Shown: positions 1-33,232 of the stretch, in pieces
How the letters are laid out: every line of letters begins with the position of its first letter
Numbering within the stretch: position 1 is the first letter of the stretch
Assembly: GCA_017396005.1 (NCBI GenBank)
Contig: JAFQNG010000001.1
Coordinates: forward strand, 1 to 33,232
Reading direction: 5' to 3'
Length of the DNA stretch: 33,232 nt
DNA from: Desulfovibrio sp.
GTDB lineage: Bacteria; Desulfobacterota; Desulfovibrionia; Desulfovibrionales; Desulfovibrionaceae
Program-made: the position numbers and the translations under genes
Notes under the pieces: model-generated
The model's database searches: none
The model's input: only the letters and a program-made list of their open reading frames with translations
Told to the model about the DNA's origin: nothing

Positions 1-2
1 AT

Positions 3-2480
3 GCACCCTGGAGCTATAAGGGTGTGGTCTATAATGAAATGAAGGGGGTTTACTCATCACCTGACTCGGTATTGGCAGAACAGAGCCAGCAGGCAGTCTT
101 TCCTGACACGCTCTACAGTCTGGACTCCGGCGGTAACCCGGAGGTCATCCCTGATCTTACCTACAAGGCATTTCAGGATTTTCACGGCCGTTACTACCAT
201 CCTAGCAATGCCCGTTTCTTTTTTTGGGGCGATGACTCCGAAGAAACACGCCTGACAATCATAGCCGAAGCTCTCAAGGGTTATACTGCCCGCCCTGTGG
301 ACTCCACCGTGCCGCTACAGGTCAGGCGTGAGAGCCCGCGCCTCATCGAGGTGCCCTATGCTGCTGCCGAAGGTGAAAAGCGCGCTCAGTTTACGATTAA
401 CTGGTTGCTGGATGAACGCGGCAATGTGGGTCAGGCCATGATCATGGAGATGCTGGAGCATATCCTTGAAGGCCTGCCCGGCTCTCCCCTGCGCCGGGCT
501 ATGATCAGTTCCGGCCTGGGAGAAGACACGACAGGATGTGGTTTGGAAACGGACTTGCGCCAGATGTACTACTCCACCGGGCTCAAGGGCGTAGCACCTG
601 GTGATGTGCAGAAAGCCGAACTGCTGATTTTCGACACACTTGCCCGCTTGGCTGAAGACGGCATCGACCCGGCTGATGTAGAGGCTGCCGTCAATACCGT
701 AGAATTTGCCTATCGTGAAAATAATTCCGGTCGCTTCCCACGCGGACTGGCAGCCATGATACAGGCTTTGTCCACCTGGCTCTATGATGGTGATCCTTTG
801 GCCCCGTTGGCCTGGGAAGCACCACTGGCACACATCAAGGCACGTCTAGCCAGTGGTGAAAAAGTTTTTGAAAACGCCATCCGTGAGCATTTTCTACAAA
901 ACAGCCACCGGGCCACTGTGGTGCTTCTGCCTGATACAGGCCTCGGCGCGTCACGACTGCAGGCCGAAGCCAATCGTATTGCCGCTGTGCAGGCAGCTGC
1001 CACTCCTGACGAACGCGTGAGCCTGGCAGCCGAGACCCGTCGTCTGCAGGTAACCCAGACAACCCCGGACAGACCGGAAGATCTGGCAAAAATTCCGGCC
1101 CTGGGCTTGGTAGATCTGCCGCGTAAAAATGCCCTCATTCCCAGGGAAGAAAGTGCCCTGCCCCAGACATGCCTCAGCCATGAGCTGCCTACCCGGGGCA
1201 TAGCCTATGTCAGCCTGCTCCTGCCTCTGCCGCCCCTGCCTGACAGGCTTATCCCGCTGCTGCCACTCTTTGCCCGCTCCCTGACCGAAACAGGTACTGC
1301 AAGACATGACTTCAGTCAGCTAGGGGCCTGGATTGCGGCCAAGACAGGCGGCGTGAGTGCCGACACCCTTGCAGGCGTCACCTGGGGAGAGCGCAGGCTT
1401 TTTACCTGGCTCAACATTTCGGGCAAAGCCGTCTATGACAAGCTACCCGATCTTTTTGCCATCTTCAACGACATATTGCTGGAGGCACAAAAGAACGAGG
1501 CCATACTGTTGGAACGGCTGGGCCAGATGCTACTGGAAGGCAAGGCCCGCCTTGAGTACGGTCTGCAGGCCGCCGGACACATGGCCGTGAGTACCCGCCT
1601 GCGGGCACGCTACACCGGGGCCGGGGCCCTGGCCGAACGCATGGGCGGGTTGAGCTATCTGGAGTCTGTACGGGGCCTGCTGGCACAGCTGGAGACAGAG
1701 CCGCAACGCCTTCTGGCTGACCTGGCAGAGCTGCGCAGCCGCATCCTTGCCTCAACCGGGGCCGTGTTCGACTGTACGGCAGAAGCCAGAGGGCTGAGCC
1801 TGGCCCAGGATGAAGCGCGTCGCCTGCTGGCTTCCCTTCCTGCTTCTCCGGCTCTGAGTGCTGACGTCACCGGGCCTCTGGCTGCTCCCATGCTACTGCC
1901 CACAGCCGAAGCCTTTACTGCCCCAGCCCAGATCAACTATGTAGGCAAGGGGGCCAATCTTTATGATCTGGGCTATACCTATCACGGCTCGGCGAGTGTC
2001 ATCCTGCGCTATCTGCGTATGGGCCGCCTCTGGGAACAGGTGCGTGTGCGTGGTGGAGCCTATGGCGTTTTCTGCACGTTGGAATCTCTGAGCGGTAACT
2101 TTGTCTGCGCCTCCTACCGCGACCCCAATGTGGGTGAAACTCTGGCAGCCTTTGACGGGCTGGCGAATTTTCTGCACAGCTTCAAGCCTGACAGCGCACA
2201 GTTGACGCAGGCCATCGTTGGAGCTGTGGGCGATCTCGACACATATCTGCTGCCTGACGCTAAGGGGGCGCAATCCCTCTCGCGCTGGCTTACCGGTACT
2301 ACGGACGATACCCGGCAGCAGATACGCGAAGAAATACTCGGCACCACAGCACAACACTTTGCCGACTTTGCCGATGTTCTAGCTGAAGCCGCTGCAAAGG
2401 GCAGTATTTGTATACTGGGCGGCCCCAAAACAGAAGAAACGGCGCAGGCCCAGGGCTGGCCCGTGCAAAGGCTGTTATAG
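3..2480 (+). CDS. PreP/Cym1-type M16C metalloprotease, 5' end missing
   Basis: This is the C-terminal part of a presequence-protease-like zinc peptidase, which degrades short unfolded peptides inside a closed chamber. The frame is open to the window edge, and residues upstream of the first GTG (WSYKG before VVYNEMKG) match the family, so the gene starts outside the window. About 825 residues are present, against roughly 970 in complete PreP proteins. The missing part should hold the HxxEH zinc motif. The Glu in NEMKG at the start of the visible part corresponds, by family knowledge, to the distal zinc ligand. The conserved YHPSNARFFFWGD block and the late LWEQVRVRGGAYG block (the Arg/Tyr substrate-anchoring region of M16 enzymes) are visible. 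A sulfotransferase-like gene starts 2 nt downstream, suggesting co-transcription. Confidence 0.9.
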   Translation, partial: APWSYKGVVYNEMKGVYSSPDSVLAEQSQQAVFPDTLYSLDSGGNPEVIPDLTYKAFQDFHGRYYHPSNARFFFWGDDSEETRLTIIAEALKGYTARPVDSTVPLQVRRESPRLIEVPYAAAEGEKRAQFTINWLLDERGNVGQAMIMEMLEHILEGLPGSPLRRAMISSGLGEDTTGCGLETDLRQMYYSTGLKGVAPGDVQKAELLIFDTLARLAEDGIDPADVEAAVNTVEFAYRENNSGRFPRGLAAMIQALSTWLYDGDPLAPLAWEAPLAHIKARLASGEKVFENAIREHFLQNSHRATVVLLPDTGLGASRLQAEANRIAAVQAAATPDERVSLAAETRRLQVTQTTPDRPEDLAKIPALGLVDLPRKNALIPREESALPQTCLSHELPTRGIAYVSLLLPLPPLPDRLIPLLPLFARSLTETGTARHDFSQLGAWIAAKTGGVSADTLAGVTWGERRLFTWLNISGKAVYDKLPDLFAIFNDILLEAQKNEAILLERLGQMLLEGKARLEYGLQAAGHMAVSTRLRARYTGAGALAERMGGLSYLESVRGLLAQLETEPQRLLADLAELRSRILASTGAVFDCTAEARGLSLAQDEARRLLASLPASPALSADVTGPLAAPMLLPTAEAFTAPAQINYVGKGANLYDLGYTYHGSASVILRYLRMGRLWEQVRVRGGAYGVFCTLESLSGNFVCASYRDPNVGETLAAFDGLANFLHSFKPDSAQLTQAIVGAVGDLDTYLLPDAKGAQSLSRWLTGTTDDTRQQIREEILGTTAQHFADFADVLAEAAAKGSICILGGPKTEETAQAQGWPVQRLL

Positions 2481-2482
2481 CA

Positions 2483-3346
2483 ATGTGCGGCACATCCCGC
2501 CTGGTGCTGGTGCTTGGCATGCACCGTAGCGGCACCAGCGCCATGGCCCGCAGCCTTCAATGTCTTGGTATTGACCTTGGGGAAGAGCTTATTGGTGCAC
2601 ACCCCTGCAACCCCAAAGGCTTTTTTGAAGATGCGACTGTTTATGCGTGCAACAGGGCCCTGCTCGCCATGCAGGGTCTTGTCTGGCACAGTTTGACTAG
2701 ACCTGATGCGGCATCCCTGAAACGACTGGCACAGGAAGAAACAGGCAGGCAGGCCTTGGAACTTTTGCACTCCAAAACAGCTGGCCGGCCTGTTCTTGGC
2801 CTGAAAGATCCACGTATGAGCCGTCTGCTGCCCTTCTGGCGTCCACTCATAGCTGCAGCAGGCTTGCGTGTACACATCATACTGGCCTTGCGCCATCCAG
2901 CAGGCGTAGCACACTCGCTGGCCCGACGGGACGGCATGACGGCAGAGCATAGCCATGCCCTCTGGTTGTGGTATACGCTGGAGGCGCTTGCGGGAAGTAC
3001 CGGTCTGCCCTGCCTGATTACAGATTATGAGCTGCTGCTGACACGGCCCGAATATGAAATCCTGCGTATAGGTACTTTTCTGAAGCTTACGCCTCACGCA
3101 AACAGCCTTGCAGAATTCTCACATGGTTTTCTAGATAAAACACTCTGTCACTATCAGGCAGCTCAGCATATGACGTATGCTGCCTCCCCCTGGGAAAATC
3201 TGGCCATGCTGCTCTATGATGCCCTGCGCCCCCTTGCGCGGCAGGAGGGCCCACTGGAGGTACAGACAGAAGCGCGCCTTGCAGCACTTAGCGACCGGCT
3301 GACCGCACAGGCCCAGCGCCTCTCCCTGCCTGCGGAGACTTTATGA
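2483..3346 (+). CDS. Sulfotransferase-like P-loop protein
   Basis: This 287-residue protein opens with a phosphate-binding loop, LVLVLGMHRSGTSAMARSL, which resembles the 5'-phosphosulfate (PAPS) loop of sulfotransferases. Further family-like blocks are NPKGFFED, LKDPRMSRLLPFW, and LALRHPAGVAHSLARRD (the 3'-phosphate-binding region). The likely role is transfer of sulfate from PAPS to a carbohydrate or another acceptor; the acceptor cannot be told from sequence. I chose the ATG at 2483, 2 nt after the preceding stop. The frame is open further upstream, but that would overlap the protease gene. No strong ribosome site is visible, so translational coupling is likely. The stop overlaps the next start as ATGA. 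Similar proteins in Desulfovibrio are usually left as uncharacterised sulfotransferase family members. Confidence 0.75.
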   Translation: MCGTSRLVLVLGMHRSGTSAMARSLQCLGIDLGEELIGAHPCNPKGFFEDATVYACNRALLAMQGLVWHSLTRPDAASLKRLAQEETGRQALELLHSKTAGRPVLGLKDPRMSRLLPFWRPLIAAAGLRVHIILALRHPAGVAHSLARRDGMTAEHSHALWLWYTLEALAGSTGLPCLITDYELLLTRPEYEILRIGTFLKLTPHANSLAEFSHGFLDKTLCHYQAAQHMTYAASPWENLAMLLYDALRPLARQEGPLEVQTEARLAALSDRLTAQAQRLSLPAETL

Positions 3347-4113
3347 ATGAGCATGCTCTGTCCGGACGTCTGGCTGCGCCCTCCTTTACTCTGCCCGGTA
3401 CTGTAGCCGAAAACGCCACATTTCTGAGCGGCAAAGTTGATGAGGTAGGCCTGTGTTTTTTCGAGTCTGACGCATGTATGACATACACACAGGACGATCT
3501 GCCTTCTTCTCTGGCAGATCTGCCCCTGCAGTGGCATGTACACCTGCCGGTAGACCTTCCATGGCCAGCTACAGGCCACGACACCCGTCAGGCTGCTATC
3601 ACGGCCTTTACCATCCTGCAGAAAGCAACCTTTCTGCATCCCCATCTGGCTGTACTGCACCCGCCAGAAGCGGATATCTCAAGGCAGCGCAGCCTGCTGT
3701 CCTCGTTTACATTCTACTGGCAGAGCCTGACCCAAAACAAAGGACCACAGCTGGCTCTTGAAAATGTTGGATATGCCGATGTAATCAGCCTTGGCTCAAG
3801 TTTTTTACAGGAGCATGGTATGGCTTTCTGTCTGGACGTTGGACATCTGCTGGGCTATGCTCAGAATACCCTTTTGCAAAGTGAACTTCCGGAACAGGCA
3901 GCGCTTGTGCACTGGAGCGCCCCCGGCAGGCAGGACGAGCATCTGCCGCTGGACAGCCTTACTCTACCCCAACGCTGTACGGCACAAAACCTCATGGCGC
4001 GACTGCCGTGTACGGCCATACATCTGGTCGAGATATTTTACTGGCAGGGCATCCCGCCCTCTCTGACGCTGCTGGATTGTCTGGCCCGCTCAGCCCTGCC
4101 TTGCCGAGGATAG
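3343..4113 (+). CDS. cbiR: CbiR-like cobamide-remodelling phosphodiesterase (AP-endonuclease/xylose-isomerase-type TIM barrel)
   Basis: This 256-residue protein has the look of the xylose isomerase-like TIM-barrel superfamily: LQWHVHLPVDLPW near residue 63, then ALENVGYADV, then FCLDVGHLLGYA, where the Glu, Asp and His would be metal ligands. The N-terminal pattern (a PxxTLPGTVAENATFL segment, then VDEVGLCFFE) resembles CbiR, which hydrolyses cobamides so that the lower ligand can be replaced. I rely on memory of the family for this, so the symbol is tentative; a generic sugar-isomerase-like protein is the alternative. A GGAG site lies just upstream of the ATG, which overlaps the previous stop by 4 nt. 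The next gene starts 4 nt downstream. Confidence 0.6.
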   Translation: MNEHALSGRLAAPSFTLPGTVAENATFLSGKVDEVGLCFFESDACMTYTQDDLPSSLADLPLQWHVHLPVDLPWPATGHDTRQAAITAFTILQKATFLHPHLAVLHPPEADISRQRSLLSSFTFYWQSLTQNKGPQLALENVGYADVISLGSSFLQEHGMAFCLDVGHLLGYAQNTLLQSELPEQAALVHWSAPGRQDEHLPLDSLTLPQRCTAQNLMARLPCTAIHLVEIFYWQGIPPSLTLLDCLARSALPCRG

Positions 4114-4117
4114 CGAT

Positions 4118-5131
4118 ATGGCCTTTCAGGCAGAACATGTACACCGTATGAAGCAATGGCGAAACAGTCTGAACAGAGACGAACGCTGGTGTGTGCTCAT
4201 CAGTGCTGACCCTGATGCCATGGCCTCGGCCCTAGCTCTCAAACGCCTTATGCATGGCAAGGTCCGTCAGGTAGATATCATGCGTATCAATGAAGTCACC
4301 CGACCGGATAATCTGGCCATGATACGTTACCTGCGCATTCCTGTTCGTACATGGCAGCCGGAAAAACTGACTCAATACCAGCATTTCGCCATGGTGGATT
4401 CCCAGCCCTGCCATAATCACGCCTTTGACGGCCTGACGTTCGCTTGTATCATCGACCATCATCCACAGACCGACCTGGGAACCAGCCTGACTAAGGATGG
4501 CCTCTGCGATATCAGGCCAAGCCTCGGTGCAACCAGCAGCATGATGGCTCGCTACCTGCAAGCACTGCGGATCAAGCCCGGTCCACTGCTGGCCACGGCA
4601 CTACTCTACGGTATCCGTACAGATACAGCAGCTTTTGCCCGTTCCGGCGGAGAAAAAGATCTGCGTGCCTATCAGTGGCTGTCGCAACAGGCCGATACTT
4701 CGCTGCTGCAGCGCATTATCCGCAGCGAGTATCTGCGTGCCTGGCTACCCATCTTCAGTCGCGCTTTCCGTAACCTGCGCGATTGCCGGGGCGGAGCGCT
4801 GGTCAACCTCAACGAAGTGGACAGCGCCGACCTGCTGGTAGCAATTGCCGATTTTTTCACCAAAGTGCACGGCCTGAAATGGATTGCTGTTTCCGGCGTA
4901 GTATCCAAAACCGTCATCGTCATCTTTCGCGGTGACGGAGGGCGCGACATAGGCCGTCTGGCCGATGCCTGTTTTTACGATGTAGGTACTGCCGGAGGCC
5001 ATCGCAGTATGGGGCGGGCAGAATTTCCCCTGACATCTGTACCTGCCAATGTCAAGGCGGGTGATTTCGTCTATCAACGCCTTCTGAGTCGCAAGTTGCG
5101 CCCAATTTCGGCCGCTGCTGTGCAGGAATAA
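4118..5131 (+). CDS. DHH/DHHA1 family phosphoesterase
   Basis: This 337-residue protein has the layout of an NrnA-type nanoRNase or bifunctional oligoribonuclease/pAp phosphatase. The metal-binding motifs appear in order: SADPDAMASAL (Asp31, Asp33), VDSQP at 93-97 and IDHHP at 112-116. Near the C-terminus is the DHHA1 signature, GTAGGHRSMGRAEFPL (GGH at 293-295). Motif I reads DPDA rather than the commoner NPDGDA. The likely activity is cleavage of very short RNAs or of a nucleotide phosphate; the exact substrate is not visible. An AGGA site precedes the ATG. It is the last gene of the packed protease/sulfotransferase/CbiR set, and the promoter of the aromatic operon lies just beyond its stop. 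Confidence 0.85.
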   Translation: MAFQAEHVHRMKQWRNSLNRDERWCVLISADPDAMASALALKRLMHGKVRQVDIMRINEVTRPDNLAMIRYLRIPVRTWQPEKLTQYQHFAMVDSQPCHNHAFDGLTFACIIDHHPQTDLGTSLTKDGLCDIRPSLGATSSMMARYLQALRIKPGPLLATALLYGIRTDTAAFARSGGEKDLRAYQWLSQQADTSLLQRIIRSEYLRAWLPIFSRAFRNLRDCRGGALVNLNEVDSADLLVAIADFFTKVHGLKWIAVSGVVSKTVIVIFRGDGGRDIGRLADACFYDVGTAGGHRSMGRAEFPLTSVPANVKAGDFVYQRLLSRKLRPISAAAVQE

Positions 5132-5147
5132 AAAATCTTTCCAGCGC

Positions 5148-5176
5148 TTGACATTGACTGTAGTCAAGGCTATGTA
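5148..5176 (+). promoter_or_regulatory. Probable sigma-70 promoter of the aromatic operon
   Basis: A perfect -35 box TTGACA (5148-5153) is followed after exactly 17 nt by TATGTA (5171-5176), a weak -10 within an AT-rich stretch. It lies 22 nt upstream of the leader ORF, so transcripts would carry that ORF and its terminator. The -35 element is convincing and the -10 is imperfect. Confidence 0.6.
5154..5167 (+). promoter_or_regulatory. Operator-like inverted repeat inside the promoter spacer
   Basis: TTGACT and AGTCAA form a perfect 6-bp inverted repeat with a 2-nt centre, lying wholly between the -35 and -10 boxes. A repressor bound here would block polymerase. It does not match the TyrR box or the TrpR operator as I know them, so any regulator is unknown. 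A 12-nt palindrome could also arise by chance. Confidence 0.3.
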
Positions 5177-5197
5177 TTTTTGTTAACGGAGTTTATC

Positions 5198-5299
5198 ATG
5201 CGTCAATCTATTTCTACTACACCTCTTCAGTACGCTTTTTCTTTTTGTATTTATTTTTTTGCGTACTTTAGTCAGGCCTGTGGTCAGGAGCTTGATTGA
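5198..5299 (+). CDS. Phe/Tyr-rich attenuator leader peptide
   Basis: This is a 33-codon ORF with a good ribosome site (GGAG at 5188-5191, 6 nt before the ATG). Codons 12-24 read YAFSFCIYFFAYF, so 8 of 13 residues are Phe or Tyr. That is the composition expected of a leader peptide that senses charged tRNA-Phe and tRNA-Tyr, as pheL does in enterobacteria. The ORF ends 24 nt before an intrinsic terminator stem and 118 nt before the first structural gene of an aromatic amino acid operon. The peptide itself probably has no function; its translation is the signal. Reading both Phe and Tyr codons fits an operon that holds both pheA and tyrA. Confidence 0.85.
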   Translation: MRQSISTTPLQYAFSFCIYFFAYFSQACGQELD

Positions 5300-5333
5300 C
5301 GTACAATGTCCGTAAGTTCCAAAGGCCGCAGGC
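5229..5333 (+). promoter_or_regulatory. Attenuator alternative pairings: protector and antiterminator
   Basis: Two alternative stems can be read by eye. AGTACGC (5229-5235) pairs perfectly with GCGTACT (5261-5267), and the loop is the Phe/Tyr codon run. CCTGTGGTC (5277-5285), just after those codons, pairs along its full length with GGCCGCAGG (5324-5332), the left arm of the terminator, with two G-U pairs; G5276-C5333 adds a tenth pair. This second stem would prevent the terminator from forming. A ribosome stalled on the early aromatic codons leaves 5277-5285 free (read-through). A ribosome that reaches the stop at 5297-5299 partly covers it (termination). The pairings are seen; the mechanism is inferred. 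Confidence 0.7.
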
Positions 5334-5360
5334 ATACCCCCTGCGGCCTTTTTTCGTTTT
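5321..5360 (+). terminator. Rho-independent terminator (attenuator) before the aromatic operon
   Basis: GGCCGCAGG (5324-5332) and CCTGCGGCC (5340-5348) form a perfect 9-bp GC-rich stem with a 7-nt loop. Three more A-T pairs (5321-5323 with 5349-5351) extend it, and it runs into TTTTTT and then TTTT. It lies between the leader ORF and the first structural gene, so it would end transcription before the operon unless it is prevented from forming. Confidence 0.92.
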
Positions 5361-5417
5361 AAGGCTACGGGGGAGCAGGGTAAAACATCAAGCGATACAC
5401 AAAATAAGGAGAGTTCC

Positions 5418-6215
5418 ATGTATCTCGGTAAAAATGTTCGCCTGGAACGCATCATCAACCGTAAAAACGGCCGCACCATCATCGTACCTATGGATCATGG
5501 TGTCACTCTGGGTGCAGTCGAAGGCCTCATCAACATGCGCGAGGCCGTTAACGACATGGCCGAAGGCGGAGCTGATGCTGTGCTCATGCACAAGGGGCTT
5601 ATTCGCTGCTCGCACCGCAGCGCAGGCAGGGATGTGGGCCTCATCGTCCATCTTTCTGCCTCTACTGCCCTTTCTCCCCATGGCAATACCAAGACCCTGG
5701 TAGGCACTGTGGAAGAAGGCATCAAACACGGTGCAGACTGTGTTTCTGTACATGTCAACCTAGGGGATGATAACGAAGGAAAGATGCTGGCAGACATGGG
5801 CAGAGTGTCAGAAGCTTGCGCCAACTGGCAGATGCCATTGCTGGCCATGGTCTATGCCCGTGGCCCACGCGTACAAAACAGCTATGATCCGGCCGTAGTC
5901 GCCCACTGCGCCCGTGTAGGTGTAGAACTGGGCGCTGACATCGTCAAGGTACCCTACACCGGTGATATGGACAGTTTTCACGAAGTGGTGAGCAGCTGTT
6001 GTGTGCCTGTGGTTATTGCCGGGGGAGAACGCATGGAATCTACTCTCCAAATATTGGAAATGGTCAGTGATTCCATCAAAGCCGGCGGGGCCGGTATCTC
6101 CGTAGGACGGAATGTTTTCCAGCACCCCAACCGCAGGAATCTGGTCAAAGCTCTGCGCGCCATAGTGCACGATGATGCTACTGTAGAACAGGCTCTGAAC
6201 ATAGTGGAGGAATAA
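5418..6215 (+). CDS. 2-amino-3,7-dideoxy-D-threo-hept-6-ulosonate (ADTH) synthase
   Basis: This 265-residue class I aldolase of the FbaB/DeoC group would carry out the first step of the archaeal-type shikimate entry: condensation of L-aspartate semialdehyde with a deoxyketohexose phosphate to give ADTH. The visible catalytic positions are PMDHG (Asp26), AMVYARGP (Tyr146) and DIVKVPYTG (Lys177, the Schiff-base lysine). IKAGGAGISVGRNVFQH is the C-terminal phosphate-binding part. Fructose-bisphosphate aldolase is the sequence-similar alternative, but the next gene is dehydroquinate synthase II, its usual partner. The start has a strong site (AAGGAG). No DAHP synthase or classical aroB is seen nearby. 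Expression should depend on the upstream attenuator. Confidence 0.88.
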   Translation: MYLGKNVRLERIINRKNGRTIIVPMDHGVTLGAVEGLINMREAVNDMAEGGADAVLMHKGLIRCSHRSAGRDVGLIVHLSASTALSPHGNTKTLVGTVEEGIKHGADCVSVHVNLGDDNEGKMLADMGRVSEACANWQMPLLAMVYARGPRVQNSYDPAVVAHCARVGVELGADIVKVPYTGDMDSFHEVVSSCCVPVVIAGGERMESTLQILEMVSDSIKAGGAGISVGRNVFQHPNRRNLVKALRAIVHDDATVEQALNIVEE

Positions 6216-7199
6216 ATGGCCCAGATCTATTTCTGCTGTTCTCCCTTTGATAAGGTGGAGGTCACCCTGGCGCTGGAATCAGGTGTGGATGGCGTCATCG
6301 TACCACGTGACCATGTGGAACAGGTGGCAGCGCTTTCTCGCTGCCCTGTTTGGGCATATGATGATCTGCACGTAATCAAACTTACATGCAAGGCCGATGA
6401 AGAGGAAGCCCTAGCACGCCTCAGACAGGGCGAGCGAGTAGTACTGGCGCGTGGCTGGGAGGTCATCCCCGTAGAAAATCTGCTGGCGCAGAGCGAGGCC
6501 GTTCTGGCAGAGGTCGGCAATCTGGAAGAAGCCCGCCTGGCCGCAGGCATACTGCAACGTGGTGTTGCGGGTATCGTTGTCCTGCCGGAGGCTATGGATG
6601 AGCTCAAAGGTATTGTTGCGCAATGCAAACTGGCACAGGAGCAGGAATGCCTCGTTCCCGGTGTCATCACCCGGGTGGAGCCTGTGGGCCTTGGGCATCG
6701 TGTCTGTGCCGACACTCTTTCTCTTCTGCAGCGAGGTCAGGGCATGCTGGTGGGCAACTCCAGTGCGTTCACCTTTCTGGTGCATGCCGAAACCGAGCAT
6801 AATGAATATGTGGCAGCGCGTCCCTTCCGTATTAATGCAGGAGCAGTACATGCCTATACACGCCTGCCACATGACAAGACTACCTATCTGGGTGAATTGC
6901 GCGCAGGGCAAGAGGTACTTATTGTAGATGCTGTCGGCAGGAGCTCTCTGGCTATTCTTGGCCGGGTCAAGATAGAAATCCGCCCCATGTTGCTTATCGA
7001 AGCCCGCGTAGAATGCAAGGACGGAGTAAAAACCGGAACAGTCTTCCTGCAGAACGCCGAAACCATTCGTCTTACTGCGCCGGACGGTACGCCGCTGAGT
7101 GTGGTAGGCATCAAGCCCGGCGATACAGTACTCTGCCGCATCGACGAAGCAGGCCGTCATTTCGGTATGCGTGTACGCGAAGACATACAGGAGGTCTAG
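6216..7199 (+). CDS. 3-dehydroquinate synthase II (archaeal type)
   Basis: This 327-residue protein belongs to the MJ1249-like family, which deaminates and cyclises ADTH to 3-dehydroquinate using NAD. It is unrelated to classical AroB. Family-like blocks are the N-terminal ESGVDGVIVPRDHVEQV, then GVITRVEPVGLGHRVCADT near the middle, then GMLVGNSSAFTFLVHAET and RPFRINAGAVHAYTRLP. The ATG directly abuts the TAA of the ADTH synthase gene, with GGAGG at 6206-6210 lying inside that gene, so the two are translationally linked. Its length is close to the lower end of the family. It supplies dehydroquinate to later shikimate steps; aroD, aroE, aroK and aroC are not in this window. Confidence 0.92.
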   Translation: MAQIYFCCSPFDKVEVTLALESGVDGVIVPRDHVEQVAALSRCPVWAYDDLHVIKLTCKADEEEALARLRQGERVVLARGWEVIPVENLLAQSEAVLAEVGNLEEARLAAGILQRGVAGIVVLPEAMDELKGIVAQCKLAQEQECLVPGVITRVEPVGLGHRVCADTLSLLQRGQGMLVGNSSAFTFLVHAETEHNEYVAARPFRINAGAVHAYTRLPHDKTTYLGELRAGQEVLIVDAVGRSSLAILGRVKIEIRPMLLIEARVECKDGVKTGTVFLQNAETIRLTAPDGTPLSVVGIKPGDTVLCRIDEAGRHFGMRVREDIQEV

Positions 7200-7201
7200 G
7201 C

Positions 7202-8431
7202 ATGAACCTTGGAGACAGGGAAGACAAGAGCACACAAACTGTGAGCTCTGAAGCCGGGACAGCACGCCTGACAGCCATCCGTAAAGAAATTGATGCTGTA
7301 GATCAGGAACTTTTGCGTCTTTTCAACCATCGAGCTGAGTTGAGCCGCGAAGTAGGCCGCATCAAGGCCAATGTACCCGGTATCATTTTCAAGCCTCTAC
7401 GAGAACGTGAAGTGCTGGACAATCTGGCTGCCCACAATCCCGGACCACTGCCAGAAGAACATCTGCGAGCCATCTGGCGAGAAATACTCTCTTCCTCCCG
7501 CGCCATGCAGCGTCCGCAAAGTGTAGCCTATCTCGGGCCTGAAGGTACGTTTTCCTACTTCACCGGCCTGGAATACCTGGGGCATGCAGCCACCTTTCAC
7601 GCATGTCGAGACATAGCCCAGATATTCGAGGAGGTGACGCTGGGACAGTGTGAGCTGGGTGTAGTACCGCTGGAAAACTCCCTGCAGGGCACTGTAGGAG
7701 TGAGCTTTGACCTTTTTCTCAAGCATGATGTCTTTATACAGGCAGAGCTTTTCTCACGCATCTCGCATTGCCTTTTGAGCAATGCGCCTAACATGGCCAC
7801 CATACGCAGGGTCTATTCGCACCCTCAACCTCTGGCCCAGTGCGGCGTCTGGCTGCGCGCCCATCTGCCCAATGCAGTCCCCATTCCCGTGGAATCAACG
7901 GCCGCAGCTGCTCGACAAGCCATGGAGCAGCCCGACGCGGCGGCCATTGGTCATCACAAACTAGCCGATCTGATGAGTATGAGTATCCTGGCCCGACATA
8001 TTGAGGACGAGCCAGGTAACTGGACGCGCTTCGTCATCATCGGCCCGCACACGACAGGCACAGCACAAAACGGAGCACTGCCCCGCCCCACGCCCGGCAA
8101 GTACAACGGCGCTGACAAGACCTCCATGCTCTTCACCCTGCCGGACAAATCCGGTGCACTGGCGCTGGTACTGGACCTGCTGGCCCGTCACAACATTAAC
8201 ATGCGTAAGCTGGAATCACGCCCCATGCGCGGTCAGTGCTGGAAATACGTCTTCTTTGCCGATGTGGAGAGTAATCTGGAAGATGCGGCACACGCTCCCC
8301 TGCTGGACGAACTGCGCCACGCCTGTACCAGCTTCCGTATACTGGGCAGCTACCCTACAGGCCCACAACTTGACCGCATGAATATTGATGACCCCGAAGA
8401 AGGTATTGAAAACCATGAGCGCCACTGCTGA
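7202..8431 (+). CDS. pheA: Bifunctional chorismate mutase / prephenate dehydratase
   Basis: This 409-residue enzyme converts chorismate to prephenate and then to phenylpyruvate. Three domains are visible. An AroQ-type chorismate mutase spans roughly residues 20-100 (LTAIRKEIDAVDQELLRLF, then a conserved Arg/Lys helix). The prephenate dehydratase spans roughly 105-285 (AYLGPEGTFSY, VVPLENSLQGTVG, ESTAAAARQA, and NWTRFVIIG with its TRF motif). A C-terminal ACT domain carries GALALV and LESRPM, the Phe-binding signatures, so feedback inhibition by phenylalanine is expected. I placed the start at 7202, 2 nt after the preceding stop and just after a perfect AGGAGGT. The longer open frame would run into DHQ synthase. 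The 3' end overlaps aroA by 17 nt. Confidence 0.95.
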   Translation: MNLGDREDKSTQTVSSEAGTARLTAIRKEIDAVDQELLRLFNHRAELSREVGRIKANVPGIIFKPLREREVLDNLAAHNPGPLPEEHLRAIWREILSSSRAMQRPQSVAYLGPEGTFSYFTGLEYLGHAATFHACRDIAQIFEEVTLGQCELGVVPLENSLQGTVGVSFDLFLKHDVFIQAELFSRISHCLLSNAPNMATIRRVYSHPQPLAQCGVWLRAHLPNAVPIPVESTAAAARQAMEQPDAAAIGHHKLADLMSMSILARHIEDEPGNWTRFVIIGPHTTGTAQNGALPRPTPGKYNGADKTSMLFTLPDKSGALALVLDLLARHNINMRKLESRPMRGQCWKYVFFADVESNLEDAAHAPLLDELRHACTSFRILGSYPTGPQLDRMNIDDPEEGIENHERHC

Positions 8432-9830
8432 ACAGGTCCTGACGGTCACGGCCCCGGCCTCCAAATCCCTTTCACACCGTTACTGCATCGGTGCAGCCCT
8501 AGCCAGGGGCCAGTCCACCCTGCGCCATATACTGAACAGTGCCGACCTTGCTTGCACACGAACTATCCTTGAGGCTGTGGGCGTGCGATTCACTCCCCTG
8601 CCTGAAGAAGACTCCTGGCAGGTAGAAGGGATTGGTCAGGCACCGCAGGGTGGACAGGGCAAAGCCCTTGTCTGCAATGTAGGCGAATCCGGCACAACCT
8701 GTCGCCTGCTCACTGCCGTACTGGCTGCAGGACAGGGCCTCTTTCATATATATGGTGAAGGACGCATGCATGAACGCCCTTTGGATGACCTCTGCAGGGC
8801 CCTTACCGGTCTGGGGGCAGGCATTGTCTATGAAAAAAAGCTCCACTGTCCTCCCCTGCTTTTACAGGCAGGAGGCCTCAATCCCCATATGGTTGACGGA
8901 GTATCCTGTATAGGTATGGATTATTCCAGCCAGTTTTTTTCCGGCCTGCTGCTGGCCGCACCGCTGGCTTCTGCCCCGCTTACTATTGAACTTGGGGGCA
9001 CCAAGGCCGTCTCTTGGCCATATGTCGGCCTGACACTGCAGTGTCTGGAAGATTTCGGCATCAGCTTCTCTGTGGAAAGCCGCCACAAAATCCGTGATAC
9101 GAACAGTCCCTGGCAGGTCCTGAGCCCAACAGAATGGCGCAGTCTGGACGATGCACAGCCCGGCTGCCTGCGAGTGCGCATCACCCCCGGTCCCTATCGG
9201 TCAGGTAATTTCTGTGTGGAAGGGGACTGGTCCGGTGCTTCCTATTTTCTGTCTGCCGGAGCTCTGGGGCAACGACCAGTGAAAGTTTGTGGTCTGCGCG
9301 CTGACACCCTGCAGGGCGACAGAGTCATGCTGGACATACTGGAGCGTATGGGTGCACATTTTGAGCTGGAAAACGACACTGTTACGGTCTTCCCTTCCAC
9401 GCTGCATGGTGTTAGCCTAGATATGGGGGCCTGCCCTGACCTCGTGCCCACAGTTGCAGTACTAGCCTCCTTTGCTACCGGTTCCACCCGTATCAGCAAT
9501 GTGGCACACCTGCGTATCAAGGAATCCGACCGCATCAATGCGCCAGCCTGTGAACTGGCTAAGCTGGGGGTCATGATTGATCAGCTTTCTGACGGCATGC
9601 TGATCAACGGTACCGGTGGTCTGGTAGGGCATGAACACAGTAGATTGCATACGCCACGCCTACCAGCGGGAGTCATGCTCTCAACCCATAATGATCACCG
9701 TATGGCCATGTCCCTGGCCCTGCTCGAGTTGCGTGATCCGAGCCTGCATGTGCGCGACCGTCTGGATGACCCTTCTGTGGTGCGCAAATCCTTCCCGCAG
9801 TTCTGGGATGTCTGGAGCCATCTGCTATGA
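8415..9830 (+). CDS. aroA: 3-phosphoshikimate 1-carboxyvinyltransferase (EPSP synthase)
   Basis: This 471-residue enzyme joins phosphoenolpyruvate to shikimate-3-phosphate. Visible motifs are the N-terminal PASKSLSHRYCIGAALA (Lys17, Arg22), GESGTTCRLLTAVLAAG (the PEP-binding loop; many relatives read GNAGT or GNSGT), DYSSQFFSGLLLAAPLA, GDWSGASYFLSAGAL, and the late NDHRMAMSLALLELR. It is about 40 residues longer than typical AroA, the extra length falling in the middle of the protein. I chose the ATG at 8415 because the product then begins a few residues before the conserved strand. An in-frame ATG at 8385 would add 10 residues and lengthen the overlap with pheA. It overlaps tyrA by 4 nt. Confidence 0.95.
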   Translation: MSATAEQVLTVTAPASKSLSHRYCIGAALARGQSTLRHILNSADLACTRTILEAVGVRFTPLPEEDSWQVEGIGQAPQGGQGKALVCNVGESGTTCRLLTAVLAAGQGLFHIYGEGRMHERPLDDLCRALTGLGAGIVYEKKLHCPPLLLQAGGLNPHMVDGVSCIGMDYSSQFFSGLLLAAPLASAPLTIELGGTKAVSWPYVGLTLQCLEDFGISFSVESRHKIRDTNSPWQVLSPTEWRSLDDAQPGCLRVRITPGPYRSGNFCVEGDWSGASYFLSAGALGQRPVKVCGLRADTLQGDRVMLDILERMGAHFELENDTVTVFPSTLHGVSLDMGACPDLVPTVAVLASFATGSTRISNVAHLRIKESDRINAPACELAKLGVMIDQLSDGMLINGTGGLVGHEHSRLHTPRLPAGVMLSTHNDHRMAMSLALLELRDPSLHVRDRLDDPSVVRKSFPQFWDVWSHLL

Positions 9831-10603
9831 GTGCTGATTTCTGTGGTATTCTACCCGTCAAGACACTCATCATAGGCGCACAGGGACGCATGGGCTCCAT
9901 GCTACTCAAACGCGGCCGCAGGATCGGTCTTGAAATGGAGGGCCTGGATCAACCCCTGACGACAATGCGTATCAGTCAGGTATGTTCCGCAACAGACCTC
10001 GCGCTTTTCTGTGTACCTGCTGCCGTCTTGCCTGATGTACTGGCCAAAGTCTGCCCCTATCTGCCGAGCACAGCTGTGCTGGCCGACATCACTTCGGTCA
10101 AGGAAGGACCTCTGCGCCAGATGGCCCGTGCGTGGTCGGGGCCGGTTGTGGGTACACACCCCTTATTTGGTCCGAACCCCGAACATGGGGCTGATCTGCC
10201 TGTAGCCATCATACCTGGAGCACATGCAGAGGCAGGTCATCTGGCACTGGTTGAAAATTTTTTCATCAGGCTTGGCTGCCGCATCTTCACCTGTACAGCC
10301 GCACAGCATGATCAGGCCATGGCCCGTATACAGAGCATGAACTTCATCACTAACCTAGCTTATTTCGCCATGCTTGCTCAGCAAAAAGAACTACTGCCCT
10401 TCCTGACGCCCTCCTTCCGCCGCCGCCAGCAGGCGGCACAAAAGATGCTGACCGAAGACGCCCAGCTGTTCAGTGGACTTTTTGACGCTAACCCCTACTG
10501 CCATGAGGCTGTACATCAATACCGCCAGATGCTTAATCTAGCCGCTGCTGGAGATATAGACCTGCTCTGCCACCGTGCGCAATGGTGGTGGGAGCGGGAC
10601 TAA
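9827..10603 (+). CDS. tyrA: Prephenate dehydrogenase (TyrA family)
   Basis: This 258-residue protein is a single-domain TyrA, which oxidatively decarboxylates prephenate to 4-hydroxyphenylpyruvate on the way to tyrosine. It has an N-terminal dinucleotide-binding loop (LIIGAQGRMGSMLL), LADITSVKEGPL, and VVGTHPLFGPN with the catalytic-type His. The later helix contains HDQAMARIQSMNF. It lacks any added chorismate mutase or ACT domain. GAQGRMG differs slightly from the usual GxGxxG but is common in this family. The ATG overlaps the aroA stop by 4 nt, so translation is coupled. Its presence in the same transcript as pheA fits a leader peptide that reads both Phe and Tyr codons. Confidence 0.9.
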   Translation: MSADFCGILPVKTLIIGAQGRMGSMLLKRGRRIGLEMEGLDQPLTTMRISQVCSATDLALFCVPAAVLPDVLAKVCPYLPSTAVLADITSVKEGPLRQMARAWSGPVVGTHPLFGPNPEHGADLPVAIIPGAHAEAGHLALVENFFIRLGCRIFTCTAAQHDQAMARIQSMNFITNLAYFAMLAQQKELLPFLTPSFRRRQQAAQKMLTEDAQLFSGLFDANPYCHEAVHQYRQMLNLAAAGDIDLLCHRAQWWWERD

Positions 10604-10682
10604 CCAGCTTCCAAAACAGGTATTTTTAGGATATAAACACGCGGGTATTCTCTCACCCTGGACTAAAGAGGTCTGAAGAATC

Positions 10683-11177
10683 ATGGAAAAGTACTTTGCC
10701 GCAGCACCGACTGATGCGCCCATGGATCGTGTTTATATTGCATGTATTACCTTAAGTGCTTTCAAGGGCCGCCGCCATGTGGAAGCACATCTTTTCCGGT
10801 ATGGAGCCGATGCAGCAGAGCTGGCCGCTCTTCTTGATAAAGATCTTGTTGGTCCTCCAGACCCCGATGTACCACAGGAAATCCTGCAGGGGGCTACTCG
10901 CGAGGCCGCCTTACGCAGCATTCTTGAAGCCTTCACCCTGGAAGAATGCAAGGCTCTTGTGGCCTACCTTGAACAGCGCTATGCCGATCATATCGAAAAG
11001 GTCACTGTCTGCCCCTTGGAAATGCCCGTCCCCCTAGGTGTAGCCCCGTTGAGCAATATCCCTGAAGGCAAGAGTACAGGATTCATACGTTTCGACAAGG
11101 CTCCGGATTACTCTCTGCCCTTTACCGTATGGGCCTTTTATGATCTAGATATCCACGAGCCGCTTATGACTGAATAG
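10683..11177 (+). CDS. Conserved-looking protein of unknown function
   Basis: I do not recognise this 164-residue protein. It is soluble and mixed-charge, with no signal peptide or membrane segment. The middle (roughly 45-100) looks helical and rich in Ala, Glu and Leu, and the C-terminal half contains CPLEMPVPLGVAPLSNIPEG and ends in an acidic stretch. It lies 79 nt after tyrA. That gap is AT-rich and could hold a promoter, but no clear -35/-10 pair stands out, so it may be the last gene of the aromatic operon. An AGAGG lies about 10 nt before the ATG. Its last 40 nt overlap the 3' end of aat on the other strand. Codon use looks like that of its neighbours, so I take it as real. Confidence 0.7.
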   Translation: MEKYFAAAPTDAPMDRVYIACITLSAFKGRRHVEAHLFRYGADAAELAALLDKDLVGPPDPDVPQEILQGATREAALRSILEAFTLEECKALVAYLEQRYADHIEKVTVCPLEMPVPLGVAPLSNIPEGKSTGFIRFDKAPDYSLPFTVWAFYDLDIHEPLMTE

Positions 11178-11887
11178 TCATAGTGCTCTTCCCAAGGCTG
11201 CCAGCGGCTTTCACTGCCTGCCCTTCCGGCCCTGCCTTCTGGGGGCAGGGCCTTCTGCAGCTGAAGTAAGAACTCCCTGCGTGACACGAGGCATCCACCC
11301 ATACGCATAATGTGCAGACTCTGCTGCTGGCAATCCAGCAGGGTTGCCCCACGCAGGCATAAAAGACTCACCAGCCCAGCCAGTGCAGCACGCGACGCCT
11401 CGGATGTCCGGCAGAACATGGATTCTCCAAAAAAAGCTTTTCCCAAGGCAACGCCGTAAAGGCCACCAGCCAGCTGCCCATCACGCCACGCTTCCACGGA
11501 ATGTGCATAGCCCAGTTCATGCAACAACTCATAAGCAGTTATCATGTCTGGCGTAATCCAAGTGCCGCCGCCAGACTCGCGCGGCTGGGCACAGCAACGA
11601 ATGACCTGCCCGAAAGCCGCATTCAACGTCAGCTCAAAAGGCCTGCGCCGCAAAACGCGGGCACTGCGCCTTGGCAGACGAAACTCAGTCGGCAGCAAAA
11701 TGCACCGCGGATCCGGTGACCACCAGAGAATGGGCGAACCAGCATCATACCAGGGGAAGATACCCATACTGTAGGCCGCCAGCAGGCGGGCCGGATGCAG
11801 ATCACCACCAGTACAGAGCAGACCGTCTTCTCTCCCCTCTTCTGGCCGGGGAAAGAGCGCGACATACTGCGCTATAAGAGCATTCAT
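11138..11887 (-). CDS. aat: Leucyl/phenylalanyl-tRNA-protein transferase
   Basis: This 249-residue enzyme adds Leu or Phe from aminoacyl-tRNA to proteins with N-terminal Lys or Arg, marking them for ClpS/ClpA. Family blocks are AYSMGIFPWYD, ILWWSPDPRCIL, ESGGGTWITPDM, YELLHELGYAHSVEAW, LAGGLYGVALGKAFFGESMF, and LLDCQQQSLHIMRMGG. The C-terminus runs a little past the usual end, into the region overlapping the convergent unknown gene. TAGGAG lies 6 nt before the ATG. The start is 14 nt downstream of the clpA stop, so it is the last gene of the clpS-clpA-aat run. All three genes of the N-degron branch are adjacent. Confidence 0.95.
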   Translation of the reverse strand: MNALIAQYVALFPRPEEGREDGLLCTGGDLHPARLLAAYSMGIFPWYDAGSPILWWSPDPRCILLPTEFRLPRRSARVLRRRPFELTLNAAFGQVIRCCAQPRESGGGTWITPDMITAYELLHELGYAHSVEAWRDGQLAGGLYGVALGKAFFGESMFCRTSEASRAALAGLVSLLCLRGATLLDCQQQSLHIMRMGGCLVSRREFLLQLQKALPPEGRAGRAGSESRWQPWEEHYDYSVISGSWISRS

Positions 11888-11901
11888 GTCGCTCCTACTG
11901 C

Positions 11902-14187
11902 TTAGCCATGTGCCTTGCTTGCGATACGAGCTCTGGGGCGCAAAACCAGTTTGTCGCCATCGAGGCCCAGACGGGCTGTCCCACCCTTCTGTAACGCTCC
12001 GAAGAGCAGCTCATGAGCCAGGGCGTCTTCCACCTCTGTACGCAAAAGGCGGCGCATGGGTCGTGCCCCCATGGCAGGGTCATAGCCTCTGCAGGCCAGC
12101 CATTGCCGGGCTTTGGGCTCCACAGCAAGCCGCACCTGTCGTGTTTCCAGTGACTGACTGATTTCGGCCAGAAATTTATCTACGATACGTTCCATCATCT
12201 CCTGCGTCAGGGCACTGAACGGGATTAGGCCATCCAGTCGATTACGAAATTCGGGGCTGAACGTCGTTTCCACAGCCTTGAAGGCCTTACGGGCAATATC
12301 TTCAGGGGCTGTCTGACCAAAACCAATGGATGTCTTGGACATCTCAAACGCCCCGGCATTGGACGTCATGATCAATATTGTATGTGAAAAATCCGTCTTA
12401 CGACCGGTGTTATCGGTCAGAGTACCATAGTCCATGACTTGCAGCAGAATATTGAAAACATCCGGGTGGGCTTTTTCCATCTCATCCAGTAAAACCACTG
12501 AGTGCGGAGCCTTGCGCACAGCCTCGGTCAGCAGACCGCCCTGATCAAAGCCCACATAGCCGGGGGGTGAGCCTATGAGCCGCGCCACAGAATGCTTTTC
12601 CATGTACTCACTCATATCATAGCGCAAAAACTCCACTCCCATAAGCCGGGCCAGACTGCGGGCCACCTCTGTCTTGCCTACGCCTGTAGGTCCGTAGAAC
12701 AGAAAGGCACCGGTCGGGCGCTGCTCCTGCCCAAGACCGGCACGGGAACGCAGGATGGCACGTACGGTTGCCTCTATGGCTGCATCCTGTCCAAAGACCT
12801 GTGCCTTGAGGTCTCGCTCCAGATGGGCGAGACGGGTGCGCTCACGACTTGATACCGTACGGACAGGTACTCCCGCCATACGGGCCACGATACGCTCTAC
12901 ATCGGCCAAACTCACAGACGGTCGCCTGCCCTCATCTCCGCCCCTGGCCAGACGCACAGCAGCTCCTGTCTCATCCAGAACATCAATAGCCTTGTCTGGC
13001 AGCAGACGATCACGCACATGCCGGGCAGAAAGCTCTACTATGGCCTGTAAAACGGCTTTGCCATACCGCACACGATGGTACTGAGCATAACGGCCCTGCA
13101 GCCCCTGCAGGATGGCAAGACAGTCTCCCATGCTCGGCTCACGTACATCGATACGCTGGAAACGCCGGGCCAGAGCGCGATCCTTCTCCAGATGATTCCG
13201 AAACTCCTCATGTGTCGTGGAGCCGATGCAGCGGATGTCACCATTTGCCAAGGCTGGCTTGAGCAGATTGGAGGCGTCCATACTGCCGCCGGAGGTAGCC
13301 CCTGCGCCGACAATGGTGTGTATCTCATCTATGAAGAGGATAGCATCTGGCTCCTGACGTAGGGCATCCACTATGGCTTTGAGCCGCGCCTCAAAATCGC
13401 CTCTGTAGCGCGTACCGGCAAGCACTATGCCCATATCGAGGGCTAGAAGACGTGTGGCACCAAAAGCATTGGGCACCCTCCCTTCTGCCATACGCAGGGC
13501 CAGCCCCTCAGCCAGGGCTGTTTTACCGACCCCGGCCTCTCCCACGAACAGAGGATTATTCTTGCGGCGGCGGCAGAGTACCTCAATGGCTCGATCCAAC
13601 TCCTGCTCACGTCCGATGAGTGGGTCAATCTTCCCCTCGCGTGCACGGGCAGTCAGGTCTGTCGTATACAAGGCAAGGGGGTCTTTTTTGCCATTTCCCT
13701 CTTCCTGTTCTTTTTTCGATGCGGCTTTTTCCTGCTCCACACCGCGCGAACCGCTGCCACCCTCCATGCCATGCGAGATAAATGTCAAAATATCCAGACG
13801 TTCCACGCCTTGCTTCAGTAAATAATAGCTGGCGTAGCTTTCCTCTTCATCCAGGATGGCCACTAGCAGATCACCCACTTCCACAACATCGCGCTGGGCT
13901 GAATGTGTGTGAACAACCGCTCGCTGCAGCACACGCATGACACCATCTGTCTGGCTGACTTCATAGGTGTCAGTGCCTTCAACTCTATCCAGCTCCTTAT
14001 CAAAAAAATTCTCCAGCTGGTCGTGCAGCACCTCAATGCTGGCTCCGCTGCCCTCCAGCACCAGCCGACCGTCAGCACTGTTGCTGAGCGCAAAAAGCAG
14101 ATGCTCCACTGTCAACAGATCATGTCTGCGCTGCTGCACTTCCATCAGTGCGTCACGCACAATTTTATGAACTTCTTCACTCAGCAT
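11902..14187 (-). CDS. clpA: ClpA, ATP-dependent unfoldase subunit of ClpAP
   Basis: This 761-residue AAA+ protein unfolds substrates and feeds them to ClpP. An N-terminal double Clp_N domain (about 1-145) binds ClpS. Then comes a low-complexity Glu/Lys linker (about 155-170). The first ATPase module has Walker A GEAGVGKT at 216-223 and [13 protein letters not shown]. The second has [15 protein letters not shown] and [15 protein letters not shown]. The TSIGFG loop is the ClpP-docking tripeptide (IGF here, IGL in E. coli). There is no ClpB-type middle coiled coil, which supports ClpA over ClpB or ClpC. It starts 13 nt after clpS and is followed by aat. ClpP is not in the window. Confidence 0.96.
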
Positions 14188-14200
14188 AGTCTCGTCCCGA

Positions 14201-14527
14201 TCAATCTTTTTCCATGGTACATTTTAGCGGGAAACCCGCCACGCGCGCGGCAGACTGCACACGGGCCACCCGGGCTTCAGCCACCTCACGGGTGTATATG
14301 CCGCAAAGCCCTATGCCCTGCCTGTGCACTGCCAGCATGATGGCAGTAGCTTCTTCTTGGTTTTTATGAAAGACGGTACGCAGCACCTTTACCACAAAGT
14401 CCATACTGGTATAATCGTCATTATGCAGAAGAACGCGATAGCGGTCCGGCTCTTTCAGTTTTCTGGACACAAGAACGTGACTGTCACCTTCAATCCCGTT
14501 GTACGGCTCATCATGGTCAAACGGCAT
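14201..14527 (-). CDS. clpS: ClpS, N-degron adaptor of ClpA
   Basis: This 108-residue adaptor recognises bulky hydrophobic N-terminal residues and delivers those proteins to ClpA. The core is unmistakable: YRVLLHNDDYTSMDFVV, VFHKNQEEATAIMLAVHRQG, and GIYTREVAEARVARV. The Asn-Asp pair of HNDDYT and the His of AVHRQG correspond to the residues that hold the N-degron amino group. The N-terminal tail of about 25 residues is flexible and acidic, as in relatives. It overlaps the upstream CYTH gene by 11 nt and precedes clpA by 13 nt, so the three are probably co-transcribed. Confidence 0.96.
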   Translation of the reverse strand: MPFDHDEPYNGIEGDSHVLVSRKLKEPDRYRVLLHNDDYTSMDFVVKVLRTVFHKNQEEATAIMLAVHRQGIGLCGIYTREVAEARVARVQSAARVAGFPLKCTMEKD

Positions 14528-15179
14528 GGGCTCCCTCCTCTGCTTCCGGCATCAACTGGTCTGTCCCGTCAGGGGCAAGCCCCAGGCTCTCCCGCCAGTC
14601 CCGTTGTTTGTCCTGTGAAAAAACAAAACTCAAACAGGGGGGCAAGCCCTGACTCATCCGCCATTCCTGATGCAGTTGATGATAACTTTTGGTGCTGATG
14701 GTGTATCTGTCAAGGTCAAGGACAAGGGCAGCCTGTTCCAAAGCCTGTGCCGGGCCTTCCATCTCAAGTACATGGGCAAAAGGCAGTATATCCAGAGCGA
14801 CTTCCACTTTGCCTATCAGCCAGGGTTCACGTACTTTTTCATAACGAGCCCGCACACGGTAGCCCAGACCCTGCAATACGGCCGTCATAGCTACAGCATC
14901 CTGTATGTTCAGCTCGAGCTCTTCCCGTACCTTACAGTTATGTACGCCATCGTCAGCGACAGGCAGTTTAAGGGTCAGCACATGGCGTACTTTGTCGGGC
15001 CATTCCTGGCGGCGCAGACGCAATAGCCGTCTGGAGGCAAAAAGGGTATTATCTGGCGTATCGAAGACCCAGTTACCCTCGAAGTGCGCGCCTAAGGGTC
15101 GAGCCCCCAGCAGACGCAGCCTGTGACGCAGGCATGCCTGATCCACGCCCAGATATTTACGTTCTACTTCCAGCGCCAT
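14517..15179 (-). CDS. CYTH-domain protein (CyaB / triphosphate-tunnel enzyme)
   Basis: This 220-residue protein begins MALEVERKYLG, with the ExExK signature (Glu4, Glu6, Lys8) of triphosphate tunnel enzymes. Other tunnel residues follow: LLRLRRQEW, HVLTLKLPV, REELELNI, RVRARYEKVREPW, EVALDILPFAHVLEMEG and DRYTISTKSYHQL. The family includes class IV adenylate cyclase, thiamine triphosphatase and inorganic triphosphatase; sequence alone does not decide between them. The FxHVLExEG block and the Tyr-containing C-terminus look like class IV cyclase CyaB. The last 35 or so residues are an unconserved tail. It lies 12 nt after radA and overlaps clpS by 11 nt. Confidence 0.85.
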   Translation of the reverse strand: MALEVERKYLGVDQACLRHRLRLLGARPLGAHFEGNWVFDTPDNTLFASRRLLRLRRQEWPDKVRHVLTLKLPVADDGVHNCKVREELELNIQDAVAMTAVLQGLGYRVRARYEKVREPWLIGKVEVALDILPFAHVLEMEGPAQALEQAALVLDLDRYTISTKSYHQLHQEWRMSQGLPPCLSFVFSQDKQRDWRESLGLAPDGTDQLMPEAEEGAHAV

Positions 15180-15191
15180 CCTGCTACCAGC

Positions 15192-16532
15192 CTATCTTCT
15201 AAAAAGACGCCGCTGCATGGCGGCAATGGCGTTTACCCCCCCAGCATCCATAGCGGGATGGATAATGGGATCAAAACCCAGCCGTCGTGCCTGTGACAGA
15301 CGCTGTTCCTGTGCGGCTACCGGCCTGATTTGTCCATTCAGGTCCACCTCACCCCAGAGCACACATTTTTCCGGCAGAGGCACATCATAATATGAGGACA
15401 GCACTGCCGCCACCAGCGCTAGATCCAGTCCCGGTTCATTGAGGCGCATGCCCCCTCCAACCTTGGCATAAATATCCACCTGACTGAAATTGAGTTTGAG
15501 GCGTTTTTCCAGCACAGCCAGTAACAGATTGAGACGGTTAGCGTCAAAACCCAGGGCAGTACGGCGTGGTATGCTGAGAAAGGTCCGGGTGACCAGAGCC
15601 TGAACTTCCACGGCCAATGGGCGCTGGCCGTCCACAGCCATGACCACTGCCGTGCCAGACAAGGAGGCATCGCGCGCATCAAGAAAAAAGGTGGAGGGAT
15701 CGTCCACTACCTCCATGCCACTTTGCCCCATGCGAAAGACGAGCAGTTCTTCATTGGGGCCAAAACGGTTTTTGAATACACGCAACAAACGGAACATCTG
15801 ACGCCGGTCACCTTCAAGAGAAATGACGGTATCGACCATATGCTCTAGCAGACGTGGCCCGGCCAGTACGCCGTCTTTCGTCACATGCCCCACCAGCATC
15901 AGCGTACTGCCTGTACGACGACAGACCTCCAGTAAAGCTGTTGCCACTGCCCGTACCTGACTGACATTGCCAGGTAGGCCTTCTGCTTCAAGACTGGTCA
16001 ACGTCTGCACCGAATCCACCACCACCAGTGCGGGGGGATTAGCCGTCTGTATGGCTTCAAGTACATCTTCTACTCGTGACGTAGCAAGGGCCAGCAGATC
16101 AGGGACCAGCATACCCAAGCGTTCACCGCGTGCCCTGATCTGCGGCAGGGACTCTTCACCACTGGCGTAGAGTACCTGTCGGCCGCCTCTTGCTACCAGT
16201 CCTGCTACCTGCAGTAAGAGTGTGGATTTACCGATGCCCGGCTCCCCGCCAATAAGGATGACTGCACCCGGAACAAGACCTCTGCCCAGAACGCGGTCCA
16301 GCGCGGCCAGACCACTGCCGTATGCCTTGTGTCCGGCATCGCGTACATCCCGCAGGGGCAGGGGGCTGCCTGTCGCCTTGTTCACCGTACTGCTACGTTC
16401 TGCCCTGCTGCTGCGAGGACGGGTCTGGGCTGCCAGGCTGTTCCACTCATGGCAGCTAGGGCATTGCCCACGCCACTGCAGCGTCTGCGCCCCACATACC
16501 GAACAGACAAAAACTTCTCTTGCCTTGACCAT
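15192..16532 (-). CDS. radA: RadA, DNA repair and recombination ATPase
   Basis: RadA drives branch migration of recombination intermediates as a hexameric helicase. From the ATG at 16532 the protein has 446 residues. It starts with a C4 zinc finger (Cys10, 13, 24, 27; VCSVCG and CPSCHEW). A RecA-like core follows (GGEPGIGKSTLLLQVA, VVVDSVQTL, and the RadA-specific KNRFG), and then a Lon-protease-like C-terminal domain (GGMRLNEPGLDLALVAAVLSS). A TTG at 16544 would add four residues; neither start has a strong ribosome site, and the ATG fits the family better. The 84-nt gap upstream holds no terminator. It heads the radA-CYTH-clpS-clpA-aat run. Confidence 0.95.
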   Translation of the reverse strand: MVKAREVFVCSVCGAQTLQWRGQCPSCHEWNSLAAQTRPRSSRAERSSTVNKATGSPLPLRDVRDAGHKAYGSGLAALDRVLGRGLVPGAVILIGGEPGIGKSTLLLQVAGLVARGGRQVLYASGEESLPQIRARGERLGMLVPDLLALATSRVEDVLEAIQTANPPALVVVDSVQTLTSLEAEGLPGNVSQVRAVATALLEVCRRTGSTLMLVGHVTKDGVLAGPRLLEHMVDTVISLEGDRRQMFRLLRVFKNRFGPNEELLVFRMGQSGMEVVDDPSTFFLDARDASLSGTAVVMAVDGQRPLAVEVQALVTRTFLSIPRRTALGFDANRLNLLLAVLEKRLKLNFSQVDIYAKVGGGMRLNEPGLDLALVAAVLSSYYDVPLPEKCVLWGEVDLNGQIRPVAAQEQRLSQARRLGFDPIIHPAMDAGGVNAIAAMQRRLFRR

Positions 16533-16628
16533 GCTTTTTATCAAGGAGTTACAGGAGGATGAACTCGATTCGCGTTCTCTAGATTTTCGATACCTCTTTG
16601 AGCTGTAAACAGCGATACCGGCCCTGTC

Positions 16629-16934
16629 TTATCGCCGTTTGCTGGCCTCGCTGTCAGCCTCGGCCTGTTTACGTCTCTGCTCGCGCCTTTTCTGAATAGC
16701 CTCCACACAGGTAAAATACTCATCGGCTCGATGACGCTGCAAACTACCATCTTCGTTGAAAATCAGAGAGCCTCGGCAGGCTGCCATTTCCGGATCACTG
16801 CGATATTCCTCCAGGGTAGCCCGCAAGGTGCGCATCTGCGTTTCAGAAAGAGTACCATACTCCATTTCCCATAAAACATAAAAAAAGGCAAACAGGATAA
16901 ACAAAGCGCCAAAAATCTTTCCCATGTATCCCAT
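16629..16934 (-). CDS. Small single-pass membrane protein, unknown function
   Basis: From the ATG at 16934 the product is about 101 residues. A hydrophobic helix near residues 5-22 (FGALFILFAFFYVLWEM) is followed by a charged soluble domain with two Cys (MAACRGSL, YFTCVEAI) and a strongly basic, repetitive C-terminal tail rich in Lys, Arg and Glu. I do not recognise a family. The longest frame starts at 17003, but that is upstream of a clear TATAAT box, so I reject it. AGGGAG lies just before the ATG at 16934, and an ATG three codons later (16925) is an equally fair start. The gene is flanked by radA downstream and the GGDEF/TPR gene upstream, both on the same strand. Confidence 0.65.
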   Translation of the reverse strand: MGYMGKIFGALFILFAFFYVLWEMEYGTLSETQMRTLRATLEEYRSDPEMAACRGSLIFNEDGSLQRHRADEYFTCVEAIQKRREQRRKQAEADSEASKRR

Positions 16935-16968
16935 AACTCCCTCGCATACCCAAAAAATATTCTGAAAT

Positions 16969-16974
16969 ATTATA
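16969..16974 (-). promoter_or_regulatory. -10 box for the small membrane protein gene
   Basis: A perfect TATAAT on the minus strand lies about 35 nt before the chosen ATG. No good -35 is present at 17 nt. A symmetric AATATT-CTGA-AATATT (16956-16971) overlaps the box and the expected start of transcription, and could bind a regulator. Confidence 0.45.
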
Positions 16975-17036
16975 CTTGTTCCTGCATACAACAGAGTTAC
17001 CACTCCGTCCAGCCGTACGCTCCTGCATGGACAGTA

Positions 17037-19436
17037 TCAGCGCAATACGGCACGGGCATCGGCCAGACGAGCCTCATCCTCACGACCCAGCTCACGCAGC
17101 GCTCTGGCCAGCGTCTGCCAGGCCTCGGGCCTGTCATGCAGGTTAGCGCTTCTTCTAGCCAGCAGCTCAGCTACAGCAGGGTCTTCTCTGCTGTCCAGAT
17201 ATATTCCGGCCAGTAAGAGCATAGCTGCCGCATCATGGGGGTTGCGCAAGAGAGCGTCATGCAAAAGCTCCCGTGCCTCCATCCCCCGCCGCTGTCGTAC
17301 GGCAACCCGTGCAAGATGACGCCGCGCCAAGCTGGAGCCGTCAGTCCGGGTATCTTCAATGGCGGCAGCCCGCTCATAAAAAGCCCGTGCTTCACTGCGA
17401 CGACCACCCTGCTCACACAGTTGCCCAAGACGTATATGGGCAAAGAGATGATTGGGCTCCAGACTCGCACATCGGCGATAATAGCGCGCCGCAGCACGGC
17501 GCTCATCCAGATGCTGACAAACTGTACCCAGATTATAGCATATCTGTGCGGTCATGGCAGTGTCGGGCTTGCACTTGAGCGCTTCCAGAAAGTGTCGTCT
17601 CGCCTCGTGCTGACGTCCCAGTGCAGCCATACAGACCCCTAGGGAGTTCCATGCCGTAGCATTACCGGCATCGGCCAGCAGGGCCTGCTTATACTCTTCT
17701 ATCGCGCCAAAGACATCCCCTAGACTGTAACGGCGATCGGCGCTGATATTCAGTGCCAGAGAATTGCACAGGCCCACATGGGGAGCAGGCAGCAAAAGAG
17801 CATACTCCAAAGCCTTAAGCGCACAGTCCTGCATCTCGGCCTTACGATATTGCAAAAAAGGATATGTCGCCAGACCTACACTTATCTGCAAGCCATCCTG
17901 CCCGACAGCCTGCACCATCTCTCTGTATAATAGCAGTAATGCCTCACCTACAGCGTCAGGATGAAAGACAATCAAGCCATTGCTGCCGTAATAGCCGGCA
18001 AAAGAATGTTCGTCTGCGGCAAGCTGTGCCCCCTGACTCTGCCACAGACTATCAAGGGATTCACGCATGCGAATATCATCTTCCATGGCTTCGGAGGGTG
18101 ACAGGCGCAGAACAGCCAGAGTAAAACACTGATATTTTTCCCGCTCACGTGCCAGCCTGACCAGAAACGCACCATGGCTGCACAGCGTCTCGCTATCCTC
18201 TGTTGCATCAGCATGCATATGTTGCAGAGGAGGCGCCTGAGCCTGATCCTGCCTGCCCAGAAGCGTCTGCCCGACATCCAGAGGGTCCAGCTCCGGCAGG
18301 CTGTCAAGCAGGGCTAGACGGTCACCCGTCTCTGGGACCAGTGTAGCGTCGTGCAGATGCAGCATCTCTCCTATGGCGTCATTATCGCGCACATGCAGCA
18401 GCGTCAGCTCGCCTTTATAGCATGACTGACCAAAGTTACCCCAAACGGCAAAACGCATGTTCTCACGGGCCTTGCACTGCCTGCCGAGATTTACCCTGAT
18501 GCGGCCCATGGACAGGTTTTCCAAAACCACGCCTCCATCCTGCAGAATGCGCGCAAAGGGTATAATACGGCTTTTCGATATATTGTCCTGTCCGGCCATA
18601 CTGGCTGCCTGACGGGCAAGGGCCATCAGACGCCGTGCCTGCTCAAACATGGGCAGGCGCAAATCTGATCCCTGCATATCCTGAGGATAGACGGCATGCC
18701 CTGCACACAGCTGCGGCTCCACTACTTTTTCAGACAGCGGATCCGACAGACGTATGGCAGACATTCGTTCCAGCGCAGCCGCCGCCTCTCTATGGCAGGC
18801 GCTACGACCGCTGACAGACAACAGAAGAGCCAGTTCATGCCGTCCAACTCTAGCGGCAGTCACATCGGATGGCAGGCCGTCACGACAGGCATCTGCCAAG
18901 CGGCGCAACATATCTTCCTCAAAGGCGTAACCGTGCTCTCTGGCCATGTCTTCACCATTGCGAAGACGCAACACTACAAGGCCCATGCACAGCTGATGCA
19001 GAGGTGCAGGACGGTCGTCAGGTTGGGCCGGATCATCCAGATGGGCACGTACCCTAGCTGCGGTCTCCTCCATCTGCTCGTACAAAGTACGCTCTGTAAC
19101 CAGACCTGTCAGAGTATCTAGGTAGGATGCTCTGATGTGGGCCAGATTCTCCAAACAAAGCAAAAGTAGAGCAGGCAAAATCGGCAAAAGCTGCCTGACT
19201 TCGCGTGCGCGTACACCATGCAGCATGAGCATGCCCAAAGGGCGCCCCTGCCATACCAATGGCAATAAAAGCTTTCGCTCACGAGGTAAAAATTCGGGAT
19301 TTTCAGGCTGTCCTTCGACAGGAAAGTATAGAGCATGACCACTGAAAAACAGAAAGGTCGCAATGCTCCTGCATAAGTGGGCTTCCATTTCCATGAGATC
19401 ACCACGGCCAAGATCAGGTAAGAGTTCGAGTTTCAT
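17037..19436 (-). CDS. Large cytoplasmic protein with two degenerate GGDEF-like regions and C-terminal TPRs
   Basis: This 799-residue protein has no membrane segments. Residues 1-100 look like a small GAF-type sensor. A GGDEF-like fold begins at DTLTGL (107-112), but the signature position reads VGRHELALL (197-205) in place of GGDEF. A middle part (about 300-360) includes GRIRVNLGRQCKARENMRF, which I cannot assign. A second GGDEF-like unit (about 425-560) has YYGSNGLIVFHPD where the signature belongs, followed by the conserved-looking ISVGLATYPF. From about 590 to the end there are tetratricopeptide repeats (AWNSLGVCMAALGRQHEARR, NLGTVCQHLDERRAAARYY and others). Without the signature, diguanylate cyclase activity is unlikely; a nucleotide sensor or scaffold is more plausible. 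The ribosome site is weak. Confidence 0.75.
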   Translation of the reverse strand: MKLELLPDLGRGDLMEMEAHLCRSIATFLFFSGHALYFPVEGQPENPEFLPRERKLLLPLVWQGRPLGMLMLHGVRAREVRQLLPILPALLLLCLENLAHIRASYLDTLTGLVTERTLYEQMEETAARVRAHLDDPAQPDDRPAPLHQLCMGLVVLRLRNGEDMAREHGYAFEEDMLRRLADACRDGLPSDVTAARVGRHELALLLSVSGRSACHREAAAALERMSAIRLSDPLSEKVVEPQLCAGHAVYPQDMQGSDLRLPMFEQARRLMALARQAASMAGQDNISKSRIIPFARILQDGGVVLENLSMGRIRVNLGRQCKARENMRFAVWGNFGQSCYKGELTLLHVRDNDAIGEMLHLHDATLVPETGDRLALLDSLPELDPLDVGQTLLGRQDQAQAPPLQHMHADATEDSETLCSHGAFLVRLAREREKYQCFTLAVLRLSPSEAMEDDIRMRESLDSLWQSQGAQLAADEHSFAGYYGSNGLIVFHPDAVGEALLLLYREMVQAVGQDGLQISVGLATYPFLQYRKAEMQDCALKALEYALLLPAPHVGLCNSLALNISADRRYSLGDVFGAIEEYKQALLADAGNATAWNSLGVCMAALGRQHEARRHFLEALKCKPDTAMTAQICYNLGTVCQHLDERRAAARYYRRCASLEPNHLFAHIRLGQLCEQGGRRSEARAFYERAAAIEDTRTDGSSLARRHLARVAVRQRRGMEARELLHDALLRNPHDAAAMLLLAGIYLDSREDPAVAELLARRSANLHDRPEAWQTLARALRELGREDEARLADARAVLR

Positions 19437-19794
19437 ATCATATCTCGCGTAATCTATTGAAATATCATGATATATCTTAAATCAAAAATTTTTTTGCCCC
19501 CATACTTCCGTGGCTGACAATGAACTCATTTTCACTATTGTCTGGGTACCGAAGGAAGAAGCGGAACGTGGCACAGCTTAACACTAACTTAAGTCTTGTA
19601 TCAAAGCGGTCTGAGTCCCTCTCATTACAAGAAACTGCACCCCGGTGCAATAACCCCGCGCTATGCGCGCCCTGGTGACAGCGGTACTGCTGTTGATCAG
19701 CATGCGTCATACCGCGTTTCTTCATCACCTTGCGGTATTATACGGGCAGCAAAGAACTTGCTTCAGGGGCCGACTTCTGTATAAAGTAACCGTC
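19437..19794. other. Non-coding, hairpin-rich region between divergent genes
   Basis: These 358 nt separate the GGDEF/TPR gene from rimI. A perfect 12-nt palindrome, ATATCATGATAT, lies at 19462-19473. Several stems follow on the plus strand: TGCACC/GGTGCA (19636-19649), CGCGC-TAT-GCGCG (19657-19669), TGCTG/CAGCA (19688-19702) inside GCGGTA/TACCGC (19681-19715), and AGCAA/TTGCT (19749-19763). ACCGC at 19711-19715 could pair instead with GCGGT at 19732-19736. I recognise no known riboswitch, tRNA, 4.5S or 6S signature. It may be a structured leader of the rimI-tpiA-secG transcript or a small RNA. Confidence 0.35.
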
Positions 19795-20283
19795 ATGTTA
19801 GACTCCTCTCATCCTTCAGATCAGCCCTCATGTCACTGCATGCTTATTTTTCGTCGATTAGGCCCAGAAGACAGCACTTCCATGCATGAACTGGAAAAAC
19901 GCTGCTTCACTCAGCCCTGGACTGAGAAGCAGTGCCGTGCCGCTTTTGAGCAGAAAGCTTTTGTGGCTTTAGGTCTTTTACAGGAGCAGAAACTCGTAGC
20001 ATATGTGTCTTTTTATCACAGTGTCGACGATCTGGAAATTCTTAATCTGGCCGTCTGTCCAGAGAAACGTCGTTCTGGCATAGGTAGACGTATGCTGAAC
20101 CAAGTCTTGCAAGTAGCCGCTAAAATGGATATTCAGAGGGTCTTGCTTGAAGTAAGAAGAGGTAATCATCCAGCAATAATGCTGTACGAGAGTTGCGGAT
20201 TTCGTCCAGCTGGTGTACGGCTATGTTATTATAGCGACACTAAGGAAGATGCCCTCATCTATTTCCTTGATTTGCACAATTAA
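19795..20283 (+). CDS. rimI: Ribosomal-protein-alanine N-acetyltransferase, RimI family
   Basis: This GNAT-fold acetyltransferase has 162 residues from the ATG at 19795, or 147 from the ATG at 19840, which is nearer the usual RimI length. The acetyl-CoA loop reads KRRSGIGRRML (the R/Q-xx-G-x-G/A motif). It is preceded by LEILNLAVCP and followed by VLLEVRRGNHPAIMLYESCGF, the RimI-typical block with the Asn and Tyr used in catalysis and CoA binding. FTQPWTEKQC near the N-terminus is also family-like. Neither start has a clear ribosome site. An even longer frame from 19663 would translate the structured region and is unlikely. It lies 20 nt before tpiA. This stretch looks more AT-rich than the aromatic operon. 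Confidence 0.88.
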   Translation: MLDSSHPSDQPSCHCMLIFRRLGPEDSTSMHELEKRCFTQPWTEKQCRAAFEQKAFVALGLLQEQKLVAYVSFYHSVDDLEILNLAVCPEKRRSGIGRRMLNQVLQVAAKMDIQRVLLEVRRGNHPAIMLYESCGFRPAGVRLCYYSDTKEDALIYFLDLHN

Positions 20284-20303
20284 GCCTTCCTGAAGGATCC
20301 ATT

Positions 20304-21068
20304 ATGCAAAAAATCATTGCAGCCAACTGGAAAATGTACAAGACTCGTGCCCAAGCAACACAGTACGCTTCTGAATTTACTGCCAGCCTGCGTAAAAAAT
20401 CATACGATGACCGCCTGATTTTAGTCTTTCCCCCCTTTACTGCCATCCATGACCTTTGCCAACATTTTTCCGATTTGCCTGGACTTGCCGTGGGAGCACA
20501 AAATTTTTATCCTGCCAATGAAGGAGCTTTCACAGGCGAGATATCTCCGAATATGTTACACGATGTAGGAGCGCAATGGCTTTTGGTAGGCCATTCAGAG
20601 CGAAGACACATCATGGAAGAAAGTTCGGATTTTATTGCTCGTAAAGTGAGTTCTGGATTGGATTATGGCTTTAAAATTATGCTATGTGTAGGGGAAACTC
20701 TGGCAGAACGTAATGCAGGAAAACTTGTCAGTATCCTTGATGAACAGCTTCGCAGCGCTATCGCCTCCCTGCCGGAGCATATACATAAGAATCTACCAGG
20801 ACGTTTCGCAGTAGCCTATGAGCCTGTCTGGGCCATTGGCACAGGCAGGGTCGCCGGATCGACAGAAGTGATAGAGGCACACGCTCAGCTAAGGCAGGTG
20901 CTGGAGTGTTATCTGGGCAAGGTTGCCGCTGACATTCCACTTTTGTATGGGGGGAGTGTCAAACCTGAAAATGCCCCTCTTCTTCTTGGACTTGACAATG
21001 TGGATGGCCTTTTGGTAGGAGGAGCCTCCTTGGAGGCGCAAAGCTTCCTGCAGATTATTGAAGCCTGA
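20304..21068 (+). CDS. tpiA: Triosephosphate isomerase
   Basis: This 254-residue glycolytic enzyme interconverts dihydroxyacetone phosphate and glyceraldehyde 3-phosphate. All signature blocks are present: the N-terminal AANWKMYKT (Asn8, Lys10), LLVGHSERRHI with the electrophilic His, AYEPVWAIGTGR with the catalytic Glu and the flexible loop 6, and LYGGSVKPEN near the C-terminus. The length is normal. AAGGAT lies 7 nt before the ATG. It follows rimI by 20 nt and precedes secG by 43 nt. Together with pgi further along, the window holds two central-carbon genes, but they are not in one operon. Confidence 0.97.
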   Translation: MQKIIAANWKMYKTRAQATQYASEFTASLRKKSYDDRLILVFPPFTAIHDLCQHFSDLPGLAVGAQNFYPANEGAFTGEISPNMLHDVGAQWLLVGHSERRHIMEESSDFIARKVSSGLDYGFKIMLCVGETLAERNAGKLVSILDEQLRSAIASLPEHIHKNLPGRFAVAYEPVWAIGTGRVAGSTEVIEAHAQLRQVLECYLGKVAADIPLLYGGSVKPENAPLLLGLDNVDGLLVGGASLEAQSFLQIIEA

Positions 21069-21111
21069 GCAGAATAGACTGTTTCGGATTGCCGGGTACG
21101 AGGAGGAAGTA

Positions 21112-21471
21112 GTGCAGACTCTCATTCTTACGCTGCATATTATTGTATGCGTACTGCTTGTTATCTTGGTTCTGCTGCAGGCAGGCAAAGAAGGCATGGG
21201 TGTCATTTTTGGTGGAGGCAGCAGTTCAGTGTTTGGCAGCGGCGGCGCAGGCGGTATTCTGGCCAAACTCACAGCACTTATGGCCCTCATCTTTGTGATC
21301 ACCTCCCTGAGTTATACCTATGTGAGCAGCTCCCGACCCAGCAGCGAATCAGTCATCCTCAAAACTACCATCGAAGAAAGCAGTGTGCCTGTACAGGTAC
21401 TGCCACCGGCAGCACCTAAGCCAACCCCTGCTGAACCGCAAAATGCCGGAGACCCCCCTAAAGCGCCATAA
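21112..21471 (+). CDS. secG: SecG, preprotein translocase subunit
   Basis: SecG is the small third subunit of the SecYEG channel. I place the start at GTG 21112, because AGGAGG (21101-21106) sits 5 nt upstream and the product then begins directly with the first membrane helix. The frame is open further upstream but overlaps tpiA. The protein has 119 residues: helix 1 (about 4-22), a Gly/Ser-rich loop with GMGVIFGGGSSSVFGSGG, helix 2 (about 45-64), and a Pro/Ala-rich tail with several PxP repeats. The loop and GGILAKLTALMALIF are typical of SecG. The tpiA-secG pairing is common in bacteria. A strong terminator follows. Confidence 0.93.
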   Translation: MQTLILTLHIIVCVLLVILVLLQAGKEGMGVIFGGGSSSVFGSGGAGGILAKLTALMALIFVITSLSYTYVSSSRPSSESVILKTTIEESSVPVQVLPPAAPKPTPAEPQNAGDPPKAP

Positions 21472-21489
21472 TCGAAAAAAGACATTACC

Positions 21490-21518
21490 AAAAGCCGCGG
21501 TTCTGCCGCGGCTTTTTT
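21490..21518 (+). terminator. Rho-independent terminator after secG
   Basis: AAAAGCCGCGG (21490-21500) and CCGCGGCTTTT (21506-21516) form a perfect 11-bp stem with a 5-nt loop, followed directly by the T-run. It lies 18 nt after the secG stop and ends the rimI-tpiA-secG transcript. The glycosyltransferase gene that follows therefore needs read-through or its own promoter, which I cannot see in the short gap. Confidence 0.93.
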
Positions 21519-21533
21519 ACCGGTCAGGACTCC

Positions 21534-22601
21534 ATGCCGGAGGAGCGTGTGCGTACTCTGTTTTTCTTCCCTCCCCTGAACAAACTTTCTGGGGGCATGG
21601 CTGTTATTGCCCGCATGTCCATGCAGTTGCGCCAAGCAGGATTTTCAACATTTCTTGTTCCGCGTGAAGACACGCAACTTGCATGTGATGCCGCACCTGA
21701 CGTCCCGATAATTTCATGGAACAATTTGCGATTTGCCTGTGATGATATATGGGTTGTGCCAGAAGGCTGGCCGCAGGGACTGCTCGCCGGCTTACAGGCT
21801 CATGTACAATGTGTTATCTATGTACAAAACTGGGCCTACCTGCTGCGCAATATACCCGCCACGACCCTGAGTTCTCTACCTGTCCAGTTCATGGCTGTTT
21901 CGCATCCTGTAGCCTGGTATATACGCGAGACAACCGGACGGCAGTCATTTCTCCTGCGACCTGGGATTGACACGAATCTTTTCCATCCCCATCCCGAACG
22001 ACAGAACTGTCCAGCCAAGCCCATAACTGAACGCCTGAAAGTTGCATGGATGCCTCGAAAAAACAAAGCCCTGACGCGACAGATTATAGACGTTCTGTCA
22101 GCGCGAGGCCAGGACATCGAGTGGATAGAGATTCATGGTCGCTCTCAAAAAGAAGTTGCCGAACTCATGCGCAACAGCCACATTTTTCTGGCAACAGGTT
22201 TTCCAGAAGGCTGTCCACTTCCACCTCTGGAGGCAATGGCTTCTGGATGTATTGTAGCAGGATGGGGTGGCTTGGGTGGATGGGACTATATGCGACAGAC
22301 AACTACATTTCCAGGAGCCTTTGAACCATGGTGGCCACAGGAAGATGTGCTGTGGGGAGGGAATGGTTTCTACGCAGCAGATGCGGATATTCTGGGTGCC
22401 GTCTTTGCTCTTGAGCAAGCCTGCCGTCTTTTACGTACAGGTGGACCAGAGCTCGCCCTCATGCGCAGACACACAGCAATGACAGTACAGCGCTATTCCA
22501 TTATACAACAAGCGCTGTCTGTAACAACGTTATGGTCTCTCTTCGAGAAAAACATAGCAAATAATAGAAGTATTTCTTCTTTACAGGAAAATTATGACTG
22601 A
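21534..22601 (+). CDS. Glycosyltransferase, GT-B fold (GT4-like)
   Basis: This 355-residue protein has a two-domain GT-B layout. The N-terminal half has PPLNKLSGGMAVIARMSMQL, the glycine-containing acceptor-side loop. The C-terminal half has EIHGRSQKEVAELMRNSHIF and then EGCPLPPLEAMASGCIVAG, which matches the GT4 EX7E-type nucleotide-sugar site (the first Glu in FPEGCPL, the second in LEAMASG). A Trp/Gly-rich insertion follows (GWGGLGGWDYM). It probably adds a sugar to a surface polymer or glycoprotein; donor and acceptor are unknown. There is no signal peptide. CAGGA precedes the ATG, which lies just after the secG terminator. The 3' end overlaps the Smr gene by 8 nt. Confidence 0.8.
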   Translation: MPEERVRTLFFFPPLNKLSGGMAVIARMSMQLRQAGFSTFLVPREDTQLACDAAPDVPIISWNNLRFACDDIWVVPEGWPQGLLAGLQAHVQCVIYVQNWAYLLRNIPATTLSSLPVQFMAVSHPVAWYIRETTGRQSFLLRPGIDTNLFHPHPERQNCPAKPITERLKVAWMPRKNKALTRQIIDVLSARGQDIEWIEIHGRSQKEVAELMRNSHIFLATGFPEGCPLPPLEAMASGCIVAGWGGLGGWDYMRQTTTFPGAFEPWWPQEDVLWGGNGFYAADADILGAVFALEQACRLLRTGGPELALMRRHTAMTVQRYSIIQQALSVTTLWSLFEKNIANNRSISSLQENYD

Positions 22602-23517
22602 CTGTGACAATTTTGGAGAAAATCCTTTCCGTCTCCTGGATGGGAACCTTTTTCCTCCTGCGGAGAAAAATAGTAAACTAAAGCTCATACAAAAACCTAT
22701 AAAAATAAAAAAGACTGCAAGGCAGTGCCCAGAAAATTCTTCGCCAGATGACGACTCAGCTCTGTTCATGGCTGCCATGAGCCGGGTAAACCCCGTCAAT
22801 ATCGCAGAATCTCGAGGTTTTTTGCTGGCAGAGCAATGCTCTCTCCCTGAACGGAAAAAATCCAGGGGGAAAAAACGATCCAGCAAAAAAGATACGCCAG
22901 TGTCTCTAGTGCAGGAGTCTCTCCCTCACCAGGAAACTACGGTACAGAACGAAGAAAGCGAATTCCTTCAAGCAATGGGACAGGTGCATCCTCTGAAAAG
23001 AGGCGGCCGGGATGTGACGCCTGCGCCACCTGCCGCACATCCCCCAGTACCGAGAGAAGAAAACCTGCAGGACTTCCTAGATGGCAAGCTGGAATTCGCG
23101 CTCTCTATGAGCGATGAGTATCTGGAAGGCTACGTTGTTGGTTTGGATCAAATGATCATGAACAAGTTGCGCAACGGCTCTCTCAGCCCAGAAGCACATC
23201 TTGATCTTCATGGTCTTAATGCGGTTCAGGCTTTTGAAGCATTGCGCGGCTTCATGAGGGGCGCATGGTATAAAGGGTTGCGTACAGTGCTGCTCGTACC
23301 AGGGCGCGGCCGCAACTCCCCTGATGGTTTGGGGATTTTGCGCAGTAAATTGCAGTTGTGGCTGACGCAAGACCCCTTCAAACGGGTAGTTCTGGCTTTC
23401 TGTACAGCGCAGCCTCATGACGGGGGACCCGGCAGCGTATATGTGCTGTTACGTAAATACCGCAAAAAAGGTCGGATATACTGGGAGCGTATGCCAGCCG
23501 ATGCTGATTTATACTGA
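22594..23517 (+). CDS. Smr-domain protein with a long disordered N-terminus
   Basis: The last 110 or so residues of this 307-residue protein form an Smr domain, as found at the end of MutS2 and in stand-alone nucleases: HLDLHGLNAVQAFEALRGF (the DLHG motif), LLVPGRGRNSPDG (the usual H/PGKG loop, here GRG) and GGPGSVYVLLRKYRKKG. Residues 1-160 are low-complexity, rich in Lys, Ser, Pro and Glu, with two similar short segments, DSALFMAAMSRVNPVN (about 54-69) and ESEFLQAMGQVHPLKR (about 126-141). These look like an internal repeat of a small motif. Smr domains cut branched DNA or RNA, and such proteins take part in ribosome rescue or repair; the job here is unknown. It overlaps the upstream glycosyltransferase by 8 nt and the opposite-strand gene by 9 nt. 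Confidence 0.85.
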   Translation: MTDCDNFGENPFRLLDGNLFPPAEKNSKLKLIQKPIKIKKTARQCPENSSPDDDSALFMAAMSRVNPVNIAESRGFLLAEQCSLPERKKSRGKKRSSKKDTPVSLVQESLPHQETTVQNEESEFLQAMGQVHPLKRGGRDVTPAPPAAHPPVPREENLQDFLDGKLEFALSMSDEYLEGYVVGLDQMIMNKLRNGSLSPEAHLDLHGLNAVQAFEALRGFMRGAWYKGLRTVLLVPGRGRNSPDGLGILRSKLQLWLTQDPFKRVVLAFCTAQPHDGGPGSVYVLLRKYRKKGRIYWERMPADADLY

Positions 23518-24540
23518 TAAACAGCCTGAGGCTGCATCAAGATAAAAGTTGCGATACACATCCCACTGTGGGCCGCAAAAATCTGTCGCCAGTACACCAA
23601 ATGCGCCACGTACAAGGGCTGTACGGCGTTCTTGCTCTTGGGCAAGACGAATAGTATGTACTTGTTGCGCCAGCAGGCAGGTAAAGACTTCTGCTACTGT
23701 TGCGGCACGAGCCAGAGCCGTATGTTTCATGAGGACTACTTGCTGCCCTGCTATTGCGATTTCCCGTAATTTTTCAGAGTTAGCAAGACTTAAAGCAGCT
23801 ATGCGGGCGGCGTCTGTTGCATCATTGCGCATATACAGCGGCAAAATTTCCTCACCGGGCGTGAAAAGCTCTGACAGACCATTAGCACAGTTTTCCATAA
23901 GCAAGGCCGCCCCACAGGCCATGGCCTCGAAGCATCGAAAATTTACTTCGCTGAATGCAGTTTGATTAAGAACAATACATGCCCGCCTGAATATGGGCAC
24001 ATAGTCGCCGCTCAACATCACCAAAGGCTGTTTTCGACGAAAGGCCCTGAGAAAGGGTTGTCTATCAGGGTTATTGCTGTGTTTTACAGTTCCCACAAAA
24101 GCTACAGGTATATCTCTGTCACCCTCCTCTGCTGAATTCGCAAGAGGGTGAGGACAAAAGAGGGGCAGCCACTGCGCTGTCAGCTCTTCCTGTGTAAAAA
24201 GCGCCAGGAAGTCTTTCTGAGCCACAAAGCTCAAGTCAAAACCATTGGCATAGGGAATATGCCAAGGATTACAGTAGGTATCGATGGAGTACCAGACATT
24301 TGGCCAGGGAACATTCTGTGGGTCGAGTAAAAGCGGAAGATTGCCATTATCACAATAAAACAGTACATTTGGAATAAAACCCTTGGCAGCCAAAAGTCTT
24401 TGTAGACGTAAATGAAAAAAAGGCTGTCTGACTACAATGTCTGCATGAGGGTCAAAGCTGACGGTCAGCACTTCATGGCCAAGCTTACGCAGGGCACTGA
24501 CCAGCATACCTCCGCCAAGATTAAGAATACGCACCTTCAC
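23509..24540 (-). CDS. CgeB-like glycosyltransferase
   Basis: This 343-residue protein starts with GTG: MKVRILNLGGGMLVSALRKLGHEV. The N-terminal half is a Rossmann-like domain with DPHADIVVRQP and WYSIDTYCNPW. The C-terminal half carries PVAFVGTV, then SEVNFRCFEAMACGAALL, resembling the CgeB/YkvP family of spore- and surface-maturing glycosyltransferases (Glu-x-MACG donor-site motif). The final 60 residues are helical and may be partner-specific. It begins 35 nt after the NtrC-type regulator gene and may be co-transcribed with it. Donor and acceptor are unknown. It converges on the Smr gene with a 9-nt overlap and no terminator between. Confidence 0.75.
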   Translation of the reverse strand: MKVRILNLGGGMLVSALRKLGHEVLTVSFDPHADIVVRQPFFHLRLQRLLAAKGFIPNVLFYCDNGNLPLLLDPQNVPWPNVWYSIDTYCNPWHIPYANGFDLSFVAQKDFLALFTQEELTAQWLPLFCPHPLANSAEEGDRDIPVAFVGTVKHSNNPDRQPFLRAFRRKQPLVMLSGDYVPIFRRACIVLNQTAFSEVNFRCFEAMACGAALLMENCANGLSELFTPGEEILPLYMRNDATDAARIAALSLANSEKLREIAIAGQQVVLMKHTALARAATVAEVFTCLLAQQVHTIRLAQEQERRTALVRGAFGVLATDFCGPQWDVYRNFYLDAASGCLSV

Positions 24541-24575
24541 CTCTGTTCGGTTCCAGCAAGACCCTGCAAAGACGA

Positions 24576-25955
24576 TTAGTGCCCCGTGATTGCATACTTC
24601 TTAAGTTTGTATTGCAGGAGGCTTTTAGAGATACCCAAATACTCTGCAGCCTTGACCTGCACCAGCCCGGCACGAACCAAAGCACGACGTATAAGAGCTG
24701 CTTCGATTTTCTCCAGGGTGTCTGCCAAGTCAAGCTGTACAGGCAAAAGGTCTACAGCGCTCTTGAATTGAGCCTCCTCATCACGAATTTCCGGCGGCAG
24801 ATTATCCACCTCAATGACATTGCCCGGAACCAGCACAAGACAGCTTTCCACGACGTTTTCCAGCTGACGGATATTACCCGGCCATTCATAACCGCACAGG
24901 TAGTTGATGGCCTCAGTACTAAAGGTCTTACCGGGCATATTATTATCTGCTGCTACTTTCTCCACAAAGTGGGCCACCAGCAGGGGTATATCCTCCCGGC
25001 GTTCACGCAGAGGGGGCAAAGGCACTTGTACTACATTAAGACGGTAGTACAGATCGTCGCGAAAAATGCCTTTTTCAACCAATGTTGCAAGATCCTTGTT
25101 GGTAGCAGCCACTACGCGGATATCCACCTCAATCTCTTCACTGCCGCCAACACGCTCGAAACGACGCTCCTGTAAAACACGTAGAAGCTTGATCTGCAGA
25201 TCGGGTGTCAGCTCACCAATTTCATCCAGAAATAGTGTGCCGCCATCGGCCTGTTCAAAACGGCCTCGACGCATGGCCACTGCTCCGGTGAAGGAACCTT
25301 TCTCATGACCAAAAAGCTCACTTTCCAGCACTCCGGGGTTAAGAGCCATACAGTTGACCGAAATAAAGGGTTTGTCCTTTCGTGGGCTAGCATAGTGAAT
25401 GGCACGGGCCATCAGTTCTTTACCGGTACCCGATTCACCGGTAATCAGGACCGTAGAACGGCTAGGGGCCGCACGCTCAACCATGATCAGCACATCCCGG
25501 ATGGCTCGACTACGCCCCACTATCTTATGCATGCCGTAGCGCTCTTCCATGGCCTCCTGTAAGAGTCTATACTGTCGGTGGGTGCGAGCCAGTTCAGCAG
25601 CATTATGAATGGAAAGTAACAGTTCATCATTGGAAAAAGGCTTGGTAATATAGTCAAAAGCCCCATACTTCATCACTTCCACAGCACTCTCAATAGAGCC
25701 GAAAGCCGTCATAATCAGCACAGGGACGTAGGGCCAGTTCTTTTTGACATATTGCAGAACTTCGCGCCCGGAAATTCTGGGCATTTTCATGTCGGTCACC
25801 ACTACGTCTACTTCGCTTTCACCTAAAAAAGCCAATGCGGTCTCAGGATCACTAGTGGCTGTGACCGTATATCCTTCATCTTCCAGCAGAGTCTGCAATA
25901 CAAGCAAATAATTTTTTTCGTCGTCAATAATCAGAATATGGGATTTATCACTCAT
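24576..25955 (-). CDS. Sigma-54-dependent response regulator (NtrC family)
   Basis: From the ATG at 25955 this is a 459-residue, three-domain activator. The receiver domain (about 5-120) has Asp11-Asp12, the phospho-acceptor Asp55 in VVVTDMKMP, and the Thr and Lys of LIMTAFGS and ITKPF. The AAA+ domain has [28 protein letters not shown] (the sigma-54 contact loop, GSFTGA instead of the commoner GAFTGA), [11 protein letters not shown] and an Arg-finger region. The C-terminal Fis-type HTH reads [21 protein letters not shown]. It would open promoters for RNA polymerase carrying sigma-54. The longer frame from 26045 lies inside the kinase gene, so I reject it. The start overlaps the kinase stop by 8 nt. 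The partner kinase is adjacent. Confidence 0.95.
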
Positions 25956-27456
25956 TACTGTCCTCACCTGCCAGATTGGTACCAGGCAGGATAACGTATA
26001 CCAGTGCACCTCCCTCAGGGCCGTTCGCAAGTTCGACACGACCACCGTGGCTGGCTATAATAGAACGCACAATAGGCAGCCCAAGGCCGGTGCCGCCGTC
26101 TTTGGTAGTAAAAAATGGCTCTAGTAAACTCTGCATGTTGGCCTGATCAAAACCTGGACCAGAATCCAGAAACTCCAGACATACCTGCGGTTCACCGCCT
26201 GCAGAGTACTCCATGCGTCCGTGCACATACAGAAGGCCTGGCCCGTCCATAGCCTGTTGCCCGTTGACTAAAATATTGTAAAAGGCCCGGTACAGCAAAT
26301 CCTTATCGCCCAGAATGAAAAGAGCTGGAGCTGTCCTGCGTTCTACAGCCACACCATGGCGGCCCAGCTCTCCTTCTAAAAATGCTAGCACCTGATCCAG
26401 CACCAGGTTCACGTCCACTAAATCTCTCCGGGGCTGGCGTGGGCGGGCATAGTCCAAAAAGTCATTGACTGTCTGCGACAGGCGAACAGACTCGTCATAG
26501 ATGGCTCCTAAAATACGCGCAGTACCCGTATCAGCCTTGGCCGTACGATTTTGCAGAAGTTCCGCACTTGACCGTATTATGCCAAGCGGATTTCGTATCT
26601 CATGCGCGATGCTGGCTACAACCCTTCCCATACTGGCGAGTCGCTCGTTACTGTTGAGCTCCTGCTCAAGCTGACGATTTTTAATCATACGATCAGCTAA
26701 TACACGTTCGGCACGCTGTATGAGCACAAGCAACAAGCCAAACAGTATAACCGATGACAGGAGGCACATGACTACAATGATGCCCTGAAAAGCCAAGACC
26801 TGCTCATAGTCATCGGTAATATCCTGCGTCAACTCCAGTACACCCATGACCGGTGGCGCTATCCCCTCTCTGAGAGGCTCGCCACGCAGGGGATAGAGCA
26901 CTCTCAATACAAAGGTACCTGGGTACAATGGAACACTGAAGGGAGCCTGCCAGCTAGGGATGTTGGAGACAATTTCAGAACGGGGTGTCAGATCATGCAA
27001 TACTTCATCCAGATAGGATGGTGCCAGACCTGTCTTACCAAGTTCTTCCTTTTGTGTGGAATAAGCTACCAGATGAGAAAAATCATATATACGCAGACGC
27101 TCTACAGGCAGTCCCTGAATAACAGAGCGGACCACCCTGTCCAGATGCTCATATTGAGTAGGCTGCCGCAGAGCAATACGACCGCTGGCCATGATGGTTG
27201 GCAGAGCAAAGCGCCGAAATATCTGGCTGTTGAGATTTTGAGCCAGAAGACGGGCAAATTCTTCCTGCCTGGTTAACAATGTCTCACGCGCAGAGTTAGA
27301 GATGAAAAAAGACAAGCCCAGACTGGTCAGCAGGATAAACACAAGAGACACCCATGAAAGCGTACGGGCGTAGCTCAGCGGAAGAGTGTTTTCTGCCAAA
27401 GAGGAAGGGCTTACGCCCTCCCCTTCAGATACAGACTGGCTGACTTTGCTGACCAT
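25948..27456 (-). CDS. Membrane sensor histidine kinase
   Basis: This 502-residue kinase has two membrane helices (about 33-53 and 225-247) enclosing an extracytoplasmic sensor domain of about 170 residues that I cannot assign. A HisKA domain follows, with the phospho-accepting His285 in ASIAHEIRNPLG, then the ATP-binding domain with an N-box-like YNILVNGQQAM, LDSGPGFD and TKDGGTGLGLPIVRSI. Architecture and partner (an NtrC-type regulator) resemble ZraS-type systems. The signal is unknown; the sensor region has no Cys/His cluster that would suggest a metal or haem. A GGAGGAGG lies upstream of the ATG at a longer than usual distance. The gene starts 26 nt after pgi. Confidence 0.93.
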   Translation of the reverse strand: MVSKVSQSVSEGEGVSPSSLAENTLPLSYARTLSWVSLVFILLTSLGLSFFISNSARETLLTRQEEFARLLAQNLNSQIFRRFALPTIMASGRIALRQPTQYEHLDRVVRSVIQGLPVERLRIYDFSHLVAYSTQKEELGKTGLAPSYLDEVLHDLTPRSEIVSNIPSWQAPFSVPLYPGTFVLRVLYPLRGEPLREGIAPPVMGVLELTQDITDDYEQVLAFQGIIVVMCLLSSVILFGLLLVLIQRAERVLADRMIKNRQLEQELNSNERLASMGRVVASIAHEIRNPLGIIRSSAELLQNRTAKADTGTARILGAIYDESVRLSQTVNDFLDYARPRQPRRDLVDVNLVLDQVLAFLEGELGRHGVAVERRTAPALFILGDKDLLYRAFYNILVNGQQAMDGPGLLYVHGRMEYSAGGEPQVCLEFLDSGPGFDQANMQSLLEPFFTTKDGGTGLGLPIVRSIIASHGGRVELANGPEGGALVYVILPGTNLAGEDSNE

Positions 27457-27482
27457 GCCTTTGTAGCAGCCTCCTCCAAAAG

Positions 27483-28838
27483 CTAAAACTCTTGAATCTG
27501 CTGAGATACAGCCAGATAAGCAGCCAGGTCGGCCTCTTCCTGTGCATAGCCTGGTGCCCCCAGACGGGCATTGGCAAGGCGCTTACCCAGCTCCACAGCA
27601 GGCTGATCCAATGGATTGATCGAGATAAGCCAGCCTGTCAACAGGGTAGCAGCTTCCAGCAGCATCATCAGGGAGCCGGCCGCCCTAGGGCCAGTATCAG
27701 ACATTTCGATATGGACCAACGGAATTTGGCTCTTGCAGAGGGCCATACGTGTACCCAAGGCCTCGGCTTCCAGCAGATTTCCAAAAGGTTTGCCACGCAA
27801 CCAAGCCCACTGCTCAGGTAAATCCTGCCCGAAGCTACGTCCTTGAGGCGGTTTACGGCTGGTCAGAAAAATGCAGCCTTTGTCACGTCGTCCGTCCAGA
27901 AACATCTGATTGACAGAATGCTGGTCTGTCACGCCTGTAGCAGGAACAGGCATGGTGCCCTTGCCATCCTTACCCAGACTTTCGGCCCAGAGTTGGGCAA
28001 ACCAAGGACCGAAGGTAGCCCACTGTGGAATATAACAGAAGAATATCAGCTGGCTGTAGTCATTGATTTCTAGAGCCTTGGCCCAACGGGCCAGAGCAAA
28101 GGAGGGATGCTGCCACAAAGCTGAGGGTTCTTCTACCAGAGGACGAGCCACATCGTAGGCTCCATCCAACAGGGCCTGCCAGTCAATACCCAGGAATGCG
28201 GCTGGCAACAGTCCTACAGCAGAGAGTGCTGAATAGCGGCCACCAAGATAATCCGGAACTTCCATGGAAATAAAACCATGGCTGTTAACCTCTTCTCGCA
28301 GAAAGCCCTTGCATTGGTCAGTAATAATAACCATATGCTCACGCCAGTTCTCTCCAAGGGCCTGTCTCAGCCAGTCACGTACCAAAAAATACTGAGCTAG
28401 TGTCTCAATAGTGCCACCAGACTTGCTGATGCAGACAACCACGCTTTCAGTCGGGTTCAGTTTGTCCAGCAATGCCTCGAAAGTTTCGGCACAGACATTG
28501 TCAGCTATCCAAAGTGAAGGGCCCTGATGATTGGGCATGTCTTGTCCTGAAGCAAAGGCACGCTGTATGGCCCTCGCCCCTAAAGCTGATCCCCCGATGC
28601 CCAGTACCAGCATATGCTTATACCCTTTGATACGTGGCAGCACAGCAGCCATGTCTTCTTCCAGTCTGTCGCGATAGGGCATGGTCAGGAATGGCAGCTC
28701 TCCGGCACTGCATTGCCTCTCCAGCCATTCGGCCAGGATGGGCAGGTCCATAAGACCGCCAGAACGTACTGCAACTACATTTTCAGCCTCAGCAAGACGA
28801 CCTGCATAAGCTCTGGACCATTCAATGGAATGCGACAT
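27483..28838 (-). CDS. pgi: Glucose-6-phosphate isomerase
   Basis: This 451-residue enzyme interconverts glucose-6-phosphate and fructose-6-phosphate. Family signatures are LVLGIGGSALGARAIQRAF, VVCISKSGGTIETLAQYF (the sugar-phosphate-binding SIS loop), EVPDYLGGRYSALSAVGLLP (the Arg and Glu of the active site), and GVTDQHSVNQMFLDG. The length matches the short bacterial form. GGAGGAAG lies just before the ATG. It sits between ychJ (93 nt upstream) and the two-component pair (26 nt downstream); the position next to a sensor kinase seems to be operon packing rather than a functional link. Confidence 0.95.
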   Translation of the reverse strand: MSHSIEWSRAYAGRLAEAENVVAVRSGGLMDLPILAEWLERQCSAGELPFLTMPYRDRLEEDMAAVLPRIKGYKHMLVLGIGGSALGARAIQRAFASGQDMPNHQGPSLWIADNVCAETFEALLDKLNPTESVVVCISKSGGTIETLAQYFLVRDWLRQALGENWREHMVIITDQCKGFLREEVNSHGFISMEVPDYLGGRYSALSAVGLLPAAFLGIDWQALLDGAYDVARPLVEEPSALWQHPSFALARWAKALEINDYSQLIFFCYIPQWATFGPWFAQLWAESLGKDGKGTMPVPATGVTDQHSVNQMFLDGRRDKGCIFLTSRKPPQGRSFGQDLPEQWAWLRGKPFGNLLEAEALGTRMALCKSQIPLVHIEMSDTGPRAAGSLMMLLEAATLLTGWLISINPLDQPAVELGKRLANARLGAPGYAQEEADLAAYLAVSQQIQEF

Positions 28839-28931
28839 GATCTTCCTCCAGCTAGACGAATTTGGATGAGCTCCCTGACATTCCAGACAGAAAGCTCTAA
28901 CAGGCCACTACCAGGCCAGCATTGCTCACGC

Positions 28932-29441
28932 CTACTCCGCTCTACCACAGCATTTTTTGTATTTTCTACCGCTGCCGCAGGGGCAGGCGTCATTGCGGCC
29001 TACTTTGGGCTCAGGCCGCCGGTAGGCCTGACGGCGCAGGGCAATACCATCGACATAATATATCTTATTATCCAGCCGACTGAAAAAACTGCGTTCGCCC
29101 AGTTGTCGCGGAATACCCTCATATTCATAATAGGCGCAAAACTCAACTATGTCATAGCGTTGTCCCCGCTCACCTGCCGGCACGTCATCCTGACAGTTAA
29201 GTATCTCCAGGCGCAGCCAGGTAACACCCAGTCCCTGTTCGGCCAGCTTTTCGGCCGAAAGGTTTTCTCGATAATCAGGATGTGTACTTTCCACCAGCCA
29301 GTCATAGCGACCCAGAGAGTAGGCCGTATAGCGAGAACGCATTAGGGCCGCAGCTGTTACAGGCCAGACTTTTCCCTCCAGAGCGGGAGCGCAGCAGCTA
29401 TCCAGCGTATTACCGCTGCCGCAGGGGCATAACTGTGACAT
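28932..29441 (-). CDS. ychJ: YchJ-family protein with two SEC-C zinc motifs
   Basis: This 169-residue protein is bounded by two SEC-C-type metal motifs: [14 protein letters not shown] at the N-terminus and [16 protein letters not shown] at the C-terminus. The latter is the classic SecA-tail-like zinc site. The middle is the YchJ/NTF2-like fold: [48 protein letters not shown]. Function is not established; SEC-C motifs bind zinc and can contact SecB or ribosomes in other proteins. An AAGGG lies before the ATG. It is probably the first gene of the run leading to pgi and the kinase pair. Confidence 0.92.
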
Positions 29442-29646
29442 AGGGGCACCCTTCTTTTCACTTGGTTGACATTGCGCCGACCCGGCAACGAGTCAGGATT
29501 ATTTTAGCATAACCCATGCACAGACAGGCGGCAAGAGCCACCTTCAAAGCTGCTTTACCGTCATACGGATGGATGCTAAGCTAAAAAAGATTCAGCCCGA
29601 CCAAACGTTAGAAAGACGCGAGGGAGGGTAAAAATATGAGGTTCCC

Positions 29647-30885
29647 ATGCCCTTCCTTGCAGGCTCGCAGGGGCTGCCCAGACAGGGCAACGAGCGTCCA
29701 GAAGCCCCTAAAAAACTTCTCAGCCGGGATTTTTTGTTGCTGTTCTGTATTGCCATGTGCAGCAATAGCTTCATTGCAGTTTTTTACTGCTTTGAACAGT
29801 GGCTAGAGGCTATCATGGTGCCGCCTGCCTGGCGCGGTATCTTGATTTCCTCCCTGTTCGGCATGGTACTCCTTTTTCGTCCCATTGCTAGCATAGCCTT
29901 TCTCAGGCGCAGCAAGCTGATGGCCATGGTGCTTTCCCTGCTGATTTCCAGCCTGATCATGCTGGCCTATCCTTTCGTGGCCCATGGGGCTACAGGCGTT
30001 ATACTTATGCTACGCATTGCTCAGGGCATAGCTCTCGCTGTATTCTCAAGCTGCACCATAGCTGTGCTGGTAGCCTGCATACCGACCGGACAAAGCGCCA
30101 GAGGTTTTGCACTTTTTTCTCTGACTCTACTGCTACCCTATTCCATCATTCCGGCACTTTCTGAACGCATGCTAGCTTATTTGGGTGGTGAAGCCAACTT
30201 GTTCGCACTATCCGGTCTGCTGGGTCTGCCTGCCCTGTTCATGCTTATCCCGCTGGCACCACGCCTCAAAGCGCCAGATGTCTCTACTCAGGCCGAGGGT
30301 GCTCTTTCACGGCAGGCTCTCTGGCAATCGGTCAGTCATTCAGGCCTAGCGCTCATCTATCTTGCCTGTATGACATTTGGTACCATGACCACTACGGCCA
30401 TCTTCTTCATGAAGGGCCTTTGTTCCGTCACCGACGCACACCCGGCTGTTTTCTTTTCTCTTTATACTGTAATCATCATGCTGGTACGCCTGACAGGCAG
30501 CCATCGCCTAGACAGTCTGCCTCGCTACAAGGTTCCTGTGCTATGCTGTGCTACACTGGCCTGTTGCATGACAGGTCTGGCCTGGGGACCTCTCTGGACC
30601 TTCGTACCGCTGACTGCTCTTTACGGTTTCTGCATCGCCTTGCTCTATCCTCTTATGGCTGCGGCTGTCTATGATCGCTCAACGCCTGCTACAAGATCTC
30701 TTAATTCCAATATCATGATGGCCGCTTTTGACGCCAGCGGCCTATTGGGTCCGCTGCTGGGAGGACTGGTATTGCAGGCCGGCTGGGGCTATCGTGGTGT
30801 GTTCATGGCCCTGGCCATGGATATTGGCCTCTGCGGCTGTTGTCTGCTTCTGGACAGGTGGCGTCTCACGAGAAAGATGGTATGA
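29647..30885 (+). CDS. Major facilitator superfamily transporter
   Basis: This 412-residue polytopic membrane protein appears to have 11-12 hydrophobic helices in two halves, separated by a polar loop around residues 205-225. The first half contains PPAWRGILISSLFGMVLLFR and MLRIAQGIALAVFSSC. The last helices include AFDASGLLGPLLGGLVLQAG. I recognise the superfamily but not the substrate. The first 25 residues are polar, with APKKLLSRDF just before helix 1. GAGGGAGGG lies about 18 nt before the ATG, further than usual, so the true start could be slightly different. The 205-nt gap from ychJ (divergent) shows no convincing promoter or terminator. The gene converges on the receiver/TPR gene 38 nt away. 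Confidence 0.85.
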   Translation: MPFLAGSQGLPRQGNERPEAPKKLLSRDFLLLFCIAMCSNSFIAVFYCFEQWLEAIMVPPAWRGILISSLFGMVLLFRPIASIAFLRRSKLMAMVLSLLISSLIMLAYPFVAHGATGVILMLRIAQGIALAVFSSCTIAVLVACIPTGQSARGFALFSLTLLLPYSIIPALSERMLAYLGGEANLFALSGLLGLPALFMLIPLAPRLKAPDVSTQAEGALSRQALWQSVSHSGLALIYLACMTFGTMTTTAIFFMKGLCSVTDAHPAVFFSLYTVIIMLVRLTGSHRLDSLPRYKVPVLCCATLACCMTGLAWGPLWTFVPLTALYGFCIALLYPLMAAAVYDRSTPATRSLNSNIMMAAFDASGLLGPLLGGLVLQAGWGYRGVFMALAMDIGLCGCCLLLDRWRLTRKMV

Positions 30886-30923
30886 TCTGCAAAAACTTAC
30901 TACCTGTGGGACGACACATTTTT

Positions 30924-32276
30924 CTACTGACCTTCGGCAATCTCAAGGTGCTTTTTATACATGTCGTTGTCTGGATCCTGCTGGAGAGCGACTCGGAAAA
31001 ACTCGGCAGCACGTTTATCCTTGGACTGCAGAAAAATGGTACCGATATTGAATGCTATGCCAGGACTGGACATGGCTAGATCAGGTTTGATCTCAAGAGC
31101 CTTAAGCATATTTGCCTTGCTCTGGATGAAGTCCTCTCCTTCAGCATAGGCCATACCTAAATTGTAGAAAATGCTCTCGTCATCTGGTGCCAGTCTGGAT
31201 GCTCTGCGATACTCGGTGATGGCATCCTTCCAACGCCCTTGTCGGCGCAGACTGATACCCAGCTTGTTGAAGAGAAAGAGATCCTTACGACTAAGAAAAT
31301 TACCCTTAGCAGCAATGGTATCACGAAGGATTTTCTCGGCTTTGGCCGGGTCTCCGGAATCAGCATAGAGACCGGATATCTTGCTTGAGATGTCGCTAAG
31401 GTGATCCATCGCCTCCCTCGTGGCCTGTTCCATGGCTTTTGAAAACATGCCTTCAGCCTTTTCGGCTTCTCCACTTGCAAGATATATCTCGCCAAGCATG
31501 ACCTTGCGGCTGATATTCAATGGAGAAATGCTGTCCAGCTTCTCCAGGCAGCGTACCTGTTCTTTAGTTTGGCCAGTTTCGGTATAAAGACTGACCAGAT
31601 GCTGGAGCGGCGCAAGGAAATCCTCTCCGGATTGAGCTGCCTTTTCGTAGGCCTCCCGTGCTCCATTGTAGTCCTTCATAGCCTGACAAATTTCACCCAT
31701 GAGAATAAGAGCAGAGGGATTGCCTGGTTTGGCCGTAAGAATTTTCTGGCAGACCTCCTTTGCTGTCTCGAATTTTCGCTGTTCGAAGAGTCTACGCGTA
31801 TGCTCAATGGCCTTTCCGAGAGCTGTCATGGGCGTAATTGCCCGACCCATTTTTTCAAGGATGGTATTGGTGGAGACAGGTTTGATTATAAAGGCATCGG
31901 CTCCAGCCTCAATGAGCAGCATGAGCCTTTCCTTCTGAGTATCGGCCGTAATAAAAATCATCCGTACAGATGGAAATGCCTGTCGTATCTGTGTAGCTGT
32001 CATGCTCATATCCTGCCCACGTATAATCTGCTCTATGAATATAACAGGAGACTGACAGTGTCTGGTGATTTCTATAACGGCTTTCATGGCCTGCAATGGG
32101 TCTATGATGCTGGTGATGACATCTGAATTGACGACCCCCAGGTCTTTTGTCACCACAAGGCGCAAATGCGTCAGGAAGCCCTGGTCATTGCTCAGGCAAA
32201 GGACGTGCCCTGTACCGCTTTCAAGATATTGTTTAACGATAGCCTGATATGTTTCGTTTCTGGATGATGCGGACAA
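30924..32276 (-). CDS. Pseudo-receiver domain fused to TPRs
   Basis: This 450-residue protein starts at a TTG supported by GGAG 7 nt upstream; there is no nearby ATG. Residues 22-145 look like a response-regulator receiver, but the phospho-acceptor position is Glu82 (VIFIEQIIRG) rather than Asp. The switch Thr110 and the conserved Lys132-Pro133 remain (IFITAD, IIKPVS), and the N-terminal acidic pair is reduced to Asn30-Asp31. The rest (about 155-445) is a run of tetratricopeptide repeats, including ALILMGEICQAMKDYNGARE, FYNLGMAYAEGEDFIQSKA and AFNIGTIFLQSKDKRAAEFF. It probably acts as a protein-binding scaffold without phosphorylation. No kinase is adjacent. Confidence 0.85.
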   Translation of the reverse strand: MSASSRNETYQAIVKQYLESGTGHVLCLSNDQGFLTHLRLVVTKDLGVVNSDVITSIIDPLQAMKAVIEITRHCQSPVIFIEQIIRGQDMSMTATQIRQAFPSVRMIFITADTQKERLMLLIEAGADAFIIKPVSTNTILEKMGRAITPMTALGKAIEHTRRLFEQRKFETAKEVCQKILTAKPGNPSALILMGEICQAMKDYNGAREAYEKAAQSGEDFLAPLQHLVSLYTETGQTKEQVRCLEKLDSISPLNISRKVMLGEIYLASGEAEKAEGMFSKAMEQATREAMDHLSDISSKISGLYADSGDPAKAEKILRDTIAAKGNFLSRKDLFLFNKLGISLRRQGRWKDAITEYRRASRLAPDDESIFYNLGMAYAEGEDFIQSKANMLKALEIKPDLAMSSPGIAFNIGTIFLQSKDKRAAEFFRVALQQDPDNDMYKKHLEIAEGQ

Positions 32277-32316
32277 GGGTAATCTCCGATTTCAAAAAAA
32301 GCAAAGTAGGCTGAAC

Positions 32317-32353
32317 AAAAAATGCACCGACTATTTTCCATAACAGTCGGCGC
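32317..32353 (-). terminator. Probable intrinsic terminator of the broken small gene
   Basis: On the minus strand CCGACT (from 32350) pairs with AGTCGG (to 32327) around a 12-nt loop. A further GC pair sits beyond one mismatch, and six T (plus-strand A 32317-32322) follow. It lies about 30 nt after the last stop of the small interrupted gene and upstream of the pseudo-receiver gene. Confidence 0.6.
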
Positions 32354-32380
32354 TGGAATGTCGGCTATGTATGATCTCAA

Positions 32381-32617
32381 TCAAACACCAATATAGTTTG
32401 CTAAAATGCCCTGCACAACTTCTGGCAGCTCCGGCTGCTTCTGTCGCATCTCAGCAGGACTTGGCCCATATCTGTCAGAAAGGAACTGCGCCACGGCAGT
32501 CATGGCCATGAGCCTTCCTGCACGACTGAGCTCCTGTTCGGTAGAAATTTAGTTCCCAATGTGCGTCATGATCGCGTCGGCAATCCTGCTCTGGCTTACA
32601 ACGAGACTGGCATCCAT
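32381..32617 (-). pseudogene. Small gene interrupted by an in-frame TAA
   Basis: A strong ribosome site (AGGAGGT, 5 nt spacing) precedes the ATG at 32617. The frame codes 22 residues (MDASLVVSQSRIADAIMTHI then GN), meets TAA at 32549-32551, and then stays open for 55 more codons, containing ELSRAGRLMAMTAVAQFLSD and RYGPSPAEMRQKQPELPE, to TGA at 32381-32383. One frame on both sides of a single stop, with a good start signal and a terminator, points to a recent nonsense mutation in a gene of about 78 codons. Restart at an internal ATG (LMAMTAV) is possible. I do not recognise the family. Confidence 0.6.
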
Positions 32618-32814
32618 GGCTGACCTCCTTTCAGACTAAGGCAGGTAAAACCCTAGCGTATATGTCACAATCAGGATAAAGGAAGCTACCGCCCCTGACT
32701 GTATAGCCTTATCTTGGCAGTTTTGAAAGCGGAATATACAAAGTTAAAGTTTTACATAAATTTTGAGATTTTGGATAAATCGCTACACACTCAAACCGTA
32801 TAAATCTCCTTGAG
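32618..32814. other. AT-rich intergenic stretch
   Basis: These 197 nt separate the broken small gene from the insertion-sequence debris. They should contain the promoter of the small gene (minus strand), but no clear -35/-10 pair stands out. I see no open frame of note and no repeat. Confidence 0.4.
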
Positions 32815-33090
32815 TCACAGCCATACAAGGCCTTCATGCACCTTGTGAGCTGTAGCCGGCTGGTTATTAGGGAGTAAGCCCACGCACCATCCCCCTCTGG
32901 GATGGGCTGACAGCCGGACGAACTGTGAGGTCGTGCACAGACCTGACAGCAGTTTCGTCAACGTGAAGACAGTGGAGCAGCATCTGCCAGCGTAACACCG
33001 TGTCCGAGAACGACTCATTAGCAACAGAACCGCTTTGACCAACCAGATACGTGGCCTCCTCCATAAGGAAGGAGTCATTCTCCCTCAGAG
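32815..33090 (-). pseudogene. Possible decayed transposase remnant
   Basis: Two overlapping minus-strand frames contain protein-like pieces that do not join. One has LLHCLHVDETAVRSVHD, reminiscent of the DET catalytic segment of IS66-type transposases; the other ends PNNQPATAHKVHEGLVWL. A frameshifted fragment would explain the split. This rests on a short motif only, and the stretch could be non-coding. Confidence 0.25.
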
Positions 33091-33108
33091 GATTAGTCTC
33101 AGGACTCA

Positions 33109-33232
33109 TTAAATAAAAAAGATAACAATGGCTGCAATGCAAATGGCAGAAAAGAATGTATGGGCACAACGGTCATAACGCGTGGCAATTCTGCGCCAAT
33201 CCTTAAGTCTGCCAAACATGATTTCTATTTTG
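33109..33232 (-). mobile_element. IS5-family transposase, C-terminal end
   Basis: The minus strand enters the window in frame and codes KIEIMFGRLKDWRRIATRYD followed by RCAHTFFSAICIAAIVIFFI and TAA (33109-33111). This is the highly conserved C-terminus of IS5-family (IS427-type) DDE transposases; the Glu in KIE fits the final catalytic Glu. The rest of the element lies outside the window. After the stop, the minus strand reads TGAGTCCTGAGACTAATCC, which may hold the terminal inverted repeat, but the other end is needed to confirm it. Confidence 0.85.

Follow-up and report, generated by a model that had tools for sequence, protein, structure and literature searches.

Here we analyzed a window of 33,232 nucleotides from Desulfovibrio sp. 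(contig JAFQNG010000001.1), and its positions 5148-5360 are, as judged with high confidence from the sequence and its relatives, a ribosome-mediated transcription attenuator of the aromatic operon that follows. A Phe/Tyr leader and a switchable terminator very probably set the output of the aromatic amino-acid pathway in this Desulfovibrio. The region has a leader ORF with codons of the pathway products, a terminator before the first gene, and an antiterminator which involves the leader and is mutually exclusive with the terminator. The features are collected in Table 1.

Table 1. Features of the leader region and of the operon in the window
Feature	Position	Strand	Details
Leader promoter	5148..5176	+	TTGACA 5148-5153, spacer 17, weak -10 TATGTA 5171-5176
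Leader Shine-Dalgarno GGAG	5188..5191	+	
Leader peptide ORF (MRQSISTTPLQYAFSFCIYFFAYFSQACGQELD), 33 codons	5198..5299	+	stop codon 5297-5299
Sensing run, 8 Phe/Tyr in 13 codons, no Trp	5231..5269	+	
Region 2, antiterminator 5′ strand (GCCTGTGGTC), within leader ORF	5276..5285	+	
Antiterminator extension GGAGCTT, pairs with AAGTTCC 5314-5320	5287..5293	+	window fold 5276-5335
Region 3, antiterminator 3′ strand (GGCCGCAGGC), overlaps terminator 5′ arm	5324..5333	+	
Intrinsic terminator (regions 3:4), 12 pairs, T-rich tail to 5360	5321..5351	+	
ADTH synthase (2-amino-3,7-dideoxy-D-threo-hept-6-ulosonate synthase)	5418..6215	+	TIGR01949 386 bits (cut-off 299)
3-dehydroquinate (DHQ) synthase II	6216..7199	+	NF002628 541 bits (cut-off 508); PF01959
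pheA, chorismate mutase/prephenate dehydratase, start provisional	7238..8431	+	NF008865 235 (cut-off 219); TIGR01807 above cut-off
aroA, EPSP synthase, start provisional	8436..9830	+	TIGR01356 349 bits (cut-off 287)
tyrA-like prephenate dehydrogenase	9827..10603	+	PF02153 52 bits (26.5); NCBIfam matches below cut-off

A preliminary description of this DNA had proposed a perfect TTGACA, a ribosome site, a 33-codon ORF with 8 Phe/Tyr codons in 13 and a strong intrinsic terminator ahead of the genes of ADTH synthase, DHQ synthase II, pheA, aroA and tyrA. All of these are present, the genes by family matches (tyrA by Pfam), but the -10 element is poor with 3 of 6 positions; the promoter scan of the window reported no site on the + strand. 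The gene upstream of the leader lies on the same strand and ends at 5131, and read-through from it into the operon is possible. Directly after the -35 there is a palindrome, TTGACTGTAGTCAA at 5154-5167, which was considered as an operator and rejected; it is probably due to chance because the closest relative (L002) is without it.

The attenuator would set the flow into the whole pathway, since ADTH synthase is the first gene and neither DAHP synthase nor AroB was found. In the window assembly, which is 85.6% complete, the sole PF00793 match is KdsA and AroB (PF01761) has zero matches, and the route through ADTH and DHQ synthase II is the only pathway entry found there. Elsewhere in the window, a 164-aa ORF between tyrA and aat (10683-11177) has no NCBIfam or Pfam match, and positions 3343-4113 encode a CbiR-like cobamide remodelling phosphodiesterase above the NCBIfam cut-off.

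The Phe/Tyr run on its own is only fair evidence, because 8 Phe/Tyr codons in 13 appear in any ORF in 2 of 1000 dinucleotide shuffles of 5132-5417, and it is conservation which decides. For this purpose 110 loci around ADTH synthase were collected, one search contributing its best 80 of 348, and 93 unique upstream regions were left after dropping 16 duplicates and one too-short stretch. Ten of these were excluded before counting: seven with no leader at that copy (L034, L082, L096, L097, L101, L106, L107), of which L082 and L107 are second copies behind a copy that has a leader, and three lone paralogs with Phe-rich leaders (L072, L076, L100). An aromatic-rich leader and a terminator are present in all the remaining 83 regions. 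Removal of near-duplicates and of one row with N gave an alignment of 62 rows, which includes the window and three lone copies (L078, L080, L093). Such an alignment was the check named in the preliminary description, and in it the codon run and the terminator are conserved in most relatives and the antiterminator covaries with leader codons.

It is hardly credible that the region is the ordinary terminator of the gene ending at 5131 next to a chance ORF in T-rich DNA, with the operon promoter located downstream of 5360. T-rich DNA favours Phe codons and the shuffles do sometimes give such a run, but aromatic codons are specific to the frame over the 62 loci (in the 17 codons that precede region 2 they make up 45.5% in frame, against 9.2% and 16.3% in the other frames), both synonymous codons are used for Phe (TTT 217, TTC 65) as well as for Tyr (TAT 101, TAC 79), and the leader codons covary with the terminator arm as described below. 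A Shine-Dalgarno match of at least 4 nt is found in 40 of the 62 loci, of 3 nt in 18 and none in 4. Of the 62 loci, 48 have an exact TTGACA no more than 70 nt before the leader start, compared with 1.7% of shuffles; its distance to the start is 49-66 nt in 33 loci (the window's genus and some others), 35-38 nt in 13, and 31 and 25 nt in one locus each. With a spacing of 35-38 nt transcription would begin on the ATG or close to it, and the leader mRNA would probably be leaderless; a spacing of 37-38 nt is seen in L085, L087, L089-L092, L103-L105, L108 and L109.

The antiterminator, which was not in the preliminary description, uses the 5′ arm of the terminator. With G-U pairs counted, GCCTGTGGTC, which spans Ala-Cys-Gly-Gln in the leader, can pair along its full length with GGCCGCAGGC. 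The fold of 5276-5335, that is before arm 4 exists, has -32.5 kcal/mol with the antiterminator stem outermost and the extension formed, and the window terminator folded alone has -22.0 kcal/mol. Over the 62 loci the mean is -31.8 kcal/mol for the antiterminator against -24.0 for the terminator hairpin, and the antiterminator is lower in 60 of 62. The leader:arm duplex has a mean of 10.4 nt in the 83 loci versus 6.6 in shuffles and 6.0 in the preceding 48 nt, and in 3 of the 83 it is just 6 nt. A 1:2 protector hairpin appears in the window fold, and the consensus of 27 close relatives retains only 4 pairs; no long conserved hairpin of this kind was found in them.

In the aligned sequences the antiterminator is paired in 96.9% of 619 pair cells (slid control 34-42%) and the terminator in 90.0% of 740 (slid control 27-61%). 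Both sides are changed in 6 antiterminator cells, a count which 0 of 500 shuffles reach, and the covariation score of 0.187 is matched by 1 of 500; these changes fall in just 1 of the 10 pairs, a number of pairs reached by 389 of 500 shuffles, and 159 of 500 shuffles have at least as many further pair types. In the terminator, both-side changes are present in 7 of 12 pairs and 0 of 500 shuffles reach this. At one pivot column arm 3 pairs with the leader codon in 60 of 62 loci and with arm 4 in 16. A leader Cys codon (T) stands opposite A in 50 loci and G in 4, a leader Arg (C) opposite G in 4 and a leader Ser (A) opposite T in 2, the exceptions being one Ser with G and one gap. In 31 of the 62 loci an A.G mismatch lies within the terminator, with the leader codon and arm 3 still matching.

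The same column bears upon the idea that the attenuator works as described and that its peptide or terminated leader RNA acts in trans as well, like the trp leader of Sinorhizobium in the available portion of PMC7298713. The motif ACG recurs in 42 of the 62 leaders and ACGREL in 16, but Arg or Ser takes the place of Cys in loci whose paired arm has changed too, which is a sign of RNA pairing and not of peptide function; we consider an added trans role quite improbable.

An RNA that binds a metabolite or a tRNA (riboswitch or T-box), with an incidental ORF, would likewise use terminator and antiterminator alternatives, but this explanation receives almost no weight from us. Scans of the window and of 20 related loci gave no Rfam match at the gathering threshold, on which ground a known riboswitch or Rfam leader family was rejected, and the T-box model had no match at gathering in the window, nor at E<=10 in 5130-5420. 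The five Rfam matches at E<=10 in 5130-5420 (RF02632 with 21.5 of 108 bits, RF04312 with 21.2 of 59, RF02057 twice, and RF02086) are all far below threshold, and the loop between the two antiterminator arms varies from 35 to 58 nt.

For the ribosome-mediated attenuator, the following course is proposed. RNA polymerase would start just upstream of 5198 and a ribosome would follow it, translating the leader. When charged tRNA-Phe or tRNA-Tyr is scarce the ribosome would stall in the sensing run and leave region 2 free to pair with region 3, and the antiterminator so formed would block the terminator and allow the operon to be transcribed. When both charged tRNAs are plentiful the ribosome would reach the stop codon and, with the usual ribosome footprint, would partly cover region 2 and its extension; regions 3 and 4 would then form the terminator and transcription would end near 5355. 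Read-through may in this way respond to starvation. The preliminary description had both end products, Phe and Tyr, as the input, and this fits the window genome; most of the aligned leaders (56 of 62) have Trp as well, and all three aromatic amino acids are therefore probably the usual input.

The extent of the element was surveyed with R1, a covariance model built from the 62 alignment rows. Among genomes of the order Desulfovibrionales, R1 matches 237 of 247 at E<=0.01, in 47 of 51 genera, with the best E below 1e-7 in 233 of the 247, and some of the scanned genomes gave training rows. Seven of the ten genomes without a match were examined for ADTH synthase; three have none and one has only an aldolase of 28% identity. 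G214 and G215, also without a match, have an aromatic leader and after it, on visual inspection, a hairpin with different arms and a T run, and G234 has the ADTH synthase gene with no such leader. Besides the leader region itself, R1 has 15 matches at E<=10 in the window genome, all with E of 0.006 or worse; one of them is the same terminator on the opposite strand, and L167 and L170, which were read, show no such leader.

In a sample of the phylum 26 of 296 genomes match R1 at E<=1e-6, and 13 of these are outside the order, where genes without a family call were judged by eye from the translation. L247 and L248 precede ADTH synthase, DHQ synthase II and a pheA-like gene, and L243 and L253 precede ADTH synthase. 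Five lie before DAHP synthase, namely L244, L246, L250 and L255 by NCBIfam (L250 and L255 below cut-off) and L254 by likeness. L251 is near pheA-like genes, and L245, L249 and L252 are without a clear target. A predicted aromatic attenuator spans an order, with weaker matches elsewhere in the phylum before ADTH and DAHP synthases.

The placing of a Phe/Tyr attenuator before the ADTH operon stands, and the element is not limited to that operon. Among 40 order-level R1 hits chosen for diversity, 36 are directly before ADTH synthase and 4 before a sodium:solute symporter with a small accessory protein (the symporter families were tested for L204). Thereafter 36 genomes, mostly picked for several matches, gave 89 matches at E<=1e-4; 19 were known already, 10 were left out (G093, one of G120, and eight partial or opposite-strand) and 60 were added, some being earlier loci under other names. 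The targets of the 60, with the number in which the leader:arm duplex reaches p<=0.05 against shuffles, are ADTH with DHQ synthase II (22 loci, 16 with the duplex), ADTH without it (18, 11; two have no terminator by script), the symporter (11, 8), phenylacetate-CoA ligase (4, 3; TIGR02155 621-641 bits, below the cut-off of 646), TRAP binding protein (2, 2), trpE (1, 0) and no assigned target (2, 0).

Leader types were tallied over 169 different ADTH proteins, with six rows too near a contig end left out. Where ADTH is together with DHQ synthase II the leaders are mixed in 124 of 128 (109 Phe/Tyr/Trp and 15 Phe/Tyr), one is mainly Phe and 3 have none. Where ADTH is without DHQ synthase II (n=35), 11 leaders are Phe-only, 5 mainly Phe, 2 Tyr-only, 2 mainly Tyr, 4 Phe/Tyr and 7 mixed, and 4 copies have none; the 7 mixed include first copies of tandem pairs (L082, L107, L306), L090 with DHQ synthase further off, and L101 with a chance ORF. 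Phe-only or mainly Phe leaders thus occur in 1 of 125 with DHQ synthase II versus 16 of 31 without it (Fisher p 1.7e-12, relatedness ignored). These counts bear on whether Phe alone is the main input of the attenuator, with the Tyr codons neutral. The window run has 5 Phe and 3 Tyr codons, pheA is within the operon and Phe-only leaders exist on other genes, but both Phe and Tyr fall within the best 13-codon stretch of 61 of the 62 aligned leaders, and the operon leaders are mixed, unlike those of many lone copies; we regard a Phe-only input as unlikely.

The other targets have codon runs of their own. Symporter leaders are Phe-dominated in 14 of 15 and mixed in 1, and the symporter behind a Phe leader is a predicted phenylalanine importer. 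The Phe-dominated leaders before a symporter are those of L204 (with the small accessory protein), L222, L224, L226, L262, L271, L272, L275, L280, L285, L291, L295, L300 and L307. The four ligase leaders (L265, L293, L301, L312) have a Phe run, no Tyr or Trp, and terminators, and the predicted role of this ligase is salvage of phenylacetate to phenylalanine. The leaders of the TRAP loci (L304, L314) and of trpE (L315) are Trp-rich, and the TRAP transporter is a predicted Trp importer.

A tree of ADTH synthase with 85 of the 169 proteins unites 12 Phe-type lone copies in one clade (99/95), and the Phe-type pairs L093/L228, L072/L076 and L269/L309 are outside it, the last in an unresolved fork beside the clade. 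Six copies with Tyr runs, ranging from Tyr-only to Phe/Tyr, form another clade (99/94); these lone paralogs, with leaders such as SYYYYGY, are L256, L257, L279, L308, L311 and L317. By well-supported branches the Phe-only label has at least 3 changes on the tree, so leader specialisation probably arose more than once. The likeness of the arms over all these elements, whichever gene they precede, could be partly convergence as against common descent. Apart from these, two divergent ADTH copies (59-61% identity; L160 in G022 and L161 in G010) lie near a trpE-like match, have no aromatic leader and perhaps belong to another pathway.

Taken from sequence comparison, we moderately favour the view that in Desulfovibrionales much of aromatic regulation goes via one attenuator design which is retargeted by exchange of the codon run. 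Mixed Phe/Tyr/Trp runs would serve the pathway operon, Phe-only, Tyr-rich or Trp-containing runs the lone ADTH isozymes, Phe runs the symporter (predicted Phe importer) and the phenylacetate-CoA ligase (predicted salvage), and Trp runs trpE and the TRAP transporter (predicted Trp importer). If this is true, the leader codons would carry an isozyme specificity like that of AroF/G/H, and it would have evolved on more than one occasion. The codon run may also be used as a label which predicts the amino acid served by a transporter or isozyme, and this would give unnamed genes of sulfate reducers functions that can be tested.

Tryptophan codons were followed separately. In the 13 long loci with trpE after tyrA, Trp is present in 13 of 13 leaders, and in those without trpE there (L206, L208, L211, L212, L218) it is present in 3 of 5. 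All four loci with a separate trpE that were examined in the window's genus (L111-L114) have a WWW leader before that gene. No trpE, trpD or trpA match was found in the window genome (G000, 85.6% complete) and its closest relative (G032, 91%), which are possible tryptophan auxotrophs, and the leaders of both are without a Trp codon. Joint loss of the Trp codon and of Trp synthesis was rejected as a rule: G033 and G052 keep the codon without trp matches, and G021, G026, G030, G031 and G074 have trp matches without the codon. With G000, G033 and G052 at 86, 74 and 89% completeness, a link between the two losses is suggestive at most.

The preliminary description knew of no leader-peptide attenuation for the ADTH/DHQ-synthase-II route. 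In the open-access literature searched, no description of a leader peptide for an aromatic ADTH operon was found, but a putative attenuator of D. vulgaris had already been listed. Table 7 of PMC1173090 (2005) gives a database-predicted putative attenuator before the D. vulgaris aroA'-aroB'-aroQ-pheA-aroF-tyrA-[trp] supraoperon, which has the same operon type and gene order as here; in the available part of that source it comes without leader peptide, codon run or comparison of relatives, and the words 'leader' and 'codon' do not occur in the main text. The accessible portions of PMC2965389, PMC3766115, PMC5343134 and PMC1262725 do not mention an attenuator of the aromatic operon. Ten aro-trp genes of D. 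hydrothermalis are among the pressure-changed genes in PMC4162548, the available text of which does not mention attenuation, and the ncRNA prediction in O. alaskensis (PMC11124144) does not name the attenuator element in its accessible part. The mechanism is known in kind; the targets, the phylum and the isozyme-specific leaders appear new within the open-access literature searched.

The enterobacterial pheA attenuator (pheL) has a Phe-rich leader peptide with a terminator and an antiterminator before pheA. The present element resembles it in the aromatic-codon leader peptide, the terminator and the antiterminator, and differs in that its run combines Phe with Tyr, and in most relatives with Trp too, that the leader precedes the first step of the ADTH route, that region 2 is inside the leader ORF and that the phylum is another one. 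Attenuation of pheA in gamma-proteobacteria is covered in the available part of PMC5343134. In the trp leader attenuators, including the leaderless trpL of Sinorhizobium (PMC7298713, in its accessible portion), a leader ORF senses charged tRNA as proposed here, and the leaderless form has a probable likeness in the 13 of 62 loci with the close TTGACA; the present element has no Rfam match, concerns other amino acids and genes, and in the window has a Shine-Dalgarno. The nearest parallel to the lone ADTH copies is given by the E. coli isozymes AroF, AroG and AroH, which receive feedback by Tyr, Phe and Trp, as the available part of PMC5343134 describes. Paralogous first-step enzymes are tuned to different end products in E. 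coli by feedback inhibition and repressors, and here, as predicted, by the codon run in the leader of each copy.
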